This document shows positions 1-64,000 of a stretch of DNA of 64,000 nt, in pieces. The translations under genes were made by a program, and so were the position numbers. A model generated the notes under the pieces. It was given only the letters and a program-made list of their open reading frames with translations, did no database searches and was not told the DNA's origin. Source of the stretch: an uncultured Paracoccaceae bacterium (GTDB taxonomy: Bacteria; Pseudomonadota; Alphaproteobacteria; Rhodobacterales; Rhodobacteraceae); NCBI GenBank assembly GCA_947503965.1, contig CANNFU010000007.1:1-64000 (forward strand), read 5' to 3'. The stretch's first letter is position 1; every line of letters starts with the position of its first letter.

Positions 1-124
1 ATGCACGACGTCAGGAACAATGCGAAACATCAGCCACAAGCGCCAATGCCGCGCGAGCGGCTTCGTCCATGAGCCCAATTTAACCAATGTTGCGAACTTC
101 ACCAACGTCCGCTTAAGATGAGAT

Positions 125-916
125 TTACACGTACCCAATAAGCAGGTTGGCGATTGAAATGTCATTTAGGGCCGCGAAGCGCGCGGTGCGTTCACCGGGA
201 CGAGGGGGAGAAGCATCCGCGCGCGGGGGCTGGTTCCCTATGATTTCCATCTCCATCCGTTTGAAGTGACTTGGTGACAAGGTTCCAAAAGCGAGGTTGT
301 CAACAGGCGGGGCGTTTTCGGCATCTTGCGCACACGGAGGATGCTGATGTTCCCACTCAAGCCGGATTAGCTTGACCCAATTGAGGCACTCGAACTCCCA
401 ACCCATATCGTGGACTTGAACTATGCCCCATCCATCGGCTCGAAAGTCCTCACGTCCGGGTGGAAAATAAGGGTTTCGCGATCCACGGTGTTGGGTTGGA
501 AAACGTACATAATCCCCTACTCCCACTACAGCCGGTTGCGGCTTTTTCAGTGGTTTTCGCGGCTTTTCCGGGCGGGGATTTTTCAAGCGGGACAAAATCT
601 TCATATTTGATTCTGTGCGAGACCGGATGTCTTTCTCATCTACATTAAGATCCCGTAGTATTTTGATGTCACTCCCGAATTCCAACACGTTGATCGCCTC
701 AGCGTAGGTTTCCGGGTGACGAATGCCACGCTTCTCAAGCTGATCCGCCAGAATAAGCACCGAAAGGGCGCGATGCTCCATCTCCTCTTCCGCCTCTTTG
801 AGCAAAAGGCTCACCAGTTTATCAACAGGCTGTGGCAGTCTTAGAGCAGCGCGAATGAGATCAACAAAATCCGCTGCATCATCATTTGAATAGAGACCAG
901 CACCCCAAGCGCCCAT
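125..916 (-). CDS. DUF4259 domain-containing protein
   Basis: The N-terminus reads MGAWGAGLYSNDDAADFVD, which matches the usual opening of DUF4259 proteins (MGAWG-x-G-x-x-x-N-D-x-A-x-D). The function of this family is unknown. A Met codon lies five codons further upstream, but the family start favours the Met at 916. The first ~100 residues are helical and acidic (DUF4259 part). The remaining ~160 residues carry a basic Lys/Pro-rich linker and a C-terminal part that I do not recognise. It lies alone beyond the rpmE terminator and is probably monocistronic. Confidence is good for the domain and low for any role. Confidence 0.75.
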   Translation of the reverse strand: MGAWGAGLYSNDDAADFVDLIRAALRLPQPVDKLVSLLLKEAEEEMEHRALSVLILADQLEKRGIRHPETYAEAINVLEFGSDIKILRDLNVDEKDIRSRTESNMKILSRLKNPRPEKPRKPLKKPQPAVVGVGDYVRFPTQHRGSRNPYFPPGREDFRADGWGIVQVHDMGWEFECLNWVKLIRLEWEHQHPPCAQDAENAPPVDNLAFGTLSPSHFKRMEMEIIGNQPPRADASPPRPGERTARFAALNDISIANLLIGYV

Positions 917-1091
917 CACGTATCTCCTCATATCATTGCTACGCTATTAGCATGCAGCGTTAATTGATGACACTCGGCAAGAGGGTGAATTGCCAATTTC
1001 GCAGACAACTTGTTTCATAATCAGAAAGCCGACATAGGCGTTGCCGCAGCGAATTGGTGCTACGTCCGCAAAATACACCTCTACCTAAACG

Positions 1092-1121
1092 AAAAACGCC
1101 GTCCTGTTTCGGGCGGCGTTT
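1092..1121 (-). terminator. Rho-independent terminator after rpmE
   Basis: AACGCCG (1095-1101) pairs with CGGCGTT (1114-1120) around a 12-nt loop. Read on the minus strand the stem ends in a run of T. It lies about 35 nt past the rpmE stop and probably ends the whole ffh-to-rpmE transcription unit. Confidence 0.8.
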
Positions 1122-1156
1122 GAGTTTTGACAGGATGAGTAGACCCGATCCCCGCC

Positions 1157-1378
1157 TTAAAAGCCAAGACCTGCGTATTTGTTCTTGAACTTGGACACGC
1201 GGCCGCCGGCATCCATCAGGCGGGTGCCGCCACCGGTCCATGCGGGGTGCACGGATGGGTCGATGTCCAGCGACATCTGGTCGCCTTCCTTGCCCCATGT
1301 GGATTTCATCTGAACCACGGTGCCATCGGTCATCTTGACGTCGATGATGTGATAATCGGGGTGAATATCTTTTTTCAT
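1157..1378 (-). CDS. rpmE: 50S ribosomal protein L31
   Basis: This 73-residue protein is bacterial L31, a small protein of the large ribosomal subunit. It opens with [10 protein letters not shown] and contains the family segment [13 protein letters not shown] followed by the basic end [15 protein letters not shown]. The CxxC pairs of zinc-binding L31 are absent, so this is the zinc-independent (C-minus) form. It lies 11 nt after rplS on the same strand and precedes a strong terminator, so it is the last gene of the ribosomal operon. Confidence 0.96.
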
Positions 1379-1389
1379 GACGCAGGTCC

Positions 1390-1773
1390 TTATGCTTCGG
1401 CGCCCGTGGGGGCCTTGTAGTTTGCGACTTCTGCGATCCGTGCGGACTTACCGCGACGCGACCGGAGGTAATACAGCTTTGCACGACGCACGCGACCACG
1501 GCGAACCACGGTGATGCTGTCGATATTGGTGGAATGCAGCGGGAACACACGCTCCACACCTTCACCAAAGGAAATCTTGCGCACTGTGAACGACCCGGCG
1601 ATGCCTTTGCCGTTCTTGCGGGCGATGCACACGCCTTCATAGTTCTGCACACGGCTGCGCGTGCCTTCGGTCACTTTGTAACCGACGCGGATGGTGTCAC
1701 CCGCTTTGAAATCGGGGATGTCTTTCCCCAGCGCAGCGACTTGCTCCGCTTCGAGTTGTGCGATCAGGTCCAT
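1390..1773 (-). CDS. rplS: 50S ribosomal protein L19
   Basis: L19 sits at the interface of the 30S and 50S subunits. The protein has 127 residues, close to the family norm, with the conserved stretch [19 protein letters not shown], then [15 protein letters not shown] and [20 protein letters not shown]. An AAAGGAG ribosome-binding site precedes the ATG at 1773. A short hairpin sits just upstream of that site. The gene follows trmD after a 328-nt gap and is followed at once by rpmE. The order rpsP-rimM-trmD-rplS is the classical bacterial operon. Confidence 0.97.
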
Positions 1774-2101
1774 CTGACACGCTCCTTTATCTGGTACGGG
1801 TTGTCCCGTAGCGTTTCTTGCGTGGCCCAGAGCTCTGCGTCGTTATCGGGTCCGCCAGTGCGCCCGCCAGAGATGCGTCATCATTCTTTGTTGTGGTTGT
1901 CCGGCCTGTCTGGTGAGGATCAGATCAACGAAGACCCGCTCAATATCCAGTGGTTCCATAAACCATCACCCGGAATCAGCAGGCTGACCGGGAATGCTGC
2001 CGTATAGGCGGATGTGCCCATGCGATCAAGGGGTTTTCATGTCGGATCAGGACAAGCGCGCAGCGGCAAATGCTGGGCCGGTATTCAGCGTATAAACAGA
2101 G
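1774..2101 (-). other. 328-nt trmD-rplS intergenic region, possible 38-codon ORF
   Basis: No recognisable gene lies here. On the minus strand an ATG at 1959 opens 38 codons (MEPLDIERVFVDLILTRQ at its start) that end at 1843. It has no convincing ribosome-binding site and no known relatives that I can name. The length of the gap is unusual inside this otherwise compact operon, so it may hold an internal promoter or an L19 leader. Confidence 0.3.
1781..1810 (-). promoter_or_regulatory. Hairpin just upstream of the rplS ribosome-binding site
   Basis: TACGGG (1795-1800) and CCCGTA (1805-1810) form a 6-bp stem with a 4-nt loop, a few nucleotides before the AAAGGAG site (1781-1788) of rplS. Ribosomal protein genes are often autoregulated through leader structures, and L19 leaders are described in other phyla. 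A regulatory role here is inference from position only. Confidence 0.35.
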
Positions 2102-2896
2102 TCAGGTTTCTTTGCTCTTATAGATTTCCCAAAGATCGGGACGGCGCGCTTTTGTGATCTGCTCGGCCTGCGCTTTGCGCCACTCCGCTATCTTTGCATG
2201 ATTACCTGAAAGCAGCACTTCGGGGATCGCATGTCCCTGCCACTCAGCCGGTTTTGTATATTGGGGATGCTCCAGCAGCCCGGTCGCAAAGCTCTCCTCG
2301 ACAGCGCTTTCGGCATTGCCCAGAACACCGGGCAACAACCGCACGCTTGCATCGATCATCGCCTGCGCCGCGATCTCACCTCCGGTCAAAACAAAATCAC
2401 CCAGTGATACTTCCTGAATGCCGAAATGTGTGAGCACCCGTTCATCCACCCCTTCGAACCGCCCGCACAGCAGCGTCACGCCATCATGACGGGCCCAGTC
2501 GCGGGCCATCGCCTGATCAAAGCGGCGACCCCGGGGGGACAGATAGACCAGCGGCATCGCGCCCTTTGCGGCACGCCGCGCGTCGGTAATCGCGTTTTCC
2601 AGCACATCCGCCCGCAGGACCATCCCGGCCCCACCGCCCGCAGGTGTGTCATCGACATTGCGGTGCTTGCCGATGCCATAATCCCGCAGATTATAGGTTT
2701 CCAGCCGCCACAGCCCGTCTTGTAATGCCTTGCCTGTCAGGCTTTCGCCCAGCACACCCGGAAAGGCTTGGGGAAACAGCGTGATGATCTGCGCAACCCA
2801 TGACCCCACAAGGGCAGGGGTATCAGTGATAACCTCACGCGGTTGCAGGGTCGGGCGGGCGGTCAGGCGACCGTGGGATTTGGGCGTTTTGGACAT
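2102..2896 (-). CDS. trmD: tRNA (guanine-N1)-methyltransferase TrmD
   Basis: TrmD methylates N1 of G37 in tRNAs and prevents +1 frameshifting. The enzyme is a SPOUT knot methyltransferase that works as a dimer. Visible family motifs are IITLFPQAFPG near residue 37, the tRNA/SAM segment DDTPAGGGAGMVLRADV, the knot strands YLSPRGRRFDQ and LLCGRFEGVDERV, and GDFVLTGGEIAA. The length is 264 residues, slightly above the usual ~250, because of a ~30-residue N-terminal extension (MSKTPKSHGRLTARPTLQPR) before the core. It lies 110 nt after rimM, separated by a large inverted repeat. Confidence 0.96.
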   Translation of the reverse strand: MSKTPKSHGRLTARPTLQPREVITDTPALVGSWVAQIITLFPQAFPGVLGESLTGKALQDGLWRLETYNLRDYGIGKHRNVDDTPAGGGAGMVLRADVLENAITDARRAAKGAMPLVYLSPRGRRFDQAMARDWARHDGVTLLCGRFEGVDERVLTHFGIQEVSLGDFVLTGGEIAAQAMIDASVRLLPGVLGNAESAVEESFATGLLEHPQYTKPAEWQGHAIPEVLLSGNHAKIAEWRKAQAEQITKARRPDLWEIYKSKET

Positions 2897-2936
2897 GTGC
2901 TGCGTCTAGCGATTTCGGACAGCAAAACCAAGACCA

Positions 2937-3006
2937 CCCGTCCCGGGCTTGACCCGGGACCTCCACCTCGGTCCTGTTCGAGGTCCCGGGTCAAGCCCGG
3001 GACGGG
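2937..3006. repeat. Perfect 27-bp inverted repeat between trmD and rimM
   Basis: Positions 2937-2963 and 2980-3006 are exact reverse complements, with a 16-nt loop. Each arm is itself a hairpin, because TCCCGGG and CCCGGGA flank CTTGA. The right arm touches the rimM stop codon at 3007. Short dispersed palindromes with this CCCGGG-TCAAG-CCCGGG core are common in alphaproteobacterial genomes. I infer a REP-like element rather than a terminator, because there is no T run. Confidence 0.85.
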
Positions 3007-3510
3007 TTAGAATAATCCATCAGGCGGATCGGCAATGATGCGTCCGGTTTCAAGGTCAACGGTTGGTACGGCTGCTGCGGTGAATGGCAAAAGGACGGTA
3101 TCCGTTGCACCGGGCACTGCGATTTCCAATAAATCCCCCGCCCCGTGATCCATCACGTTGCGCACGGTGCCCAGCGTTGCGCCACCCGTGTCGAGCACGG
3201 AAAGCCCAATCAAATCGGCATAATAGTATTCATCGTCCGACAGGGGCGGCATCACGGCCCGGTCGGCATAAAGCGCGGTGTTGCGCAGTGCATCCGCGTC
3301 TTCCTTGGTCACAACCCCGTCGATCCGGGCCGAAAACCCGTTCTTGAGCTGCCCGGTCAGGACCACCTGCGCAAAGGCGCGGCCATCTTCAGTATAAAGC
3401 GGAGTGTAGTCGGCAATTGCCGCCGGATCCGCGCAAAACGATTTCAGGCGCACCTCGCCATGCACCCCAAAGGACCCACCCAAGCTGCCAACGATCACAC
3501 GGTCATTCAT
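3007..3510 (-). CDS. rimM: Ribosome maturation factor RimM
   Basis: RimM binds S19 and assists assembly of the 30S head domain. The 167 residues show the N-terminal RimM barrel ([19 protein letters not shown]) and a C-terminal PRC-barrel-like part ([20 protein letters not shown] and [19 protein letters not shown]). Length and order fit the family. Its ATG overlaps the stop of a 48-codon ORF upstream in an ATGA junction, so its translation is probably coupled to that ORF. Confidence 0.95.
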
Positions 3511-3653
3511 TCACGCTCCATTCCCACGCAGACATCCATGATCCACAGGCTGCCGATGGCTTCACATGCTTCACGCGCATTGCTGCGTTCAAACAGCATG
3601 CCCGCCACAAAGGCGAACATCACAAGGATGATCGTGCGCAGCAAGCGAAACAT
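3507..3653 (-). CDS. Small 48-residue membrane protein coupled to rimM
   Basis: I do not recognise this protein. It starts [20 protein letters not shown], a single hydrophobic segment after a basic end, and continues with a soluble tail ([14 protein letters not shown], then [14 protein letters not shown]) that holds two cysteines. The topology predicts a single-pass inner-membrane or exported peptide. Its TGA overlaps the rimM ATG in an ATGA junction, which supports real translation. The ribosome-binding site is weak. It lies inside the rpsP-rimM interval, after a strong hairpin. Confidence 0.6.
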
Positions 3654-3676
3654 ATCGACGCCTGTGAAAGGGAAGG

Positions 3677-3704
3677 TGCTGCCCGGTCATGTGACCGGGC
3701 AGCA
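3677..3704. other. Strong hairpin between rpsP and the 48-codon ORF
   Basis: Positions 3677-3689 and 3692-3704 are perfect 13-nt reverse complements (TGCTGCCCGGTCA and its complement) separated by 2 nt. On the minus strand only a weakly T-rich stretch follows. It could attenuate transcription or protect the rpsP 3' end, letting S16 be made in excess over RimM and TrmD. Confidence 0.7.
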
Positions 3705-3712
3705 TAGGGGGC

Positions 3713-4117
3713 TTACTCTTCAGCCGCAGCTTCTTCTGCGGGCGCTTCTTCAGCCGGTGCATTGGCAGCTTCTTCAGCAGCTTTCGCCTTTTCGGCCTTC
3801 TCCTCGGCACGCGCCTGAGCAGCCTTGCCTGGTGTACCCTTCTTGGGGTTGCTGCGGTCCTTCTTGGGCATCTCGCCTGCGGCTTCCAGCATACGGGCGA
3901 CACGGTCGGTCGGCTGTGCGCCTTCGCCCAACCAGTACTTCACGCGCTCAATATTCATTTTCACGCGCTCTTCGCTGTCCTTGGGCAGCATTGGGTTATA
4001 GGTGCCCAGCTTTTCGATGAAGCGGCCATCGCGCGGCATTCGGCTGTCTGCAGCCACAATCGCATAAAATGGACGTTTCTTTGAGCCGCCACGGGCCAGT
4101 CTGATCTTCATTGCCAT
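3713..4117 (-). CDS. rpsP: 30S ribosomal protein S16
   Basis: S16 is a primary assembly protein of the 30S subunit. The core [20 protein letters not shown], followed by [19 protein letters not shown], is diagnostic, and an AAAGGAG site precedes the start. The protein has 134 residues, compared with about 80-90 in many bacteria. The excess is a C-terminal low-complexity tail rich in Ala, Glu and Lys ([20 protein letters not shown] and onward), a common feature of alphaproteobacterial S16. It follows the chorismate mutase gene in the same direction. Confidence 0.97.
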
Positions 4118-4142
4118 CTGGTTTTCTCCTTTAAGATGGGGT

Positions 4143-4160
4143 TGAGGGGGGGCCCCCTCA
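4143..4160. other. GC-rich palindrome at the chorismate mutase stop
   Basis: TGAGGGGG (4143-4150) is complementary to CCCCCTCA (4153-4160), which includes the TGA stop of the chorismate mutase gene. It lies just before the rpsP ribosome-binding site. It may modulate read-through from the upstream genes to rpsP. No T run is present. Confidence 0.5.
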
Positions 4161-4454
4161 GGATTGGTGTTGTTTGTGGTGTTGAATGACTTCCTGAATG
4201 ATGAAGTTCAGGAATTTCTTGGCAAATTCCGGGTCAAGATCGGCCCGGTCTGCAAGATCGGTGAGCCGCGCGATCTGGGCTTCTTCACGCGCGGGGTCGG
4301 AGGGGGGCAGGTCATGTTCGGCTTTCAGCCGACCCACGGCCTGCGTATGCTTGAACCGCTCGCCCAGCGTATAGACGAGGATGGCATCAAGCCGGTCGAT
4401 GCTTTCGCGATGACCCTTGAGGATCTCCGCGGCACGGGTGACGGCATCAGTCAT
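4158..4454 (-). CDS. Chorismate mutase, AroQ type
   Basis: This 98-residue all-helical protein is a monofunctional AroQ chorismate mutase, which converts chorismate to prephenate for phenylalanine and tyrosine synthesis. The family pattern is visible: [20 protein letters not shown] in helix 1, then [20 protein letters not shown], which carries the Arg, Lys, Arg and Glu positions that line the active site. The ATG at 4454 is preferred because AAAGGAG sits 6 nt upstream. An ATG at 4460 is too close to that site. It overlaps the end of the first GNAT gene by 8 nt. Confidence 0.9.
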
Positions 4455-5010
4455 GGCCATCTCCTTTGTTATTGTAATGATAAACCGCAACATGCGCGCC
4501 AAGCGGGTGGGTTCCGGCCTTGAAACCGCCCAGCTTTTCGGCAACCCGGACGGAGGCATCATTGCCATCGGCGATGTAGCTGACGAAACCGGTTCCATAG
4601 ATCGCGCGACACATCGGCAGCAGAGCTGCGGCGGCTTCGGTCGCAATGCCGCGCCCTTCGGCCTCTTCGGTCAATAACCAGCCTAGCTCAGGGTCCGGGT
4701 CGCCAAACTCATGACCCAAAAGAACAAGCCCCAGCACGCCACCTTGCTTGTCGCAGATCGTCAGCGCGCCGTGGCCGCGCAAAACCCAGCCAGCCACCAG
4801 CTGGTTGAAATCCAGCCAGGCATCCTCGGGCGACATCGGCCCGCCAATATGAATGGCGCGCGCGCTGGTAAAGATCGACTCCAGTGTGGCCCAATCGCTG
4901 ATACGCGGCAGACGCAGCACCAGCCGCGCGGTCTCGATCACCGGCACGGTGGCGGTAATGGCGGCAACCTGTGCGGCACCTTTCGCAGGCATGTTGGTCC
5001 ACGGGGTCAT
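4447..5010 (-). CDS. GNAT family acetyltransferase, array copy 1
   Basis: This 187-residue protein has the RimJ/RimL-type GNAT fold, which transfers acetyl from acetyl-CoA to an amine. The opening strand is ETARLVLRLPRISDW, the acetyl-CoA motif A is EGRGIATEAAAAL and the end strand region is YIADGNDASVRVAEKLGG. It has an N-terminal extension of about 24 residues that the other copies lack. Its ATG overlaps the stop of copy 2 by 4 nt and its 3' end overlaps the chorismate mutase start. The substrate is unknown. Confidence 0.9.
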   Translation of the reverse strand: MTPWTNMPAKGAAQVAAITATVPVIETARLVLRLPRISDWATLESIFTSARAIHIGGPMSPEDAWLDFNQLVAGWVLRGHGALTICDKQGGVLGLVLLGHEFGDPDPELGWLLTEEAEGRGIATEAAAALLPMCRAIYGTGFVSYIADGNDASVRVAEKLGGFKAGTHPLGAHVAVYHYNNKGDGHD

Positions 5011-5513
5011 GCGGCACCCCGCATGTGGCGAAAAACGAAAGTATCGTCACCATCGCCATAGGCTTTTGCAGCATGTGGGTCACGCACACCGCCCAGCTTT
5101 TCCGCCACACGGATCGAAGCCGCATTTTCCACATGCACATAGCTGACGATTGAGGCCAAATCGGTGGTCGCAAATGTATGGTCCAGCATGGCGCGCCCAC
5201 CTTCGGTCGCCAGACCCAGCCCGTCGAACCCGTCAAAAACGAACCAACCACATTCCGGCTCTGGAAAATGCGGTGGATGAACCAGACCGACGCCGCCTGC
5301 CAGTTTGCCGTCATAGACCATCGCCAAGGTACCAAAGCCGTAAAGCGGCCATGTCGCGACATCATTCGTGAACCAGGTCCACGCCGCATCACGATCAAAG
5401 GGCCCCCCCATATAGCAGGCGCGTTCGGAGGCCAGGAAAGCCGCATAGGTATCAAAATCGCTCCGGGCATACGGGCGCAGCGTCAGCCGTTCGGTCTGCA
5501 ATGTCGGGATCAT
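5007..5513 (-). CDS. GNAT family acetyltransferase, array copy 2
   Basis: This 168-residue GNAT protein starts MIPTLQTERLTLRPYARSDF. The core has CYMGGPFDRDAAW and ends with SYVHVENAASIRVAEKLGG. Its acetyl-CoA motif reads FDGLGLATEGGRAM, where the usual Arg/Lys of motif A is Leu and the following EAA is EGG, so cofactor binding may differ from its neighbours. The start at 5513 gives an ATGA overlap with copy 3 and matches the other copies. An in-frame Met ten codons upstream is less likely. Confidence 0.9.
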   Translation of the reverse strand: MIPTLQTERLTLRPYARSDFDTYAAFLASERACYMGGPFDRDAAWTWFTNDVATWPLYGFGTLAMVYDGKLAGGVGLVHPPHFPEPECGWFVFDGFDGLGLATEGGRAMLDHTFATTDLASIVSYVHVENAASIRVAEKLGGVRDPHAAKAYGDGDDTFVFRHMRGAA

Positions 5514-6022
5514 GTGCGCGCCTCCGGTGCAGGATGCCGCCACAGATGCAGATTGCCGTAAACGGCGTGCTGAAACAGTGGGCCGTCCACGCAGCTCAGC
5601 CGTTTTGCGAGCGCAACGGAACGGGTGTTTACCGGGTCAATCGCGCTGATCAGCGTGGTCCAGCCCAGCGTGTCATAGGCATAGGTCCGAGCAGCCATTG
5701 CGGCCTCAAACGCAACACCGCGCCCTTCAGCCGCGTCAAACAACGACCAGGCCAGTTCCGGTTCCGGCCAGCCATCAGGATAATAAAGCCCTACGATGCC
5801 CAACGGTTCATCCGTCTTGGCGTCAGCCACCATCCAGCGGCCATATCCGCGCAAATGCCAGTGCCCCAGGATTGCAGCCAATTTTTGAAACGCATCGCTG
5901 CGCGGGAACGGCCCGCCCAGATGAACCGTCCGCGGCGAGGCGCAAAATGCGGCATAGGCGTCAAAATCGTCCCAGCGGGGTGCACGCAGGATCAGACGCT
6001 CGGTGTGCAAGCTCGGGATCAT
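5510..6022 (-). CDS. GNAT family acetyltransferase, array copy 3
   Basis: This 170-residue RimJ/RimL-like GNAT protein starts MIPSLHTERLILRAPRWDDF. Motif A is EGRGVAFEAAMAARTYAYD. The C-terminal part, SAIDPVNTRSVALAKRLSCV, departs from the AEKLG pattern of most copies, and the last residues (FQHAVYGNLHLWRHP) differ too, which suggests a distinct substrate. The first 13 residues differ from copy 4 at one position. Both junctions are 4-nt ATGA overlaps. Confidence 0.9.
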   Translation of the reverse strand: MIPSLHTERLILRAPRWDDFDAYAAFCASPRTVHLGGPFPRSDAFQKLAAILGHWHLRGYGRWMVADAKTDEPLGIVGLYYPDGWPEPELAWSLFDAAEGRGVAFEAAMAARTYAYDTLGWTTLISAIDPVNTRSVALAKRLSCVDGPLFQHAVYGNLHLWRHPAPEART

Positions 6023-6519
6023 GCGGCCACCTTTGGGTGACGGTAAGTCACCGCAAGAGCGTCATGGGCTGGCGGATGACGATCATCACGGATTGCGCCC
6101 AGCTTCTCGGCCAACCTGATCGACGGCACGTTGTCGCGGTCAATATAGCTGACAATGCCGCTGTCTGGATCATACGCCCAGCCCCAGCCCAGTGCGGCGG
6201 TCGCGGCCTCATAGGCAAAGCCACGTCCTGCGGAACCGTCAAACAGGGACCAGCCGATTTCTCGTTCGGCCTGATGGGGTGGATGGTGCAGGCCGCAGAC
6301 ACCGACGGCTGCGCCTGCATGTTCAATCATCCACCAGCCAAAGCCGTGCAGCTGCCAATGGCCCACATCTGCTGCAAAAAGCGCCCATGCCGCTTTCTCG
6401 GAAAGTGGCCCGCCGATATGCGCTGTGCGATCAGACTTGTAAAACGCGGCATAAGCATCGAAATCACTGCGCTGATAAGGGCGCAGGATCAGCCGTTCGG
6501 TGTGTAAGATCGGGATCAT
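6019..6519 (-). CDS. GNAT family acetyltransferase, array copy 4
   Basis: This 166-residue GNAT protein starts MIPILHTERLILRPYQRSDF. It shows the shared segment AHIGGPLSEKAAWALF, then HWQLHGFGWWMIEH, motif A AGRGFAYEAATAALGW and SYIDRDNVPSIRLAEKLGAI. The family acetylates protein N-termini, side-chain amines or small amines. The sequence does not say which applies here. Overlaps of 4 nt on both sides place it in the middle of the array. Confidence 0.9.
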   Translation of the reverse strand: MIPILHTERLILRPYQRSDFDAYAAFYKSDRTAHIGGPLSEKAAWALFAADVGHWQLHGFGWWMIEHAGAAVGVCGLHHPPHQAEREIGWSLFDGSAGRGFAYEAATAALGWGWAYDPDSGIVSYIDRDNVPSIRLAEKLGAIRDDRHPPAHDALAVTYRHPKVAA

Positions 6520-7022
6520 GCGGCCGCCCTCGCATGCCGATAGACCAACGCGTCGGGCGCAGGGCCGTCCGCATCCGGGTCCAACGCAGCGCCCAGCTTT
6601 TCGGCCAGCCGGATGGATCGGGCGTTGTCGGGCCAGACATAGCTGACCGCAGTATCCCAGCCCAGCACATCAAAGGCATGTCGCAAGCTGGCGCGCGCGG
6701 CCTCGGTGGCAAAGCCTTTACCCTCGGCCTTCGCAGACAGCATCATCCACCCGATCTCATTCTCGGGCCAATGGGGCGGGGTCCATGGGCCGACCAGCCC
6801 GATGATCGTGTCGTCATCGTGCAGGGTCACGGCCCACATGCCGATGCCATATATCTCCCAATGCCCCAGTTCGGCGGCCCAGCTTTTCCAAGTTGGCCCC
6901 AGATCACCACTGCTAGAGAAGAAACCAGCGCGGTCGGTCATCATGAAGTCACGATAAACCGGCCAGTCATCACGGTTTGGGCGGCGCAGGTTGAGGCGTT
7001 CGGTTTGCAGCGTCATGCTCAT
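6516..7022 (-). CDS. GNAT family acetyltransferase, array copy 5
   Basis: This 168-residue GNAT protein starts MSMTLQTERLNLRRPNRDDW. Motif A is EGKGFATEAARASLRHAFD and the last motif is SYVWPDNARSIRLAEKLGAA. The segment after strand 2 reads FFSSSGDLGPTWKSWAAELG, whereas most of the other copies have GGP at this point, so the acceptor pocket probably differs. The spacing Trp-Pro-x-Asn-Glu-Ile-Gly-Trp follows the array consensus. ATGA overlaps bind it to copies 4 and 6. Confidence 0.9.
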   Translation of the reverse strand: MSMTLQTERLNLRRPNRDDWPVYRDFMMTDRAGFFSSSGDLGPTWKSWAAELGHWEIYGIGMWAVTLHDDDTIIGLVGPWTPPHWPENEIGWMMLSAKAEGKGFATEAARASLRHAFDVLGWDTAVSYVWPDNARSIRLAEKLGAALDPDADGPAPDALVYRHARAAA

Positions 7023-7531
7023 GCTGTCGCCCCGTCATAGCGGTAGACAAGATCATAACCACCGTCAGGTGTAAGCGCGTCAGGATCGACGACCCCGCCA
7101 AGCCGCCTGGCCACCGCAATAGAGGCCGCGTTTTCCGGGTCAATATACGACACCGCAGTCGCCAGACCCAGCGTATCCCAGGCCCATGGCATTAGGGTTT
7201 GCATCGCTTCGGTGATGTAGCCCTGACCTTCGTACTCAGGCTTCCAAAGGGTCCACGCAAATTCAGGCTCCGGCCAGTTTGTCGGGTACCACGGCCCGAC
7301 AAAGCCAAGCGGTGTTCCGTCTTTCCGGCATGCCGTAAAGGCTGAATATCCGCGTAATATCCAAAGGCCGGTGATATTTCCAAAGGCCCAATGCGCGCGT
7401 CGTGCGTCGATATGCGGGCCACCGATATAGCGGGTGCGGTCACTGGCGCAGAATGCCAGAAACGCGGGCATGTCATCCAGATGCGGCACGCGCAGCGTCA
7501 GTCGCTCTGTGGTCAGCGTCGGAAAGCTCAT
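7019..7531 (-). CDS. GNAT family acetyltransferase, array copy 6
   Basis: This 170-residue GNAT protein starts MSFPTLTTERLTLRVPHLDD. It retains YIGGPHIDARRAHWAFGNI, the consensus NWPEPEFAWTLW, motif A EGQGYITEAMQTLMPWAWD and SYIDPENAASIAVARRLGGV. Motif A carries Ile where most copies have Ala, a conservative change. It is coupled to copies 5 and 7 by 4-nt overlaps. The substrate cannot be read from the sequence. Confidence 0.9.
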   Translation of the reverse strand: MSFPTLTTERLTLRVPHLDDMPAFLAFCASDRTRYIGGPHIDARRAHWAFGNITGLWILRGYSAFTACRKDGTPLGFVGPWYPTNWPEPEFAWTLWKPEYEGQGYITEAMQTLMPWAWDTLGLATAVSYIDPENAASIAVARRLGGVVDPDALTPDGGYDLVYRYDGATA

Positions 7532-8076
7532 GCGATCGCCTCTGCCGCCTGTCGCATTGCGCGGGGGTCGTCATGGGCGAGATGCCGGAACACGATGACT
7601 TTCTCGCCATCCACCACATCGCGGCGTTCTTCCATCGCACCAAGGCGAGATGCCAACCGCAACGACCGGTGGTTATCCGAAGCGATCAGCGAGATCAGCG
7701 GCTCCAGCCCTAGCGAACGCCCGGCCCATTCGCGCACGGCGCAGGCCGCTTCGAACGCATAGGATTTACCCTCGAACCCGTCGAACATGTGCCAGGCGAG
7801 TTCCGGCTGCGGCCATTCGATATGGTTGATGATCCCGACCCGACCCGTAGCCATGCCGGTCTTACGCTCGGCCACGGTGAAAAACCCGTAGCCATGCCAG
7901 TGCCAATGCCCGATCCCGGCAATGAACCCGCGCCATGCATCGCGTTCAGTCCCTTTGCCACCCACAGCCTCCATCCGCGCAGACCGGGTGACCCATGCGG
8001 TAAAGGCCGCAAGGTCCCGCTTCTGCGGGCCGCGCAATTCAAGGCGCGCCGTGGTGAGGGTGGGGGCAGGGGTCAT
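7528..8076 (-). CDS. GNAT family acetyltransferase, array copy 7
   Basis: This 182-residue GNAT protein starts MTPAPTLTTARLELRGPQKR. The consensus Trp-Pro-Gln-Pro-Glu-Leu-Ala-Trp is present. Motif A reads EGKSYAFEAACAVREWAG, so the central Gly of the Arg/Gln-x-x-Gly-x-Gly/Ala pyrophosphate loop is replaced by Ser. It ends with a longer basic and acidic tail (AHDDPRAMRQAAEAIA). It may be weakly active or may bind acetyl-CoA differently. It overlaps copy 6 by 4 nt and lies 3 nt after copy 8. Confidence 0.88.
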   Translation of the reverse strand: MTPAPTLTTARLELRGPQKRDLAAFTAWVTRSARMEAVGGKGTERDAWRGFIAGIGHWHWHGYGFFTVAERKTGMATGRVGIINHIEWPQPELAWHMFDGFEGKSYAFEAACAVREWAGRSLGLEPLISLIASDNHRSLRLASRLGAMEERRDVVDGEKVIVFRHLAHDDPRAMRQAAEAIA

Positions 8077-8079
8077 CGG

Positions 8080-8634
8080 TTACAGCCCTGCCACTGGTTT
8101 AGGATCGGCTGCGGTTGCCCGCGCGTCTTTCTCACGTGGCAATGCATAAACGTCGCGCGTCACGCCATCGGGGAATTGCGCACGGCGTGTGATGCTGCCG
8201 CCAAGGCGCTCTGCCAAGCGGCGAGCCGCCTTGTTTTCATCGCGCATATGCGTCTCAACGATTGGCCAGCCGAGCGTTTGGTAAGCAAACGCGATGACTG
8301 CTTTTGAGGCCTCGGTCGCAAAGCCGACGCCGCGCTGATCGGGCAAGAGCCACCATGTCAGTTCGGCACTTGGCCAGCCACGCGGATGAGACAGTCCACA
8401 GCCGCCGATCGCCTGATCGGTATCGCGGCGCACGATGATCCATTTCCCAAAGCCACGCAGCGCCCAATGACCAATATCCGTGGCCAACACGCGAAAGGCC
8501 TGATCAGGACGCAACGGCCCACCATAATTCCCCGACCCAACGGCATCCGCAAAAAAGGTCTGATAGACGGCAAAGTCCTCAGCCTGCGGGGCGCGTAAAC
8601 GTAACCGTTCTGTCATGAGAGCGGGGATGGTCAT
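8080..8634 (-). CDS. GNAT family acetyltransferase, array copy 8
   Basis: This 184-residue GNAT protein is the first of the array after ffh. It starts MTIPALMTERLRLRAPQAED and has NYGGPLRPDQAFRVLATDIG, motif A QRGVGFATEASKAVIAFAYQ and a diverged end (THMRDENKAARRLAERLGGS) with an Ala/Lys-rich tail. The start overlaps the ffh stop in an ATGA junction, so it is translated from the same message as the SRP protein. Confidence 0.9.
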   Translation of the reverse strand: MTIPALMTERLRLRAPQAEDFAVYQTFFADAVGSGNYGGPLRPDQAFRVLATDIGHWALRGFGKWIIVRRDTDQAIGGCGLSHPRGWPSAELTWWLLPDQRGVGFATEASKAVIAFAYQTLGWPIVETHMRDENKAARRLAERLGGSITRRAQFPDGVTRDVYALPREKDARATAADPKPVAGL

Positions 8635-10121
8635 TTCTTCTTTCCAAACCCTGACAGACCGGGGGGCAGTTGCATGCCGCCGCCGCCCAGTCCGGGCAGA
8701 CCGCCGGGCATCTTGCCTTGCAGTTCCTTCGCGGCTTTCGCCATCGCCTCGGGGTCGTTCATGTCGGGCATGCCGCCGCCCTTGCCGAACATGCCCTTCA
8801 TGGCCTGTTTCAGCATGCCCCCCTTGCCCATCTTCTTCATCATGCCCGCCATCTGCTTGTGCTGTTTCACAAGGCGGTTGAGTTCGGACACTTCCAGACC
8901 GGCCCCTTTGGCGATGCGTTTCTTGCGGGAGGCGGCGAGCAGATCGGGGTTCGCCCGTTCGGCCTTGGTCATCGAATTGATCAGGGCGATCTGGCGTTTC
9001 AGGATGCTGTCATCGAACCCCGCCTGATCCATCTGTTTGGCCATTTTCGCGGCCCCGGGCATCATGCCCATCATCCCTTCCATGCCGCCCATCTTCATCA
9101 TCTGTTCCAGCTGCATTTTCAGGTCATTCATGTTGAAACGGCCCTTCTGGAACCGCTTCATCATGCGCTCGGCCTGTTCGGCCTCGATCGTTTCCTGCGC
9201 CTTTTCGACAAGGGCCACGATATCGCCCATGCCAAGGATACGGCCCGCGATCCGTTCCGGCTCGAACGTCTCAATCGCGTCCATCTTTTCGCCCAGACCG
9301 ACAAAGCGGATCGGTTTGCCCGTGATGGCGCGCATTGACAGGGCCGCACCGCCGCGCCCGTCCCCGTCCATCCGGGTCAGGACAACGCCGGTCACACCGA
9401 TCTTGTCGTCAAATTCCTGCGCGACATTCACCGCATCCTGACCGGTCAGGCCATCGACGACCAGTAGTGTTTCACGCGGGTTGGCGACATCACGCACCTC
9501 GGCGGCCTGCGCGATCAGTTCCTGATCGATGTGCAAGCGGCCCGCAGTGTCGAGCATATAGACATCATAGCCACCAAGGCTGGCCTGCGTCTTGGCCCGC
9601 TTGGCGATCTGCACCGGCGTTTCACCGGGAACAATCGGCAGGGTATCCACGCCGATCTGCCCACCGAGAATCGCCAATTGCTCCATCGCGGCAGGGCGGT
9701 TGGTGTCGAGCGAGGCCATCAGCACCCGCTTGCCCTCACGCTCTTTCAGCCGCTTGGCAAGCTTCGCGGTTGTCGTCGTCTTACCCGAGCCTTGCAGACC
9801 GACCATCAGGATCGGGGCAGGGGGGTTGTCGATCTTCAGCGCGCCGGGATCGGCATCGCCGGTCAGCACATGTTTCAGCTCATCATGGACGATCTTGACG
9901 ACCTGCTGGCCGGGGGTAATGGATTTGGTGACCGCCTGACCGGTCGCCTTGTCCTGCACGGCCTTCACGAAATCACGGGCGACGGGCAGGGATACGTCGG
10001 CCTCCAGCAAGGCCACCCGCACCTCGCGCAGGGCGGTCTTGACATCATCCTCTGACAGCGCACCCTGCTTGGTCAGCTTGTCGAAAACACCAGACAGGCG
10101 TTCGGATAGATTTTCAAACAT
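8631..10121 (-). CDS. ffh: Signal recognition particle protein Ffh (SRP54)
   Basis: Ffh binds 4.5S RNA and signal peptides and delivers ribosomes to FtsY at the membrane. The 496 residues show the N domain, the GTPase G domain with P-loop GLQGSGKTTTTAK (108-120), LDTNRPAAMEQL, LDTAGR and TRMDGDGRGGAAL, and a Met-rich M domain (MMKMGGMEGMMGMMPGAAKM). The tail is Gly/Met-rich (MPGGLPGLGGGGMQLPPGL). It is the first gene of the long operon that continues into the GNAT array and the ribosomal genes. Confidence 0.98.
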   Translation of the reverse strand: MFENLSERLSGVFDKLTKQGALSEDDVKTALREVRVALLEADVSLPVARDFVKAVQDKATGQAVTKSITPGQQVVKIVHDELKHVLTGDADPGALKIDNPPAPILMVGLQGSGKTTTTAKLAKRLKEREGKRVLMASLDTNRPAAMEQLAILGGQIGVDTLPIVPGETPVQIAKRAKTQASLGGYDVYMLDTAGRLHIDQELIAQAAEVRDVANPRETLLVVDGLTGQDAVNVAQEFDDKIGVTGVVLTRMDGDGRGGAALSMRAITGKPIRFVGLGEKMDAIETFEPERIAGRILGMGDIVALVEKAQETIEAEQAERMMKRFQKGRFNMNDLKMQLEQMMKMGGMEGMMGMMPGAAKMAKQMDQAGFDDSILKRQIALINSMTKAERANPDLLAASRKKRIAKGAGLEVSELNRLVKQHKQMAGMMKKMGKGGMLKQAMKGMFGKGGGMPDMNDPEAMAKAAKELQGKMPGGLPGLGGGGMQLPPGLSGFGKKK

Positions 10122-10275
10122 CGGCCAGGGCCCTCATGTCGTTTCGGTTACCGGGCCTATATAAGAACCCAAGGCAAAAAGCAGTAGCGCCCCCGTGGGC
10201 GCGACGCGCTGACGGAGGGCGATCCCCTGATGTCGGGGACCGGAAAGCTGACGCTATCCGGGTGTTGAGGGGCGT
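10122..10275 (-). promoter_or_regulatory. Upstream region of ffh with GC-rich hairpins
   Basis: This 154-nt gap holds the likely ffh promoter. On the minus strand a TTATATAGG element lies about 40 nt before the start codon and could be the -10 box, but no clear -35 is visible. Two short GC stems (CGCCC/GGGCG near 10190 and CCCC/GGGG near 10225-10242) lie upstream and could end transcription from the preceding membrane-protein genes. Confidence 0.35.
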
Positions 10276-10803
10276 TTACGCCTGTCGCTGGTTTGAGTCA
10301 ACATCGATGGACAGCCACGCATTGATGGTGTTGGCAATCCCGATAATTCCACTTTCGCTCCCGCGAGCGCCTGGTACTTTGTAAATCTCAGGAGGGTCTT
10401 CGGAAGACAATATCAATACCAGGCTCGGGACGGGCTTGCCGTATGAAACCGCGTGTCTCAGCATCGCCTTGGCGTCGATTGAATCCCAAACATTTGCCTC
10501 AATCAGATTGTGAAGATCAAACATTCTGGCGTCAGTCTTCAACAGAGTTCGTCGTGTAATCGTAATGGTGTTGTCAGCTTGGTTGAATGTCAAATTCACC
10601 AAATCAACCCACTCTTCCGGCTTAAGTATCCACAAGACGACACATAGCGAGAACATAATAAAGGCTGATAGAATGTCGCCCGTCGACAACGCGTAGATGA
10701 ATGCACCGAGAAACGTCATGGTAAGGGTAGCCAAGCCCAAGAAGACTGGCCACGGAAACGCGCGTAGATGAAGTTTTTGTGGGCTATGCTCGACGACATA
10801 CAT
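10276..10803 (-). CDS. Uncharacterised membrane protein, paralogue of the next gene
   Basis: This is a 175-residue protein of unknown function. Two closely spaced membrane segments lie at about residues 18-60 (VFLGLATLTMTFLGAFIYAL, then ILSAFIMFSLCVVLWIL). They are followed by a soluble part with FNQADNTITITRRTLLKTDA and the end IIGIANTINAWLSID. The layout matches the protein encoded at 10828-11316: an opening LHLRAFPW against LILRSVPW, two membrane helices, a beta-rich middle and an Ala-x-x-Ile-Asn-x-Trp-Leu end. The two genes are probably a tandem duplication. No function can be named. Confidence 0.65.
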   Translation of the reverse strand: MYVVEHSPQKLHLRAFPWPVFLGLATLTMTFLGAFIYALSTGDILSAFIMFSLCVVLWILKPEEWVDLVNLTFNQADNTITITRRTLLKTDARMFDLHNLIEANVWDSIDAKAMLRHAVSYGKPVPSLVLILSSEDPPEIYKVPGARGSESGIIGIANTINAWLSIDVDSNQRQA

Positions 10804-10827
10804 AGGCTTGAGCGTATTTGTGGATGA

Positions 10828-11316
10828 TCATTGCTTCAACCAGTTGTTGATTGCATCCGCTGCCTTCAGCGCACTATTTCCATCGGAAAACACCTCGGTG
10901 ACTGGATGGGTGCCCGCATCCATCCCGCCCTCCAGCACCAGCGCGACCCGAAAGGTGAGCGCGGTGTCGTTTTTTGACCCTGATCCGGCGGCGCTTTGTT
11001 GTTGCACAATGGCGTTTCGTAGATGGGTCAGATCGTGTCGTACCTTGTGGCGGCCAAAGACGGTTGCATGGCGCAACTCTATCTGGTTGCGGCTGCGATC
11101 AAGGATCAGATCGTCGCGACGCACGAAAAGTGCAAAAAACACACCGACAAAGAGTGCCGACAGCAGCATGACAGTACCAAAGAGATATTCCGTCTGCAGA
11201 AATCCGGTCAGGCTCGCCGCCGACAATCCCAGAATTGCCCCAGACAAGACTATGCCGATAACCCAAGGGACACTGCGCAGGATTAACTGGTCGGGTGTGT
11301 TGCGGACAATCTTCAT
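10828..11316 (-). CDS. Uncharacterised membrane protein, paralogue of the previous gene
   Basis: This is a 162-residue protein of unknown function. It opens MKIVRNTPDQLILRSVPWVI and has two hydrophobic segments at about residues 18-62. A soluble domain follows (DDLILDRSRNQIELRHATVF, with a later DLTHLRNAIVQQQ), and it ends AADAINNWLKQ. The shared plan with the neighbouring 175-residue protein suggests a family of small two-helix proteins with a cytoplasmic beta-rich domain, perhaps PH-like. That fold suggestion is inference. Confidence 0.65.
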   Translation of the reverse strand: MKIVRNTPDQLILRSVPWVIGIVLSGAILGLSAASLTGFLQTEYLFGTVMLLSALFVGVFFALFVRRDDLILDRSRNQIELRHATVFGRHKVRHDLTHLRNAIVQQQSAAGSGSKNDTALTFRVALVLEGGMDAGTHPVTEVFSDGNSALKAADAINNWLKQ

Positions 11317-11339
11317 TACGCAGCCTTAGGCGGGTTGGA

Positions 11340-11696
11340 TCAGCGGATCAACTGCAGTGGTTGCGCGCGATAGACCCATGCCACCACGCCGCAGCCCGCC
11401 ATCAGCACCAGCATATGCCAATAGGGCGGGCCGACCCAGATCAGAAGCGCGCTCAGCCCCACACACATCGTGCCCAACAGCAAAAGCCCGGCAAACCCCT
11501 CGACCCCGCGTTTCCACAACAGCAACGCGCCGATCACCTCCACCGACCCGGTGATATAGCGGGGAAACTGGCCAAACCCGATCGCCTCGTAAATCGCGAC
11601 ATCGACGTGATAGCCCAGCAGCTTGCGCAGGCCGAAGTAAAGAAACGCCACCGTCAGCGCGGCGCGAATGAATGTGATGAACTGTTGCTGTGCCAT
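11340..11696 (-). CDS. DoxX-like small membrane protein
   Basis: This protein of about 118 residues is almost entirely hydrophobic, with four predicted membrane helices. It has a pattern typical of DoxX-like proteins: AFLYFGLRKLLGYHVDVAIY early, then RYITGSVEVIGALLLWK and a last helix before RAQPLQLIR. The ATG at 11696 is chosen because it gives a proper first helix. A TTG 19 codons upstream is possible. DoxX relatives are linked to oxidoreductase and sulfur or redox functions, but none is implied by the neighbours here. Confidence 0.65.
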   Translation of the reverse strand: MAQQQFITFIRAALTVAFLYFGLRKLLGYHVDVAIYEAIGFGQFPRYITGSVEVIGALLLWKRGVEGFAGLLLLGTMCVGLSALLIWVGPPYWHMLVLMAGCGVVAWVYRAQPLQLIR

Positions 11697-11814
11697 CCAC
11701 CAGAAATAGGGCAATTTTTGCAAAGTCACCCACCCTGTGGATCGGCCTTTCAAAGCGGGTGCCTTGGTCTATGCTGACGTCAGCCCTCATGACCCCCAAA
11801 AGGTGTTCTTTCCC

Positions 11815-12969
11815 ATGCGCTTTGGCTCGACTTTCTCGAAATGTGCCCTCGCCTTTGGTTTGCTCACGTTTGCAGTGTCGGTGCAGGCCGATCAGCCGGA
11901 ATTGCCGGATTGCGCGAATGCGCCTCGCGAAAACGGGCCGAATTTCGCGTCCGGCCCGGATTGCACATTCAGTTGGGTGGAAAACAACCGGCTGCAGACG
12001 GTGATATGGACGCAGGTCGCGGACGACTTTGAACCCGCTGTGCTGGACAGGAACGAAGCGGGTGTTCCGGTATTGCAGTCCAGCTGGTTGCCCGAATTGA
12101 TTGATGTGGATCAGGATGGCTGGCTTGATCTGGTCAGTTTCACGCGCGTGGGCATGGTGAATGGGACGTTTGATGTCTTCCTATACAATCCCGAGACCGC
12201 GACTTTCGACCAATCCGCCACGCTCTATGGTCATACATTGCTCAGGGATCTCGATGGGTTCATCGTGTCGTTGGGGCGCAATGGTCCCGGGGCAATCTAT
12301 CAGTTTCACTCGGCGGACCGGCAGCTGGCGTTCCAGTTCGAGATTGATCCTTACGCGCGGCGCGGCAAAGACATGGGATGCGACATTGCCGTCGGTGAAG
12401 GCGGTGATCCTTGGCCTGCCGAAGAAATCGACCTGACCGCCCTGTCTTTTGACCCCGCCATCCTTGTCCATTATTGCAATCCCGGTGACGATCCCGATCA
12501 GCCAGGTCGGGCAGTATCATTGGGTGAAGAAGCAGCTCAGATCGAAGACGTCTCCGCCAACACACTGTTCCATTGCAGGTTCCAGGGTGGCACACATACC
12601 GTGACCATCACACAGAATGCGGACGGCTTGCGTTACGCCTATGGTCCTTTGAACGGCACACCGGAACTGGTCATGGAACGCACCTATGATGAGATTGCGA
12701 TTTTCTCCGATAACGGCGCAGGGCCCAGCCGCTTTGGCGAAATTGCGTTTACCAATGGTGCCTATGAATATGTTGCATTCTACGCCTATGAACTCTTTGA
12801 CGCAGACGGCGTAATGATTCAGAGCGGGGACAACCCCCTTTACCCCAACGATACGTTTATGCGTGGTCTGGTCGTCTACAAAGACAACGACGTCGCCAAC
12901 CCGGTTTTCCGCAGAAACTGCGATCTTGACCAGTCTTTCGACAACATCCTCGGATTTGATCGGCCATGA
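11815..12969 (+). CDS. Secreted protein of unknown function with an FG-GAP/VCBS-like segment
   Basis: This 384-residue protein starts with a signal peptide (MRFGSTFSKCALAFGLLTFA, cleavage likely after SVQA). The mature part is acidic. It contains LIDVDQDGWLDLVSFTRVGM, which looks like one FG-GAP/VCBS repeat with a calcium-binding DxDxDGxxD-type loop, and several later cysteines. An in-frame ATG 26 codons upstream would bury the signal peptide, so it is rejected. The gene overlaps the following methyltransferase by 4 nt. The function is unknown. Confidence 0.7.
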   Translation: MRFGSTFSKCALAFGLLTFAVSVQADQPELPDCANAPRENGPNFASGPDCTFSWVENNRLQTVIWTQVADDFEPAVLDRNEAGVPVLQSSWLPELIDVDQDGWLDLVSFTRVGMVNGTFDVFLYNPETATFDQSATLYGHTLLRDLDGFIVSLGRNGPGAIYQFHSADRQLAFQFEIDPYARRGKDMGCDIAVGEGGDPWPAEEIDLTALSFDPAILVHYCNPGDDPDQPGRAVSLGEEAAQIEDVSANTLFHCRFQGGTHTVTITQNADGLRYAYGPLNGTPELVMERTYDEIAIFSDNGAGPSRFGEIAFTNGAYEYVAFYAYELFDADGVMIQSGDNPLYPNDTFMRGLVVYKDNDVANPVFRRNCDLDQSFDNILGFDRP

Positions 12970-13718
12970 CCCAGCGCGACCCTGACGAAAACGGCTGGGC
13001 CAGTTCGGCACCCATCTGGATCGCGCGCAGTCAGGATGGTGGTGACTTCTCACGCGAACATGTCCTGGATGGGCCCATGCTGGCGCGTGCATATGCGACA
13101 GGCGGCGGTCACGCGCTTGATGTGGGTTGTGGCGAGGGGCGGTTTTGCAGAATGCTGGCGGCAAAGGGGTTTCAGACGACGGGCCTTGATCCGGTCCCGG
13201 CGATGCTGGATGCCGCAAGGGCGCAGGACCCGGATGGGACTTATGTTCAATGCTTCGCTGAAAGACTGCCATTTGCAGACGCATCATTCGATCTGGTGGT
13301 CAGCTACCTGTCGCTGATCGACATCGACGATACCGAAACCGCTATCGCTGAAATGGCGCGCGTCCTGAAACCCGGCGGATGTATTCTGGTTGCCAACCTT
13401 TCGAGCTTTGCGACCTCCAGTTCGAATTTCGGGCGGAGGACCTGCGCGGAAACCGGAGAAGAACTGCGCCCCTTGGGATACTATCTGCGCGAGGAGAAAC
13501 TGTGGTTTGCGTGGGACGGCTTGCGCATCCAGAACTGGCACCGGCCGTTGTCACGCTACATGCAATGGTTCCTCGCGCAAGGTCTGACCCTCACGCATTT
13601 CGATGAACCGCAACCAACCGGTGGCCCATCAGATAGAATCGCAGCCTATGAAAAGATGCCCTATCTGATGATGATGGAATGGCAGAAACCGCCTAAAGCC
13701 CCACGAAATACCGGATGA
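12966..13718 (+). CDS. Class I SAM-dependent methyltransferase
   Basis: This 250-residue protein has the Methyltransf_11 pattern. The SAM-binding motif I is ALDVGCGEGR (50-59), followed by TGLDPVPAMLDAAR, the segment LPFADASFDLVVSYLSLIDI and the post-motif EMARVLKPGG. The substrate is unknown. The start overlaps the upstream secreted-protein gene by 4 nt. The last 26 nt overlap the convergent gltS gene. It resembles generic UbiE/SmtA-like enzymes, without enough features to name a pathway. Confidence 0.85.
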   Translation: MTQRDPDENGWASSAPIWIARSQDGGDFSREHVLDGPMLARAYATGGGHALDVGCGEGRFCRMLAAKGFQTTGLDPVPAMLDAARAQDPDGTYVQCFAERLPFADASFDLVVSYLSLIDIDDTETAIAEMARVLKPGGCILVANLSSFATSSSNFGRRTCAETGEELRPLGYYLREEKLWFAWDGLRIQNWHRPLSRYMQWFLAQGLTLTHFDEPQPTGGPSDRIAAYEKMPYLMMMEWQKPPKAPRNTG

Positions 13719-14934
13719 CAAACGCATTGGCGAGATCGACAAAAAATGCCGAAACCAGTGGCAGCACGATAAAGGCCAGCGGTGCCGCACCATAGCGTTT
13801 CGTGACGGCGGACATGTTGGCGATCGCAGTAGGCGTCGCGCCCAGGGCAAATCCGGCAAATCCGGAACTCAGCACCGCTGCGGTATAGGTGCGGCCCACC
13901 GCCCGAAAGACCACCAACAGAATGAACGCAACCGTCATGATGACCTGCAGGCCCAGCACGACCAGCAACGGACCACCCAGATCGGCGAGGGTCCATAACT
14001 GCATGCTCATCAGTGACATCGCCAGAAAGATCGACAGGCTGTAATCCGACAACACCGCCAGCGCTCGGCTACCGGTCGGCCATGTGATCCACGGGATGAT
14101 ATAGGGCACCGTGTTCGACATGATGATCCCCACCAGCAGACAGGGCACGAACAGGGGCAATTGCAGCCCGACCTCCAGAATGATCTGATGCGCAATGAAG
14201 CCCAGAAAGATCGCGACATGCGCGGCCAAGGTGGCGCGCATCAGGCTGATGTGGTTGACCACATCGGCAGGTTCGCCTTCCTCTTCGAACTCCAGACCAA
14301 CAACGGGCGGTGCATCATGCGGCCCTTCCAACCCGTTGCTGTCGATCAGCCGTTTGGCAATCGGGCCGCCGATCAGGGCCGCCAGAACCAAACCAAGGGT
14401 CGCAACCGCGATTCCTACTTCGTCGGCAGCGGCAAACCCGGTGGCCGCCTCAACCTCTGGCCCCCAGGCAATCGCGGTGCCGTGCCCGCCAATCAGTGAC
14501 GCTGAACCCAACAGCACCGCCAGCGGGGTCGGCAGATCGAACAGCATCACACCGATCAGCCCGACCATGTTTTGCAGCACCATGAACCCCAATGTCAGGG
14601 CCAGCAGAACAACCAACAGCCTGCCACCCTTGAACAAATCCGCGATGCGGGCGTTCAGGCCAATGGTCGAAAAGAACAGCACCAGCAGATAATCCCGCAC
14701 TGCCAGATCAAAGGTGATCTGGCGGCCCGTCAGCCAGAAGAACGCCCAGATGATCAACGCAACCGCAATGCCGCCGGACACGGGTTCGGGGATGTTGTAG
14801 TTGCGCAGAAATCCCACACTGCGGGTCAGAAAGGCCCCCAGGAAGAACACGATCATACCCAAGGTCACGGCGATAAAGGCCGGAACAACGATCTCCATGG
14901 TGATATCCTGAAGCTGCTGCGACAGGGGGTTCAT
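13693..14934 (-). CDS. gltS: Sodium/glutamate symporter
   Basis: GltS imports glutamate with Na+ across the inner membrane. The protein (413 residues, about 400 in the family) shows the GltS signatures YNIPEPVSGGIAVALIIWAF near the N-terminus, GLNARIADLFKGGRLLVVLL, and the two inverted-repeat substrate loops GSASLIGGHGTAIAWGPEVE and GFAGFALGATPTAIANMSAV. Ten or more hydrophobic helices are evident. The ATG at 14934, next to an AGAGG site, is preferred over one eight codons upstream. It is convergent with the methyltransferase gene. Confidence 0.92.
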   Translation of the reverse strand: MNPLSQQLQDITMEIVVPAFIAVTLGMIVFFLGAFLTRSVGFLRNYNIPEPVSGGIAVALIIWAFFWLTGRQITFDLAVRDYLLVLFFSTIGLNARIADLFKGGRLLVVLLALTLGFMVLQNMVGLIGVMLFDLPTPLAVLLGSASLIGGHGTAIAWGPEVEAATGFAAADEVGIAVATLGLVLAALIGGPIAKRLIDSNGLEGPHDAPPVVGLEFEEEGEPADVVNHISLMRATLAAHVAIFLGFIAHQIILEVGLQLPLFVPCLLVGIIMSNTVPYIIPWITWPTGSRALAVLSDYSLSIFLAMSLMSMQLWTLADLGGPLLVVLGLQVIMTVAFILLVVFRAVGRTYTAAVLSSGFAGFALGATPTAIANMSAVTKRYGAAPLAFIVLPLVSAFFVDLANAFVIRYFVGL

Positions 14935-15036
14935 GACCTCTGCGTCAGCAATCGGCAAGGGGCGAAATGGACGTCACATCGCACCTTGCCGCGGTCAGGT
15001 CAGGAGGGGGCAGTGCCGCAAGATCGACACTGCGCC

Positions 15037-15573
15037 TCAGGCGGCTTTTGCGACCATATCATTGGCCTTGTGCACTGTGATATCGGTGATGCCGATAAAC
15101 CGCAGCACCTGCCGCAGATGCGGCGTGGCATGGTCCATTTCGCTGTCCACTGGGACACCGCCAGCGGCCACAGCAACAACGGCACGCTTGCCTTCCAGCA
15201 GCCCAACGGGGCCATTCTCTGTATAGGCAAATGTCACTTTTGGCCGGGCGATTAGATCAATCCAGGCCTTCAGCGATGCAGGCATGCCGAAATTGTACAT
15301 CGGCATCCCGATCACGATGACATCGGCGGCCATCAACTCCTTTATCAATTCGTCCGACAATGCCAGCGATGCGCGTTCATTGTCGGTCCGGTCGGTCTCG
15401 GGCACCATCCTTGCATTGATCCAGGTTTCGTCGATCAGCGGCAGCGGGGTTGCAGCAAGATCACGGGTGATGACATCAACCGGCCCCATCTCCGCGATCA
15501 GCTGGGCCGTGGCGGCGCGGGACAGCGAACCTGTCATTGCGCCGGATGCATTGATGTGAAGAACTTTTGTCAT
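15037..15573 (-). CDS. azoR: FMN-dependent NADH-azoreductase
   Basis: AzoR is a flavodoxin-fold FMN enzyme that reduces quinones and azo compounds with NADH. The 178 residues include the FMN-phosphate segment INASGAMTGSLSRAATAQL, the flavin-contact motif PMYNFGMPASLKAWIDLIAR, and VAAGGVPVDSEMDH near the end. It is somewhat shorter than the ~200 residues of E. coli AzoR. It is divergent from a LysR regulator gene 111 nt away, a usual arrangement for a regulator and its target. Confidence 0.88.
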   Translation of the reverse strand: MTKVLHINASGAMTGSLSRAATAQLIAEMGPVDVITRDLAATPLPLIDETWINARMVPETDRTDNERASLALSDELIKELMAADVIVIGMPMYNFGMPASLKAWIDLIARPKVTFAYTENGPVGLLEGKRAVVAVAAGGVPVDSEMDHATPHLRQVLRFIGITDITVHKANDMVAKAA

Positions 15574-15684
15574 GGCATGCTCCTTGAGCGATGTGTTCAG
15601 TCATGGCACCTATATTGTTTATTGCATTCACGAACGAAATAGCCCAATTTCAACAGTACATGTTTGCAAACGCACAGGTCGCTC

Positions 15685-16566
15685 ATGGATAACTGGGATG
15701 AAATCCGCACCGCCTATCAGGTCGCGCGCAAAGGGACCGTCAGTGGGGCCGCCGAGGCGCTGGGCGTGCACCATGCCACGGTCATCAGACATATTGATGC
15801 GCTCGAACAGCGGCTGGGGGTGAAGCTGTTTCAGCGACACGCGCGCGGCTACACCGCAACCGAGGCGGGGCAGGATCTGTTGCAGGTGGCGCAGGCGACT
15901 GATGATCAGTTCACCCAGCTTGCGGGTCGAATCCGGGGGCAGGGCGAAGGGGTTTCGGGCGATCTGGTAATCACCTCGCTCGATATGCTGTCAGCCACCC
16001 TGACCCCGGTCATGGTCGCCTTTCAGGCCGCTTACCCTGACATACGCATTCGCTACCGCACCGGCGATCGGGTATTCCGGCTGGAATATGGCGAGGCGCA
16101 TGTCGCTATCCGGGCCGGGGCGATGCCACAGGAACCCGACAATGTTGTTCAGCCATTCATGTCGCAGCGCATGTCGCTTGTGGCCTCCGACAGCTACATC
16201 GCCCGGCATGGCAAGCCAGCAAAAGCAGAGGACTTGCCGCATCATTACTTTGTCATCTTCGATAACGAAAAATCGCGTGCGCCCTTCGGCATCTGGCTGC
16301 GCGAACGGGTCCCGGAAGAACGGATGATTTACCGTGCGACCGACAACCGGAATATGGTCGATGCCATCGTTGCCGGGGCAGGGATCGGGTTCGTGCCCAG
16401 CCAAGAGGTCAGCCGACACCCCGAACTGACCGAGGTGATCTCCAGCGAAGATGACTGGTCGGCGCCCTTATGGCTTGTCACGCATGTGGATCTTCACCGC
16501 ACGACAAAGGTGCAGGCTTTTCTGAAATTCCTCAAAGCACATTTCAAAGGCGCGTCCGTTTCATGA
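15685..16566 (+). CDS. LysR family transcriptional regulator
   Basis: This 293-residue protein has a winged HTH (RKGTVSGAAEALGVHHATVI) and the linker helix, followed by a periplasmic-binding-like effector domain. The ATG at 15685 starts MDNWDEIRTAYQVARKGT, and the longer TTG start is unlikely. It faces azoR across a short intergenic region, so AzoR is a plausible target. Its stop overlaps the start of an EamA transporter gene (ATGA), so regulator and transporter form one unit. Confidence 0.9.
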   Translation: MDNWDEIRTAYQVARKGTVSGAAEALGVHHATVIRHIDALEQRLGVKLFQRHARGYTATEAGQDLLQVAQATDDQFTQLAGRIRGQGEGVSGDLVITSLDMLSATLTPVMVAFQAAYPDIRIRYRTGDRVFRLEYGEAHVAIRAGAMPQEPDNVVQPFMSQRMSLVASDSYIARHGKPAKAEDLPHHYFVIFDNEKSRAPFGIWLRERVPEERMIYRATDNRNMVDAIVAGAGIGFVPSQEVSRHPELTEVISSEDDWSAPLWLVTHVDLHRTTKVQAFLKFLKAHFKGASVS

Positions 16567-17438
16567 CACCGGGCCAAATGGGGCATCTTGCGATGCTCCT
16601 GTTTTCGCTGCTGGTCGCGGGCTCCTTTGCGCTGGGGGCGATGGCCGCCAATGACATCACACCGGCAGCCCTGAACACCGTGCGGTTCTGGATCGCGACC
16701 GTGATCATCGGCATTGCCGTTCTGGCGACGACCGGGATCACGCGCGAGGCCATGGCGGCCCCGTGGCGTTACATTCTACTGGCGGGTTTCTTCACGACCT
16801 ATTTTGTCCTGATGTTCGAAGGGTTGAAAACGGCGCCCCCGGTCAGCGCGGCGGCCGTTTTCACGCTGACACCGATCCTGTCTGCCGGGTTCGGCTGGCT
16901 GCTGCTGCGGCAGGTGCTGACCTCGCGTATGGCGCTGGCGCTGGCCATCGGTGCTGCAGGCGCTGTCTGGGTGATTTTCCGGGCTGACCTGCAGGCGATC
17001 CTGCGGTTCGAGATGGGGCGCGGCGAATTCATCTATTTCTGGGGGTGCGTGGCCCATGCGGTCTACACGCCACTGGTGCGCAAACTGAACCGGGGGGAGC
17101 CTGCGGTGGTCTTTACCTTTGGGACATTGCTGGCCGGTGCGATCATGCTGACCGTCTGGGGGTGGTCTGACATTCAGGCGACGGATTGGATGGCGTTGCC
17201 GGGGATCGTCTGGATCACCATCCTTTACACCGCCATTTTTGCCAGTGCGGCGACTTTCGTACTTTTGCAATTCGCCACCTTGCGCCTGCCCAGCTCAAAG
17301 GTGATGGCCTACACGTATCTAACGCCCAGTTGGGTCATCATCTGGGGGCTGGCGCTGGGTGGTGCAGCACCTCCGCTGATGGTCTCAATTGGTGTCGGAC
17401 TGACGATTGTCGCGCTCATCATGCTGTTGCGCGACTAG
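16563..17438 (+). CDS. EamA/DMT family transporter
   Basis: This 291-residue protein has about ten membrane helices arranged as two EamA repeats. The first repeat includes GSFALGAMAANDITPAALNT and the second PSSKVMAYTYLTPSWVIIWG, both typical of the drug/metabolite transporter superfamily. Members export amino acids, purines or drugs, and the substrate here is unknown. The ATG at 16563 overlaps the LysR stop by 4 nt, so an upstream start within the regulator gene is rejected. Confidence 0.9.
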   Translation: MTPGQMGHLAMLLFSLLVAGSFALGAMAANDITPAALNTVRFWIATVIIGIAVLATTGITREAMAAPWRYILLAGFFTTYFVLMFEGLKTAPPVSAAAVFTLTPILSAGFGWLLLRQVLTSRMALALAIGAAGAVWVIFRADLQAILRFEMGRGEFIYFWGCVAHAVYTPLVRKLNRGEPAVVFTFGTLLAGAIMLTVWGWSDIQATDWMALPGIVWITILYTAIFASAATFVLLQFATLRLPSSKVMAYTYLTPSWVIIWGLALGGAAPPLMVSIGVGLTIVALIMLLRD

Positions 17439-17496
17439 GCGATGGAACCTTTATCACTTTGGTGCGTTGGAATGTCGCATTAATAAAGGACATACC

Positions 17497-17565
17497 ATGC
17501 GCAACATCATCTATCTCGTCGGCCTTGTCGTCATTGTTTTGGCAATCGTACAGTTCGTTCTGTAA
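17497..17565 (+). CDS. 22-residue single-helix membrane peptide
   Basis: An ATG at 17497 opens 22 codons (MRNIIYLVGLVVIVLAIVQF, then VL) that form one hydrophobic helix with a basic start. An AAAGGA ribosome-binding site lies 7 nt upstream. The size, helix and good ribosome-binding site resemble small inner-membrane peptides that occur widely in this group, but I cannot name a function. It sits 58 nt after the EamA transporter, so it could be its last cistron. Confidence 0.6.
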   Translation: MRNIIYLVGLVVIVLAIVQFVL

Positions 17566-17636
17566 CAAAGTAATACGGGCGGCGCCGGCCCTTATCGATC
17601 CGCAAGGTCAAGATACAAAGATCGGCGCCCTCGACC

Positions 17637-18173
17637 CTAGCGACCGACCCAGCTTGCAATGTGCTGTGCTGCGCCATCAGCGGACACGTGCGTGATATCC
17701 AGCTTCAGCAGGTGAGGCAGGTCGCTGCCAACCAGCGCAGCCGCACCATCATGATTGCGCTGAACCATGTCCGGATCACGTGGTTTACGCCCACCTGTCC
17801 GACCCTCGGCCGCAATGCGTCGCTTGTTCTCTTCCAGATCACACCACAGATAGACCATCCGCACCGGTCCACGCCCCTGCGCCCGCCGCGCAAACCGGGC
17901 CATGTCCGCGTCTGTGCTGCGCGATGCGTTTTCGGTCAGGACGGTGGTGAAAATCAAAGGGACTGTAGCAGGCAGGCGGCTGATCAAATCATCCGCCAGA
18001 TCCTCGGCCGCGTTTGTCGCGTGATAGAAATCGGGCGAGCGGAATTCGGTCAGCGCAAAAGCCAGATTGTAGACCGTGTGAAGATCCAGCAACCGCCCGC
18101 CCAACCGATCTGCTAGCAGCCGCCCGATCGTCAGCTTGCCGACACCGGGGTAGCCATTCAGCACAATCAACAT
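17637..18173 (-). CDS. P-loop kinase-like AAA ATPase
   Basis: This 178-residue protein starts MLIVLNGYPGVGKLTIGRLL, whose GYPGVGKLT is a Walker A loop. VRMVYLWCDLEENKRRIAAE is a strand-helix typical of small-molecule kinases of the shikimate/gluconate kinase type. The substrate is unknown. The ATG at 18173 is used. A TTG four codons upstream would touch the AAGGA site. The region upstream carries an array of TGTAC repeats, so expression is probably regulated. Confidence 0.8.
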   Translation of the reverse strand: MLIVLNGYPGVGKLTIGRLLADRLGGRLLDLHTVYNLAFALTEFRSPDFYHATNAAEDLADDLISRLPATVPLIFTTVLTENASRSTDADMARFARRAQGRGPVRMVYLWCDLEENKRRIAAEGRTGGRKPRDPDMVQRNHDGAAALVGSDLPHLLKLDITHVSADGAAQHIASWVGR

Positions 18174-18226
18174 GATGTTTACCAATCCTTAAGATCGAGA
18201 TGGGGCATCTAGCAAATACGGCAATG

Positions 18227-18277
18227 TGTACGTAAAGCGTATGTACAGGTTCTGTACGGCTTCTGTACACGGGTACA
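18227..18277. promoter_or_regulatory. Array of TGTAC operator-like repeats
   Basis: TGTAC occurs at 18227, 18242, 18253 and 18264 and its complement GTACA ends at 18277. The last three TGTAC copies are 11 bp apart (unit yTGTACrGsTT). TGTACGTA (18227-18234) and TATGTACA (18240-18247) form an imperfect inverted repeat. Direct repeats at 11-bp intervals are typical of OmpR/PhoB-type response regulators. The array lies about 55-105 nt upstream of the kinase start. Confidence 0.55.
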
Positions 18278-18300
18278 TCGCTGTTGCGGGATGCGTGAAG

Positions 18301-18621
18301 TTAGTCCAGTTCCTTGGCCAGAAAGGCCTCGAACGCATCCAGATCCAGCGCCTCCATCTGACCGAACGCCTGCATCCAGACCGACGCTTCACGCAGCGCA
18401 TCTGGCTCCAGTTTGCACCATTTGACCCGCCCGCGCTTTTCCTGGCTGATCAGCCCGGCGGCGGTCAAAACCCCAAGATGCTTTGAGATTGCGGCCAGTG
18501 ACATCGCAAACGGTTCGGCAACGTCCGTCACGGCCATATCATCCTCCAGCAGCATCGACAGGATCGCGCGGCGCGTCGGGTCGGCAAGGGCGGCAAAGAT
18601 GATGTCGAGCGGTTGTGTCAT
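18301..18621 (-). CDS. ArsR family HTH regulator
   Basis: This 106-residue protein is an ArsR/SmtB-type winged-helix repressor. It opens MTQPLDIIFAALADPTRRAI, the typical first helix, then EPFAMSLAAISKHLGVLTAA as recognition helix and RVKWCKLEPDALREASVWM in the wing and dimer helix. No metal-binding CxC pair is seen. This non-metal subgroup is often next to an SRPBCC (AHSA1) gene, but none is present here. The start at 18621 matches the family. An upstream Met adds only MLGLPA. Confidence 0.88.
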   Translation of the reverse strand: MTQPLDIIFAALADPTRRAILSMLLEDDMAVTDVAEPFAMSLAAISKHLGVLTAAGLISQEKRGRVKWCKLEPDALREASVWMQAFGQMEALDLDAFEAFLAKELD

Positions 18622-18663
18622 GGCGGGCAGTCCTAGCAACCATTGGCGCGCCAGACCAGCGTT

Positions 18664-18849
18664 TCATAGCAATGGACGATCCTTGGATTCTGACGGCCAG
18701 ACAAATCTGTGCCGTTCCAGTTCCACTTTTGACATGCCGATATCACGTGCTTGATGATCACTGATTGATTTGGGCAATTTTGGCGGGCGCTCGTGCCTGA
18801 ATTTGGCAAGCCGTCGCCATATGCCTGCCAAGGCAGTCATTATTTTCAT
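18664..18849 (-). CDS. Small DUF1127-like protein
   Basis: This 61-residue basic protein contains LPKSISDHQARDIGMSKVEL, close to the DUF1127 pattern (L-x-x-L-x-D-x-x-L-x-D-I-G-(I/M)-x-R/K-x-E/D). Such short Arg-rich proteins are common in alphaproteobacteria, and some affect phosphate or carbon metabolism and RNA turnover. The tail VELERHRFVWPSESKDRPLL is longer than usual. It is divergent from the LysR gene at 18961. Confidence 0.6.
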   Translation of the reverse strand: MKIMTALAGIWRRLAKFRHERPPKLPKSISDHQARDIGMSKVELERHRFVWPSESKDRPLL

Positions 18850-18960
18850 GGAGTTACCTAAGATGATGGGTGTGTCGTTCCGCTAATATTGCGGTATGGG
18901 CTCTTGCAGATCAAAGCCAATTTCTTGACAGGACATGTGTGAAAAAGGCACGCTTACCCC

Positions 18961-19845
18961 ATGGCCCGATCACTTCCGCCCCTTAATGCCTTGCGTGCTT
19001 TCGAAGCCGCCGGGCGTCATCAGAGTTTCAGCCGTGCGGCGGATGAACTGGGTGTCAGCCATTCTGCCGTCAGCCGCCATGTGCGCGGATTAGAGGACCG
19101 TTTAGGAGCACAATTGTTCCGTGATCTGCCGCGTGGTGTGGCGCTGACGCAGGCCGGTGTCCGCTATCTGGCAGCGCTGACACCTTCATTTGACCGCATC
19201 GCAGAAGCGTCCGAGATGTTCGATCAGCGCCCGACGGGGCAAGTTACCGTCGACGCGGAACCGCTTTTTGCCACAAAATGGCTGATCCCGCGCTTGGGCG
19301 ACTTTTATAAGCGTTTCCCGGATGTTGAATTGCGTTTGCAGGCCAACAGCGCGCGTGTTGATATCGACCGATACGAAGCTGACCTTGCCTTGCGCTTTTT
19401 CCATGCTGGTCCGGATAGTCAAACCGCCCCGCTGCTCAGTGATGCGCCGCTTTACCCCTTTGCCGCGCCGACATTGGTGCCCGAGCCTTTGGCGCCTGAC
19501 GCGCTTTTGCGATTGCCACTGTTGCGCGACCGGCGTGAAGACACCTGGCAGCGCTGGGCCACTCTGGCGGCGTGTGTGCCCCCGAAAAGTGCCGCATCCG
19601 ATTGGCGGATGCGGGCACGTCTGGCGTATGAGTCCGCGCTGGCCGGCTACGGTGTGTTACTGGCATCGTGCGAGATTGCAGAGTTTGATGTCGCTGCAGG
19701 ACGGTTGGTCCAGTGTTCGGATATCGGTTTCCGGATGGGCAGTTACCACCTGCTGTCAGCCGAGGGCGTGATGCGGCGCAGCGCGGTGCGTCTGTTTCGG
19801 GATTGGTTGCTGGATCAAAGCGCATCGCTGCGATCCGCAACCTGA
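18961..19845 (+). CDS. LysR family regulator, GcvA-like
   Basis: This 294-residue regulator starts MARSLPPLNALRAFEAAGRH, the hallmark of the GcvA subgroup (LPPLNALRAFEAAxRxxSF). The HTH is FSRAADELGVSHSAVSRHVR. The effector domain is complete (TGQVTVDAEPLFATKWLIPR onwards). GcvA relatives control glycine cleavage or beta-lactamase genes, but no such gene adjoins it. It is divergent from a DUF1127-like gene, and a CCGC-N7-GCGG inverted repeat lies in the shared upstream region at about 18877-18892. Confidence 0.9.
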   Translation: MARSLPPLNALRAFEAAGRHQSFSRAADELGVSHSAVSRHVRGLEDRLGAQLFRDLPRGVALTQAGVRYLAALTPSFDRIAEASEMFDQRPTGQVTVDAEPLFATKWLIPRLGDFYKRFPDVELRLQANSARVDIDRYEADLALRFFHAGPDSQTAPLLSDAPLYPFAAPTLVPEPLAPDALLRLPLLRDRREDTWQRWATLAACVPPKSAASDWRMRARLAYESALAGYGVLLASCEIAEFDVAAGRLVQCSDIGFRMGSYHLLSAEGVMRRSAVRLFRDWLLDQSASLRSAT

Positions 19846-19967
19846 TAGTCAACTGATTGGTTGAATATACCGAAAGCAAAAGAAGTCGCCATTCTACCCG
19901 TATTGATAGATCATATGACGGAATAATATTAAGCAAAAACAATATGTTGAACCTACTTCGACATTGC

Positions 19968-19996
19968 TTGACTCTGACCCAGCCCCAACCTAGACA
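19968..19996 (+). promoter_or_regulatory. Sigma-70 type promoter of the F0 ATP synthase operon
   Basis: TTGACT (19968-19973) and TAGACA (19991-19996) are separated by exactly 17 nt. A start point near 20003 would leave a short leader before the GAGGGGA ribosome-binding site (20011-20017) and the atpI ATG at 20026. No other promoter-like pair is seen between the LysR stop and atpI. Confidence 0.65.
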
Positions 19997-20025
19997 AACC
20001 TCAACGTTCCGAGGGGACAAAACCG

Positions 20026-20361
20026 ATGTCTGACCCGCAAGACGCTGACCGCCTGAGGGCGCTGGAAGCAAAGATCGCGGCGCTGAAAGAACCGGCTGAG
20101 GTTAAGGACCATTCGGAAGAACACTATTCGCAAGCGCAGCTTGCTTGGCGGATGGTGATAGAGCTTGTGTCCGGTCTGGGGATCGGATTTGGCATCGGAT
20201 ACGGGTTGGACGCCTTTTTCGGGACCCAGCCTTTCTTGATGGTGCTGTTTATATTCTTCGGCCTCGCGGCGGGTGTTCTGACCATGATGCGATCAGCCAG
20301 GGAAGTGCAGAGAAAACAACTGGCTGCCGCCAGTGAAGACGAGGGTGACACACGTGGCTGA
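20026..20361 (+). CDS. atpI: ATP synthase assembly protein AtpI
   Basis: AtpI helps assemble the c-ring of ATP synthase. The 111 residues have a soluble start ([20 protein letters not shown]) and two membrane helices ([20 protein letters not shown] and [20 protein letters not shown], an AtpI/DUF-type pattern with conserved Gly). It is the first gene of the F0 operon. Its stop overlaps the likely GTG start of atpB by 8 nt. Confidence 0.9.
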
Positions 20362-21100
20362 AGAAAAAGAAGGTGGTCTGGTATTCCATCCGCTGGATCA
20401 GTTTATCGTCAAACCGCTATTCGGTGACGGCCCGGTGCAATGGTATACAGTCACCAACCTGACACTTTGGATGGCCATCGCATTGCTGGCGATCATTGGC
20501 GTCTTCGTTCTTGGCAGCCGCGGCCGTGCCGTGATCCCAAGCCGCATACAATCCATCGGAGAGCTGATTTACGGCTTTATCTACAAGATGGTCGAGGATG
20601 TGACCGGCAAGGATGGGGTGAAGTATTTCCCTTACATCATGACCCTGTTCCTGTTCATCCTGTTCTCGAACTACCTTGCGCTGATACCGATGTCCTATTC
20701 GCCGACATCGATGATTGCGGTGACCGCCGTACTTGGTTTTGGCGTGTTCATCTGCGTGACGGCACTGGGCTTTATCCTGAACGGTCCCAAGTTTCTGGGC
20801 CTTTTCTGGATGTCTGACGCACCGGCGATCCTGCGTCCGATCATCGCGGTGATCGAGGTGATTTCCTACTTCGTGCGTCCTGTCAGCCATTCCATTCGTC
20901 TGGCCGGTAATATCATGGCGGGCCACGCGGTTCTGAAGGTTTTCGCAGGCTTTGCAGCGCTGGCGCTGGTCAGCCCCTTTGCAATCTTCGGCATTGTCGC
21001 AATCTACGGGCTTGAAGTGCTGGTCTGCGGCATTCAGGCCTATGTCTTTACCATTTTGACATGCGTCTATCTTCGGGACGCGCTTCACCCATCACACTAA
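20354..21100 (+). CDS. atpB: ATP synthase F0 subunit a
   Basis: Subunit a forms the proton half-channels against the c-ring. The segment [17 protein letters not shown] carries the essential Arg (R182 from the chosen start), and [13 protein letters not shown] and the final helix [20 protein letters not shown] are diagnostic. The GTG at 20354 is chosen because GAGG lies 9 nt upstream and the protein then starts [17 protein letters not shown] like relatives. A GTG at 20333 is possible. The length is 248 residues. Confidence 0.95.
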
Positions 21101-21161
21101 CAACGGTGCGCATGAACGCGCACCTTACGAACCTCAACTTCCAATCGTAAGGAGATTTCAC

Positions 21162-21386
21162 ATGGAAGGCGAACTCGCACATATCGGCGCTGGTCTGGCT
21201 GCAATCGGTTCTGGTGCCGCTGCTATCGGTGTTGGCACCGTGGCTGGTAACTACCTCGCAGGCGCCCTGCGCAACCCATCCGCTGCTGCTGGTCAGACAG
21301 CAACACTGTTCATCGGTCTGGCATTTGCCGAAGCTCTGGGGATCTTTGCATTCCTCGTGTCGCTTCTGCTGATGTTCGCGGTCTAA
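21162..21386 (+). CDS. atpE: ATP synthase F0 subunit c
   Basis: This 74-residue hairpin protein builds the rotating c-ring. The first helix is Gly/Ala-rich ([20 protein letters not shown]), the loop is ALRNPSA, and the second helix carries the proton-binding Glu57 in [14 protein letters not shown]. It uses a carboxylate of the Glu type, as do other alphaproteobacteria. The coding sequence is preceded by a GGAG site and separated from atpB by 61 nt. Confidence 0.97.
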
Positions 21387-21463
21387 GAACAACCCATATC
21401 CTTACGTTCTGGTGGTCGCTTGTGTGACCACCAGATAAACTTTCAAGGTATTCGGGGGCCATC

Positions 21464-22009
21464 ATGGCAACAGAAACAACAGACGCCGCAGGGGTTTGCG
21501 TAGATGCAGGGGGCAGTGCCCTTGGCATGCCACAGCTTTGCGCGGATTGGATGTCCAACCAGGTTTTCTGGCTGGTTGTCACATTGGTCGCAATCTACTT
21601 TGTGATGTCACGCATCGCCTTGCCCCGTATTGGTGCGGTTCTGGCAGAGCGGTCCGGCACAATCACAAACGATGTGGCCGCAGCTGAAGAGCTGAAGAAC
21701 AAAGCGGCAGAAGCTGAAGCGGCCTATGAAAAGGCGCTGGTGGATGCGCGCGCCGAAGCGGCCAAGATCGTCGCCGAAGCGAAAGCCGAAATTCAGGCCG
21801 AACTCGACGTTGAGCTGCAGAAAGCCGACGCAGAGATTGCGGCCAAGACCGCCGAAAGCGAAGCAGCGATTGCTGAAATTCGTGATGGTGCGGTCAAAAG
21901 CGTCACCGAGGTCGCCAAGGACACTGCCAAAGAACTGGTTGCGGTCATGGGCGGTTCTGCTGACGCGAAAGCCATCACCGCTGCAGTGAACGCGCGGATG
22001 AAAGGGTAG
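21464..22009 (+). CDS. atpF': ATP synthase F0 subunit b'
   Basis: This is the b' form of the peripheral stalk subunit, paired with the b subunit encoded next. The 181 residues begin with an extra ~25 residues ([20 protein letters not shown]), then the anchor helix [20 protein letters not shown] and a long charged coiled coil ([20 protein letters not shown]). Having b and b' is typical of photosynthetic bacteria and their alphaproteobacterial relatives. It may be listed as atpG or atpX in databases. Confidence 0.93.
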
Positions 22010-22013
22010 ACCC

Positions 22014-22571
22014 ATGAGATTGACACTCACCACCCTTTTCGTGCTTGCCGCCTCGCCAGCATTGGCGGCTGACAAGCCATTTTTCTCGCTTGCCAATACC
22101 GACTTTGTGGTCTTGATCGCATTCCTCATCTTCATCGGAATATTGATCTATTTCAAAGTGCCCGGCCTTGTCGGTGGCATGTTGGACAAACGCGCTGAAA
22201 GCATCAAGGCAGAGCTGGACGAAGCAAAGGCATTGCGCGAAGAGGCTCAATCGTTGCTGGCCTCTTACGAGCGCAAGCAAAAGGAAGTGCAGGCGCAGGC
22301 CGACCGCATCGTCGCATCGGCCAAGGAAGAGGCGACCAATGCCGCCGCTGCGGCAAAGGATGATATCGCCAAGTCGATCACCCGTCGCCTGGCCGCTGCA
22401 GAGGAACAGATCGCCAGCGCGCAGGCCTCTGCCATCAAGGACGTGCGTGACCGTGCGATAGCCGTTGCCGTCGGCGCGGCAAAGGATGTCATGGCCAAGC
22501 AGATGGATGCGAAATCTGCCGGTGCGTTGATTGACGAATCTATTGCGACCGTGGCCGACAAGCTGCATTAA
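22014..22571 (+). CDS. atpF: ATP synthase F0 subunit b
   Basis: This 185-residue subunit forms the peripheral stalk with b'. The first ~18 residues ([18 protein letters not shown]) look like a signal peptide and are followed by the usual anchor [20 protein letters not shown] and a long coiled coil ([20 protein letters not shown]). It starts 5 nt after atpF' and is the last gene before a terminator. The F1 genes are not in this window, as is usual for alphaproteobacteria. Confidence 0.93.
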
Positions 22572-22593
22572 GCGCGTCTTCATCAGCCAAATC

Positions 22594-22628
22594 AAAAAAC
22601 CCGCATGCCATCGGCATACGGGTTTTTT
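22594..22628. terminator. Bidirectional terminator after atpF
   Basis: AAAAAACCCG (22594-22603) is complementary to CGGGTTTTTT (22619-22628), with an inner ATGCC/GGCAT stem. A T run follows the stem on either strand. It ends the F0 operon and could also stop the convergent GntR gene. Confidence 0.9.
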
Positions 22629-22705
22629 GTTGTGCGACGCTCATCCCGTCAGAAATCAAAGCCAGCGGTCGATAGAAAGATGATGTATCTTGGCCCATGG
22701 TCCGG

Positions 22706-23473
22706 CTAACGCCGCAGCTCGTGCTCGAACCGCTTTTGTGAATAGACCTCGTTGCGTTCGGCCTTTTGGTGTTGCGCGAGCGCCTGATCGACAAAGTCCA
22801 GATGCGTCTCAACAGCGCGGCGTGCCGCAGCAGGGTCACGGTTTTGCAGCGCCATATTGATCTGGCGATGCTGATCCAGCAGCATGTCGCGTGTGGTCCG
22901 TTGCTTGAACATGATGGAGCGGTTGTAGAACACGCCTTCACGCAGCAACTCATACATCGACCGCATCATGTGCAGCATGATGATGTTATGGCTCGCCTCA
23001 ATGATGGAAAGGTGGAAATCGGCGTCCAGATGCGCCTCATCCGCCGGATTGCGTTTCTGATGCGCGGTTTCCATTTTCCGAAAGATCGTGTCGATCACTT
23101 TCAGGTCGGTATCGCTGGCAAGCTGCGCGGCGCGTTCTGCGGCCAACCCCTCCATATCGCGGCGAAAGCTGATGTAGTCGAACACGGCCTGATCATGGGT
23201 CGCGAAAAGTTTGATCAAAGCGGGTGCAAAGGCGGACCCAAGCACATCGGCCACATAGACTCCGGCACCGGCCTTGGTTGTCAGAAGGCCGCGTTGCTGC
23301 AAATCACCCAAGGCTTCGCGCAGCGACGGGCGCGAGACGTTCATACGCTCGCTCAGTTCACGTTCTGACGGGAGCCGTTCACCAGGTCGCAGAATACCTC
23401 GCAGGATCAATCCCTCGATCTGCCGGGTCACACCATGCGACAGTTTTTCCTGTTGGACCGGTTCAAATGGCAT
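22706..23473 (-). CDS. FadR-type GntR regulator, probable regulator of glcDEF
   Basis: This 255-residue protein joins a GntR winged HTH (GERLPSERELSERMNVSRPS then LREALGDLQQRGLL) to an FCD effector domain with the metal-binding Asp/His residues (HLDADFHLSIIEASHN and later ETHLDFVDQAL). PdhR, LldR and GlcC belong to this group and sense pyruvate, lactate or glycolate. Its own promoter carries ATTGGT-N11-ACCAAT, and the same site lies upstream of glcD. Control of glycolate oxidase is therefore inferred from the sequence. Confidence 0.88.
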   Translation of the reverse strand: MPFEPVQQEKLSHGVTRQIEGLILRGILRPGERLPSERELSERMNVSRPSLREALGDLQQRGLLTTKAGAGVYVADVLGSAFAPALIKLFATHDQAVFDYISFRRDMEGLAAERAAQLASDTDLKVIDTIFRKMETAHQKRNPADEAHLDADFHLSIIEASHNIIMLHMMRSMYELLREGVFYNRSIMFKQRTTRDMLLDQHRQINMALQNRDPAAARRAVETHLDFVDQALAQHQKAERNEVYSQKRFEHELRR

Positions 23474-23490
23474 TTGCTCTACCCGTAATT

Positions 23491-23513
23491 ATTGGTAAAT
23501 TGATATGACCAAT
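23491..23513. promoter_or_regulatory. GntR operator upstream of the regulator gene
   Basis: ATTGGT (23491-23496) and ACCAAT (23508-23513) flank 11 nt that begin AAATT. The site ends 17 nt before the regulator start codon. PdhR-family operators use the same half-sites (ATTGGT...ACCAAT) with a shorter spacer, so autoregulation is likely. The twin site lies at 42671-42693. Confidence 0.7.
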
Positions 23514-23530
23514 CCATACACGCTTCAACA

Positions 23531-23560
23531 AAAAAGGGGCCGCAAATCCGCGACCCCTTT
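23531..23560 (-). terminator. Terminator after the OmpA lipoprotein gene
   Basis: AAAGGGG-C-CGC pairs with GCG-A-CCCCTTT around a short loop. Read on the minus strand the stem ends in TTTTT. It lies 18 nt after the OmpA gene stop and before the GntR operator. Confidence 0.85.
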
Positions 23561-23578
23561 CGTCCCTGACGGGATAGC

Positions 23579-24241
23579 TTAGTTCGGTGTGATGACGATC
23601 TCAACCCGGCGGTTGGCCTGTTTGCCTGCCGCCGTCTGGTTTGATGCGACGGGCTGGCTTTCACCGGCGCCCAGTGAACGTACCCGGCTCGGCGACACGC
23701 CCCCGCTGAGCAGGACGGACGACACAGCCTGCGCACGGCGCTGTGACAGATCTTGGTTGAACGCAGCACTACCGTCGCTGTCGGTATGCCCGATGACGTT
23801 GACGGTTGTGTTGGGGTAGTTGTTCAGCGAATTCGCGACGATCAGCAGTTCACGCTGCGATACGCTTGACACTGCGGTGCTGTTGGTTGCGAACAGCAGA
23901 TCCTGCGACAAGACAACCCGCAGGTCACGTCCGTTGTTGGATACGCCAACATCCTGACGCAATGCGCGTCGCAGTTCTTCGGCCTGACGGTCAAGGCTGT
24001 TGCCGACCCCGGCACCAACACCGGCACCCAATGCCGCGCCAATCAGGGCGGCCTGGTTGCGTTCGCGTACGGTGCCGTCATTGCCGGCAATCGCGCCGAC
24101 CAGTGCACCGCCTGCAGCGCCGATCAGTGCGCCTTGCTGGGTGTTCTGGTTGGCATTGGGGCCGGTTGGGTCACATGCTGCGACGAATGTCAGCGAAGCA
24201 GCCGCAAGGACGAGGGGGAATTTCGTAAAAGTCATGGTCAT
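23579..24241 (-). CDS. OmpA family lipoprotein with glycine-zipper domain
   Basis: This 220-residue protein is an outer-membrane lipoprotein of the YiaD type. A lipobox (LTFVAAC) ends the signal peptide. A glycine-zipper segment follows (GALIGAAGGALVGAIAGNDG and AALIGAALGAGVGAGVGNSL). The C-terminal OmpA domain shows NVIGHTDSDGSAAFNQDLSQ, RRAQAVSSVL and NRRVEIVI and binds peptidoglycan. The start at 24241 (MTMTFTKFP) is chosen to place the signal peptide at the N-terminus. It has its own terminator. Confidence 0.9.
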   Translation of the reverse strand: MTMTFTKFPLVLAAASLTFVAACDPTGPNANQNTQQGALIGAAGGALVGAIAGNDGTVRERNQAALIGAALGAGVGAGVGNSLDRQAEELRRALRQDVGVSNNGRDLRVVLSQDLLFATNSTAVSSVSQRELLIVANSLNNYPNTTVNVIGHTDSDGSAAFNQDLSQRRAQAVSSVLLSGGVSPSRVRSLGAGESQPVASNQTAAGKQANRRVEIVITPN

Positions 24242-24352
24242 GGTTCCATTTGATATGGGTGCGCAAATTGCGCGTTTGGTATGTGGCAGCATATGCCTGC
24301 TTATCCCATGATATCCAATAACGCAGCAATGAATAGCAATGTTTTGCCGGTT

Positions 24353-25201
24353 TTAGCTCACGCCCGCCGATACATCTGCCCGTGCCGATTCCCATGCAAG
24401 CATCGCCCGCTTGACAGGAAGCCCCCAATGATACCCGCCCAAAGCACCTGATTTGCGCAAAGCCCGATGGCAGGGAATCAGCCAGCTGACAGGGTTGCGC
24501 CCCACGGCGGTCCCCACCGCGCGCACGGCTTTGGGGCTACCAATCGCCCCGGCGATTTCGGAATAGGTGGTGACATGCCCCGATGGAATGGTCAGCAATG
24601 CCTCCCACACCTTTAGCTGGAAAGGCGCGCCGATCATATGCAGTTTGGTTTCGCCGGATTTGCCCAACGCTGCCACGGCCCAAGGCCGCAGAAAGGCGGG
24701 GTCCTCGATATATGTCGCCCGCGGCCAGCGTGATTTCAGGTCGGCCATCGCCGTACCCGGCCCGCTTTCGGCCGCAAAGGCCAACCCGCAGATGCCCCTG
24801 TTTGTGCCCATGACCAATGCCAGGCCAAAGGGGCTTTCGAACCAGCCCCAATAAATCGTCAGGTCCGCCCCGTCGCGGGCATAGTCGCCCGGGCTCATCG
24901 CCTCCCACCGCACGAAAAGATCGTGCAGGCGACCCGAACCCGAAAGGCCAACCGCATGCGCCGTTTCCAGCGTCGTGAACCGCTCTTTCAGGAGTGACTT
25001 TGCATGCGCCAATGTCAGGTATTGCTGATAGCGTTTCGGCGACACGCCGACCCATGTGGAAAAGAGCCGCTGAAAGTGTGCGGGGCTCATATTCATGTCG
25101 GCGGCAAGGTCGGCCAGCGTGATCTGATTGTCGCCCGCTGCATCAATGGCTTCGATCGCGCGGCGCATGACCTGATAATGATATGTCTCTGTCTGTTCCA
25201 T
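24353..25201 (-). CDS. Ada-like methylated-DNA-protein-cysteine methyltransferase with AraC HTH
   Basis: This 282-residue protein repairs O6-methylguanine by transferring the methyl group to its own cysteine. Residues 20-105 form an AraC-type HTH domain (DLAADMNMSPAHFQRLFSTW). The C-terminal part is an MGMT domain with the active site IPCHR (C244) and the helix-turn-helix TTYSEIAGAIGSPKAVRAVG. The N-terminal Ada domain with the zinc-binding phosphotriester Cys is missing, so this is the shorter Ada form. It is divergent from the repair gene nth. Confidence 0.92.
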   Translation of the reverse strand: MEQTETYHYQVMRRAIEAIDAAGDNQITLADLAADMNMSPAHFQRLFSTWVGVSPKRYQQYLTLAHAKSLLKERFTTLETAHAVGLSGSGRLHDLFVRWEAMSPGDYARDGADLTIYWGWFESPFGLALVMGTNRGICGLAFAAESGPGTAMADLKSRWPRATYIEDPAFLRPWAVAALGKSGETKLHMIGAPFQLKVWEALLTIPSGHVTTYSEIAGAIGSPKAVRAVGTAVGRNPVSWLIPCHRALRKSGALGGYHWGLPVKRAMLAWESARADVSAGVS

Positions 25202-25294
25202 GGGTTCAAATTAGGTGGGACATCCAATATTAGCGACCCGGAAATTGCGCATCTGGTGCTTGCCCCACCGGATCGGGCAAGGCATACGGGCGCA

Positions 25295-25939
25295 ATGGCA
25301 AAACAGCTTGATTATCATACGATCCGCGAGATTTTTTCCCGCTTTCACGCATCCGAGCCCGAGCCGAAGGGCGAGCTGGAGCATGTGAATGTCTATACGC
25401 TTGTCGTGGCGGTCGCCCTGTCCGCACAGGCAACGGATGCTGGTGTCAACAAGGCAACGCGGGATTTGTTCAAGATCGCCGATACGCCCCAGAAGATGCT
25501 GGATCTGGGGCTTGAGGGCCTGACAGAGCATATCAAGACGATTGGCCTGTTTCGGCAAAAGGCCAAGAACGTCATGAAGATGAGCCAGATACTGGTGGAT
25601 GAATATGGCGGTGAGGTGCCGAATTCCCGCGCCGCTTTGCAATCACTGCCCGGTGTGGGGCGCAAGACGGCCAATGTGGTTCTGAACATGTGGTGGGGCC
25701 AACCCGCTCAGGCGGTGGACACACATATCTTTCGGTTCGGCAATCGCAGCGGTGTCGCGGTGGGCAAGGATATGAATGCTGTCGAACGCGCTATCGAGGA
25801 CCACATCCCGGCTGATTATCAACTTCATGCTCATCATTGGATGATATTGCACGGACGCTACGTTTGTGTCGCACGGAAACCCAAATGCGCGGCATGTCTG
25901 ATCCGCGATCTTTGTATGTTTGAGGACAAGAATTTATGA
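25295..25939 (+). CDS. nth: Endonuclease III
   Basis: Endonuclease III removes oxidised pyrimidines and cleaves the abasic site. In the 214 residues the helix-hairpin-helix LPGVGRKTANVVL holds the catalytic Lys124, and VDTHIFR holds Asp142. Four cysteines (191, 198, 201, 207) with the C-x6-C-x2-C-x5-C spacing bind a 4Fe-4S cluster. The start MAKQLDYHTIREIF at 25295 fits the family. The gene is divergent from the Ada-like gene and overlaps the adenosine kinase gene by 4 nt. Confidence 0.96.
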   Translation: MAKQLDYHTIREIFSRFHASEPEPKGELEHVNVYTLVVAVALSAQATDAGVNKATRDLFKIADTPQKMLDLGLEGLTEHIKTIGLFRQKAKNVMKMSQILVDEYGGEVPNSRAALQSLPGVGRKTANVVLNMWWGQPAQAVDTHIFRFGNRSGVAVGKDMNAVERAIEDHIPADYQLHAHHWMILHGRYVCVARKPKCAACLIRDLCMFEDKNL

Positions 25940-26925
25940 GCAATTATGACGTGATTGGTATCGGCAATGCGCTTGTCGATGTGATTGGACATGCCTCGGA
26001 CACGTTCCTGGATCATATGGGGATCGAAAAAGGCATCATGCAATTGATCGAACGTGACCGGGCCGAGGTGCTGTATGGCGCGATGCAGGACCGGACCGAA
26101 ACACCTGGCGGCTCGGTTGCCAACACGATTGCAGGTTTGGGCAGTCTGGGTCTGTCCACCGCCTTTATCGGTAAGGTGAAAGACGACGCGCTGGGGCGGT
26201 TTTACGCCAAAGGGATGGAGGATGCGGGCACCGCATTTCCCAATCCCCCGACACCCCATGCCGAAGCGCCCACATCCCGGTCGATGATCTTTGTCTCTCC
26301 CGATGGGGAACGGTCGATGAACACCTATCTGGGGGCGGGCGCCGATTTGGGGCAGGCGGACGTGCCACATGATATCTTTGCCGGTGGCAAGATCCTGTTC
26401 CTCGAAGGCTATCTATTCGACAAGCCTGATGGCAAAACCGCCTTTGCAGAGGCCGCCCAACAAATGAAAGCGGTTGGCGGCAAGTCCGGTATTACCCTGA
26501 GCGATCCATTTTGCGCAGACCGGCACAGGGCCGATTTTCAGCGACTGATCGCGGAAGAGATGGATTTCGTTATCGGCAATAGCGAAGAATGGAAAACGCT
26601 TTACCAGACGGATGATCTGTCCGCTGCATTGGATCAGGCCAGCGTGCATTGTGAAACGGTCGTTTGCACCTGTTCAGGCGATCCCGTGATCCTGCGGCGC
26701 GGGGATGAGCGGGTCACCGTACCCGTGCAAAGGGTGGTACCAGTGGACGCAACCGGTGCCGGTGATCAGTTTGCGGCCGGGTTCCTGTATGGGTTCACAA
26801 CCGGTCAGTCGCTTGAAACCTGTGGACGGATGGGCGTGATCGCTGCGGCAGAGGTAATTGGCCATATCGGCCCGCGTCCCAAGGCGAATTTGCGAAAAAT
26901 GTTTGCAGATGCTAATCTGATTTAA
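25936..26925 (+). CDS. Adenosine kinase (PfkB family)
   Basis: This 329-residue PfkB-type sugar kinase phosphorylates adenosine or a related nucleoside. The family signatures are visible: GGSVANTIAGLGSLGLSTAF near the start and VPVDATGAGDQFAAGFLYG near the end, which contains the catalytic Asp and the anion hole. The start MSNYDVIGIGNALVDVIGHA matches alphaproteobacterial adenosine kinases. The ATG overlaps the nth stop (ATGA), so the two genes are cotranscribed. Confidence 0.88.
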   Translation: MSNYDVIGIGNALVDVIGHASDTFLDHMGIEKGIMQLIERDRAEVLYGAMQDRTETPGGSVANTIAGLGSLGLSTAFIGKVKDDALGRFYAKGMEDAGTAFPNPPTPHAEAPTSRSMIFVSPDGERSMNTYLGAGADLGQADVPHDIFAGGKILFLEGYLFDKPDGKTAFAEAAQQMKAVGGKSGITLSDPFCADRHRADFQRLIAEEMDFVIGNSEEWKTLYQTDDLSAALDQASVHCETVVCTCSGDPVILRRGDERVTVPVQRVVPVDATGAGDQFAAGFLYGFTTGQSLETCGRMGVIAAAEVIGHIGPRPKANLRKMFADANLI

Positions 26926-27209
26926 CTGAATAACGACACTGTGATCCGCCAAGGGAGCGGCTTTACGCCGGACTTTTCCGATCAGCATATGGCGGATATC
27001 ACAGCCAGATACCCAATTTCGTGTGCAAGCATGTTATTAGCCAACAATAAACCATATTTTGGCTGAATTTTGTCTCATTGGTTCTTGATATAGCACAAAC
27101 AGAAAGTTGAGTCGTGACTTGATCTGTCCCTGATACAGTCGGCATTGTGTCGATTTCCTGTGACGGGCGATCCATGCGCGTAAGAAGTAAGATTTCAGAT
27201 GAGGAAAGC
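26926..27209 (+). promoter_or_regulatory. Leader region of the TRAP binding-protein gene
   Basis: No gene is seen in this 284-nt region. GTGAT-CCGCCA (26941-26951) is complementary to TGGCGG-AT-ATCAC (26990-27002) with a 2-nt bulge, forming a long hairpin that may end the nth-adenosine kinase unit. The downstream part is AT-rich and probably holds the promoter of the TRAP gene. The GAGGAAAG site lies just before the start at 27210. Confidence 0.4.
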
Positions 27210-28412
27210 CATATGTCCACTTTAACTCAAGATGCCAATCGTCTCGTAAGGACGGCATTTTGTGTCTCTCTGACCGCGCTCTGCGTGCCAAATCTGGCCA
27301 GCGCGCAAGAGATCACGCTCGAGACAAGAGACGGCAACACCATTTCCGGCGAACTCATCGAGTTTCGCGATAACACTTACGTAATTAATTCGGTTTTGGG
27401 CCTTCTGAATGTGCGGGCGGACCAGGTTGAGTGTTCTGGCGCGGCATGTCCTTCGCTTGATGCCGGACCCGTGGTTTGGGATGTATCCCTGTGGGGCAAG
27501 CGCCGGGCCTTCACGGAACATATCGAAAAGCTGGCAGAGCTGGTGGACGAAAAGACTGACGGTGAATTTACCCTGAATCTATCCTATGGTGGTTTGTCGC
27601 CAAGTGTTGAAAACCTCGACGGGATTGCTGCGGGTCGCTTTGAAATGGCGCAGTTCTGTGCCGGATATCATCCGGAAAAGAACCCGGCCCTGAACGTGCT
27701 GGAATTGCCGTTCCTAGGCGTTTCGACGCTGGAGCAGGAGATTGCAGTCTCTCTGGCCGTGTACGAGCATCCCTACACCAAAGCCAGCATGGCCCAGTGG
27801 AACGCCACTTTGCTGATGCCATCACCGCAGCCACAGCAGAACATCATGGGCACTGGCCAGCCGCCAACCTCGCTGGGTGATTTTCGGGGCATGGTCATCC
27901 GCGCGCCGGGTGGCATTGGTGATGCTGTCGAATCTCTGGGTGCAACCGCTGTGACTATTCCGGCACCACGTACTGCCGAAGCAATGCAAACAGGTGAGGT
28001 TCGCGCGGTCAGCTTCGCCCCCCATGCCCATATGTCGTTTGGTACAATCGAAAACGGGTCGTGGTGGACGACAAACCTGAACCCCGGCACGACCAATTGC
28101 CCGGTTGTTGTGAATACCAACGCACTTAACAGCCTGAACCCCGAACATCGTGATGCGCTGTTGTCCTCTGTCGATGCATCGATTGAGCATTATGTCGATA
28201 ATTATACCAACGTCACAATGAAAGCGTGGTTTCCAGCACTGGAAGAGCGCAGTGTCATCCAGCTGACTTTTGGTGACGAAATCCTCGCGACCATCAACAG
28301 CGTGGTTGCGGCACCGACTGCGGCGCAGTGGATCGCAGAAAACTCCAATCAAGGTGTGCCAGCACAAGAGCTTTATAACGCCGTCATACAGACGCTGGCG
28401 CAAAGCTTCTGA
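27210..28412 (+). CDS. TRAP transporter DctP-type binding protein with an extra N-terminal domain
   Basis: This 400-residue periplasmic protein has a signal peptide (cleavage near ASAQ, residues 29-32). Residues 33-82 are a small domain with two cysteines (C74, C79) in ADQVECSGAACPSL. The rest is a DctP fold: NLSYGGLSPSVENLDGIAAG, MVIRAPGGIGDAVESLGA and later PTAAQWIAENSN. The extra domain reappears as a free-standing protein at 43894-44223. No TRAP membrane subunits are nearby, so its transporter partner, if any, is elsewhere. The start at 27210 has a GAGGAAAG site. Confidence 0.85.
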   Translation, partial: HMSTLTQDANRLVRTAFCVSLTALCVPNLASAQEITLETRDGNTISGELIEFRDNTYVINSVLGLLNVRADQVECSGAACPSLDAGPVVWDVSLWGKRRAFTEHIEKLAELVDEKTDGEFTLNLSYGGLSPSVENLDGIAAGRFEMAQFCAGYHPEKNPALNVLELPFLGVSTLEQEIAVSLAVYEHPYTKASMAQWNATLLMPSPQPQQNIMGTGQPPTSLGDFRGMVIRAPGGIGDAVESLGATAVTIPAPRTAEAMQTGEVRAVSFAPHAHMSFGTIENGSWWTTNLNPGTTNCPVVVNTNALNSLNPEHRDALLSSVDASIEHYVDNYTNVTMKAWFPALEERSVIQLTFGDEILATINSVVAAPTAAQWIAENSNQGVPAQELYNAVIQTLAQSF

Positions 28413-28441
28413 ACGCTGATCCTGCTTTGGATTGTTTAACA

Positions 28442-28481
28442 GGGTGTCTGACAATCAGTAATGATTGCCGGACACCCTTTT
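28442..28481 (+). terminator. Terminator after the TRAP binding-protein gene
   Basis: GGGTGTC (28442-28448) pairs with GACACCC (28471-28477), with an inner CAATC/GATTG stem, and TTTT follows on the plus strand. It lies 29 nt after the stop codon. Confidence 0.88.
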
Positions 28482-28501
28482 GCGTCTGAACACAGGTGTT
28501 T

Positions 28502-29209
28502 CTAATCCACTGTAATTGATTTCAGCCAAAGCGCATCAAGCGCGTCGATGGCTGCGGTATCGAACCTGTGTTCCTCTTTCCAGTATTTGCCAGAGGGCAC
28601 GTAATACCCAAGGCGCGTTTCCTCGGCCAAGGCTTTGGTGACGATGTCGCGCCGGATTGATGGGATTTCTGCGTGTTGCGCGGCCTGTGGTTTGCTGCGT
28701 GGAAAAACCAATCGGCTTTCATCTGTTGAAAGATTAACCATTGCACAGTCCTGCCGTGCGGCCATGACCATGAGGCGGGCCGATTTTGCCTCAAGCGAGC
28801 GGAGTGTGACATCCTCGCGCAAGGGATCAGCGGTGCCCTTGCCATAAAAATGTGTGTTCTGGCTGGACGCATAAACCATGTCGCAGCCCATCATCGCAAT
28901 GACCTTTGGTTTCAGTGCGGCCAGCGCCCAATAGGCCGCGGTAAAAGCCATTGTGCCACCGGCATAGACGAATCCGCCAAGTGTATTTTGCAGGGGCACG
29001 TAATCGGTCGCGGTGATAATGCGTTGATGCGGGCCAATATCAACAGGCCGACGCTCGGGCGGGAAATCTTCGGGATGGATCAGATCATCCCAATCGGGGC
29101 GCACCGCCCATGCATTATTGATCGCAACGATCCGATCAAACGGGTCGCGCGGCCAATCACGGCTGGCCACGACATTGGGGCCACTACCAAGGATCAGGAT
29201 TACGGACAT
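28502..29209 (-). CDS. Uncharacterised protein with Rossmann-like N-terminus
   Basis: I do not recognise this 235-residue protein with certainty. It opens MSVILILGSGPNVVASRDWP, a glycine-rich loop after a hydrophobic strand. It contains DRIVAINNAWAVRPDWDDLI and VYAGGTMAFTAAYWALAALK, then VIAMMGCDMVYASSQNTHFY. The pattern resembles DUF115/MptE-like or other glycan-linked Rossmann proteins. It lies in the same stretch as a sulfotransferase and a GT14 glycosyltransferase, so a role with surface glycans is possible. Confidence 0.6.
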   Translation of the reverse strand: MSVILILGSGPNVVASRDWPRDPFDRIVAINNAWAVRPDWDDLIHPEDFPPERRPVDIGPHQRIITATDYVPLQNTLGGFVYAGGTMAFTAAYWALAALKPKVIAMMGCDMVYASSQNTHFYGKGTADPLREDVTLRSLEAKSARLMVMAARQDCAMVNLSTDESRLVFPRSKPQAAQHAEIPSIRRDIVTKALAEETRLGYYVPSGKYWKEEHRFDTAAIDALDALWLKSITVD

Positions 29210-29306
29210 CTGCCTACCATTTTCGCTTTGTCACAGCAGACTTAATGCATATTCTACGCGGGTCTAGCTGTGCCAAATTTATAGAAATTTGGCTTTACCG
29301 CGCACC

Positions 29307-30128
29307 TTACTGCCCCAGCTTTGCATGCACTTCATCCAGATCAATCTCGCCCACCGGCATCTTGTTGGCGGGGTTTTCGAAATCATACTTGAAGATGTGA
29401 AAATCCTTCTTGTACATCTCGTAGACCAGATGCATCGATAGATCGTCAAAGTAGTCTTCGACCGGATGCGCGCGTTTCGGCCCGTGCCCTTCGCTTTCGT
29501 TAAAGCGCGGGATATCTGCCAGTGTCACCGGATGTGTGGTTTCGATCCCGTTCAGGACATCCTGCATGCCGTCATTGAATTTCTCGGTCCAGAAAATCTT
29601 GTCATACCGCCCGCCATTCACAATGAACGTGCTGATATGGCCGGACATGGCCGACCAATGGATGTCAGGCTCCATCGGGCGGCGCCAGCGGATTGTATCG
29701 CGAGCGAATAACAGAAAACGGCGGAAACTCTTGATCTGGTCGAATTCAAAGCCGTTATCGGGGTCACCCACCTCGATCCCGTATTTCTGGATCAGCAGCG
29801 GGACAAGGTTGCCGCGATAATACTTGCCGTTGCGCTGCACGCCGCAGATCTTGTCAAAGAACGATGACAGGATGCGCGTGTACGGGTTACGCACGCAGGT
29901 AAACGCATAGCTTTTATGGGCGGCCACATTGGCGCGGATCGTGTCCTGGCTGTCATCAAGCGCCCATTTATGGATGCCGGATTTGGCGTCATGGATATCA
30001 CCATCAAAGAAAACGCCATGATCGGCGTAATACATGATCTGTCCGATCGTCGAGCAGGCGCATTTCGGCACGACGCGATACACGACGCTTTCGCTTGTCG
30101 TCATCCATGTTCCGGGAAAATTCGGCAC
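29307..30128 (-). CDS. Sulfotransferase family protein
   Basis: This 273-residue protein belongs to the Sulfotransfer_2 (HNK-1/chondroitin type) family, which transfers sulfate from PAPS to carbohydrate. The 5'-phosphosulfate loop is PKCACSTIGQ (21-30) and the 3'-phosphate site is FTCVRNPYTRILSSFF (76-91). The likely start is a GTG at 30128 with a GGAG site 8 nt upstream. It has no signal peptide, so it acts in the cytoplasm. It is divergent from a GT14 glycosyltransferase gene. Confidence 0.86.
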   Translation of the reverse strand: MPNFPGTWMTTSESVVYRVVPKCACSTIGQIMYYADHGVFFDGDIHDAKSGIHKWALDDSQDTIRANVAAHKSYAFTCVRNPYTRILSSFFDKICGVQRNGKYYRGNLVPLLIQKYGIEVGDPDNGFEFDQIKSFRRFLLFARDTIRWRRPMEPDIHWSAMSGHISTFIVNGGRYDKIFWTEKFNDGMQDVLNGIETTHPVTLADIPRFNESEGHGPKRAHPVEDYFDDLSMHLVYEMYKKDFHIFKYDFENPANKMPVGEIDLDEVHAKLGQ

Positions 30129-30233
30129 TGAAACACTCCATTACGGGCTCAGCCCCTTTCAAAGCAAAGAAACCCTGTCACTTCAATGTCTCTTCGCGTT
30201 ATGAAGCAGGACGACCCGTTGTTACGAGGGAAA

Positions 30234-31811
30234 ATGGCCCGAATTGCCTTTATTCTGCTGTGTCACAAGAACCCTGACGCGATAATTCGTCAGGCGGAAC
30301 AATTGACGGCGGCCGGTGATTACATCGCCGTTCATTTCGATGCGTCAGCCAGTGCTACAGATTACGCAGCCATTCATGCGGCTTTGGGTGCCAATCCGAA
30401 TGTCGCATTTGCCGCCAAACGGGTGAAATGCGGCTGGGGCGAGTGGAGCCTTGTTCAGGCGACACTTTATGCGGTTGAGGCAGCGGTGACCGCCTTTCCC
30501 AAGGCGACCCATTTCTACATGGTGTCGGGCGATTGCATGCCGATCAAGTCTGCGTCTTATGCGCATCGTTTTCTTGATGAGCGTGACATGGATTTCATCG
30601 AGAGCTTTGATTTTTTTAACAGCAATTGGATCAAGACAGGTTTTCGGGAAGAACGGCTGATCTACCGTCATTTCTTCAACGAACGCACACAGAAGCGCCG
30701 CTTCTATATCGCGCTGGAAATCCAGCAGAAGTTCAAGCTGACACGGAAGGTTCCCGAAGATCTTGAGATCATGATCGGCAGCCAATGGTGGTGCCTGCGC
30801 CGTCGCACGATCGAGGAAATTCTGGGCTTTGTCCGCAACCGCCCTGATGTCATGCGTTTCTTTCGACGGACGTGGATCCCGGATGAGACGTTTTTTCAGA
30901 CCTTGACCCGCCATCTGGTTCCGGGTCGCGAAATCGACAGCCGTACACTGACATTTCTGATGTTTTCCGATTACGGGATGCCGGTGACGTTCTACAATGA
31001 TCAATATGATTTGCTGTTGGGACAGGATGCCCTGTTTGCCCGCAAAATCAGTGTTGAAGCACAGGATCTGCGCGAACAGCTTGGCGCGCTTTATGCCAGT
31101 GACCAGATGGAATTCGTCATCTCGAATGAGGGGCGGACGCTGTTTGAGTTCCTGACAGGCCGGGGGCGGGTTGGTCGCCGCTTTGCCCCGCGGTTCTGGG
31201 AGAGCGAGACGACGCTGGGTCGCAGTCGTGAATTGATGATGATCGCTTGCAAGAAATGGCATGTGGCAAAACGGCTTGTCGCCGCGATCGGGCACCACAC
31301 CAACATCCCGGCGGTGGCCTATCTTTTCAACGAAGAGGATACCGAACTGCCTGATCTTGGGGGGATTGAGACCACACTGGAAAAGCGCAGCCGCCATCGC
31401 CGGGCGCTGATGCGTATGGTGTTTAATCATTATGACAGCGACCGCTTGGTCATTTGTCTGGACACGTCCAGTCTTGATTTGATGCAGGATTTCTTTAGGG
31501 ACCGGGCGACCGTGCGGTTGCTGGAAATCGAATGTCGATTTGACGATGATTATCTGGTGGGCCACGCCAAACGCGTGGGTCTGGCCGGTGAGCAGACAAG
31601 CGACGCGACCCTATCACGCCTTTTGCCGACGATCCGCCACGATATGATCTTTGAACGCGACAGCATCCGCGACGCGGAGTTTCCGAACACAACCCGGATT
31701 TCGGAAACGGCAACGATGGACGCAAATGCGCACGCGCTCGCCCAGTTTCTGAGCGTCAATCTTGATGTGGCCAAGACGCTGGCTGAAACCCCTTATCTTT
31801 TTGTTGATTGA
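30234..31811 (+). CDS. GT14 (beta-1,6-N-acetylglucosaminyltransferase-like) protein with C-terminal domain
   Basis: This ~525-residue protein starts MARIAFILLCHKNPDAIIRQ. The first ~270 residues are a Branch/GT14 glycosyltransferase (VKCGWGEWSLVQATLYAVEA, HFYMVSGDCMPIK, IGSQWWCLRRRTIEEIL, WIPDETFFQTL). The last ~200 residues form a second domain (a DUF5927/5928-type extension) with FEFLTGRGRVGRRFAPRFWE. The start at 30234 has a GAGGG site. It probably adds sugar to a surface glycan together with the divergent sulfotransferase. Confidence 0.82.
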   Translation: MARIAFILLCHKNPDAIIRQAEQLTAAGDYIAVHFDASASATDYAAIHAALGANPNVAFAAKRVKCGWGEWSLVQATLYAVEAAVTAFPKATHFYMVSGDCMPIKSASYAHRFLDERDMDFIESFDFFNSNWIKTGFREERLIYRHFFNERTQKRRFYIALEIQQKFKLTRKVPEDLEIMIGSQWWCLRRRTIEEILGFVRNRPDVMRFFRRTWIPDETFFQTLTRHLVPGREIDSRTLTFLMFSDYGMPVTFYNDQYDLLLGQDALFARKISVEAQDLREQLGALYASDQMEFVISNEGRTLFEFLTGRGRVGRRFAPRFWESETTLGRSRELMMIACKKWHVAKRLVAAIGHHTNIPAVAYLFNEEDTELPDLGGIETTLEKRSRHRRALMRMVFNHYDSDRLVICLDTSSLDLMQDFFRDRATVRLLEIECRFDDDYLVGHAKRVGLAGEQTSDATLSRLLPTIRHDMIFERDSIRDAEFPNTTRISETATMDANAHALAQFLSVNLDVAKTLAETPYLFVD

Positions 31812-31819
31812 GGATACCG

Positions 31820-32182
31820 ATGGACTATTCCTACGACGACCAGAACATCTTTGCGAAAATCCTGCGCGGCGAAATTCCCAACCAGACGGTTTACGAGAAT
31901 GACCATGCGCTGGCGTTCAACGACATCAACCCACAGGCGCCGGTGCACGTTTTGGTAATCCCCAAGGGGCCTTATGTCAGTCTTGATCACTTTGCGCGGC
32001 ATGCGTCACCCGAGGAGCAGGTGGGTTTTATGCAGGCCGTGGCGGAGGTGTGTCGTCTGACCGATGTCGACAGCGGTTTCCGCGCGATTTGCAACACCCG
32101 GACCCATGGCGTGCAGGATGTGCCGCATTACCACATGCATATCATCGGCGGTCGGCAATTGGGCCGGATGTTGCAAGCGTGA
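31820..32182 (+). CDS. HIT family protein
   Basis: This 120-residue protein is a histidine-triad nucleotide hydrolase, of the Hint type that removes groups from the phosphate of AMP. The triad HYHMHIIGG holds the catalytic His, and AFNDINPQAPVHVLVIPKGP is a family segment. The ATG at 31820 has a GAGGA site. A TTG start at 31808 is less likely. The gene follows the GT14 gene by 8 nt and may be cotranscribed with it. Confidence 0.92.
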   Translation: MDYSYDDQNIFAKILRGEIPNQTVYENDHALAFNDINPQAPVHVLVIPKGPYVSLDHFARHASPEEQVGFMQAVAEVCRLTDVDSGFRAICNTRTHGVQDVPHYHMHIIGGRQLGRMLQA

Positions 32183-32240
32183 TCAAAATTCCGGAATTTT
32201 GATCATGCCTCCGGCGGGAGTATTTTGGGGAAGAAAGAAG
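32181..32240. repeat. 24-bp perfect palindrome plus a dispersed-type repeat
   Basis: Positions 32181-32204 form a perfect palindrome (GATCAAAATT-CCGG-AATTTTGATC) that includes the end of the HIT stop codon. It is followed by a CCTCCGGCGGGAGTATTTTGG-type motif. That second motif is one I recall as common in Rhodobacteraceae intergenic regions. It lies between the convergent HIT and ABC ATPase genes, so it could serve as a terminator. Confidence 0.7.
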
Positions 32241-32241
32241 A

Positions 32242-33174
32242 TCAGCCTTTGGCAGATGTCAGTGACAGAAAGACGTCTTCGAGGTCGGCCTGTTGCGTTT
32301 TGACATCCTTGATCGTGACCCCCGCCTCGCGGACGATGTTGAGAATGACATCGGCCGGTGTTTCACCACTGTTATAGGTGAAAACCATCGTTCCGTCGGC
32401 CTGCATTTGGCCGCTGACGGTCGCGGGCAGGGCGGGCAGAGCGCAAGCTGTTTCCGGCGTGATCACCAATGTCTTGCTGTCCAGTCGTCCCAGCAGGTTG
32501 GCGGTGCTGTCGCGGATGATCAGTTCGCCGTGGTTGATGATGGCGATGTCGTCGCACATCGCTTCGGCCTCTTCCAGGTAATGGGTGGTCAGGATGATGG
32601 TCATGCCGTCATCATTCAGCTTGCGCACGTTCTGCCAGAGCATGTTGCGTAATTCGATATCGACCCCGGCGGTGGGTTCGTCGAGCACAAGGATTTGTGG
32701 ACTGTGAACCAGCGCCTTGCCCAGCAAAAGCCTGCGCCGCATCCCCCCGGAGAGTGATCGTGCATAGGCGTCGGCCTTGTCGGTCAGCCCGATCAGGTCG
32801 AGGATTTCGGCTGTCTTGCGCTGGGCCTTGGGCACGCCGTAAAGCCCCGCCTGCACGTCCAGCGATCCAGCGGGGGTAAAGAACGGGTCCAGATGCGGCT
32901 CCTGCGGCATGATCCCGATGGCGGCGCGCGATTGGCGCGGGTTCTTGTCCTGATCGAACCCCCAGATTTTCACCGATCCGGCGGATTTGACGACCAGTCC
33001 GGCCAGAATGTTGATCAGCGTTGATTTGCCCGCCCCGTTCGGGCCAAGCAGCCCAAAGATGGAACCGCGCGGGATGTTCAGGTCAATGCCTTTCAACGCC
33101 TCCTTGGCCGGGCTGCGGCCGGTGGCGGCGTAGGTCTTTTTCAGGCCTGAAATTTCTATGGCATTGTCTGTCAT
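32242..33174 (-). CDS. ABC transporter ATP-binding protein
   Basis: This 310-residue ATPase has the Walker [13 protein letters not shown], signature [16 protein letters not shown], Walker [13 protein letters not shown] and the H-loop [17 protein letters not shown]. The C-terminal ~80 residues form an ABC-2 type accessory domain (VIREAG-like end [11 protein letters not shown]). It belongs to the YadG/CcmA-like exporters, which work with a separate ABC-2 permease. No permease gene adjoins it here, so the transport substrate is unknown. Confidence 0.9.
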
Positions 33175-33261
33175 GCTGGTCTTTTCCCTTGGCCACGGCT
33201 GCGGTATGTATCACCCGATCTAAGGCGGGCGGTGCCCCGCGGCAACCAGACAGGACGTTTC

Positions 33262-33441
33262 ATGACAACTCCCGCCCCGGAAATCCGTATCGTGCATGAC
33301 TGGCGTGTCGCTTGTGACGGGGGCGAGGGCGCGCTGGGCCATCCCCGCGTCTGGCTGCAGATCCCGCAGGAGCATGGCTGGGTCGAATGCCCCTATTGCG
33401 ATGCAAAGCTGATCCACAAGGAATTTGAGGGCAAGGTCTAA
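33262..33441 (+). CDS. Zinc-finger domain protein (zf-CHCC type)
   Basis: This 59-residue protein has the zf-CHCC pattern C-x(7-9)-H-x(n)-C-x2-[20 protein letters not shown] and then [11 protein letters not shown]. The mitochondrial complex I subunit NDUFS6 shares this fold. In alphaproteobacteria such proteins accompany respiratory complex I or stand alone. The start [14 protein letters not shown] at 33262 fits the family. It is divergent from the ABC ATPase gene. Confidence 0.85.
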
Positions 33442-33448
33442 GCCCAGC

Positions 33449-33904
33449 TCATTGATTTGCTGTTTGCAACCAGTCTGCGATGCACGCGTCGGGCTGATTA
33501 CGCAAGGTTTTCTGCAGGTCATAGCCGACCCATGTCCTGATCACCGCCCCGTCCGCGTCGACGCTTTGCCCAAAACCAAAGCCATCTTGTGGTCTGTTGG
33601 TACTGTAGGTCACGGCGATGGTTGTGCCGTCGTCGCATGACAGCGCGATTTCACCGGACAGCAATTTGTTGTACAGCATGCGGGTGCCCTCGCAGGTGAC
33701 GCGATTGTCGAGTTGGCCCGAAACCGTGTTCAACGGCCCTCTGCCACCCGTTGCCAGACCGTCAAACAGGCGTCGTTCCTCGCCGATGCATATCAAGATA
33801 CGGTTGCATTCATAACGGCCGCCATGCATTGCACAGCTCTGATCCGTTTCTGCGCGCAACGGACTGCAAAGACAGATGATCACTGGAACGATCAGTCGGA
33901 TCAT
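33449..33904 (-). CDS. Secreted hypothetical protein with cysteines
   Basis: This 151-residue protein has a signal peptide (MIRLIVPVIICLCSPLRAET, cleavage after LRA). The mature part holds six cysteines (TDQSCAMHGGRYECNRILIC, then later VTCEGTRM, LSCDDGT and DACIADWL), which suggests disulfide bonds in the periplasm. I do not recognise a family. Its end is 8 nt from the convergent zinc-finger gene, and it is divergent from polA. Confidence 0.65.
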   Translation of the reverse strand: MIRLIVPVIICLCSPLRAETDQSCAMHGGRYECNRILICIGEERRLFDGLATGGRGPLNTVSGQLDNRVTCEGTRMLYNKLLSGEIALSCDDGTTIAVTYSTNRPQDGFGFGQSVDADGAVIRTWVGYDLQKTLRNQPDACIADWLQTANQ

Positions 33905-33939
33905 GGCAAAACCGTTCCTAAGCAAAAGAAGGTGGCGAC

Positions 33940-36738
33940 ATGACAACGACATTTGGCAAAGGCTGTCATCTGCACCTGATTGATGGTTCAGCGTTCATAT
34001 TTCGCGCCTATCATGCACTGCCGCCGCTGACGCGCAAGTCTGACGGTCTGCCGGTCGGGGCAGTCAGCGGTTTTGTGAACATGCTGCAGCGCTATGTTGA
34101 AAACAACGCCGGCGACGATGCCGCGACCCATGTGGCGGTGATTTTCGACAAGGGCAGCCATACGTTCCGCAACGACATGTACGACCAGTACAAGGCAAAC
34201 CGGGACGAGATGCCGGAAGATCTGCGCCCGCAGATCCCCCTGACCCGGACCGCAACAAAGGCCTTCAACATTGCTTGCGAGGAAATGGAAGGCTTCGAGG
34301 CGGATGATATCATTGCGACCCTGGCCCATCAGGCGCGCGATGCGGGTGGCCGGGTGACGATTGTGTCATCTGACAAGGACCTGATGCAGCTGGTCGGCGA
34401 CGGGGTCGAAATGCTCGACCCGATGAAAAACAAGCGCATTGATCGCGAAGGCGTTGAGGAAAAGTTTGGCGTTGGGCCGGAACGTGTTGTCGATGTACAG
34501 GCGCTTGCAGGTGACAGCGTGGATAACGTACCTGGCGCGCCGGGCATTGGGGTCAAGACGGCGGCACTTCTGATCAACGAATACGGCGATCTGGAAAGCC
34601 TGCTGGACCGGGCCGAGGAAATCAAGCAGCCCAAGCGGCGCCAGACGCTGATTGATCATCGTGAGCAGATCGAATTGTCCAAACGGCTTGTTCAGCTTGA
34701 TTGCAATATGACGCTTGATTTCAGCCTTGATGATCTTGAGGTCAAGGAACCGGACGCCGATGTGCTGATGGGTTTTCTGGCTGAGATGGAGTTTCGGACG
34801 GTCACCAAGCGGATTGCCGAGAAGCTGGGTGTTGAGCCGCCTGTTATCGAAACCCCTGCGCCAGCCGCTGATGTTGCGACGCCCGAGGTCGTTGATTTCA
34901 ACGCGGAGAATTATGAATGTGTGGCTGATGAAAAGGCGCTGCAGGTCTGGATCGACCGTATCCACGAGCGCGGTTATGTGGCAGTCGACACCGAAACCAC
35001 GGGCCTGAATGAGATGATCGCCGATCTGGTTGGTATCTCACTTTGCGTTGAACCGGGCGAGGCGTGCTACATCCCATTGACGCATAAAGCCGCTTCGTCT
35101 GACGACTTGTTCGGGTCCGATGACATCGCCGAAGGTCAGATGGATTTTGACCGATGCCTTGAAATGCTCAAGCCCGTGCTGGAAGCGCCTGCGATCCTGA
35201 AAATCGGGCAGAACATGAAGTATGATGCCAAGATCTTTACCCGCTATGGCATCAATGTGGCTCCGATCGACGATACGATGCTGATGTCCTATGCAATGCA
35301 TGCAGGTGAACATAATCACGGCATGGACACGCTGTCAGAGCGGTATCTATGCCATACGCCGATCCCGATCAAGCCGCTGTTGGGCACGGGGAAATCCGCG
35401 ATCACGTTTGACCGTGTCCCGATTGAAAAGGCTGTGGCCTACGCAGCCGAAGATGCCGATATCACCCTGCGCCTGTGGCAACAGTTCAAGCCGCAATTGC
35501 ACGTAAAGCGCGTGACGACCGTTTACGAAACACTCGAGCGTCCGCTGGTGCCGGTTCTCGCGCAGATGGAGCGGAACGGGATCAAGGTGGATCGCGATAC
35601 ACTGTCGCGCATGTCCAATGCGTTTGCACAGAAAATGGCGGGGCTGGAGGATGAGATACAGCAAAAAGCCGGGCGCCCGTTCAATGTGGGCTCGCCCAAG
35701 CAACTGGGTGAAATCCTGTTTGATGAACTGGAACTGCCCGGCGGCAAGAAGGGGAAAACCGGGGCATATGGGACTGGTGCCGATGTGCTGGAGGACCTTG
35801 CGACCGAACATGAACTGCCCGGTCTGATCCTTGACTGGCGTCAGCTGTCAAAGCTGAAATCGACATATACCGACGCATTGCAACAGCATATCAACGCCGA
35901 TACGGGCCGCGTGCATACGTCGTACTCCATTGCGGGTGCGAACACAGGGCGGCTCGCCTCAACCGATCCGAACCTGCAGAATATCCCTGTGCGCACCGAA
36001 GAAGGCCGGCGCATCCGGGAGGCTTTTGTGGCCGAAGATGGAAAGGTCATCGTCAGTCTTGACTATTCGCAGATCGAGTTGCGCATTTTGGCGCATATCG
36101 CCCGTATTGATGCGTTGAAACAGGCGTTTCTGGACGGGATCGACATTCATGCAATGACGGCCTCGGAAATGTTTGATGTCCCGCTGGATGAGATGACGCC
36201 GGAAATCCGCAGACAGGCCAAGGCGATCAACTTTGGTGTGATTTACGGGATTTCGGGTTTCGGTCTGGCGCGCAATCTGCGTATCCCGCGTGGCGATGCC
36301 CAGGGTTTTATCGACCGCTATTTCGAACGCTTTCCGGGTATCCGAAAGTATATGGATGACACAATCGCCTTTGCCAAAGAACAGGGCTATGTGCAAACTT
36401 TGTTCGGGCGCAAAATCAATACGCCCGAGATTAACGCAAAGGGTCCGCATGCAGGCTTTGCCAAACGGGCGGCGATCAATGCGCCGATCCAGGGCACAGC
36501 CGCCGATGTGATCCGGCGCGCAATGATCCGCATGCCAGCCGCGATTGACGGTCTACCGGCCAAGATGCTGTTACAGGTGCATGACGAATTGTTGTTCGAA
36601 GTGGAAAAGGGCGCGGTGGATGACCTGATCGGGGCTGCGCGCGAAGTGATGGAAAACGCCAGTGATCCGGCGGTAAAGCTGGACGTGAAACTGGCCGTAG
36701 ATGCAGGACAAGGCGCCAACTGGGCTGAAGCCCATTAG
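33940..36738 (+). CDS. polA: DNA polymerase I
   Basis: PolA processes Okazaki fragments and fills repair gaps. The 932 residues contain a 5'-3' exonuclease (residues ~1-300: LIDGSAFIFRAYHAL, EGFEADDIIATLA, SSDKDLMQL), an active-looking 3'-5' proofreading domain (VAVDTETTGLNEM with Asp and Glu), and the polymerase domain with motif A SLDYSQIELRILAH, motif B RRQAKAINFGVIYGISGFG and motif C LQVHDELLFEV. Length and motif order are standard. The ATG has an AAGGTGG site. Confidence 0.98.
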   Translation: MTTTFGKGCHLHLIDGSAFIFRAYHALPPLTRKSDGLPVGAVSGFVNMLQRYVENNAGDDAATHVAVIFDKGSHTFRNDMYDQYKANRDEMPEDLRPQIPLTRTATKAFNIACEEMEGFEADDIIATLAHQARDAGGRVTIVSSDKDLMQLVGDGVEMLDPMKNKRIDREGVEEKFGVGPERVVDVQALAGDSVDNVPGAPGIGVKTAALLINEYGDLESLLDRAEEIKQPKRRQTLIDHREQIELSKRLVQLDCNMTLDFSLDDLEVKEPDADVLMGFLAEMEFRTVTKRIAEKLGVEPPVIETPAPAADVATPEVVDFNAENYECVADEKALQVWIDRIHERGYVAVDTETTGLNEMIADLVGISLCVEPGEACYIPLTHKAASSDDLFGSDDIAEGQMDFDRCLEMLKPVLEAPAILKIGQNMKYDAKIFTRYGINVAPIDDTMLMSYAMHAGEHNHGMDTLSERYLCHTPIPIKPLLGTGKSAITFDRVPIEKAVAYAAEDADITLRLWQQFKPQLHVKRVTTVYETLERPLVPVLAQMERNGIKVDRDTLSRMSNAFAQKMAGLEDEIQQKAGRPFNVGSPKQLGEILFDELELPGGKKGKTGAYGTGADVLEDLATEHELPGLILDWRQLSKLKSTYTDALQQHINADTGRVHTSYSIAGANTGRLASTDPNLQNIPVRTEEGRRIREAFVAEDGKVIVSLDYSQIELRILAHIARIDALKQAFLDGIDIHAMTASEMFDVPLDEMTPEIRRQAKAINFGVIYGISGFGLARNLRIPRGDAQGFIDRYFERFPGIRKYMDDTIAFAKEQGYVQTLFGRKINTPEINAKGPHAGFAKRAAINAPIQGTAADVIRRAMIRMPAAIDGLPAKMLLQVHDELLFEVEKGAVDDLIGAAREVMENASDPAVKLDVKLAVDAGQGANWAEAH

Positions 36739-36753
36739 CGCTGGGAGAGCAAT

Positions 36754-37116
36754 ATGATGAAAGGCTTTTTGACGATGGCTGCGGCGACGCTATTCGCGGG
36801 TGCCGTGGCAGCGCAAAACACGCAATACCTGTCAACCGATGGCACCGTATTCGCATTTGAAGAAAACCGGCATGGCGCAGTTTTGACATCGATTGAGCCG
36901 ACGGAAACCCCGCTTGTCATCGATGGTGCTGCGCCACGTATCGCAGTGGGCGACATTCTTTATCTGGGGCGATCTTGTGATGCGTTCAGCGATGATTTCG
37001 GCGAAGGCCGGTGGAGCATGACAAGTGCGGGCTTTATCGTTGAGTTTTTGACAATTCGGCTCGCGTTTCCGGGGCAGACCATTGGGGTCGGTCGTGAAAT
37101 CGGCTGTCGGCTTTGA
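36754..37116 (+). CDS. Secreted hypothetical protein
   Basis: This 120-residue protein has a signal peptide (MMKGFLTMAAATLFAGAVAA, cleavage near VAA-QN). The mature part contains TQYLSTDGTVFAFEENRHGA, the segment VGDILYLGRSCDAFSDDFGE and a final Cys-Arg-Leu. I see no known domain. It follows polA by 15 nt, so it may be read through from polA. It is convergent with hsp20. Confidence 0.6.
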   Translation: MMKGFLTMAAATLFAGAVAAQNTQYLSTDGTVFAFEENRHGAVLTSIEPTETPLVIDGAAPRIAVGDILYLGRSCDAFSDDFGEGRWSMTSAGFIVEFLTIRLAFPGQTIGVGREIGCRL

Positions 37117-37182
37117 TCGGCAGCGCCAGGCAAGTCGGGCGTTCTGACTAAGACCCTTTGCCGGGGCTTTGGTCCAGAACGC

Positions 37183-37208
37183 AAAAGGCGACCCCATATC
37201 GGGGCCGC
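37183..37208 (-). terminator. Terminator after hsp20
   Basis: On the minus strand GGCggCCCC and GGGGtcGCC form a stem that ends in TTTT, 18 nt after the hsp20 stop codon. An overlapping GCGTTCTG/CAGAACGC stem (37139-37182) could act in the other direction for the secreted-protein gene. Confidence 0.75.
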
Positions 37209-37225
37209 CCGGTGTGTCGCAAGAC

Positions 37226-37693
37226 TCAGTTGACAGATTTTGCTTCAACCAGGTTGGCATCTGTTCTGCCGGTCGACGAAATCTCGATCCGGCGTGGTTT
37301 CAGTGCTTCTGGCACTTCACGGACAAGATCGATATTCAGCATGCCGTTTTCATGGCTGGCACCGACGACTTTGACGTGATCTGCCAGATGGAAGCGACGT
37401 TCAAACGCGCGGGTCGCGATGCCACGGTGCAGATAATTCCGCTCCGCGTCATCCTCGGCCTTGCGGGCAGTGACGTGCAGGGCACGGTCCTTAAGCTCAA
37501 TCGCCAGGTCATTTTCAGAGAAACCGGCAACAGCGATTGAGATGCGCCAAGCATCATCATCGGTCTTTTCAATATTATATGGGGGATAGCTGTTCTGGCC
37601 GACGTCACTGGCAAGGGCGCGATCCATCAGATCAGCGATCTGGTCAAAGCCAACGGTGGCACGGTACAGAGGTGTGAGGTCAAAACTACGCAT
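37226..37693 (-). CDS. Small heat shock protein, Hsp20/alpha-crystallin
   Basis: This 155-residue IbpA-like chaperone binds unfolded proteins. It has the class A opening MRSFDLTPLYRATVGFDQIA, an alpha-crystallin domain (NIEKTDDDAWRISIAVAGFS, LAIELKDRALHVTARK, RAFERRFHLADHVKVV) and a C-terminal I-x-I type contact RRIEISS. A candidate sigma-32 promoter and a structured leader lie upstream, and a terminator lies downstream. Confidence 0.94.
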   Translation of the reverse strand: MRSFDLTPLYRATVGFDQIADLMDRALASDVGQNSYPPYNIEKTDDDAWRISIAVAGFSENDLAIELKDRALHVTARKAEDDAERNYLHRGIATRAFERRFHLADHVKVVGASHENGMLNIDLVREVPEALKPRRIEISSTGRTDANLVEAKSVN

Positions 37694-37821
37694 AGTTGGT
37701 CATCCTTTATCAAGCGATAACAGTTAGTTAGCTTTCCCATGCGGGACAAGCGGTTTATCACGGAACCCGTGATTGGCGTTCCGATGCCTGTTATTTGGGA
37801 AAGGTGTTCTGAGGTTTCAAG
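37694..37821 (-). promoter_or_regulatory. Candidate heat-shock promoter and structured leader of hsp20
   Basis: On the minus strand CTTGAA (37816-37821) and TCCCAAAT (37793-37800) are 15 nt apart, close to the sigma-32 pattern. The leader of about 95 nt holds ATCACGG/CCGTGAT (37757-37773) and TTATC/GATAA (37707-37720). The second stem touches the AAGGA ribosome-binding site, as in ROSE-like RNA thermometers. Activity is inferred. Confidence 0.45.
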
Positions 37822-37833
37822 ACCTCGGCGCGA

Positions 37834-38646
37834 TCAATCCGTGCTGATGAATTTCGCGCCCGTATCGTTACGCTCACCAATGCTGATCAACCTCTGTGTT
37901 CCGCCGGGCCGGGCCGGGCCCATAGCTGCGAAATGCGTCAGCAAGGCGGATAGGGGCCCCTGCAATGACGTGCCAAGCGCCACCTTGCGCCCGTCCACCT
38001 GCGCCATTGCCGACACAACGGATGCAATACGTGTTTCGCCATCGCGCATCAGGAATACAGGCGATCCGCTTGATCCGTATTCCACGTCACAGGTCATCAC
38101 AATCACCCCGGTCTGGCGACCCAGCACGCTGCACACCTCTTGCAGGCTTGGCGCGTCTTCGCGGCCCCGTCCATAAGAGACAACGCCAACTTCGTCGCCT
38201 GTGAGCGGTTGCTGCGCGATCAGATAAGGCCGCATCCGCACTGCGCGAATAGGGCGATCCAGTTCAAGGACTGCGATATCCTTGGCCACCTCGGACGGGC
38301 GTGTTGCTTCGCCGTTGTGGACATAATCGGGATGGGCGATCGCCCGCGTGATGTTGCGCGTCGCGGCGGCGCGGCCATCGCGCAGGCCCGCGCGGAATTC
38401 AAACCGCTCTGCGGAGATCAGACCGCCGTCATTGTCATATAGGCAATGCGCCGCTGTCAGAATCAACCGGTCGCGGATCAATGCAGCAGTGCAAAATCCT
38501 TTGCCCCGGATATCAAGACGACCAACCGCTTCCCAACCCTGGCTGTCTTGCCGGGTTTCAAGTGTGACAAGGCTGGATTCCTGCGCCGTGGCCCCAAGGG
38601 GCGCCGCCGCCATCAAAGCAATCGAGAACAGGAAATGCCGCATCAT
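37834..38646 (-). CDS. Secreted trypsin-like serine protease
   Basis: This 270-residue protein has a signal peptide (MMRHFLFSIALMAAAPLGAT, cleavage near ATA-QE) and a chymotrypsin-fold domain. The catalytic triad is His67 (LTAAHC), Asp123 (DIAVLELD) and Ser195 (GSSGSPVF). Disulfide cysteines are near His67 and Ser195. A C-terminal extension of ~50 residues (after VDGRKVALGTSLQGPLSALL) follows. The ATG at 38646 has an AAAGGAT site. It acts in the periplasm or outside. It lies between glcF and hsp20. Confidence 0.88.
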   Translation of the reverse strand: MMRHFLFSIALMAAAPLGATAQESSLVTLETRQDSQGWEAVGRLDIRGKGFCTAALIRDRLILTAAHCLYDNDGGLISAERFEFRAGLRDGRAAATRNITRAIAHPDYVHNGEATRPSEVAKDIAVLELDRPIRAVRMRPYLIAQQPLTGDEVGVVSYGRGREDAPSLQEVCSVLGRQTGVIVMTCDVEYGSSGSPVFLMRDGETRIASVVSAMAQVDGRKVALGTSLQGPLSALLTHFAAMGPARPGGTQRLISIGERNDTGAKFISTD

Positions 38647-38699
38647 ATCTACCATCCTTTTGCGGTAAGATGGGTGAGAGTTAAGGCAGTATTATGGCA

Positions 38700-40100
38700 C
38701 TATCTGAGAATTGGAATGGCCGGTTCGCGTTTGCCGGGTGCGGTCAGCGCGGGCGGTTGCGGCCCCCCTGTGGCCCAGTCCAACAGTTCAACCGTGTGCA
38801 CGATCGGCACGTCCGTACCGCCACCGATTTGCATCATGCATCCGATGTTGCCCGCAGCGATGATATCAGGCGTCAGAGCCTCAAGCGTCTGCACCTTGCG
38901 GTCCTTGAGTTGCCTGGAGATTTCCGGCTGCATCAGATTGTACGTGCCCGCTGATCCGCAGCACAGATGACTGTCGGCGGGTTCCAGCACGGTAAACCCG
39001 GCCCGTTTCAGCAAGTCCTTGGGATAGGTCTTGATCTGTTGGCCGTGCTGCAACGAACACGCCGCGTGATAAGCGACCTTGAGGGCACTGCTTCCGGTCT
39101 GTGTTGGTTGGGACGGCAATGTGCCCGCATCCGTGCCAGCGATGGCAATCTTCGCGGTATTGCTCTGCAGTTGCGGGGCGTCTGCGGGCAGCAGATCCAT
39201 CAGAACTTCGCTGACATCTTTTGCGATGGCCGATACCCGCGCCGCATCATCGGCCAGCGGATCGTTGCGGAACATATGCCCGTAATCCTTGACCGTCGTG
39301 CCGCAGCCGGAGGTGTTGATGACGATGGCATCCAGCCCCTCACCGTCCATCTCGCGCGCCCATGCCTTGATATTCTTTGCTGCCGTCGCGTGGCTTTCAT
39401 CCTCTTTGCCCATGTGGTGGGTCAGCGCACCGCAGCAGCCGGCACCTTCGGCGACAACAACTTCGGCCCCCAGCCGGGTCAGCAGCCGGATCGTGGCATC
39501 GTTGATATCCGTGTTCAGCGCCTTTTGCGCACAGCCCGTCATCAGCGCGACACGCATCTTCTTGTCCTGCGCCGGGAAGGTCTGCGGGTCGTCATTGCGG
39601 CTGACCGGTGGGATCGTCTTGGGGGCCATTTCCAGCATGGCGCGCAGCCGTGCATCTGGCATCAGCCGCGCAAAAGGCCGCCCGATCTTGGCACCCAAAA
39701 GGGCCACACGAAATCGCGTTGGATAGGGCAGAATACGCGCCAGCAGCCAGCGCAGGGCACGGTCAGACCAGGGGCGGTCATAGTTTTTCTCGATATAGGC
39801 ACGGGCGTGATCGACAAGATGCATGTAATGCACACCCGAGGGGCAGGTTGTCATACAGGCAAGGCAGGACAGGCAGCGGTCGATATGCTTGACCGTCTTT
39901 TCATCCGGCTTGCGCTCGTTTTCGAGCATGTCCTTGATCAGGTAGATGCGGCCCCTTGGGCTGTCCAACTCATCCCCCAGCACCTGATAGGTGGGGCATG
40001 TGGCCGTGCAGAACCCGCAATGCACACAGGACCGCAGGATTTCGTTGGACCGCTGGATGCTTGGGTCTTTCAGTTGCTCTGGCGTGAATGTCGTTTGCAT
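38700..40100 (-). CDS. glcF: Glycolate oxidase iron-sulfur subunit GlcF
   Basis: GlcF carries two 4Fe-4S clusters of the glycolate dehydrogenase complex, which oxidises glycolate to glyoxylate. The 466 residues show the cluster motifs CVHCGFCTATCP and CLSCLACMTTCP near the N-terminus and the heterodisulfide-reductase-type CCG-like segments GAGCCGALTHHMG and SHLCCGSAGTYNL. The ATG at 40100 overlaps the glcE stop by 1 nt. It is the last gene of glcDEF. Confidence 0.95.
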   Translation of the reverse strand: MQTTFTPEQLKDPSIQRSNEILRSCVHCGFCTATCPTYQVLGDELDSPRGRIYLIKDMLENERKPDEKTVKHIDRCLSCLACMTTCPSGVHYMHLVDHARAYIEKNYDRPWSDRALRWLLARILPYPTRFRVALLGAKIGRPFARLMPDARLRAMLEMAPKTIPPVSRNDDPQTFPAQDKKMRVALMTGCAQKALNTDINDATIRLLTRLGAEVVVAEGAGCCGALTHHMGKEDESHATAAKNIKAWAREMDGEGLDAIVINTSGCGTTVKDYGHMFRNDPLADDAARVSAIAKDVSEVLMDLLPADAPQLQSNTAKIAIAGTDAGTLPSQPTQTGSSALKVAYHAACSLQHGQQIKTYPKDLLKRAGFTVLEPADSHLCCGSAGTYNLMQPEISRQLKDRKVQTLEALTPDIIAAGNIGCMMQIGGGTDVPIVHTVELLDWATGGPQPPALTAPGKREPAIPILR

Positions 40101-41200
40101 CAGGTCATCATCCCGGGGTTCAGAATGCCGCATGGGTCAAATTTGGCGCGCAGGCCAGCGGTAATCGCGGCGAGTGGTGCAGGTTCAGGCTGAAAGGTAG
40201 GTACATCCGCACGGCCGCGGATCAGGGTGGCATGGCCGTCAAAATCGCCAAGTGCCGCGCGGATATCGCGGCCCGCATCGGTCAACGCCCAGACCAGCCC
40301 GCCGCCCCAATCATATTGCACGGCCTTTGCGCCCATTTTGGCAACCAGACCGGGGGCATCAGAAGGTTTGACAGACAACCGCCAAACGTCACCGTCTTGA
40401 TCTGCAAAGGCTGTCACATCACGGATTGCGGCCCAAGTGGCTTGCACGGATTTCGCATTGTCATCAACAGTGACAGTGCCGAATTTGGCGAGGTGTTTGG
40501 TCAACGCCTCAGCCCTGTAAGCCACTGAATTCGCGAACCCTTCCAAGCGCAGCACCGTCTTGCCTGCCTGCGGATCATGGGCGACGCCGGTGACTTCGTA
40601 AGGTGAAGACAGTGCAGCTGACATGGCCGCGACAGCCTGTGCATCATCCAGACCATCCAGCGTCAATGTCGCCTGCGCGGCGACTCCCGGCAGGACCTTC
40701 ATCGATACCTCGGTCAGCACACCCAACGTGCCGTAAGCGCCCGTCATCAGCTTGACCAGATCGTAGCCCGTGACGTTCTTCATCACACGGCCACCATTTT
40801 TGATAACCGTGCCTGCGCCATCGACAAAGCGGACGCCCAGCATGAAATCACGACAAGCCCCGACCGAGATGCGGCGCGGGCCTGACACATTGGCGGCCAC
40901 GACCCCGCCAATCGTCGGCTTGCCTGTGGTGCCCAGCAACGCGCGATGATCCATCGGTTCAAACGCAAGGCGCTGGTTTTCCTTGGCCAACGCCTTTTCG
41001 ATATCTGCCACAGGTGTTCCTGCCTTCGCGACCACCGTCAAAGCGCCGGGCTCGAACAGGGTGATCCCGCTGATCTTTGCAGTGCTTAGCGCGGTGCCTT
41101 CAACATGCCCGATAGGCCGGGTGCCGCCGCCGGTAATGCGCAAAGGTCCCTCGGCCCCCGCGATCATCTGGGCGAGGTCTTCTTCTGATTTTGGCATCAT
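40100..41200 (-). CDS. glcE: Glycolate oxidase FAD-binding subunit GlcE
   Basis: GlcE is the second FAD-binding subunit of glycolate dehydrogenase. The 366 residues hold a PCMH-type FAD domain (LRITGGGTRPIGHVEGTALS, GTTGKPTIGGVVAANVSGPR, ISVGACRDFMLGVRFVDG) and lack the C-terminal catalytic part of GlcD, as normal for GlcE. It starts 15 nt after glcD and overlaps glcF by 1 nt, giving a tight operon. Confidence 0.94.
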   Translation of the reverse strand: MMPKSEEDLAQMIAGAEGPLRITGGGTRPIGHVEGTALSTAKISGITLFEPGALTVVAKAGTPVADIEKALAKENQRLAFEPMDHRALLGTTGKPTIGGVVAANVSGPRRISVGACRDFMLGVRFVDGAGTVIKNGGRVMKNVTGYDLVKLMTGAYGTLGVLTEVSMKVLPGVAAQATLTLDGLDDAQAVAAMSAALSSPYEVTGVAHDPQAGKTVLRLEGFANSVAYRAEALTKHLAKFGTVTVDDNAKSVQATWAAIRDVTAFADQDGDVWRLSVKPSDAPGLVAKMGAKAVQYDWGGGLVWALTDAGRDIRAALGDFDGHATLIRGRADVPTFQPEPAPLAAITAGLRAKFDPCGILNPGMMT

Positions 41201-41215
41201 GATACTTGTCTTTCG

Positions 41216-42649
41216 TCAGGCCGCGCGGCGTGGTTCAGAGTTTGCAAGCGGGAACACCTTGGCCGCATTCAGCAGCCATTTGGGATCAAACACATCCTTC
41301 ACGGCCATCTGCGCCTCCAGATCCTGCGGATCGAACTGCACGTTCATCAGATCGCGTTTTTCAATGCCAACCCCATGTTCGCCCGTCAGGCAGCCGCCAA
41401 CCTCGACGCAGAGTTTCAGGATTTCCGCGCCGAATTCTTCGCAGAGTTCCAGATCGCCGGGTTTGTTGGCGTCAAACAGGATCAGTGGGTGCATGTTGCC
41501 GTCGCCTGCGTGGAACACGTTGCCCACATCAAGGCCGAATTCCTTGGACATCTCGCCAATCCGCTTCAAAACGAAAGGCAGGGAGGATACCGGGATCGTG
41601 CCGTCAAGGCACATATAGTCGTTGATCTGGCCTATCGCGCCAAAGGCGGATTTGCGGCCAAGCCAGATGCGCCCGGCCTCGTCCGCGTCCTTGGCCTGCC
41701 GCAATTCCACCGGATTATGGCTGGCGGCGATTTTCATGATCAGGTCAAGCTGGTAGTCGATTTCGTCGTCGGACCCTTCGACTTCGACGATCAGCAGCGC
41801 CTCGCACATCGGGTATCCTGCCTTGGCAAAGGCTTCTGTCGCTTCGATACAGGGACGATCCATGAATTCGATGGCGACAGGCAGCACGCCAGCCTTGATG
41901 ATGTCGGTCACGACCTGACCGGCCACTTCGGAACTGTCATAGCCCATCAGGACGGGCCGCGCGCCTTCGGGCTTGTGCAGAATGCGTAGCGTCGCTTCGG
42001 TCACCACGCCCAACTGCCCTTCGGACCCGCAGATCAGGCCCAGCAAATCCAGCCCGCCCGCGTCCAGATGCGCGCCGCCGATTTCGACCACTGTGCCATC
42101 CATCATGACCATTGTGACGCCCATCAGGTTGTTGGTGGTCACCCCATATTTCAGGCAATGCGCGCCGCCCGAATTCATCGCAATGTTGCCCGCGATGGCG
42201 CAAGCCAACTGGCTGGACGGGTCGGGTGCATAGAAAAACCCATTGGTTTCCACGGCACCTGTGACGGACAGGTTCGTGCGCCCGGTCTGCACTTTGATAT
42301 AGCGGTCGTTGTAGTTCGTCTCGATCACCTGGTTCATCTTGGCAACGCCAAGTATCACGCAGTCGGCTGTCGGCAATGCGCCACCGGCCAGTGATGTACC
42401 CGAGCCGCGCGGAACGACAGGCACGTCAAGTTCGTGGCAAATCTTGAGGATGGCGGAGACTTCTTGTGTGCTTGATGGCAGAACTGCACATAACGGCGGG
42501 CATTTATATGCAGTCAGGGCGTCGCATTCATAGGCGCGTGTTTCGGCAATATCCGACATTACCGCATCTTTCGGAAGCACAGCGCGCAGGCGTTCGACGA
42601 TGTAATCCTTGCGGGACAGGACGCGGGCGTCAGGGGCTGGCATCTCCAT
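41216..42649 (-). CDS. glcD: Glycolate oxidase subunit GlcD
   Basis: GlcD is the catalytic FAD-linked oxidase subunit, of the same superfamily as D-lactate dehydrogenase. The 477 residues have the PCMH FAD-binding motif VVPRGSGTSLAGGALP, GNIAMNSGGAHCLKYGVTTN, and the C-terminal FAD-oxidase domain with LTGEHGVGIEKRD. It is the first gene of glcDEF. A perfect ATTGGT-N11-ACCAAT operator precedes it. The pathway feeds glycolate to glyoxylate, and a hydroxypyruvate isomerase gene in the window fits onward use. Confidence 0.96.
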   Translation of the reverse strand: MEMPAPDARVLSRKDYIVERLRAVLPKDAVMSDIAETRAYECDALTAYKCPPLCAVLPSSTQEVSAILKICHELDVPVVPRGSGTSLAGGALPTADCVILGVAKMNQVIETNYNDRYIKVQTGRTNLSVTGAVETNGFFYAPDPSSQLACAIAGNIAMNSGGAHCLKYGVTTNNLMGVTMVMMDGTVVEIGGAHLDAGGLDLLGLICGSEGQLGVVTEATLRILHKPEGARPVLMGYDSSEVAGQVVTDIIKAGVLPVAIEFMDRPCIEATEAFAKAGYPMCEALLIVEVEGSDDEIDYQLDLIMKIAASHNPVELRQAKDADEAGRIWLGRKSAFGAIGQINDYMCLDGTIPVSSLPFVLKRIGEMSKEFGLDVGNVFHAGDGNMHPLILFDANKPGDLELCEEFGAEILKLCVEVGGCLTGEHGVGIEKRDLMNVQFDPQDLEAQMAVKDVFDPKWLLNAAKVFPLANSEPRRAA

Positions 42650-42670
42650 AAAGCGACTCCTCCATCTACA

Positions 42671-42693
42671 ATTGGTAAATTATTATTACCAAT
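42671..42693. promoter_or_regulatory. GntR operator upstream of glcD
   Basis: ATTGGT (42671-42676) and ACCAAT (42688-42693) flank an 11-nt spacer that begins AAATT, the same as at 23491-23513. The site ends 21 nt before the glcD ATG. It probably binds the FadR-type regulator of this window. Confidence 0.7.
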
Positions 42694-42738
42694 TTTGCCT
42701 TCTGGCAAGTCCGAACTGAACTGGATACACGTTATCTC

Positions 42739-43437
42739 ATGAGATTGGTTGATCATATGGCCTTGTTGTTGCCGCTGGATTGGGTCGCTGCGGCCACGAT
42801 CGTGGCAGCCTGGTTTGTCATCGGCTGGATAATCGAACATCCCGGTGCAAAGCGGCCTTCTGTGACGATATTGATGTCGGAACGGCGGCGCGATTGGATG
42901 AAGGTTTTTGTGACCCGCGATCCGCGCATTTTTGACAGTCAAATCCTGGGCGGTTTGCGGCAGGGGACGGCGTTTTTCGCGTCGACCTGTTTGCTGGCGA
43001 TTGGCGGTGTTCTGGCGCTGGTCGGCAACACCGCACCCTTGCAGGGGGTCGCGGCAGAGGTTTCGGAAATGCCGGTGCCGGTGCTGATCTGGCAGTTGAA
43101 ACTGGGTCTTGTTGCGTTGTTTCTGACGAACGCGTTTTTGAAATTCGTTTGGGCAAACCGGATCTTTGGTTACTGCGCGGTGCTGATGGCGGCGGTACCA
43201 AATGACCCCGGTGATCCAACGGCTTATCCACGCGCAGCCCAGGCGGCAGAGTTGAACATCAGGGCCGCCATTAACTTTAACCGAGGTTTGCGGGGCATGT
43301 ATTTCGCACTCGGCGCTCTGGCGTGGCTTGTGGGGGCGGTGGCATTGCTGATTGCAACCGCAATTGTGGTCTGGATCGTCTGGTCACGTGAATTTGCGTC
43401 GCTGCCACGTGAAATTCTGCTAAAGGAAACAGGATGA
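42739..43437 (+). CDS. DUF599 family membrane protein
   Basis: This 232-residue membrane protein has four or five hydrophobic helices and the DUF599 pattern SVTILMSERRRDWMKVFVTR then DPRIFDSQILGGLRQGTAFF. Members of this family are conserved in proteobacteria and their function is unknown. A Met at 42757 (MALLLPLDWVAA) is an alternative start with a more typical N-terminus. The stop overlaps the next gene by 4 nt. Confidence 0.85.
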   Translation: MRLVDHMALLLPLDWVAAATIVAAWFVIGWIIEHPGAKRPSVTILMSERRRDWMKVFVTRDPRIFDSQILGGLRQGTAFFASTCLLAIGGVLALVGNTAPLQGVAAEVSEMPVPVLIWQLKLGLVALFLTNAFLKFVWANRIFGYCAVLMAAVPNDPGDPTAYPRAAQAAELNIRAAINFNRGLRGMYFALGALAWLVGAVALLIATAIVVWIVWSREFASLPREILLKETG

Positions 43438-43772
43438 AATATGTAGCAGTTCTGGCCCTTTGTGCGGCCCCCGCATTTGCAGATCCTCCAACCGTTCAGG
43501 AGGTGACGATCAGTGGTGATCGCGTCAGTGTTACCCTGTTCCACCCTGATACGGGCTGGGATCACTACGCTGATGGATGGGAGGTTCTGGACGCCGACGG
43601 TAACAGTCTGGGGGTCCGCGAATTGTTGCATCCGCATGTGAACGAGATGCCGTTCACCCGATCGCTTTCCGGCGTGCAAATTCCCGAAGGTGCTACGTCT
43701 GTTTTTGTCAGGGCGCGCTGCAATGTCGATGGCTGGTCAGATCAGCTGTTCGAGGTGCAACTGAGCAATTAA
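43434..43772 (+). CDS. Secreted hypothetical protein
   Basis: This 112-residue protein starts MKYVAVLALCAAPAFADPPT, a signal peptide cut near FA-DP. The mature part is a small beta-rich protein with VTLFHPDTGWDHYADGWEVL and a final single Cys region (FVRARCNVDGWSDQLFEVQL). It overlaps the DUF599 gene by 4 nt and is likely cotranscribed. Similar small proteins occur next to DUF599 in relatives as far as I recall. I cannot name a function. Confidence 0.65.
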   Translation: MKYVAVLALCAAPAFADPPTVQEVTISGDRVSVTLFHPDTGWDHYADGWEVLDADGNSLGVRELLHPHVNEMPFTRSLSGVQIPEGATSVFVRARCNVDGWSDQLFEVQLSN

Positions 43773-43851
43773 TGCTAGGCGCTGCAGGGTGTCCTGAAAA
43801 AGGCGCGTTTCGATAAAGCTCGATCGGCCTGCAGGATAACGCCTTGAAAGG

Positions 43852-43881
43852 GTGGTTCAGCAATTTGCTTTGCCGAACCAC
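43852..43881. terminator. Stem-loop between convergent genes
   Basis: GTGGTTC (43852-43858) pairs with GAACCAC (43875-43881), with an inner GCA/TGC pair. It lies in the 121-nt space between the secreted-protein gene and the convergent 109-residue gene. There is no strong T run, so terminator activity is uncertain. Confidence 0.45.
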
Positions 43882-43893
43882 GCGATCAGGCAC

Positions 43894-44223
43894 TTAATGC
43901 GATGCGGCACCGATTGGTCTGATTTTCTGATCTGGCACGATATCGTTTGCCGCAAAAATGTCGGCATACACAGTGGCAAGTGGGGGACACGTCGCCCCTT
44001 CACAACGCACGACGTCTGCATAGATCAGCAAGACACCCAATTCTGTGTTTATTCGATAGCGACCGTCGTCGTAAGCCAAAAGCTGTCCGACGAATTGGGC
44101 AGAGCCGTCATAGGATACCAGTTGGACTTGATCGGAATAGGCCATTGTCGGCAGTGCGAGCGCTGCGATCACAGTCGCGGCACAGACTTTTGCACCAGCC
44201 GTTTTGAGATATTGCCGTTCCAT
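43894..44223 (-). CDS. Small secreted protein, free-standing version of the TRAP N-terminal domain
   Basis: This 109-residue protein has a signal peptide (MERQYLKTAGAKVCAATVIA onwards, cut near AYS-DQ) and a single small domain. Residues 32-82 align with residues 33-82 of the TRAP binding protein at 27210-28412: DG, G-x-L, Y-x-I-N, LG-x-L and the pair C74/C79 in ADVVRCEGATCPPL. The start at 44223 has a GAGGAG site. The role is unknown, and a redox or protein-binding domain of the periplasm is one possibility. Confidence 0.75.
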   Translation of the reverse strand: MERQYLKTAGAKVCAATVIAALALPTMAYSDQVQLVSYDGSAQFVGQLLAYDDGRYRINTELGVLLIYADVVRCEGATCPPLATVYADIFAANDIVPDQKIRPIGAASH

Positions 44224-44447
44224 TTTTAACTCCTCACCATTTACGCTGAGGCAATCGGTGATCATCACTGACCACGCCCCAGTTTTCACGCTAGCATGAA
44301 ACTTGCCGTGAGAAGAGATATTATCGCTACTTCGGTTGAATCGAGGCAATCCATTTTGGATATTGCTAAAAGTAACGCCGCGTTCGTTTTTGGCTTCAAT
44401 CGGCCCAGTCGCCCCATATTGTTGCCGCATTCATTTGCGATTTCGGC

Positions 44448-44459
44448 TGTGACGTCACA
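44448..44459. promoter_or_regulatory. Perfect 12-bp palindrome upstream of a small membrane-protein gene
   Basis: TGTGACGTCACA is a perfect palindrome 19 nt before the start at 44479. It is located where a repressor would block transcription. The half-site spacing does not fit CRP or FNR, so the regulator is unknown. Confidence 0.35.
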
Positions 44460-44478
44460 TTAATCAGATGAGTAACCG

Positions 44479-44844
44479 ATGAGTGAAGCCCCGCAAGACG
44501 AAGACTGCGTATCCAAGAAACCCTGGAGCGAAGTGTTGAGTCGGTCGCTGAAGAAATTCACTTTCAATGCCGCCAGCGAAGGCGGCAAGTCTTTCGGTCG
44601 GGTCATCTTCTTTATCATTCTTGGCATTATCGTGCTGGTGGTTGCCACGTACATCATTGACAGTCTGACGGGCTGGTTCAGCAGTTGGTTTGATTTCTGG
44701 CCATTCAATCGTGGCGAGGAAGTCGCGGCGGAAGAAGAGACGCGGAAGTGGTGGCAATGGCGCTCCGATACGCCCGAAGTCGCACCTGTAGCAGAAGCAG
44801 AGGGCGAGGTGCGCTGGTATTGCAAGTGGAACCCGATCTGCTGA
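44479..44844 (+). CDS. Small tryptophan-rich single-pass membrane protein
   Basis: This 121-residue protein has one strong membrane helix (VIFFIILGIIVLVVATYIID, residues ~42-61). It is followed by a Trp/Phe-rich stretch (GWFSSWFDFWPFN, then KWWQWRSD) and an acidic tail that ends CKWNPIC. I do not recognise a family. It is convergent with an endonuclease/phosphatase lipoprotein gene. The composition, and a GATGAG-like site, make it plausible but not certain as a gene. Confidence 0.55.
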   Translation: MSEAPQDEDCVSKKPWSEVLSRSLKKFTFNAASEGGKSFGRVIFFIILGIIVLVVATYIIDSLTGWFSSWFDFWPFNRGEEVAAEEETRKWWQWRSDTPEVAPVAEAEGEVRWYCKWNPIC

Positions 44845-44849
44845 CAGAT

Positions 44850-45761
44850 TTATGGTGTGACGATATAGTCAGCGATCACAGGATAATGATCCGTGGGCCA
44901 TTCACCGTCGAATTTTTCGCGCAGCACAATAGGGTCGCCGACCAGTTCAGCATTCCCGACCGTGGCGATATGGTCGATGGCACCGAAAAGGTTGATCCCA
45001 CGGTTGAGATGAAACGTTGATCCACGCACCGGCGCAAACTCAAGGCCTGTTGCCGCAAGGATATTCACTACCCGGTCACCAAGCCGCCCGTTCAGATCGC
45101 CGATCACAAACAGCGTTTCACCTGCGTCGATCCACGGTGCGATCCGCTCCGCCACCAGTTCGACAGACTGGATCCGGTTTGATCGACTGGCAAAGTCCGT
45201 ATGGATATTGACGACCCGAAAGATCGCGCCGCTGTCTTTGTCCTCGAATTGCGCCCATGACGTGAAGGCGGGAAAGGACCCGTTGAAGGTGCGCGAATAG
45301 ATCACGTCAGGCGTTTCCGAGAAGAAAAACCACCCCTGGTCCAGCATCTTCAGCCGGTCAGCCCGGTACAGGATCGGCTGGGTTGATGGAAAATCAGACG
45401 GATTGCCCACGGCGGCTGCGCTGTAGTCAGGGTTATTGTCGATAAGCCAATCCAGCGTCAGGTTGACCTGATTGGTTCGAAACGAAAAGCTCTCCATCTC
45501 TTGGAAACCGATGATATCGGCGTCGATGGCCTTGAAGGCAAGGTCCATAGGGCCTTTGCGACGGTCCCAGTCGCCAACCGACCAGGGCCCGGTTTCCTGA
45601 TCAAGGATGATGTAGTGGACATTATATGTCGCGATCCGCAATGTGTCGGGCTGCGCCACTGGCAACGGCATGTTTCCGGAGTTTCGGAAGGTCTGGCACC
45701 CCACCATCGTCACAAGAACCGTGACGAGCAATAAGAAGGCTTTCACAAATGTCCGGATCAA
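44850..45761 (-). CDS. Endonuclease/exonuclease/phosphatase-fold lipoprotein
   Basis: This 303-residue protein has a lipoprotein signal (FLLLVTVLVTMVGC with the lipobox MVGC). The EEP fold catalytic set is visible: RIATYNVHYI, the Glu in IGFQEME, VIGDLNGRLGD and the His in TDHYPVIADY. The family cleaves phosphodiesters in nucleic acids or lipids. The start is a TTG at 45761, close to the previous stop. It is the last gene of the MoxR operon, 6 nt after the 689-residue gene. Confidence 0.85.
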   Translation of the reverse strand: MIRTFVKAFLLLVTVLVTMVGCQTFRNSGNMPLPVAQPDTLRIATYNVHYIILDQETGPWSVGDWDRRKGPMDLAFKAIDADIIGFQEMESFSFRTNQVNLTLDWLIDNNPDYSAAAVGNPSDFPSTQPILYRADRLKMLDQGWFFFSETPDVIYSRTFNGSFPAFTSWAQFEDKDSGAIFRVVNIHTDFASRSNRIQSVELVAERIAPWIDAGETLFVIGDLNGRLGDRVVNILAATGLEFAPVRGSTFHLNRGINLFGAIDHIATVGNAELVGDPIVLREKFDGEWPTDHYPVIADYIVTP

Positions 45762-45767
45762 AAGGAT

Positions 45768-47837
45768 TTACCGCCGTCCCTCGCGCAGCCAGGCCCCAAT
45801 CATCAAAAGCGACGCAAGCAACAGGAACGCCCAGGCGGGTAAAAGCGGGGTGATACTGACATCTGCCGTCTGAAACGCCCCGCGCGGTGTGATCCCGATC
45901 CAGCCGCGCCCGTTGGCAGGCCGTCCTTCGCGCACGGTGCGGATACTGATGTCGCCGTCAGAGACCAGTTTGATCCCCCCGCCGGTTCCTGTGACAAGCG
46001 GGTCAAGTAAGTCGCCGGATGCAATGGTTTGTTCGAATTCGCGCGGGGCTGCGGGGCCAAGTGCGATCACAGCGGTTTCTTCACCGTCGTCCAGTCGGTA
46101 CAGCCCGATTTCGGGCGCTTCCCACAAGGTTTCGAACCGGCCGGGCGAAACCTCTTCCAGGGTCAGCGTCGTTTCTGCACCATCGGGATGTGTGACTGTC
46201 ACATCGCCTGTTTCAAGATCGAGCGTGCGGCGGATGATCCGCATGGTCTGGCCTGCGGGTTCAACCCACAGCGCTTCTTCCTCAAGCTCTGGCTCTTTCA
46301 TCATCCAGTGGGCCAGTCGCCGCAACAGTTCCAGTTGCGGCCCGCCCCCCTCATAGCCCCGGTCCCAAAGCCATGAATGGTCTGACGCCATCAGTGACAC
46401 CCGCCCCTCTCCGATCCGGTTGAGGATCAGAAGCGGCCGGTCATCCAGCCCGGACATGACGGTGGTTGCCCGTTCGGGCACCAGCACGTCGATCAGTCGG
46501 AACCAACGCCCCCAGCCGGGACCTTCTTCGCCTTCGGGCGCTGGTGACAAAAGGTCCAACCCTTCTGTTACGGGGTGACGCTGGCCGATATCCGTGATTT
46601 GTGGGGTGAACGGCTCTTCAAACACCCGCGCGGTCGGCGCGCCGGGCAGGATTTGCCCAAGGGGCGAGCGATAGATGCTTTCGGCGGACCCGTATTCCGG
46701 CCCGGATGACACCAGTACCGCGCCCCCCTGTTCGACATATTGCCGGATATTGTCGATATAGGCGCTGGGCAGGATGCCGCGCCGCCGATAGCGGTCAAAG
46801 ATGATCAGATCAAAATCATTGATCTTTTCAAGGAACAATTCGCGCGTAGGAAAGGCGATGAGCGACAGTTCGTTGACTGGTACGCCGTCCTGCTTTTCCG
46901 GCGGACGCAGAATGGTGAAGTGAACGAGGTCGACAGAACTGTCGGATTTCAGCAGGTTCCGCCATGTGCGTTCACCCGGATGCGGCTCGCCCGACACAAG
47001 CAATACCCGCAGCCGTTCGCGCACACCGTTGATTTGAACAACAGCGGCATTATTGCGGTTGGTCAACTCACCGGGTGCATCGGGGATCGTGAATTGCAAG
47101 ACGTTCATGCCGCCGCGGGGCAGCTCCACTGGCAATTCGATGTCCTGACCGATGGGTACAGGCACCGTCATCGGGGCCTCGCCGTCGATCGAGATTGACA
47201 GCGGGACGCTGTCGTCGCCGGGTGCAGCGCCCTGGTCTTCGACACGCAGGGTCAGTGTGACCTGCTCACCCAAGATCGCGAAGGCGGGCGCGTTTGACAC
47301 GACCAGCCGCCGATCCCAATCATCCGGTTCGCCCGTCAGCAGCGTGTGCAGTGGCGCGGGCAGGCGTGGGGCGCGGTCCAGGTCATGCAGCCGTCCGTCG
47401 CTTAAAAGAATGAGCCCGGCAATGCGTCCCTGTGGCTCTTCGGCCATCGCTTCGGACAATGCGGTCATCAAAGATGTGCCGGCATCGCCTTCGCCGTCGC
47501 CCAAGGTGACCGTGCGCAGTTCGGTGTTCGGCTGACGTGCGGTTTCCGCCTCGATATTCGCGATGGCAGCGGCATTTTGGGCGGGGCGCGTGCTGATACG
47601 CTGGCTGGCGCTTTCATCAACGACAAGGATCACGATATCGCTCAGGGGTTCGCGATCTTCCTGCTGAATGGCCGGGTTGGCAAGGGCAGCAAGCAAGGCC
47701 AGCGCGGCAAGACCGCGCAGCCACCAGCCAGGCAGACGGCGCCAGATCGCCAGCGCAAGCGAAGCCGCCGCAAGACCCGCGACGACATAGAAGATCATCA
47801 TCGGGATCAGTGGATCAAAGATCAGCGTGCCCGTCAT
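45768..47837 (-). CDS. Large membrane protein of the MoxR operon, glutamine-amidotransferase-like
   Basis: This 689-residue protein has two N-terminal membrane helices (MIFYVVAGLAAASLALAIWR and LRGLAALALLAALANPAI), a long soluble part and a last helix at the C-terminus. The soluble part includes DIVILVVDESASQRIS, a vWA-like start, and a GATase1-like segment near SAYIDNIRQYVEQGGAVLVS then SSGPEYGSAESIY. The usual cysteine nucleophile is not seen. It follows the BatA/DUF4159 gene with a 4-nt overlap. Its likely job is in a periplasmic envelope complex. Confidence 0.75.
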   Translation of the reverse strand: MTGTLIFDPLIPMMIFYVVAGLAAASLALAIWRRLPGWWLRGLAALALLAALANPAIQQEDREPLSDIVILVVDESASQRISTRPAQNAAAIANIEAETARQPNTELRTVTLGDGEGDAGTSLMTALSEAMAEEPQGRIAGLILLSDGRLHDLDRAPRLPAPLHTLLTGEPDDWDRRLVVSNAPAFAILGEQVTLTLRVEDQGAAPGDDSVPLSISIDGEAPMTVPVPIGQDIELPVELPRGGMNVLQFTIPDAPGELTNRNNAAVVQINGVRERLRVLLVSGEPHPGERTWRNLLKSDSSVDLVHFTILRPPEKQDGVPVNELSLIAFPTRELFLEKINDFDLIIFDRYRRRGILPSAYIDNIRQYVEQGGAVLVSSGPEYGSAESIYRSPLGQILPGAPTARVFEEPFTPQITDIGQRHPVTEGLDLLSPAPEGEEGPGWGRWFRLIDVLVPERATTVMSGLDDRPLLILNRIGEGRVSLMASDHSWLWDRGYEGGGPQLELLRRLAHWMMKEPELEEEALWVEPAGQTMRIIRRTLDLETGDVTVTHPDGAETTLTLEEVSPGRFETLWEAPEIGLYRLDDGEETAVIALGPAAPREFEQTIASGDLLDPLVTGTGGGIKLVSDGDISIRTVREGRPANGRGWIGITPRGAFQTADVSITPLLPAWAFLLLASLLMIGAWLREGRR

Positions 47838-50596
47838 TGACCCAGCCTGTCGAGAAGATCGGGCACATGGACCTGATCAGACTTATAGTTGCCCGTCAGC
47901 ACATGCATGATGACGTTCACGCCAAAGCGCAGCGCGATCTCGCGCTGGCGTTCCCCGGCCATGCCGCGCCCCACAGGGAACATGCGCTGACCGCTGCCAT
48001 TAACCGCCCATGCCCGCGCCCAATCATTGCCGCCGATGATTACCGGAGTGACCCCATCATTGAGGTTGCGGAAGGGCATCCCTTCGATCAGTTCGGCGTC
48101 GGGTGGGGCAGCTTCGACCCAGACATCGCGGCTGGCATAGCGACCGGGGAAATCCTGCAATAGATAGAAAGTGCGAGTTAGCACGTGGTCAGAGGGGATA
48201 GGCTCTAACGGCGGGATGTCCAATGAGCGTGCGATGGATTGCAGCATGCGCCCCTCAGGCGAGCCAGAACCGAACCGCGCCGTATCCGCATCGCGCGTAT
48301 CAAACATGATCATCCCGCCGGAACGCAGATAGCGGTTAAGTTTGCCATAAGCCTCGCGCGAGGGCAGGGGCTGGTCTGCGGTGATGGGCCAGTAAAGGAA
48401 GGGAAAGAAGACCAGTTCGTCCGTCTCCAGATTCACGCCCATTGGTGTTGCCGGCTCAATCGAGGTGCGCCGGAACAGGGTTTGCGAAATGCCCGTCAGG
48501 CCTGCAGCGGCGATATCATCTGTTTCACTGTCACCCGTCAGGATATGACCAAGAACAACCTCGGTCGTGGCACGCAGGGCAAAGTCGTCGCCTGTCAGTT
48601 CTTGTGCCTGTGCATTCTGGCCCAACAAGATCAAGGCCAGAGCCAACGCTGCTGCCACATCAGCACGCGGCCCGCGCAGCCGCCCGCCGATGGCAAGAGA
48701 CGCAATCACGTCAATCAGCATCAGGAACAATGCCGCGCTCAGCAGCCAGCCTTTCAAAGCGGTTTCCCGGGTGACGGCCATGCCTTCGACGGTGATCCTT
48801 GCGGGCCATTGTGCGACATTCAGCATGGTGTCCTTTCCAATCACGTTGATGGCAAGCTGCCGGTCTTCGCCGGAATAAAGCCCCGGCAACAGATCAGGGC
48901 CGGGGATGCCTTCGGCAAGCAATGCCCCGTCAATGCCCGGCAGATCAGTGCCATCTTCAAGCCGCCCGTAAGCATCAAGAACGCGGTTGGGCAACCATGT
49001 GGTGCCTTCCAGTTCCGTTGCATCCGGCGTGACGGGACGGGTCGAGACAGCAAGCCGTTCAAGCATTTGCACAAAAAGGCCCGACAGCGGCAGGGTGGAC
49101 CATTCTGCATTGGCGGTGACGTGAACCAGAACCACCTGTCCTTCGCCCATCGTTTTGCGGGTGACCAGTGGTGTGCCATCGGCAAGTTGTGCAATCACGC
49201 GGTTGGCAAGGGTCGGGTCGGGTTGCGCCATGACCTGGCTGGTGACGGATACGTCGTCAGGCACCGGCAACCCGAAGAAAGGTGATGTTTCGCCAAATGG
49301 TGCCAGCGATTTGGGCTCCCCCCAGCTCATCGCGCCCCCGACACTGCGCCCACCAGAGCGCAGGCGGACAGGCAGCAGCGGGTCTTCTTCGGCGCGGCCA
49401 AGGTCGGACGCTGCCAGCCGTGGCCCCGCAAAGCGCAAAAGCATGCCGCCGTTGTTCACCCAGTCTTCGACACCCTGTGCCTCAATATCGGTGAGGATCG
49501 CCACGTCGGCGAGGATGATGACATCAGGGTTCGCCAGCAAAATGTCCTCAAGCGCGCCGTCGATGATGTCGGCGGTGGGTTCAAGGGCTTCGCGCAGATA
49601 GTAAAGCGGCGACAACAGTTCGAGCCCTTCGCGATCGTCGCGCCCTGCGATCAGCGCAACCTCGCGCCGTTTCAGTGCGTCGTCGGTCAGGCTGACAGCC
49701 CCGGCCGAGCGCGCGGCGGGAACTTCGAACCGGGTGATCCGGTTGCGCAGCTCGGGCGGCAGCACCATTGCGGTTTCGGCAACGGCCTCTCCTGGTTCGA
49801 ATACCAGCGGTACGGTCGCCAACTGCCGTTCGACGCCTGCGGGATCGAGGCCAACCGCTGTGATGGATGTCTCGGTCAAGTTGCCAACCGGTGTACGGGT
49901 GGCAGAGACGAGGACTTGCCCGTCTTCGAACCGCGCGGGGCGCAAACCAATGGTTTGGCGCGGTGATTGGAACACGGTGACAGTGCCAAAGGTTTCAAGC
50001 GTGCTCAGCAAATCATCGCGGTCAGCATAATCAAGGCCGTCAGAGACCCAATAGGTTTCGAAAGGGCCAGTCTGATCAGCGAAGTAATCAGCCGGATCAA
50101 CAGGTTGCCATGGCCGAGGTGCCAGATTTGGCAACCTGTTTTGCCAATCAGTCGGCGCTGCGAAAGGCAGCGGTCCGTTCGGTAGATCCGTCAGATTGAC
50201 CACGGCAACACGCCGGTTCGCAACGGCTGCCTCGGTCAGCAAGGTCTCAACCCTGTCGATCTTGGCGCCCCATGTGGCGGCACCCGCCCATGATCCATCC
50301 AGCACGATCACCAGATCACCGTCCCCATCCCGCGCATCTTGTGGGTTCAGGACGGGACCAGCGAAACCAATGATCACGGCGGCCACAGCCAGCAATCGCA
50401 AGAGCAACAGCCACCAAGGCGTGCGGTCAGACTGCGTTTCGTCATCGCTTAGACCAAGCAGAAGGGCGACACCCGGAAAGCGTCTGCGAATAGGGGCCGG
50501 TGGGACAGCCCGCAGTAAAATCCAAAGGATCGGCAGCGCGATAAGGCCAAGCAGCAGCCACGGTGCCGCAAACCCTATGGGACCGATGGACCACAT
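47834..50596 (-). CDS. BatA-like N-terminal and DUF4159 protein
   Basis: This ~920-residue protein starts MWSIGPIGFAAPWLLLGLIA, a BatA-type helix followed by RRFPGVALLLGL and a second helix. It continues with a vWA-like strand (DLVIVLDGSW) and long periplasmic regions, and has a helix near residue 640. The C-terminal DUF4159 domain follows (FPFLYWPITADQPLPSREAY, YLRSGGMIMFDTRDADTARF). The start at 50596 overlaps the DUF58 stop by 1 nt. It is the standard third gene of the MoxR-DUF58-DUF4159 module. Confidence 0.85.
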   Translation of the reverse strand: MWSIGPIGFAAPWLLLGLIALPILWILLRAVPPAPIRRRFPGVALLLGLSDDETQSDRTPWWLLLLRLLAVAAVIIGFAGPVLNPQDARDGDGDLVIVLDGSWAGAATWGAKIDRVETLLTEAAVANRRVAVVNLTDLPNGPLPFAAPTDWQNRLPNLAPRPWQPVDPADYFADQTGPFETYWVSDGLDYADRDDLLSTLETFGTVTVFQSPRQTIGLRPARFEDGQVLVSATRTPVGNLTETSITAVGLDPAGVERQLATVPLVFEPGEAVAETAMVLPPELRNRITRFEVPAARSAGAVSLTDDALKRREVALIAGRDDREGLELLSPLYYLREALEPTADIIDGALEDILLANPDVIILADVAILTDIEAQGVEDWVNNGGMLLRFAGPRLAASDLGRAEEDPLLPVRLRSGGRSVGGAMSWGEPKSLAPFGETSPFFGLPVPDDVSVTSQVMAQPDPTLANRVIAQLADGTPLVTRKTMGEGQVVLVHVTANAEWSTLPLSGLFVQMLERLAVSTRPVTPDATELEGTTWLPNRVLDAYGRLEDGTDLPGIDGALLAEGIPGPDLLPGLYSGEDRQLAINVIGKDTMLNVAQWPARITVEGMAVTRETALKGWLLSAALFLMLIDVIASLAIGGRLRGPRADVAAALALALILLGQNAQAQELTGDDFALRATTEVVLGHILTGDSETDDIAAAGLTGISQTLFRRTSIEPATPMGVNLETDELVFFPFLYWPITADQPLPSREAYGKLNRYLRSGGMIMFDTRDADTARFGSGSPEGRMLQSIARSLDIPPLEPIPSDHVLTRTFYLLQDFPGRYASRDVWVEAAPPDAELIEGMPFRNLNDGVTPVIIGGNDWARAWAVNGSGQRMFPVGRGMAGERQREIALRFGVNVIMHVLTGNYKSDQVHVPDLLDRLGQ

Positions 50597-51465
50597 CAGG
50601 CGTGCCGCTCCATCGCACCGTAGAGCCATAGCAAAGCGTTTGTGGCACTTTCGCCGGTATGGTGCGTGCTGAACTGCCAGCCGGTGGTACGGGCCAGATG
50701 CGCAAGCCGGTCCTTACGTTCGGCAAGCCGGTCAAGATAGCGCTGTTTCAGATCGCCTGCTTTCAGCGTTTCATGCTCAATCGCGCCGGTCATCGATTGA
50801 AAGATGGTGCGCCCGTCGAATGGGAACGCTTCTTCCTGCGGGTCAAGCACTTGCAGCAATGTGCCGCGCACGTCGCGGTCGGCAGCACGCAACAGCGCGT
50901 CTTCGACGGGTTGAATGTCGCCCAGAAAGTCGCTGACAAAAAGAGCGCGGGAATGAGGGAGCATGCCCTGCGCTTCGGGTGCGCCGTAATCCGTGGTGTC
51001 GTCTTCGCTAAGTAGTTGCGCCATGCGCATCAACTGTGCTTCACCGCGTCGCGGCGGCAAGCGCAGACCCGTCAGCCCAACCCGTTCGCCACCGCGGATC
51101 AGCAGGATCGCCATGGCAAGCGCAAGGGTGCGCGCCCGTGCGGCCTTGGTCGGGTGATTGTCCGAGGCAAAGGACATTGACGCGGCCTGATCCACCCAAA
51201 GGATGATGGATTGGGCGATTTGCCATTCTTTGTCCTGCACGAAATTACTGTCAGAGCGGGCCGAACGGCGCCAGTCGATTGTACGGGCTTCGTCATGTGG
51301 TTGCGCAGGTCGGTATTGCCAGAACGTGTCGCCCACACCGGCCCGCCTGCGTCCGTGATCGCCCAAAAGCACGGCAGACGCCAAATGCTCCGCCTCCGCC
51401 AAAAGGGCGGGCAGGGGTGCTGCAAGCGTTTCCGCCTGTGACCTAAGGGCGAGCGGTTCGGTCAT
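50596..51465 (-). CDS. DUF58 domain protein
   Basis: This 289-residue protein contains the DUF58 signature VGDTFWQYRPAQPHDEARTI followed by DWRRSARSDSNFVQDKEWQ, then SIILWVDQAASMSFASDN, a vWA-type metal site. DUF58 proteins work with MoxR ATPases in envelope or protein-maturation systems. It overlaps moxR by 4 nt and the BatA/DUF4159 gene by 1 nt. Confidence 0.92.
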   Translation of the reverse strand: MTEPLALRSQAETLAAPLPALLAEAEHLASAVLLGDHGRRRAGVGDTFWQYRPAQPHDEARTIDWRRSARSDSNFVQDKEWQIAQSIILWVDQAASMSFASDNHPTKAARARTLALAMAILLIRGGERVGLTGLRLPPRRGEAQLMRMAQLLSEDDTTDYGAPEAQGMLPHSRALFVSDFLGDIQPVEDALLRAADRDVRGTLLQVLDPQEEAFPFDGRTIFQSMTGAIEHETLKAGDLKQRYLDRLAERKDRLAHLARTTGWQFSTHHTGESATNALLWLYGAMERHA

Positions 51466-52469
51466 GCGGCGGCAGACACTGCCGTGATCTGATCAGCGAC
51501 CTGATTGATGATGCCCTGAATGCTTTCGCCCCGCGCGCGGGCCGCAAAGGATAGCGCCATGCGGTGTTCCAGAACCGGAACAGCCATTGTGCGGATGTCT
51601 TCGGCGGAAGGCGCAAGGCGCCCGTCAAGCAGAGCAGCGGCGCGCACAGTCAGCATCAGCGCCTGTGCAGCACGGGGGCCGGGGCCCCAACTGACGCTTT
51701 GTCTAATGATATCGGGGGCCGTCGCGTCGTCCGGGCGGCAGGCGCGAACAAGATCAAGGATCATCTCTACGATGTTTTCACCCACTGGCATGCGACGCAG
51801 CACAGTTTGTGCATCAAGCAGCTCTTGCGCAGTGAAGACGGCTGTCGACATGGCCTCTTCAACGCCGGTGGTAGCGATCAGGATATCTTTTTCGGTGTCG
51901 CGGTCGGGGTAGGGGACATCGATCTGCACAAGGAAACGGTCAAGCTGCGCTTCGGGCAGCGGATAGGTGCCTTCCTGTTCAATGGGGTTTTGCGTGGCAA
52001 GCACGTGGAACGGCACGCCAAGCGGTCGGTGCTGACCAGCGATGGTGACTTCTTTTTCTTGCATCGCCTGCAAAAGCGCCGATTGGGTCCGCGGAGAGGC
52101 GCGGTTGATCTCATCCGCCATCAGCAACTGGCAGAAAACAGGCCCTTCGATAAAACGAAACGCGCGCGAGCCGTCATTGGTCGTTTCCAATACCTCAGAA
52201 CCAAGGATGTCGGCGGGCATCAGGTCCGGCGTGAACTGGATGCGGTTCCCGTCAAGGCCCATCACGGTCGAGAGCGTATCCACCAGACGCGTCTTGCCAA
52301 GGCCCGGCAAGCCGATCAACACAGCATGTCCGCCACAGATCAGCGCGGTAAGCGTGAGATCCACGACCCTTTGCTGGCCAATGAAACGGGCCGAGATGCT
52401 GGTGCGCGCCTCGCCCAGCTTTGCGCCCAGTGTTTCGATATGGGCGACAAGATCGGCGTCGTTGGCCAT
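51462..52469 (-). CDS. MoxR family AAA+ ATPase
   Basis: This 335-residue AAA+ chaperone-like ATPase has the Walker A GLPGLGKTRLVDTL, Walker B LLMADEINRASPRTQSALL with the Glu, sensor 1 HVLATQNPIEQEGTYPLPEA, and the arginine-finger region QLDRFLVQIDVPYPDRDTE. MoxR ATPases activate vWA-domain partners, here probably the DUF58 protein. The ATG has a GGAGG site. It is the first gene of the five-gene operon and is divergent from the DUF1285 gene. Confidence 0.95.
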   Translation of the reverse strand: MANDADLVAHIETLGAKLGEARTSISARFIGQQRVVDLTLTALICGGHAVLIGLPGLGKTRLVDTLSTVMGLDGNRIQFTPDLMPADILGSEVLETTNDGSRAFRFIEGPVFCQLLMADEINRASPRTQSALLQAMQEKEVTIAGQHRPLGVPFHVLATQNPIEQEGTYPLPEAQLDRFLVQIDVPYPDRDTEKDILIATTGVEEAMSTAVFTAQELLDAQTVLRRMPVGENIVEMILDLVRACRPDDATAPDIIRQSVSWGPGPRAAQALMLTVRAAALLDGRLAPSAEDIRTMAVPVLEHRMALSFAARARGESIQGIINQVADQITAVSAAA

Positions 52470-52525
52470 GACAATCCTCCGGTTGAACTATATTGCTATT
52501 GGTACAGATAATCCCATGAACCCCA

Positions 52526-53113
52526 ATGGCAAAAACAATGACCACACAAAAGATTGTGACACCGTCAGCAGAAAGCCTCGCATCAAGCGCGCGTGCTGTC
52601 CAAAAGGGCGGTTTGCCGCCGGTTCATCTGTGGAATCCGCCCCATTGCGGGCAGATCGACATGCGGATCGCGCGGGATGGGACGTGGTTTTACATGGGTA
52701 CGCCAATTGGGCGGCCCGAACTTGTGCGGCTGTTTTCGACGATTCTGCGCAAGGATGAGGACGAATATGTCTTGGTCACCCCGGTTGAGAAGGTCGGGAT
52801 TACCGTGGACGATGCGCCCTTCGTCGCGGTGGATTTCAACCGGGTCGGTGAGGGGCTGGAGTTCGAGACAAATGTCGGTGACCGAATGATTGCAGGGCCA
52901 GAGCATCCGATCCGGGTTGTGCGGGATCCCGAAACGGGAGAGCCGTCACCTTATGTGCTGGTGCGCGCCAATCTGGAGGCGCTGATTGATCGCAAGTCGT
53001 TCTACCGCTTGGTTGAGATCGGCGAACATGCTGCGCACGAGGGCGCGCAGTGGTTTGGTGTGCGATCGGCAGGTGTGTTCTTTCCGATTATCCCATCCGC
53101 AGAGCTGGATTAA
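52526..53113 (+). CDS. DUF1285 domain protein
   Basis: This 195-residue protein shows the DUF1285 pattern: LPPVHLWNPPHCGQIDMRIA, the segment DGTWFYMGTPIGRPELVRLF and VTPVEKVGITVDDAPFVAVD. The family is conserved in proteobacteria next to moxR genes and has no established function. The start at 52526 has no clear ribosome-binding site, and a Met four codons later is possible. It is divergent from moxR here. Confidence 0.88.
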   Translation: MAKTMTTQKIVTPSAESLASSARAVQKGGLPPVHLWNPPHCGQIDMRIARDGTWFYMGTPIGRPELVRLFSTILRKDEDEYVLVTPVEKVGITVDDAPFVAVDFNRVGEGLEFETNVGDRMIAGPEHPIRVVRDPETGEPSPYVLVRANLEALIDRKSFYRLVEIGEHAAHEGAQWFGVRSAGVFFPIIPSAELD

Positions 53114-53196
53114 TACGGTGGCTGAAGCGACGAGCGACATCAGTCACGTCAGGTGATCAGTGATTTATATGAATTGGCCCATGGTGCGCGACCGCC

Positions 53197-53388
53197 CTAC
53201 AGATCACCGCCGCTGGCCCAAAGCCATAAAAACAAGCCCCATAACAACCCGGCACCGATCAGCGCCATACCCGCATATGTAATCACTGAGGAATTGTTGT
53301 TCACCCCAAGGCCGATGACCATACCGCCGCCGCCGATAAGGATAATGGGCATCACGAGGCTGATGATAAAACTGATTAACCGCTTCAT
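53197..53388 (-). CDS. Small two-helix membrane protein
   Basis: This 63-residue protein starts MKRLISFIISLVMPIILIGG and has two hydrophobic helices with a Gly-rich turn and a polar loop (VNNNSSVITYAG). A GGAGAG ribosome-binding site precedes the ATG at 53388, which supports real expression. I know no function. It is convergent with the DUF1285 gene and divergent from hyi. Confidence 0.65.
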   Translation of the reverse strand: MKRLISFIISLVMPIILIGGGGMVIGLGVNNNSSVITYAGMALIGAGLLWGLFLWLWASGGDL

Positions 53389-53511
53389 AACTCTCTCCAC
53401 TCACACGCCCGCACCAACTTTAGATAAGTAACCCATTGGTTTATTGCAAATCCGTTGCATTGCGCGCCGTTGCTTGAGAAGGATTGTGCGTTGCGTTGAA
53501 GGACAAAAACT

Positions 53512-54261
53512 ATGCCCAAATTCTGTGCCAATCTGACGTGGCTTTTCACGGAACTGCCTTTTCTAGAGCGATTTGCAGCGGCCAAGGAAGCTGGCTTTGA
53601 TGCGGTCGAGGTGCTGTTCCCTTACGACGTGAACGCGCAGGACATCGTTAATGAGCTTGCCCGGTACGAGTTGAAAATGGCGCTGATCAATTGCCCGCCG
53701 CCCAACTACACAGGCGGTGATCAGGGATTTGCCGCTGTCCCGGCGCTTGCGGATCGCTTTCGCCGCGATTTCAAACGTTCTGTGCGGTATGCGAAGACCC
53801 TGGGCGCGCAGCATCTGCATATCATGTCGGGCGTGAGCGAAGGACCCGAGGCAAAAGCGGTTTTCATCGACAACCTGCGCTGGGCTGCGGCAGAAGCGCC
53901 CAACCAAAGCTTGACGATTGAGCCGATCAATAATGACACCATGCCCGGTTATTTTCTGAATGATTTTGATCTGGGCCGCGAAATTGTTGAGACTGTAAAT
54001 GCCCCCAATCTGCGCCTTCAATTCGATACGTTCCATGCGGCGAAGATCACCGGGGATATGTTGGCTACATGGGCGGCCATGCGGGATGTAACGGTACATG
54101 TGCAGGTCGCACAGATGCCTGACCGGACCGAGCCGGATCATGGCACGATCGACTATCCGGCATTCTTTGCCGCGCTTGATGAAGAAGGTTATCAAGGGTG
54201 GGTTTCGGGCGAATACAAGCCACGCAACTCAACAACAGACGGCTTGGGCTGGCTGGGCTGA
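53512..54261 (+). CDS. hyi: Hydroxypyruvate isomerase
   Basis: This 249-residue TIM-barrel enzyme interconverts hydroxypyruvate and tartronate semialdehyde and links to glyoxylate metabolism. The family segments are FCANLTWLFTELPFLERFAA, AGFDAVEVLFPYDV, the metal-site Glu in TIEPINNDTMPGYFL, and LRLQFDTFHAAKITGD. The end WVSGEYKPRNSTTDGLGW is typical. An AAGGA site precedes the start. Glyoxylate made by GlcDEF fits its pathway. Confidence 0.92.
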   Translation: MPKFCANLTWLFTELPFLERFAAAKEAGFDAVEVLFPYDVNAQDIVNELARYELKMALINCPPPNYTGGDQGFAAVPALADRFRRDFKRSVRYAKTLGAQHLHIMSGVSEGPEAKAVFIDNLRWAAAEAPNQSLTIEPINNDTMPGYFLNDFDLGREIVETVNAPNLRLQFDTFHAAKITGDMLATWAAMRDVTVHVQVAQMPDRTEPDHGTIDYPAFFAALDEEGYQGWVSGEYKPRNSTTDGLGWLG

Positions 54262-54458
54262 GCATGACGAGATCATAGAGCCTGCAAGGGGCGATTGCGC
54301 TTGTGGTGTCGTACCTATTGCGGCGACAGGCAACCCTTATTGCCCTGCAGGCCGCGAACATCAAGCCGCACGGACAAAACGACATGCTACTGGTCAGATC
54401 CTCGGGCTGTCCTGCCGCGTTGCATGATTGCGGATTTTCAGCGCACTCCTGAAACATG

Positions 54459-54476
54459 CTGACATAACGCTGTCAG
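54459..54476. promoter_or_regulatory. CTGACA-N6-TGTCAG inverted repeat upstream of the VOC gene
   Basis: CTGACA (54459-54464) and TGTCAG (54471-54476) are perfect reverse complements with 6 nt between. The site lies 52 nt upstream of the VOC start at 54529. The WYL regulator encoded after the VOC gene is the natural candidate to bind it. Confidence 0.5.
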
Positions 54477-54528
54477 GAGGGGTATGATTAACCTCGTCTC
54501 ATCAGAAGCATATCAAAGGAGATGAGAG

Positions 54529-54894
54529 ATGGCTGATCGCAATATCATGGTGTGGGGTGAAATTCCGGTGACGGATTTGGAAAAGTCCGTAGCGTTTTAT
54601 AACACTGTATTCGGCTATGAGAGCCAGATCGACAATACCGGTCCAAACCCGATGGCTGTGCTGGGCGGCATCATGAACACCGCCGGCGCACATCTTTATC
54701 CCGGCAAGCCGGCGGCAGATGGCGGCAACACAATCCATCTTGATCTGCCCGACAGTCTGGAGGCCGGGATCGCACGCTGCACGGCGGCCGGTGGTGAAGT
54801 GGTCAGCCCACCAATTGAAATTCCGTCGGGGCGGTTCGTTTATGCCAAAGACCTCGATGGCAATTCCATCGGTCTATACGAGTCGACCGAATAG
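54529..54894 (+). CDS. VOC family protein (glyoxalase-like)
   Basis: This 121-residue protein is a vicinal-oxygen-chelate fold domain pair. It starts MADRNIMVWGEIPVTDLEKS and shows VAFYNTVFGYESQIDNT and GRFVYAKDLDGNSIGLYEST, the usual strand patterns of this family. Metal ligands (His/Glu) can be placed only in part, so it may be a non-enzymatic or resistance-type member. It shares a unit with the WYL regulator directly after it. Confidence 0.88.
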   Translation: MADRNIMVWGEIPVTDLEKSVAFYNTVFGYESQIDNTGPNPMAVLGGIMNTAGAHLYPGKPAADGGNTIHLDLPDSLEAGIARCTAAGGEVVSPPIEIPSGRFVYAKDLDGNSIGLYESTE

Positions 54895-55578
54895 ATGCGC
54901 CGGGCTGATCGTCTGTTCCAGATACTCCAGTATCTACGGGGCGGTCGCCTTGTTACGGCTGCTCAACTGGCCGAAAAGCTGGAGGTCACGCCGCGGACGA
55001 TTTACCGCGACGTGGCCCATCTGATCGGGTCCGGCGTTCCGATCGAGGGTGAAGCAGGCGTCGGGTATCTGATGCGCGATGGCTACGATCTGCCGCCGCT
55101 GATGTTCACCCATGATGAGATCGTCGCGCTGGTATCCGGTGCACGCATCCTGCAATCCTGGGGCGGCACAAAGATGGCCGCGGCTGCGCAAGAGGCCTTG
55201 GTAAAGATCGATACAGTCTTACCCGAAGAGGCACGCGCCCGCGCAGGACAGGTCAATGTGCATGCGATTGAAACGCCGATGAACAACGGCTTGTGGCGCG
55301 ATTTTCTGGACAGGTTCGAGGCTGCTTCCGAAGCACATATGCGTTTGCAGATGAGTTATGCAGATGAAACGGGGAGCCATACCGAACGCGTTGTGCGTCC
55401 CTTGGGCGTATGGTTCTGGGGGCAGGTATGGACTGCGGTCTGTTGGTGCGAACTGCGCGATGCCTTCCGGATGTTTCGGCTTGACCGTGTTCTGACCTTG
55501 CAAGAGCTTGACCGGTTTCGCCCTGAAAAGCATCAGACCTTGCGCGCATTTATCGAGACCGAAGCCTACTGTCACTGA
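54895..55578 (+). CDS. WYL-domain transcriptional regulator (YafY family)
   Basis: This 227-residue regulator has an N-terminal HTH (RRADRLFQILQYLRGGRLVT then LAEKLEVTPRTIYRDVAHL) and a C-terminal WYL-type ligand domain (LQMSYADETGSHTERVVRPL then GVWFWGQVWTAVCWCELRDA). The ATG follows the VOC stop codon directly. Such regulators are often encoded with the VOC or DUF gene they control. The inverted repeat at 54459-54476 is a candidate operator. Confidence 0.9.
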   Translation: MRRADRLFQILQYLRGGRLVTAAQLAEKLEVTPRTIYRDVAHLIGSGVPIEGEAGVGYLMRDGYDLPPLMFTHDEIVALVSGARILQSWGGTKMAAAAQEALVKIDTVLPEEARARAGQVNVHAIETPMNNGLWRDFLDRFEAASEAHMRLQMSYADETGSHTERVVRPLGVWFWGQVWTAVCWCELRDAFRMFRLDRVLTLQELDRFRPEKHQTLRAFIETEAYCH

Positions 55579-55648
55579 CCCCACGCAAATGTGGCTGGCC
55601 GTGTGTGCTGCAGCGATTATGTTTGTATCACAAACCAAAGGTCATCTG

Positions 55649-56656
55649 ATGAAACTACGACGCCGGATATTTCTTGCAGGGGCAGGTGCCGCATTCATGT
55701 TGCCTGCTCATGCGCAGACAGAAACATGGAGCGATGTTGCCGAAATTGCGGGCGGCCTGGAGCAATGTCGTGCATTGGTCATTCGCCAGTCGGGTCGAAC
55801 GGTATTGTCGCAGGTATTTCGGGGGCCGACGATTGACCGCGCTGTTCCAATCAAATCGGTATCAAAGACGATCGTTGCTGCCTTGACGGGTGCAGCACTT
55901 GATCGTGGGGAATTGCCGTCGGTTCAGGCACGTCTGGGCGATGTAACCCCACAGTTGATCCCACAGGGCGCAGATCCACGTGTTGCGCAGATCACGATAG
56001 CTGATCTTGTCACCATGCAGGCGGGCCTGGAACGCACATCGGGCGCAAATTATGGTAGCTGGGTGAACAGCGGCAACTGGGTCGCCAACGCGCTGTCGCG
56101 TCCCTTTGTGGCAGAACCAGGGGCGCGCATGCTCTATTCAACGGGGTCGTTTCATATTCTGGGTGCGGTGCTGGCCGAGGTATCAGGACAAAGCCTGCTG
56201 ACGCTGGCACGCCGCCGTCTGGGTACGCCGTTGGGCATTGACGTGCCTGCCTGGACCCGCGATCCCCAAGGCCGCTACATGGGTGGCAATGAAATGGCGT
56301 TGACTGTGGAGGGCATGATCAACTTCGGTGAGATGTACCGTAATGCAGGCCAGTTCGAAGGACGGCAGGTGTTGAGCCCGGCATGGGTCGCGCAGTCTTT
56401 TGAACCACGGACGCGCTCTCCGTTTTCCGGGCTGGATTATGGCTATGGCTGGTTTTTGGGCGAAGCGGCGGGCGTCGGTTATGCGCTGGCCCGCGGGTAT
56501 GGCGGGCAGGTGATTTGCGTGGCACCTCAGCTGGAATTGACGCTGGCGTTGACCTCTGATCCAACGCAACCCGCCCGCAGCGGCGGATATTTCGGCGATA
56601 TCATGCGGCTGATTGAGGGTCAGATTTTGCCGTTGGCACGGGCGCAGATCGGGTAG
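55649..56656 (+). CDS. Beta-lactamase-like serine hydrolase
   Basis: This 335-residue periplasmic protein begins with a possible twin-arginine signal (MKLRRRIFLAGAGAAFMLPA, cut near AHA-QT). It has the class C/beta-lactamase fold: SxxK motif S70-V-S-K73, the Tyr-Ser-Thr (Tyr-x-Asn-like) motif LYSTGSF, and the fold signature GYGWFLGEA. Members include esterases and D-aminopeptidases, so antibiotic hydrolysis cannot be assumed. The start at 55649 places the signal at the N-terminus. Confidence 0.86.
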   Translation: MKLRRRIFLAGAGAAFMLPAHAQTETWSDVAEIAGGLEQCRALVIRQSGRTVLSQVFRGPTIDRAVPIKSVSKTIVAALTGAALDRGELPSVQARLGDVTPQLIPQGADPRVAQITIADLVTMQAGLERTSGANYGSWVNSGNWVANALSRPFVAEPGARMLYSTGSFHILGAVLAEVSGQSLLTLARRRLGTPLGIDVPAWTRDPQGRYMGGNEMALTVEGMINFGEMYRNAGQFEGRQVLSPAWVAQSFEPRTRSPFSGLDYGYGWFLGEAAGVGYALARGYGGQVICVAPQLELTLALTSDPTQPARSGGYFGDIMRLIEGQILPLARAQIG

Positions 56657-56982
56657 GCGTGTGGTTGGGCCGCGTTACACAAAGACGAAGTCTTTGGTAA
56701 GGCAAGAGACGACGTACGACTGATTTCAAACATGCTGAATAACACGCCATCTGTCCCATTTATGAGACCCGACCGATGAAACGATCATCAGTGCGAAAGT
56801 AAGACCATTGCAGTATGTGCTGCGAAACGGACAGGCCCGATCTTGCATTGTTGATCCTGACCAATGGGTCGTTTGGGTCAGAATGCGTGGTCCAGCATAA
56901 AACGGGTAGTGCTCCGCCCAGAAAAAATTCTCCATTTGCCAAGGATTGACCTCTCACCCCCGTCCAACCAATTGTGATGCGC
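56657..56982. other. 326-nt intergenic region without a recognised gene
   Basis: I see no coding sequence with a recognisable product here. Two overlapping minus-strand open frames of about 70 codons have no known relatives and no good ribosome-binding site. The end near 56945-56970 reads GGATTG and later CGTCC, which faintly resembles an ECF sigma promoter, but the spacing of about 12 nt is too short to rely on. Confidence 0.5.
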
Positions 56983-57519
56983 ATGATGACAAGCGACGAG
57001 GACCTAGCAGAGGAGGCCGCCCATGGTGATGGGCAGGCCTTCGCGAGCCTGCTTGATCGCCATTATGAACGGCTGTTTGCCTTCTGCTTCCGGCTGACCG
57101 GTGCCCGGGCCGAGGCAGAGGATCTGACGCAGGATATCTGTGCGGCCCTGCCCGCCAAGCTTGCCAGCTATCAGCGCCGTGCCAAGGTCACCACATGGCT
57201 CTACCGCGTCGCGGTCAATGCCGCCCATGACCGGCGGCGCAAGCGCGCGACATATGCGAAAGCAACGACAGGCTGGGGCGACTGGGAAACCAACCGCACC
57301 GCCGCCAACCGCGACACAAATGAACAAATCGACTGGCTGACCACCGCCATGAACCAACTGAACACGGACCTGCGCGACACGCTTGCCCTTGTGCTCGATG
57401 ACATGACCCATGCCCAGGCAGCCGAAGTGCTGGGCGTCAGCGAAGGCACAATCAGCTGGCGGATATCGGAAGCCAAAAAAGCCCTGCGGGCAATCAAGGA
57501 AAAGGAGGACGTGGCATGA
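56983..57519 (+). CDS. ECF-type RNA polymerase sigma factor
   Basis: This ~178-residue protein has sigma-70 region 2 (ASLLDRHYERLFAFCFRLTG, EDLTQDICAALP, TTWLYRVAVNAAHDRRRKR) and region 4 (DMTHAQAAEVLGVSEGTISW as HTH). It is an extracytoplasmic-function sigma factor. Met codons at 56983 and 56986 are both possible starts. It overlaps the next gene, which has an anti-sigma-like N-terminus and a vWA domain, by 4 nt. The two form one regulatory unit. Confidence 0.92.
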   Translation: MMTSDEDLAEEAAHGDGQAFASLLDRHYERLFAFCFRLTGARAEAEDLTQDICAALPAKLASYQRRAKVTTWLYRVAVNAAHDRRRKRATYAKATTGWGDWETNRTAANRDTNEQIDWLTTAMNQLNTDLRDTLALVLDDMTHAQAAEVLGVSEGTISWRISEAKKALRAIKEKEDVA

Positions 57520-59654
57520 CTGATGACCTGAGCGACCTCAAGGCAATGATGGATAGCGCCACACCCCGGCCCGACGCGGCACGCCGGGCGGAAAATCTGG
57601 CGCTGGCACAGAAAAATTTTGAAGACCTCCAAGGATCGCGGATTGCCCCGCGTCCCACTCCTGCAAACGGGGCAAACGCCCTCTGGACAGGAGTAAAGAC
57701 CATGCTGAACACATTCACCTCCAAGGCCGCGCTGACGACAACCACCGCCATCGTCGCCGTGGGTTTCCTCGCCTTGACGCCGCAAATGCAGGACGTGCTG
57801 CGCCCGCCTTCGGTACCGCAGATCACGATGACCGAATTTGACGGTGCAATCAGCGAACCCCGGATCGAGGATGGCCCGCTGCGCGTGGATGAATTGACAT
57901 CGGATATGCTGGAACGGAGGCCGGTGACAGAACCGCTTGGCGAAGTGTTGCAAGAGCCGCTGATCGTGCCGGAACAGGAACAGGCGTTCGAAGATCGGTC
58001 CACCACCGCTACAGCGCGAGCAGAAGCGCAGGCACTGGGCAGCGCTGCCGTCTCAGACGAGGCCGAATCGGCCCCACAGACGCAGTCCCTGGTCATGGAA
58101 GAAAGCGAGCCGCCCTCTCTGCCGCAAAGACTGCAGATCGCGCCGCCGGCACCCGTCGAGATGCCCGCCCCGACCATGCGAAACCTCGCCGCACCGCAAA
58201 ACACTGTCATCGCGCCTGCGCCAATGCCCGCCGACGATTTGGTCGTCTTCGCACCGCACGTCGATACCGAAGCCTTCCCGACCGAAACGCCCAACACGCT
58301 CAAGATCACGTCAGAAGAGCCGGTTTCCACCTTCTCCATCGATGTGGACACGGCTGCCTATTCCGTCGTCCGCTCCTCCCTCTCGCGCGGCCAACTGCCG
58401 CCGGCACAGGCCGTACGGATCGAGGAAATGATCAACTACTTCCCCTACGACTACCCCGCCCCCGACGCGGGCGAGGCACCGTTCCGACCCACGATCAGCA
58501 GCTTCCAGACCCCTTGGAACGCCGACACGCAACTGGTCCACATCGCCCTGCAAGGCGAAATGCCCAGCATGGATGACCGACCACCGCTGAACCTTGTCTT
58601 CCTGATCGACACATCCGGATCAATGAACGACCCGGCCAAACTGCCGCTCCTGAAACAATCCTTCCGCCTGATGCTCGATCAACTCCGCCCCGAAGATGAA
58701 GTCGCCATCGTCGAATACGCAGGCAGTGCCGGGCAGGTCCTTGCGCCCACGGCAGCATCCGAACGCACAACGATCCTGAACGCGATCCAATCGCTTGGCG
58801 CAGGCGGGTCCACCAATGGACAAGGCGGGCTGCAACAGGCCTACGCCGTCGCCGACACCATGAAAGAGGACGGCCAGGTCAGCCGCATCATCCTCGCTAC
58901 AGATGGCGATTTCAACGTGGGCATCAGCAACCCAGATGCTCTGAAAGACTTCATCGCCGACAAACGTGAGACCGGCACCTACCTCTCTGTCCTCGGCTTC
59001 GGGCGGGGCAATCTGGACGACGCAACGATGCAGGCCCTGGCCCAGAACGGTAACGGCACAGCGGCCTATATCGACACCCTGTCAGAGGCGCAGAAGGTGC
59101 TGGTCGATCAACTCACCGGCGCGCTCTTCCCCATCGCGGGCGACGTGAAGGTGCAGGTCGAATTCAACCCGGCACAGGTCGCCGAATACCGACTGATCGG
59201 CTACGAAACACGGGCACTGGCGCGCGAAGACTTCAACAATGACAAGGTCGACGCGGGCGAACTTGGCGCAGGCCATTCAGTCACGGCGATCTACGAAATC
59301 ACCCCCGTAGGCAGCCCCGCGCAACTCAGCGACCCGCTGCGCTATGCGCCCGACACTGTGGCGGCATCCTCAGACGAGTTGGGCTATGTCAAACTGCGCT
59401 ACAAGGACCCGGGCGAGGATACCAGCCAACTGATCGAAACGCCCATCATCGGCGAAAGCATCCCGGGGACCGAGGCCAACTTCGCCGCAGCCATCGCCGG
59501 TTTCGGGCAACTGCTGCGCGATGACAGCTATCTTGGCGACTGGGGCTATGACGACGCCATCGCACTGGCCAATTCCAACCGGGGCGAAGACCCGTTCGGC
59601 TACCGAACCGAAGCCGTGCAACTGATGCGACTGGCCCAAAGCCTGTCGCGCTAG
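57516..59654 (+). CDS. vWA domain protein with an anti-sigma-like N-terminus (YfbK type)
   Basis: This 712-residue protein starts with a cytoplasmic segment of about 65 residues (MTDDLSDLKAMMDSATPRPD), then one membrane helix (LTTTTAIVAVGFLALTPQMQ). A long Pro/Ala/Glu-rich periplasmic linker follows, then the YfbK motif STFSIDVDTAAYSVVRSSLS, the vWA domain with the MIDAS loop FLIDTSGSMND and a C-terminal DUF3520 part. The layout resembles an anti-sigma factor joined to a metal-dependent sensor. It overlaps the ECF gene by 4 nt. Confidence 0.87.
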   Translation: MTDDLSDLKAMMDSATPRPDAARRAENLALAQKNFEDLQGSRIAPRPTPANGANALWTGVKTMLNTFTSKAALTTTTAIVAVGFLALTPQMQDVLRPPSVPQITMTEFDGAISEPRIEDGPLRVDELTSDMLERRPVTEPLGEVLQEPLIVPEQEQAFEDRSTTATARAEAQALGSAAVSDEAESAPQTQSLVMEESEPPSLPQRLQIAPPAPVEMPAPTMRNLAAPQNTVIAPAPMPADDLVVFAPHVDTEAFPTETPNTLKITSEEPVSTFSIDVDTAAYSVVRSSLSRGQLPPAQAVRIEEMINYFPYDYPAPDAGEAPFRPTISSFQTPWNADTQLVHIALQGEMPSMDDRPPLNLVFLIDTSGSMNDPAKLPLLKQSFRLMLDQLRPEDEVAIVEYAGSAGQVLAPTAASERTTILNAIQSLGAGGSTNGQGGLQQAYAVADTMKEDGQVSRIILATDGDFNVGISNPDALKDFIADKRETGTYLSVLGFGRGNLDDATMQALAQNGNGTAAYIDTLSEAQKVLVDQLTGALFPIAGDVKVQVEFNPAQVAEYRLIGYETRALAREDFNNDKVDAGELGAGHSVTAIYEITPVGSPAQLSDPLRYAPDTVAASSDELGYVKLRYKDPGEDTSQLIETPIIGESIPGTEANFAAAIAGFGQLLRDDSYLGDWGYDDAIALANSNRGEDPFGYRTEAVQLMRLAQSLSR

Positions 59655-59719
59655 AGCGTCGTCCAGTTAATCTGCAACATTTGTTTAAAAACGCGAGGGT
59701 AGTTCCTGACCGCGGGTGG

Positions 59720-59861
59720 GGGTGAAGCCCCCGCCCATGGGGGCGGTCGGGGGCCGCCCGATTTGGCAATCGGGCTGGACCTCAGCCAAGGTATTGTTCA
59801 GATTTTGAGGACGATGGTCTAAGGTGCCGCACTCGCCCCGCGAATGCTGTGGGGTGAGTGC
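59720..59861. other. Structured convergent intergenic region with three hairpins
   Basis: Between the vWA gene and gabD (264 nt) I see a GGGTGGGGGT/GCCCCCGCCC stem near 59714-59735, an exact GCCCGATT/AATCGGGC stem (59756-59775) and a GCACTCgCCCC/GGGGtGAGTGC stem (59829-59861). They may act together as terminators for both genes. No T run is present. Confidence 0.5.
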
Positions 59862-59917
59862 AAATCACGCCGAGCAACGGAAGTCCGAACCGCAAACCTG
59901 ACTATTGCAAGAGATGT

Positions 59918-61396
59918 TCAAACGCTCGTGCAGATGTATTTCATCTCCAGGTAATCGTCGATCCCGTGGCTGGAGCCTTCGCGGCCCAGACCCGATTGCT
60001 TGACACCGCCGAAGGGGGCAACCTCGGTCGAGATAATGCCCGTGTTCACGCCGACGATCCCGTATTCCAGCGCCTCGGCCACCTTGGTCACCCGGCTCAG
60101 ATCCTTGGCGTAAAAATAGGAGGCGAGGCCGAAGATTGTGTCGTTGGCTTTCGCGATGACGTCGTCCTCATCGTCAAATTTGAACAGTGGGGCGAAAGGG
60201 CCGAAGGTTTCATCGGTGCTGACCAGCATATCCTGTGTGGCATGGGTCACAATGGTCGGCTCGAAGAACTGCCCGCCAAGGTCGTGGGGTTTGCCACCCG
60301 TCAGGATTTGCCCCCCTTTTTCCAGAGCGTCTTTGAGGTGTTCTTGCACCTTGTCGATGGCTGCAGGTTCGATCAGCGGACCCAGGTTCGTGCCGTCCTG
60401 CAGACCGTCGCCGACCTTGAGCGCCTCGACCGCTTTTTTCAGCTTTTCGGCAAAGGCGTCATAGACCCCGGCCTGCACGTAAATCCGGTTGGCGCAGACG
60501 CATGTCTGCCCGTTGTTGCGGAACTTGCAGGCGATGGCCCCTTCGACCGCCGCATCTAGATCGGCATCGTCAAAGACAATGAAGGGGGCGTTGCCGCCCA
60601 GTTCCATCGAGCATTTCATAACCTGATCGGCGGCCTGTTTCAGCAGGATCCGCCCGACCTCGGTCGAGCCAGTGAAGGTCAGTTTGCGCACGACGGGGTT
60701 TTCGCAGAATTCCTTGCCCACATCCGACGACGAAGTGGAGGTCACGACCGAGAACAGCCCCTTAGGCACGCCTGCCTCTTCGGCGAGTTTTGCCATGGCA
60801 AGTGCTGACAGCGGGGTCAGCGATGCGGGGCGGATGACAAAGGCGCAGCCGACGGCAAGTGCCGGGGCCACCTTGCGGGCGATCATGGCATTGGGGAAGT
60901 TCCAGGGCGTGATTCCCGCTGCAACACCAATAGGTTGCCGGATCACGGTGATCCGTTTGTCAGCCATGTGGCCGGGGATGGTTTCGCCGTAGACGCGCTT
61001 GGCCTCTTCGCCGAACCATTCGATGAAACCGGCGCCATAGGCAACCTCGCCCCGTGACTCCGACAGTGGTTTGCCCTGTTCGGCGGTCATGATGATGGCG
61101 AGGTCTTCCTGATTTTCCATCATCAGATCGTACCATTTGCGTAGGACCTTCGCCCGTTCCTTGGCGGCCAGAGCGGCCCACGGTTTCTGGGCCTTTTCTG
61201 CGGCGGCGATGGCGTCTGCGACCTCTCCCCGGCTGAGGTCGGGGATGGTTGCGATCACGTCGCCCCTTGCGGGGTTGGAAACGTCGAAAGTCTTGCCGCT
61301 GGCCGCCTGCACCCATTCACCGGCCACAAATGCGGCCTCGCACACAAGGTCGGGACGGGACAGCATGGATTTGAGGTTGGTGGTTTCGTCAAGCAT
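59918..61396 (-). CDS. gabD: Succinate-semialdehyde dehydrogenase, NAD(P)-dependent
   Basis: This 492-residue aldehyde dehydrogenase oxidises succinate semialdehyde to succinate in GABA use. The catalytic residues are C299 (NNGQTCVCANR), E266 (MELGGNAP) and N166 (ITPWNFPNA), and KLTFTGSTEVGRILLKQA is the cofactor loop. One oddity is VIRPASLTPLSAL (188-200), where most family members have Lys-Pro-Ala at the cofactor ribose site and here it is Arg-Pro-Ala. A GGAGG site precedes the start. Substrate preference is inferred from family similarity. Confidence 0.88.
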   Translation of the reverse strand: MLDETTNLKSMLSRPDLVCEAAFVAGEWVQAASGKTFDVSNPARGDVIATIPDLSRGEVADAIAAAEKAQKPWAALAAKERAKVLRKWYDLMMENQEDLAIIMTAEQGKPLSESRGEVAYGAGFIEWFGEEAKRVYGETIPGHMADKRITVIRQPIGVAAGITPWNFPNAMIARKVAPALAVGCAFVIRPASLTPLSALAMAKLAEEAGVPKGLFSVVTSTSSSDVGKEFCENPVVRKLTFTGSTEVGRILLKQAADQVMKCSMELGGNAPFIVFDDADLDAAVEGAIACKFRNNGQTCVCANRIYVQAGVYDAFAEKLKKAVEALKVGDGLQDGTNLGPLIEPAAIDKVQEHLKDALEKGGQILTGGKPHDLGGQFFEPTIVTHATQDMLVSTDETFGPFAPLFKFDDEDDVIAKANDTIFGLASYFYAKDLSRVTKVAEALEYGIVGVNTGIISTEVAPFGGVKQSGLGREGSSHGIDDYLEMKYICTSV

Positions 61397-61460
61397 GGTA
61401 GCCTCCCATAAGTTCGGCGCTATCTGACCTGTCAGGCGGGCGAACGTAAAGGGGGGAGTA

Positions 61461-62234
61461 ATGGAATTAGACGATGCATATGCGAATGCGGCGCATATTC
61501 CGGGCGCGGATGATTATCCCGACAGGTGGGCGCGGGCTGCATCTGCCTTTCGAGAAGCGACGTTGTGCGAGTGTGATCTCCCCTATGGCGAAACGCCGCG
61601 ACAGCGGTTTGATCTGTTTCATCCTGCCCGCCTTGCCAAGGGGCTGATTGTCTTTGTGCATGGTGGATACTGGCTTCGCTTTGACAAATCATATTGGTCG
61701 CATTTGGCGGCGGGACCACTGGCGCATGGCTGGGCGGTGGCAATGCCGTCTTATGATTTGTGCCCGGATATACGGATTACCCAGATCGGCGATCAGATCG
61801 CGGCTGCGATTGCCACAGCCGCAGCGCGTGTTCCCGGCCCGATCCGCCTGACGGGACATTCGGCAGGCGGGCAATTGGTAGCGCGGATGACGACCCAACG
61901 TTTGGGTGCCCGCTGGCAAGAGCGGGTCGAAAAGGTCGTACCGATCTCGCCCGTGGCCGACCTTGCGCCGCTAATGCGTACATCCATGAACAAGGACCTG
62001 AAGATCGATGCGGCAGAGGTGCAGTCGGAAAGCCCTGTGCATCTGGCACCTCCACCCGTGCCCGTGACCGTTTGGGTCGGCGCGGATGAACGGCCCGCAT
62101 TTTTACAGCAGGCGCAGGCTTTGACCGATGCCTGGGGATGCGCACAGGTCATCGCCCATGGATTGCACCATTTCAGCGTGGTTGAAGGTCTGGCTGATCC
62201 TTATGATGCGCTGACCAAGACGATTGCCGCATGA
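61461..62234 (+). CDS. Alpha/beta hydrolase
   Basis: This 257-residue protein has the oxyanion segment VFVHGGYWLRFDKS and the nucleophile elbow GHSAGGQL, which matches the carboxylesterase/formamidase branch. The segment PVPVTVWVGADERPAF carries the Asp candidate and the His is in HGLHHFSVVE. Kynurenine formamidase is one possible function, but no tryptophan genes adjoin it. A GGGGGGAG site precedes the start. Its end overlaps a HAD gene on the other strand by 62 nt. Confidence 0.88.
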   Translation: MELDDAYANAAHIPGADDYPDRWARAASAFREATLCECDLPYGETPRQRFDLFHPARLAKGLIVFVHGGYWLRFDKSYWSHLAAGPLAHGWAVAMPSYDLCPDIRITQIGDQIAAAIATAAARVPGPIRLTGHSAGGQLVARMTTQRLGARWQERVEKVVPISPVADLAPLMRTSMNKDLKIDAAEVQSESPVHLAPPPVPVTVWVGADERPAFLQQAQALTDAWGCAQVIAHGLHHFSVVEGLADPYDALTKTIAA

Positions 62235-62820
62235 TCTGATCGAGCGGTTGTCCGGTGTAGTGATAGGCCTGCCAGCCGCATCTTTTGGCAGCTTCGACAT
62301 TCTCCATCGTGTCGTCGATCAGGATCAGATCGGTGACTTGGCGATCTTCTGCCTTGGCAATGCCGTCAAAGAAGGCGGCATCCGGTTTCGCAAATCCAAT
62401 CGCAGCCGAGGTGTAGGCCCCGTCGCAATGATCGCGTAGCCCCAAATTGTCCAACAGATGCGCAGCGCGGCTGTGATCCTGATTTGTGGCCAGCATCACG
62501 CGATGTCCGGCGGCGCGCCGTCTGTCCATCCAGGCACAGACTTTCCGATCAATCCGTGCGTCTTGACTGAACCAGAAATCGCGGACTGCTTCAGGGCTGG
62601 CGGGGCTTTGCATTGCGATCAGAGCTTCTGCAAGCCGTGGCAAAAGTTGGTCACGACCACGCACGATGTCTTGCCAAAATGGCGCAAAGAAATGTGTTCT
62701 TAGCGCAGATTTGTCAAAGCCGAAGTGCTGTTCCAGATCTGTCCACCATGCTGCACCATCGCTGGGCCGGCCTGTTACAATGACGCCATCGACATCCATT
62801 AGGTATACGGATTTTCGCAT
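62173..62820 (-). CDS. HAD family hydrolase
   Basis: This 215-residue phosphatase-like protein starts MRKSVYLMDVDGVIVTGRPS, where Asp9 is the nucleophile and Asp11 the acid/base. VMLATNQDHSRAAHL is motif 2 with Thr/Ser and FAKPDAAFFDGI is motif 3 with Lys, followed by LILIDDTMENVEAAKRCGW as motif 4. The substrate is unknown. The last ~20 codons (from about DQIMRQSS) overlap the hydrolase gene on the other strand, so the real C-terminus should be checked. Confidence 0.86.
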   Translation of the reverse strand: MRKSVYLMDVDGVIVTGRPSDGAAWWTDLEQHFGFDKSALRTHFFAPFWQDIVRGRDQLLPRLAEALIAMQSPASPEAVRDFWFSQDARIDRKVCAWMDRRRAAGHRVMLATNQDHSRAAHLLDNLGLRDHCDGAYTSAAIGFAKPDAAFFDGIAKAEDRQVTDLILIDDTMENVEAAKRCGWQAYHYTGQPLDQIMRQSSWSAHHKDQPDLQPR

Positions 62821-62965
62821 TGACTAGACCTTTTTTCATAGGTTTTGGTTGGGACTTGCCGATTTGCTTGGCGGATTGGCGCTTAGGTGGACCTATACGC
62901 AATCTAAACTTATTGTCGTCAGCATGAAACGCGCGAATCGCGCCGACAGGAATAGTGAGAAAGAC

Positions 62966-63277
62966 ATGGGTTTGACACGTGGTTTGATGATGGTTTTTGC
63001 TGCGGGGATGCTTGTCGCCTGTGAACGTAGCGGCGACGCCGACGATATCACCGATGGTGGGGTTGACGGTGGCCTTCTGCGTGATGGTGTGGCTAATGTC
63101 TGGGTTGATCCTGATGGCTGCCAGCATTGGTACATCGACGACGGGATCGAAGGCTTCATGACGCCGCGCCTGAACCGTGACGGAACACCACGATGCCAGG
63201 ATACGCGTGGAACGGTGATGTTGAAAGACGGCACTGAAATCGCGACCGAGCAGGAGCCAGTGAATACCGGATCCTGA
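62966..63277 (+). CDS. Small lipoprotein of unknown function
   Basis: This ~103-residue protein starts MGLTRGLMMVFAAGMLVACE, a lipoprotein signal with the lipobox LVAC. The mature part is acidic (RSGDADDITDGGVDGGLLRD) and contains VWVDPDGCQHWYIDDGIEGF and MTPRLNRDGTPRC, a pattern found in small roseobacter lipoproteins. A Met at 62924 would add 14 residues. A GAGAAAG site supports 62966. No function is known. Confidence 0.7.
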   Translation: MGLTRGLMMVFAAGMLVACERSGDADDITDGGVDGGLLRDGVANVWVDPDGCQHWYIDDGIEGFMTPRLNRDGTPRCQDTRGTVMLKDGTEIATEQEPVNTGS

Positions 63278-63297
63278 GGCACAATTCGCAATCAGCC

Positions 63298-63322
63298 AAA
63301 GGCACCGTAAATCGGTGCCTTT
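63298..63322. terminator. Bidirectional terminator between lipoprotein and RNase T2 genes
   Basis: AAAGGCACCG (63298-63307) is complementary to CGGTGCCTTT (63313-63322) around a 5-nt loop, with T or A runs on each side. It lies between two convergent genes and can serve both. Confidence 0.88.
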
Positions 63323-63328
63323 TCTCGT

Positions 63329-63958
63329 TTAGCGCATGGGGCTGAAGCGGGCGTCGGTCAGCGTGCAATCGCGGATAACGTCCTGACCGCAACTGCGAAA
63401 TTGCAGGTCGCGCGTCATGCAGATACGTGCTTCTTGGATATAGCCGGATTTACAGGTGATTGTGATCTGATCAGCCATCAATTCAGGGTTATCTTGCAAG
63501 AAAGCCTCTTCCACTACGGCGGCGGGTAAAGTGATATCGTTCTTAAGTTGTCGGAACACATCAGGCCGGGTGATGCGGGCATAGGCCCTGCGCGACAGGT
63601 CATAATAGTCATCTGATGTCAGGCCGGTACAAACCCCGTGTTTGCGCCATTGATGCCAGGCCAAACCGGACGTACCCATTATATCCACCATCTCAGCCGT
63701 GTCCGCCCGGCTGGGTGCCCGCGCGCTGGTGTTGCAATACTCAGGATAGCCCTCATCATATTGTGGCCAAAGCCCATGCAAGATCCAGCCAAAGTCTTCC
63801 GCCGCATCGCATTGCGGTGAATTCCGCGCGTCACCTTCCAGCGCGCACCAATTGGCCGACCAGGACAGTGAAAGGACATAATAGTCGAACTCACCCGCGC
63901 GGTCCTGTGCGCGGGTCGGGGATGCAAGTACACAAAGCATGGCCAGAACCAGACGCAT
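63329..63958 (-). CDS. Ribonuclease T2 family protein
   Basis: This 209-residue protein is a secreted or periplasmic RNase of the T2 family, which cleaves RNA to 3'-phosphates. The two catalytic segments are ILHGLWPQ (His61) and WHQWRKHGVC (His102, Lys106, His107). A signal peptide (MRLVLAMLCVLASPTRAQ) precedes them, and cysteines pair around both segments. An in-frame Met at the very end of the window (64000) is possible, but the Met at 63958 starts the signal. The upstream end is at the window edge. Confidence 0.92.
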   Translation of the reverse strand: MRLVLAMLCVLASPTRAQDRAGEFDYYVLSLSWSANWCALEGDARNSPQCDAAEDFGWILHGLWPQYDEGYPEYCNTSARAPSRADTAEMVDIMGTSGLAWHQWRKHGVCTGLTSDDYYDLSRRAYARITRPDVFRQLKNDITLPAAVVEEAFLQDNPELMADQITITCKSGYIQEARICMTRDLQFRSCGQDVIRDCTLTDARFSPMR

Positions 63959-64000
63959 TTTGATCTTTCCTATCGCTTCCGCCGCTACTATATAGACCAT

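What the first reader, a model, noticed from the sequence alone, without database searches (positions are those of the whole stretch)
4447..8634. Eight tandem GNAT acetyltransferases inside the ffh-to-ribosomal-protein operon
Eight consecutive genes encode RimJ/RimL-like GNAT proteins of 166-187 residues. All lie on the same strand between ffh and the chorismate mutase-rpsP-rimM-trmD-rplS genes. All internal junctions are 4-nt ATGA overlaps, except a 3-nt gap between copies 7 and 8, and the array also overlaps ffh and the chorismate mutase gene. The copies share a core but differ at the acceptor side, which points to repeated duplication with specialisation. Established knowledge: RimI, RimJ and RimL acetylate ribosomal proteins S18, S5 and L12. 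Inference: the array could be a co-translational or ribosomal acetylation set, or a set of small-amine detoxifiers.
Basis: partly seen in the sequence, partly recalled or inferred. Interest (0 to 1): 0.82.

Follow-up and report, generated by a model that had tools for sequence, protein, structure and literature searches.

The report
Ancient acetyltransferase array in ribosomal operon
Eight different acetyltransferase genes sit head to tail between a protein-targeting gene and ribosomal genes in a marine-type bacterium, and most sampled relatives in its family keep different selections of the same old, ordered set at this very spot; what the enzymes act on is still open.

Summary
In detail: eight intact PF13302 GNAT genes (166-187 aa, 28-48% identical) lie between ffh and the chorismate mutase-rpsP-rimM-trmD-rplS genes, joined by 4-nt overlaps, one 3-nt gap and an 8-nt overlap with chorismate mutase. 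Comparison turns this into a family feature. Of 53 sampled genera, 46 carry 1-7 copies of this subfamily directly after ffh, and 123 of 127 subfamily hits are at this junction. In 17 of 17 genomes outside the family the relatives have no ffh, chorismate mutase or rpsP within 1.5 kb. Copies are not recent duplicates: 8 of 313 members of multi-copy arrays have their nearest relative in the same array, and order is largely conserved, so genomes hold ordered subsets of an old set. Active-site residues are nearly invariant, dN/dS is 0.04-0.20, and class-specific residues avoid the acetyl-CoA segment. Closest structures are 2fsr (uncharacterised) and PA3944 (a Ser/Glu GNAT acting on a polymyxin amine), not RimJ/RimL. 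Best reading: an accessory repertoire of amine N-acetyltransferases with different acceptors, coupled to the SRP-ribosome operon. A ribosome-linked protein acetylation set remains possible. No substrate is known; my paper searches did not find this array described.

The parts
8631..10121 (-). ffh (SRP GTPase), upstream boundary of the array
   Evidence: TIGR00959 568 bits
8080..8634 (-). GNAT g1 (class Q), 184 aa; Ala at the position of the PA3944 catalytic Ser
   Evidence: PF13302 4e-28; Ala in 8 of 8 class Q members; best array relative 83% identical
7528..8076 (-). GNAT g2 (class D), 182 aa; AcCoA-motif Gly replaced by Ser
   Evidence: PF13302 1.4e-23; Ser in 21 of 24 class D members; best relative 89%
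7019..7531 (-). GNAT g3 (class M), 170 aa
   Evidence: PF13302 1.2e-28; best relative 88%
6516..7022 (-). GNAT g4 (class F), 168 aa
   Evidence: PF13302 8e-26; best relative 74%
6019..6519 (-). GNAT g5, 166 aa; no close orthologue in the sample
   Evidence: PF13302 5.8e-28; best relative 52%
5510..6022 (-). GNAT g6 (class G), 170 aa; structure predicted
   Evidence: PF13302 1.7e-29; AF2 mean pLDDT 97.4; best relative 77%
5007..5513 (-). GNAT g7 (class N), 168 aa
   Evidence: PF13302 1.9e-25 (run on 5007-5531); best relative 92%
4447..5010 (-). GNAT g8 (class S), 187 aa, N-terminal extension; terminal-position class
   Evidence: PF13302 1.2e-20; best relative 79%; class S is last in 5 of 5 multi-gene arrays
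4158..4454 (-). chorismate mutase, downstream boundary of the array
   Evidence: PRK09239 148 bits and TIGR01795 115 bits, both over cut-off; PF01817
3713..4117 (-). rpsP (S16)
   Evidence: TIGR00002 over cut-off
3007..3510 (-). rimM
   Evidence: TIGR02273 over cut-off
2102..2896 (-). trmD
   Evidence: TIGR00088 over cut-off
1390..1773 (-). rplS (L19)
   Evidence: TIGR01024 over cut-off

Best explanation
The array is an old set of GNAT enzymes at the ffh-chorismate mutase junction of this bacterial family. It diversified into many classes with largely fixed relative positions and is now kept as different ordered subsets in different genomes (well supported). Each enzyme most likely transfers acetyl from acetyl-CoA to a primary amine of a small molecule or short peptide, in the PA3944 manner: a near-invariant Glu and usually a Ser in the active site, with a different acceptor pocket in each class (inferred from fold and residues). 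The set works as an accessory repertoire for inactivating amine-bearing compounds, and translational coupling inside the SRP-ribosome operon gives it steady growth-linked production (inferred; not shown).
For: Locus fidelity: 46 of 53 sampled genera with ffh have 1-7 copies right after ffh; 122 of 127 subfamily hits lie within 9 kb downstream on the same strand and one more is a contig-break continuation. Old classes: 305 of 313 members of multi-copy arrays are nearest to a copy in another genome. Order: 746 of 792 reciprocal-nearest order comparisons agree (not independent of each other); 49 of 412 class-pair observations break the inferred order against a mean of 150 and a minimum of 116 in 200 shuffles; in the window's genus 0 of 81 pairs in 19 arrays break one master order (the order was read from the same arrays). 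Function kept: Glu 362 of 364, Ser 335 of 363; median dN/dS 0.04-0.20 for the seven window copies that have orthologues, from 1 to 11 usable pairs each. Acceptor diversity: 28 of the 30 most class-specific columns lie outside the AcCoA segment. Fold: 2fsr TM 0.88 and PA3944 TM 0.88-0.89, against RimL 0.71-0.76 and SpeG 0.59-0.73 in the 50 matches listed. PA3944 acetylates the 3-Dab amine of polymyxins with Ser148 essential (PMC8072286, abstract and passages). Copy number rises with genome size over 50 genera (rho 0.47, p 0.0006) and with the number of other first-look GNAT candidates (rho 0.52). Coupling: 90 of 114 internal junctions in the named loci are -4 and 106 overlap.
Against: No substrate is known for any array member; 2fsr is uncharacterised. 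The location between ffh and rpsP would be odd for a detoxification set unless it is inheritance or expression convenience. The genome-size correlation is not corrected for phylogeny, is weaker within the genus (rho 0.44, p 0.076, n 17), and the partial correlation with other GNATs given size is not significant (rho 0.23, p 0.11). Class Q (g1) and most of class H lack the Ser, so PA3944 chemistry cannot hold for all. Constraint is weaker than on ffh: for the window pairs visible, ffh has dN/dS 0.016-0.034; over all 671 pairs the medians are 0.165 (GNAT), 0.141 (ffh) and 0.125 (chorismate mutase). Codon usage of the GNATs is ordinary. Six of 15 class trees do not follow ffh better than chance (C, E, I, J, L, O), so some exchange or wrong classing is likely. 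The -4 junction count leans on a start-codon rule that favoured ATG starts near a 4-nt overlap, and the segment used for the class-specific columns was set by me after seeing them.
Confidence: 0.45

Rival explanations
1. A ribosome-linked or co-translational protein acetylation set: each class acetylates a different kind of protein N-terminus (or ribosomal protein), a bacterial counterpart of the eukaryotic NAT enzymes, which is why it sits between the SRP gene and ribosomal protein genes.
For: The array sits at the ffh-chorismate mutase-rpsP junction in 46 of 53 sampled genera. A second GNAT site, of another subfamily, lies between rplU-rpmA and obgE: four genes in this genome and at least one in 17 of the 20 genera I fetched, out of 54 genomes with an obgE hit. 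The fold is also compatible with RimL (TM 0.71-0.76).
Against: No RimI/RimJ/RimL model match at E 0.1. RimJ-like and RimI-like proteins lie elsewhere in the genome, both below their curated cut-offs. Class content differs between species of one genus (D, F, DN, DGN, QDMF.GNS), and seven of 53 genera have none at this locus, hard to square with fixed ribosomal targets. Copy number scales with genome size.
Confidence: 0.22
2. Polyamine or metabolic-amine acetylation for internal homeostasis (SpeG-like roles), with classes tuned to different cellular amines.
For: Weak SpeG model matches for three copies (g3 7e-4, g4 0.005, g7 0.04); SpeG structures among Foldseek matches.
Against: All far below the SpeG cut-off of 218 bits; closer to PA3944 and 2fsr.
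Confidence: 0.15
3. The array is mostly neutral: a permissive junction that accumulates and loses GNAT copies without function of its own.
For: Copy number is variable (0-7 in the 53-genus sample, mean 2.30, variance 3.45; 7 zeros seen, 5.3 expected from Poisson). Decaying remnants occur in L047 and L065.
Against: dN/dS 0.04-0.20 for window copies, near-invariant active-site Glu and Ser, conserved order over the family; 3 of the 136 matches listed report an internal stop.
Confidence: 0.08
4. Toxin-type GNATs (as in GNAT-RHH toxin-antitoxin modules) that acetylate aminoacyl-tRNA.
For: GNAT fold and placement among translation genes.
Against: No antitoxin-sized gene fits between copies (junctions -4 or +3); no PADLOC match at E 0.01; ordered retention at one chromosomal site is unlike mobile modules.
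Confidence: 0.03

Closest known systems
PA3944 of Pseudomonas aeruginosa (PDB 6edd, 7kps)
   Same: Fold (TM 0.88-0.89, 29-30% identity); Glu102 equivalent in 362 of 364 array members and Ser148 equivalent in 335 of 363.
   Different: About 30% identity; substrate of the array unknown; array copies are multiple, syntenic and class-diversified; class Q and most of class H lack the Ser. The PA3944 locus itself was not compared.
2fsr, Agrobacterium acetyltransferase
   Same: Best sequence match in the PDB (profile 184 bits) and best structural match (TM 0.88, 38%); scores like an array member.
   Different: Uncharacterised (so listed in PMC8072286, passages). Its own genomic context was not looked at; in 17 of 17 non-family genomes with a strong hit the locus holds no ffh, chorismate mutase or rpsP within 1.5 kb.
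RimJ / RimL ribosomal-protein N-acetyltransferases
   Same: GNAT fold; the RimJ-like protein of this genome also matches PF13302.
   Different: No match to their curated models at E 0.1; TM 0.71-0.76 at 14-15% identity; a RimJ-like protein is encoded elsewhere in this genome.
Bleomycin N-acetyltransferase (BlmB/TlmB, PDB 2zw4-2zw7)
   Same: Weak matches to the GNAT part (6e-7 at best); TM 0.82.
   Different: Far below cut-off; array proteins are single-domain.
GNAT site rplU-rpmA-[GNAT]-obgE
   Same: GNAT genes inserted in a ribosomal-protein operon, variable copy number.
   Different: Another GNAT subfamily (17-54 bits with the array profile), one copy in 14 of the 20 genera fetched.

Membership tests
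GNAT, PF13302 (Acetyltransf_3) | Match over the curated cut-off across the domain | tested here: met
   8 of 8, 75-104 bits against 25.4
GNAT, PF13302 (Acetyltransf_3) | Acetyl-CoA binding motif A | tested here: met
   Motif Gly residues 356 of 364 and 333 of 364 over the array family; class D has Ser in 21 of 24 at the second
PA3944-type Ser/Glu GNAT | Glu102 equivalent | tested here: met
   362 of 364 members, 8 of 8 in the window
PA3944-type Ser/Glu GNAT | Ser148 equivalent, essential in PA3944 | tested here: inconclusive
   7 of 8 in the window; g1 has Ala; 335 of 363 in all
PA3944-type Ser/Glu GNAT | Acetylation of a peptide-antibiotic amine | not testable with these tools
   needs enzyme assays
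RimI / RimJ / RimL | Match to the curated NCBIfam model | tested here: not met
   no match at E 0.1 for any of 8
RimI / RimJ / RimL | Acetylates a ribosomal protein N-terminus | not testable with these tools
   needs proteomics
SpeG spermidine acetyltransferase | Match over the curated cut-off (218 bits) | tested here: not met
   best 19 bits
Bleomycin N-acetyltransferase BlmB/TlmB | Full-length match over cut-off (625 bits) | tested here: not met
   best 29 bits, partial
GNAT toxin-antitoxin module | Adjacent antitoxin gene | tested here: not met
   no room between copies; neighbours are ffh and chorismate mutase; no PADLOC match at E 0.01

The most novel reading that the evidence does not exclude
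A family-wide, position-coded acetylation set: each slot of the array between the SRP gene and the ribosomal genes is a distinct enzyme class that acetylates a distinct class of nascent-protein N-termini or translation-associated amines, giving each species its own acetylation code, a bacterial counterpart of the eukaryotic NAT repertoire, with a second set at the rplU-rpmA-obgE operon.
Probability: 0.18. Interest if true: 0.85.

Novelty: new variant of a known kind. Interest (0 to 1): 0.58.

Why it matters
It shows a gene array that stays at one chromosomal junction inside an SRP-ribosome operon in 46 of 53 sampled genera of a bacterial family, while its members diverge into many old classes and each genome keeps an ordered subset. 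That is a natural library of related GNATs with much the same active site and different acceptor sides, useful for learning how acceptor specificity is written, and it makes two sharp alternatives directly testable: an amine-inactivating repertoire or a ribosome-linked protein acetylation set.

Tried and rejected
Recent tandem duplication as the main source was rejected: 8 of 313 members of multi-copy arrays have the nearest relative in the same array (they are in L065, L158 and L173). Rim membership was rejected by model. Defence-system membership was rejected. High expression by codon usage was not seen: GNAT values 0.51-0.65 against a background median of 0.58 in 42 window ORFs, with ffh 0.67 (reference set of four ribosomal genes only). 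Promoter scan: one promoter-like site in 1200-10400 against 2.7 expected, and it lies in the chorismate mutase gene. Terminator scan: 15 sites on both strands against 8.2 expected; four lie within the array on its own strand, with at most 4 G-C pairs, so weak internal termination is not excluded. Gene-tree agreement with ffh was mixed: 9 of 15 classes exceed the 95% shuffle level, 6 do not. A constraint to keep at least one copy was not supported: 7 zeros seen, 5.3 expected. Plasmid search with g1 gave at most 49% identity among the rows listed. Paper searches with GNAT, ffh, rpsP, chorismate mutase, Rhodobacteraceae, obgE/rpmA, tandem and expansion terms returned nothing that, from its listing, describes this array (listings only, not all hits listed). 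Of the papers, only PMC8072286 was opened, and only its abstract text and passages were seen.

Limits: class labels are one cut of a FastTree tree. The class-wide sample scored at most 14 candidates a genome. Species names are from record titles. dS values near or above 1 are unreliable, and differ slightly for the same pairs because of alignment settings. Some of the 136 arrays are cut by contig ends. Start codons were chosen by a rule that favours ATG near a 4-nt overlap, so the junction counts lean that way. The Fisher test (p 0.002) uses a segment (residues 97-145 of g6) that I set after seeing the columns and an assumed total of 168 columns, so its p is only a guide. The 20 obgE loci were mostly taken from the top of the hit list, not at random.
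Full report
Eight intact GNAT genes of 166-187 aa lie on the minus strand from 8634 to 4447. Six of the seven internal junctions are 4-nt overlaps, one is a 3-nt gap, the first gene overlaps ffh by 4 nt and the last overlaps the chorismate mutase gene by 8 nt. All eight match PF13302 well above cut-off, and the flanking genes are confirmed as ffh, chorismate mutase, S16, RimM, TrmD and L19. Pairwise identity is 28-48%. The window's genus appears to be the one that holds Yoonia: four unnamed same-genus genomes carry arrays identical to those of named Yoonia or Loktanella records.

The arrangement is a family feature. Eighty ffh loci from titled genome records show ffh, then GNATs, then chorismate mutase and rpsP; 76 of 80 have at least one GNAT, three of the other four end at or near a contig edge, and in one (L036) 262 nt without a GNAT match separate ffh from chorismate mutase. 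The largest array has 11 copies plus a remnant (L065, Actibacterium sp. 188UL27-1). A sample of one genome per genus (56 genomes, the window's own included) gives 53 others with a usable ffh: 7 with no copy at ffh, 15 with one, 12 with two, 7 with three, 4 with four, 4 with five, 2 with six and 2 with seven (hits at E 1e-30 or better). Of 127 subfamily hits in these 53, 122 lie within 9 kb downstream of ffh on its strand, one (G265) is the same array broken by a contig end (L198), and four are elsewhere (G261, G258, G172, G267). One more hit, in a genome without a usable ffh (G285), could not be placed. In the window's genus (19 genomes) array members score above 170 bits with the array profile and all other hits at E 1e-12 score below 94. 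In a class-wide sample of 240 genomes, 17 genomes outside the family have a strong hit (E 1e-34). Six of these have ffh on the same contig, 13 kb away at the nearest; in eleven ffh is on another contig. None of the 21 loci fetched from these 17 genomes holds ffh, chorismate mutase or rpsP within 1.5 kb of the GNAT, while both family loci run as a control hold all three. The association with ffh therefore looks like an innovation of this family.

The copies form old classes with preferred positions. In 366 members from 145 loci (136 arrays, some cut by contig ends; 2 halves of one broken array; 7 other loci), 305 of 313 members of multi-copy arrays have the nearest relative in another genome. 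Reciprocal-nearest pairs keep their order in 746 of 792 comparisons; these comparisons are not independent. Cutting the tree into classes gives an inferred order broken by 49 of 412 pair observations, against a mean of 150 and a minimum of 116 in 200 shuffles with the order re-derived each time. In the window's genus the arrays read as ordered subsets of one string: QDMF.GNS (window), DMLFGNS, QDLGNS, DFH, DGN, DG, DN, D, F and so on, with 0 of 81 pairs out of order in 19 arrays (the string was read from these arrays, and class A in one of them was not counted). Some classes are positional: B is last in 29 of 32, H in 12 of 14, S in 5 of 5 multi-gene arrays, while D, K, L and J are last in none of 19, 12, 12 and 11. 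Class Q is an exception, first in four arrays and last in two. Class distances follow ffh distances beyond the 95% shuffle level in 9 of 15 classes. The simplest account is an ancestral array with differential loss plus some exchange; remnants in L047 and L065 show loss under way.

The enzymes look functional. Between window copies and their orthologues median dN/dS is 0.04-0.20 for the seven copies that have one, from a single usable pair in four of them; g5 has no relative above 52% identity. The window pairs visible show ffh at 0.016-0.034, so the GNATs are under weaker constraint than ffh. Aligned to PA3944, the Glu102 equivalent is present in 362 of 364 members and the Ser148 equivalent in 335 of 363. 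Most exceptions are class-bound: Ala in 8 of 8 class Q (window g1) and 11 of 14 class H, Cys in 4 of 5 class T. Class D (window g2) has Ser for Gly in the acetyl-CoA motif in 21 of 24. The 30 most class-specific columns fall outside the acetyl-CoA segment in 28 cases (segment set after seeing them), mostly in the first helices, the strands and loop before the Glu, and the last hairpin, which line the acceptor side in GNATs (general knowledge, not measured on a complex here).

The structure of g6 is predicted with mean pLDDT 97.4. Foldseek ranks 2fsr (TM 0.88, 38% identity) and PA3944 (TM 0.88-0.89, 29-30%) first; bleomycin acetyltransferase reaches 0.82, RimL 0.71-0.76, SpeG 0.59-0.73. PA3944 acetylates the 3-Dab amine of polymyxins and needs Ser148, while Glu102 affects substrate preference; 2FSR is listed as uncharacterised (PMC8072286, abstract and passages). 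No array protein matches the RimI, RimJ or RimL models at E 0.1. A RimJ-like protein (1.9e-28, 99.5 bits, below the curated cut-off of 190) and a RimI-like one (72 bits, below 86.4) lie elsewhere in the genome.

What it does is inferred. Variable class content within one genus, absence at this locus in 7 of 53 genera, scaling of copy number with genome size (rho 0.47, p 0.0006, n 50; not corrected for phylogeny, and rho 0.44, p 0.076 within the genus) and the PA3944 relationship favour an accessory set of amine-acetylating enzymes over fixed ribosomal targets. The operon position keeps the ribosome-linked reading alive, helped by a second GNAT site, of another subfamily, between rplU-rpmA and obgE: four genes in this genome and at least one in 17 of 20 genera fetched. 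I give 0.45 to the amine-acetylating repertoire, 0.22 to protein acetylation, 0.15 to internal amine homeostasis, and small weights to neutral residence and toxins. The evolutionary description itself I hold at about 0.9.

Novelty: the enzymes belong to a known superfamily and resemble PA3944 and 2fsr, but a family-wide, largely collinear, subset-retained GNAT array at one junction of the SRP-ribosome operon did not turn up in the paper searches made (listings only). I rate it a new variant of a known kind.

Noticed in passing
L009:9262-11910 (own genome contig C5): Second GNAT cluster: four GNAT genes between rplU-rpmA and obgE plus one on the opposite strand, of a different subfamily; the site holds 1-3 GNATs in 17 of 20 other genera fetched.
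   Followed up: partly
window 8080-8634 (class Q) and classes H and T in other arrays: The active-site Ser is replaced class-wide: Ala in class Q (8 of 8) and most of class H (11 of 14), Cys in class T (4 of 5); yet the one usable window class Q pair has dN/dS 0.12.
   Followed up: partly
L065:11485-18349: Largest array seen: 11 copies plus a short remnant and an 808-nt stretch without a GNAT match, in Actibacterium sp. 188UL27-1.
   Followed up: no
L047:2114-2586 and L065:14596-14889: GNAT remnants inside arrays, consistent with copies being lost.
   Followed up: no
G289:C10:43939-44439 and G307:C7:70799-71305: Array matches reported with one TGA inside; whether these are broken copies or a match running past a gene end was not settled.
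   Followed up: no
window 3704-3677: A 12-pair hairpin just after rpsP, the terminator-like site with the most pairs in the region scanned.
   Followed up: no
L196:2487-4397: In one genus about 1.9 kb without a GNAT match separates the single GNAT from chorismate mutase.
   Followed up: no
plasmid records NZ_CP099918.1 and NZ_CP013139.1: Best plasmid matches of g1 are 49% and 47% identical GNATs on roughly 0.9-Mb Pseudoalteromonas replicons, and class Q takes different array positions, so this class may have moved between lineages.
   Followed up: partly
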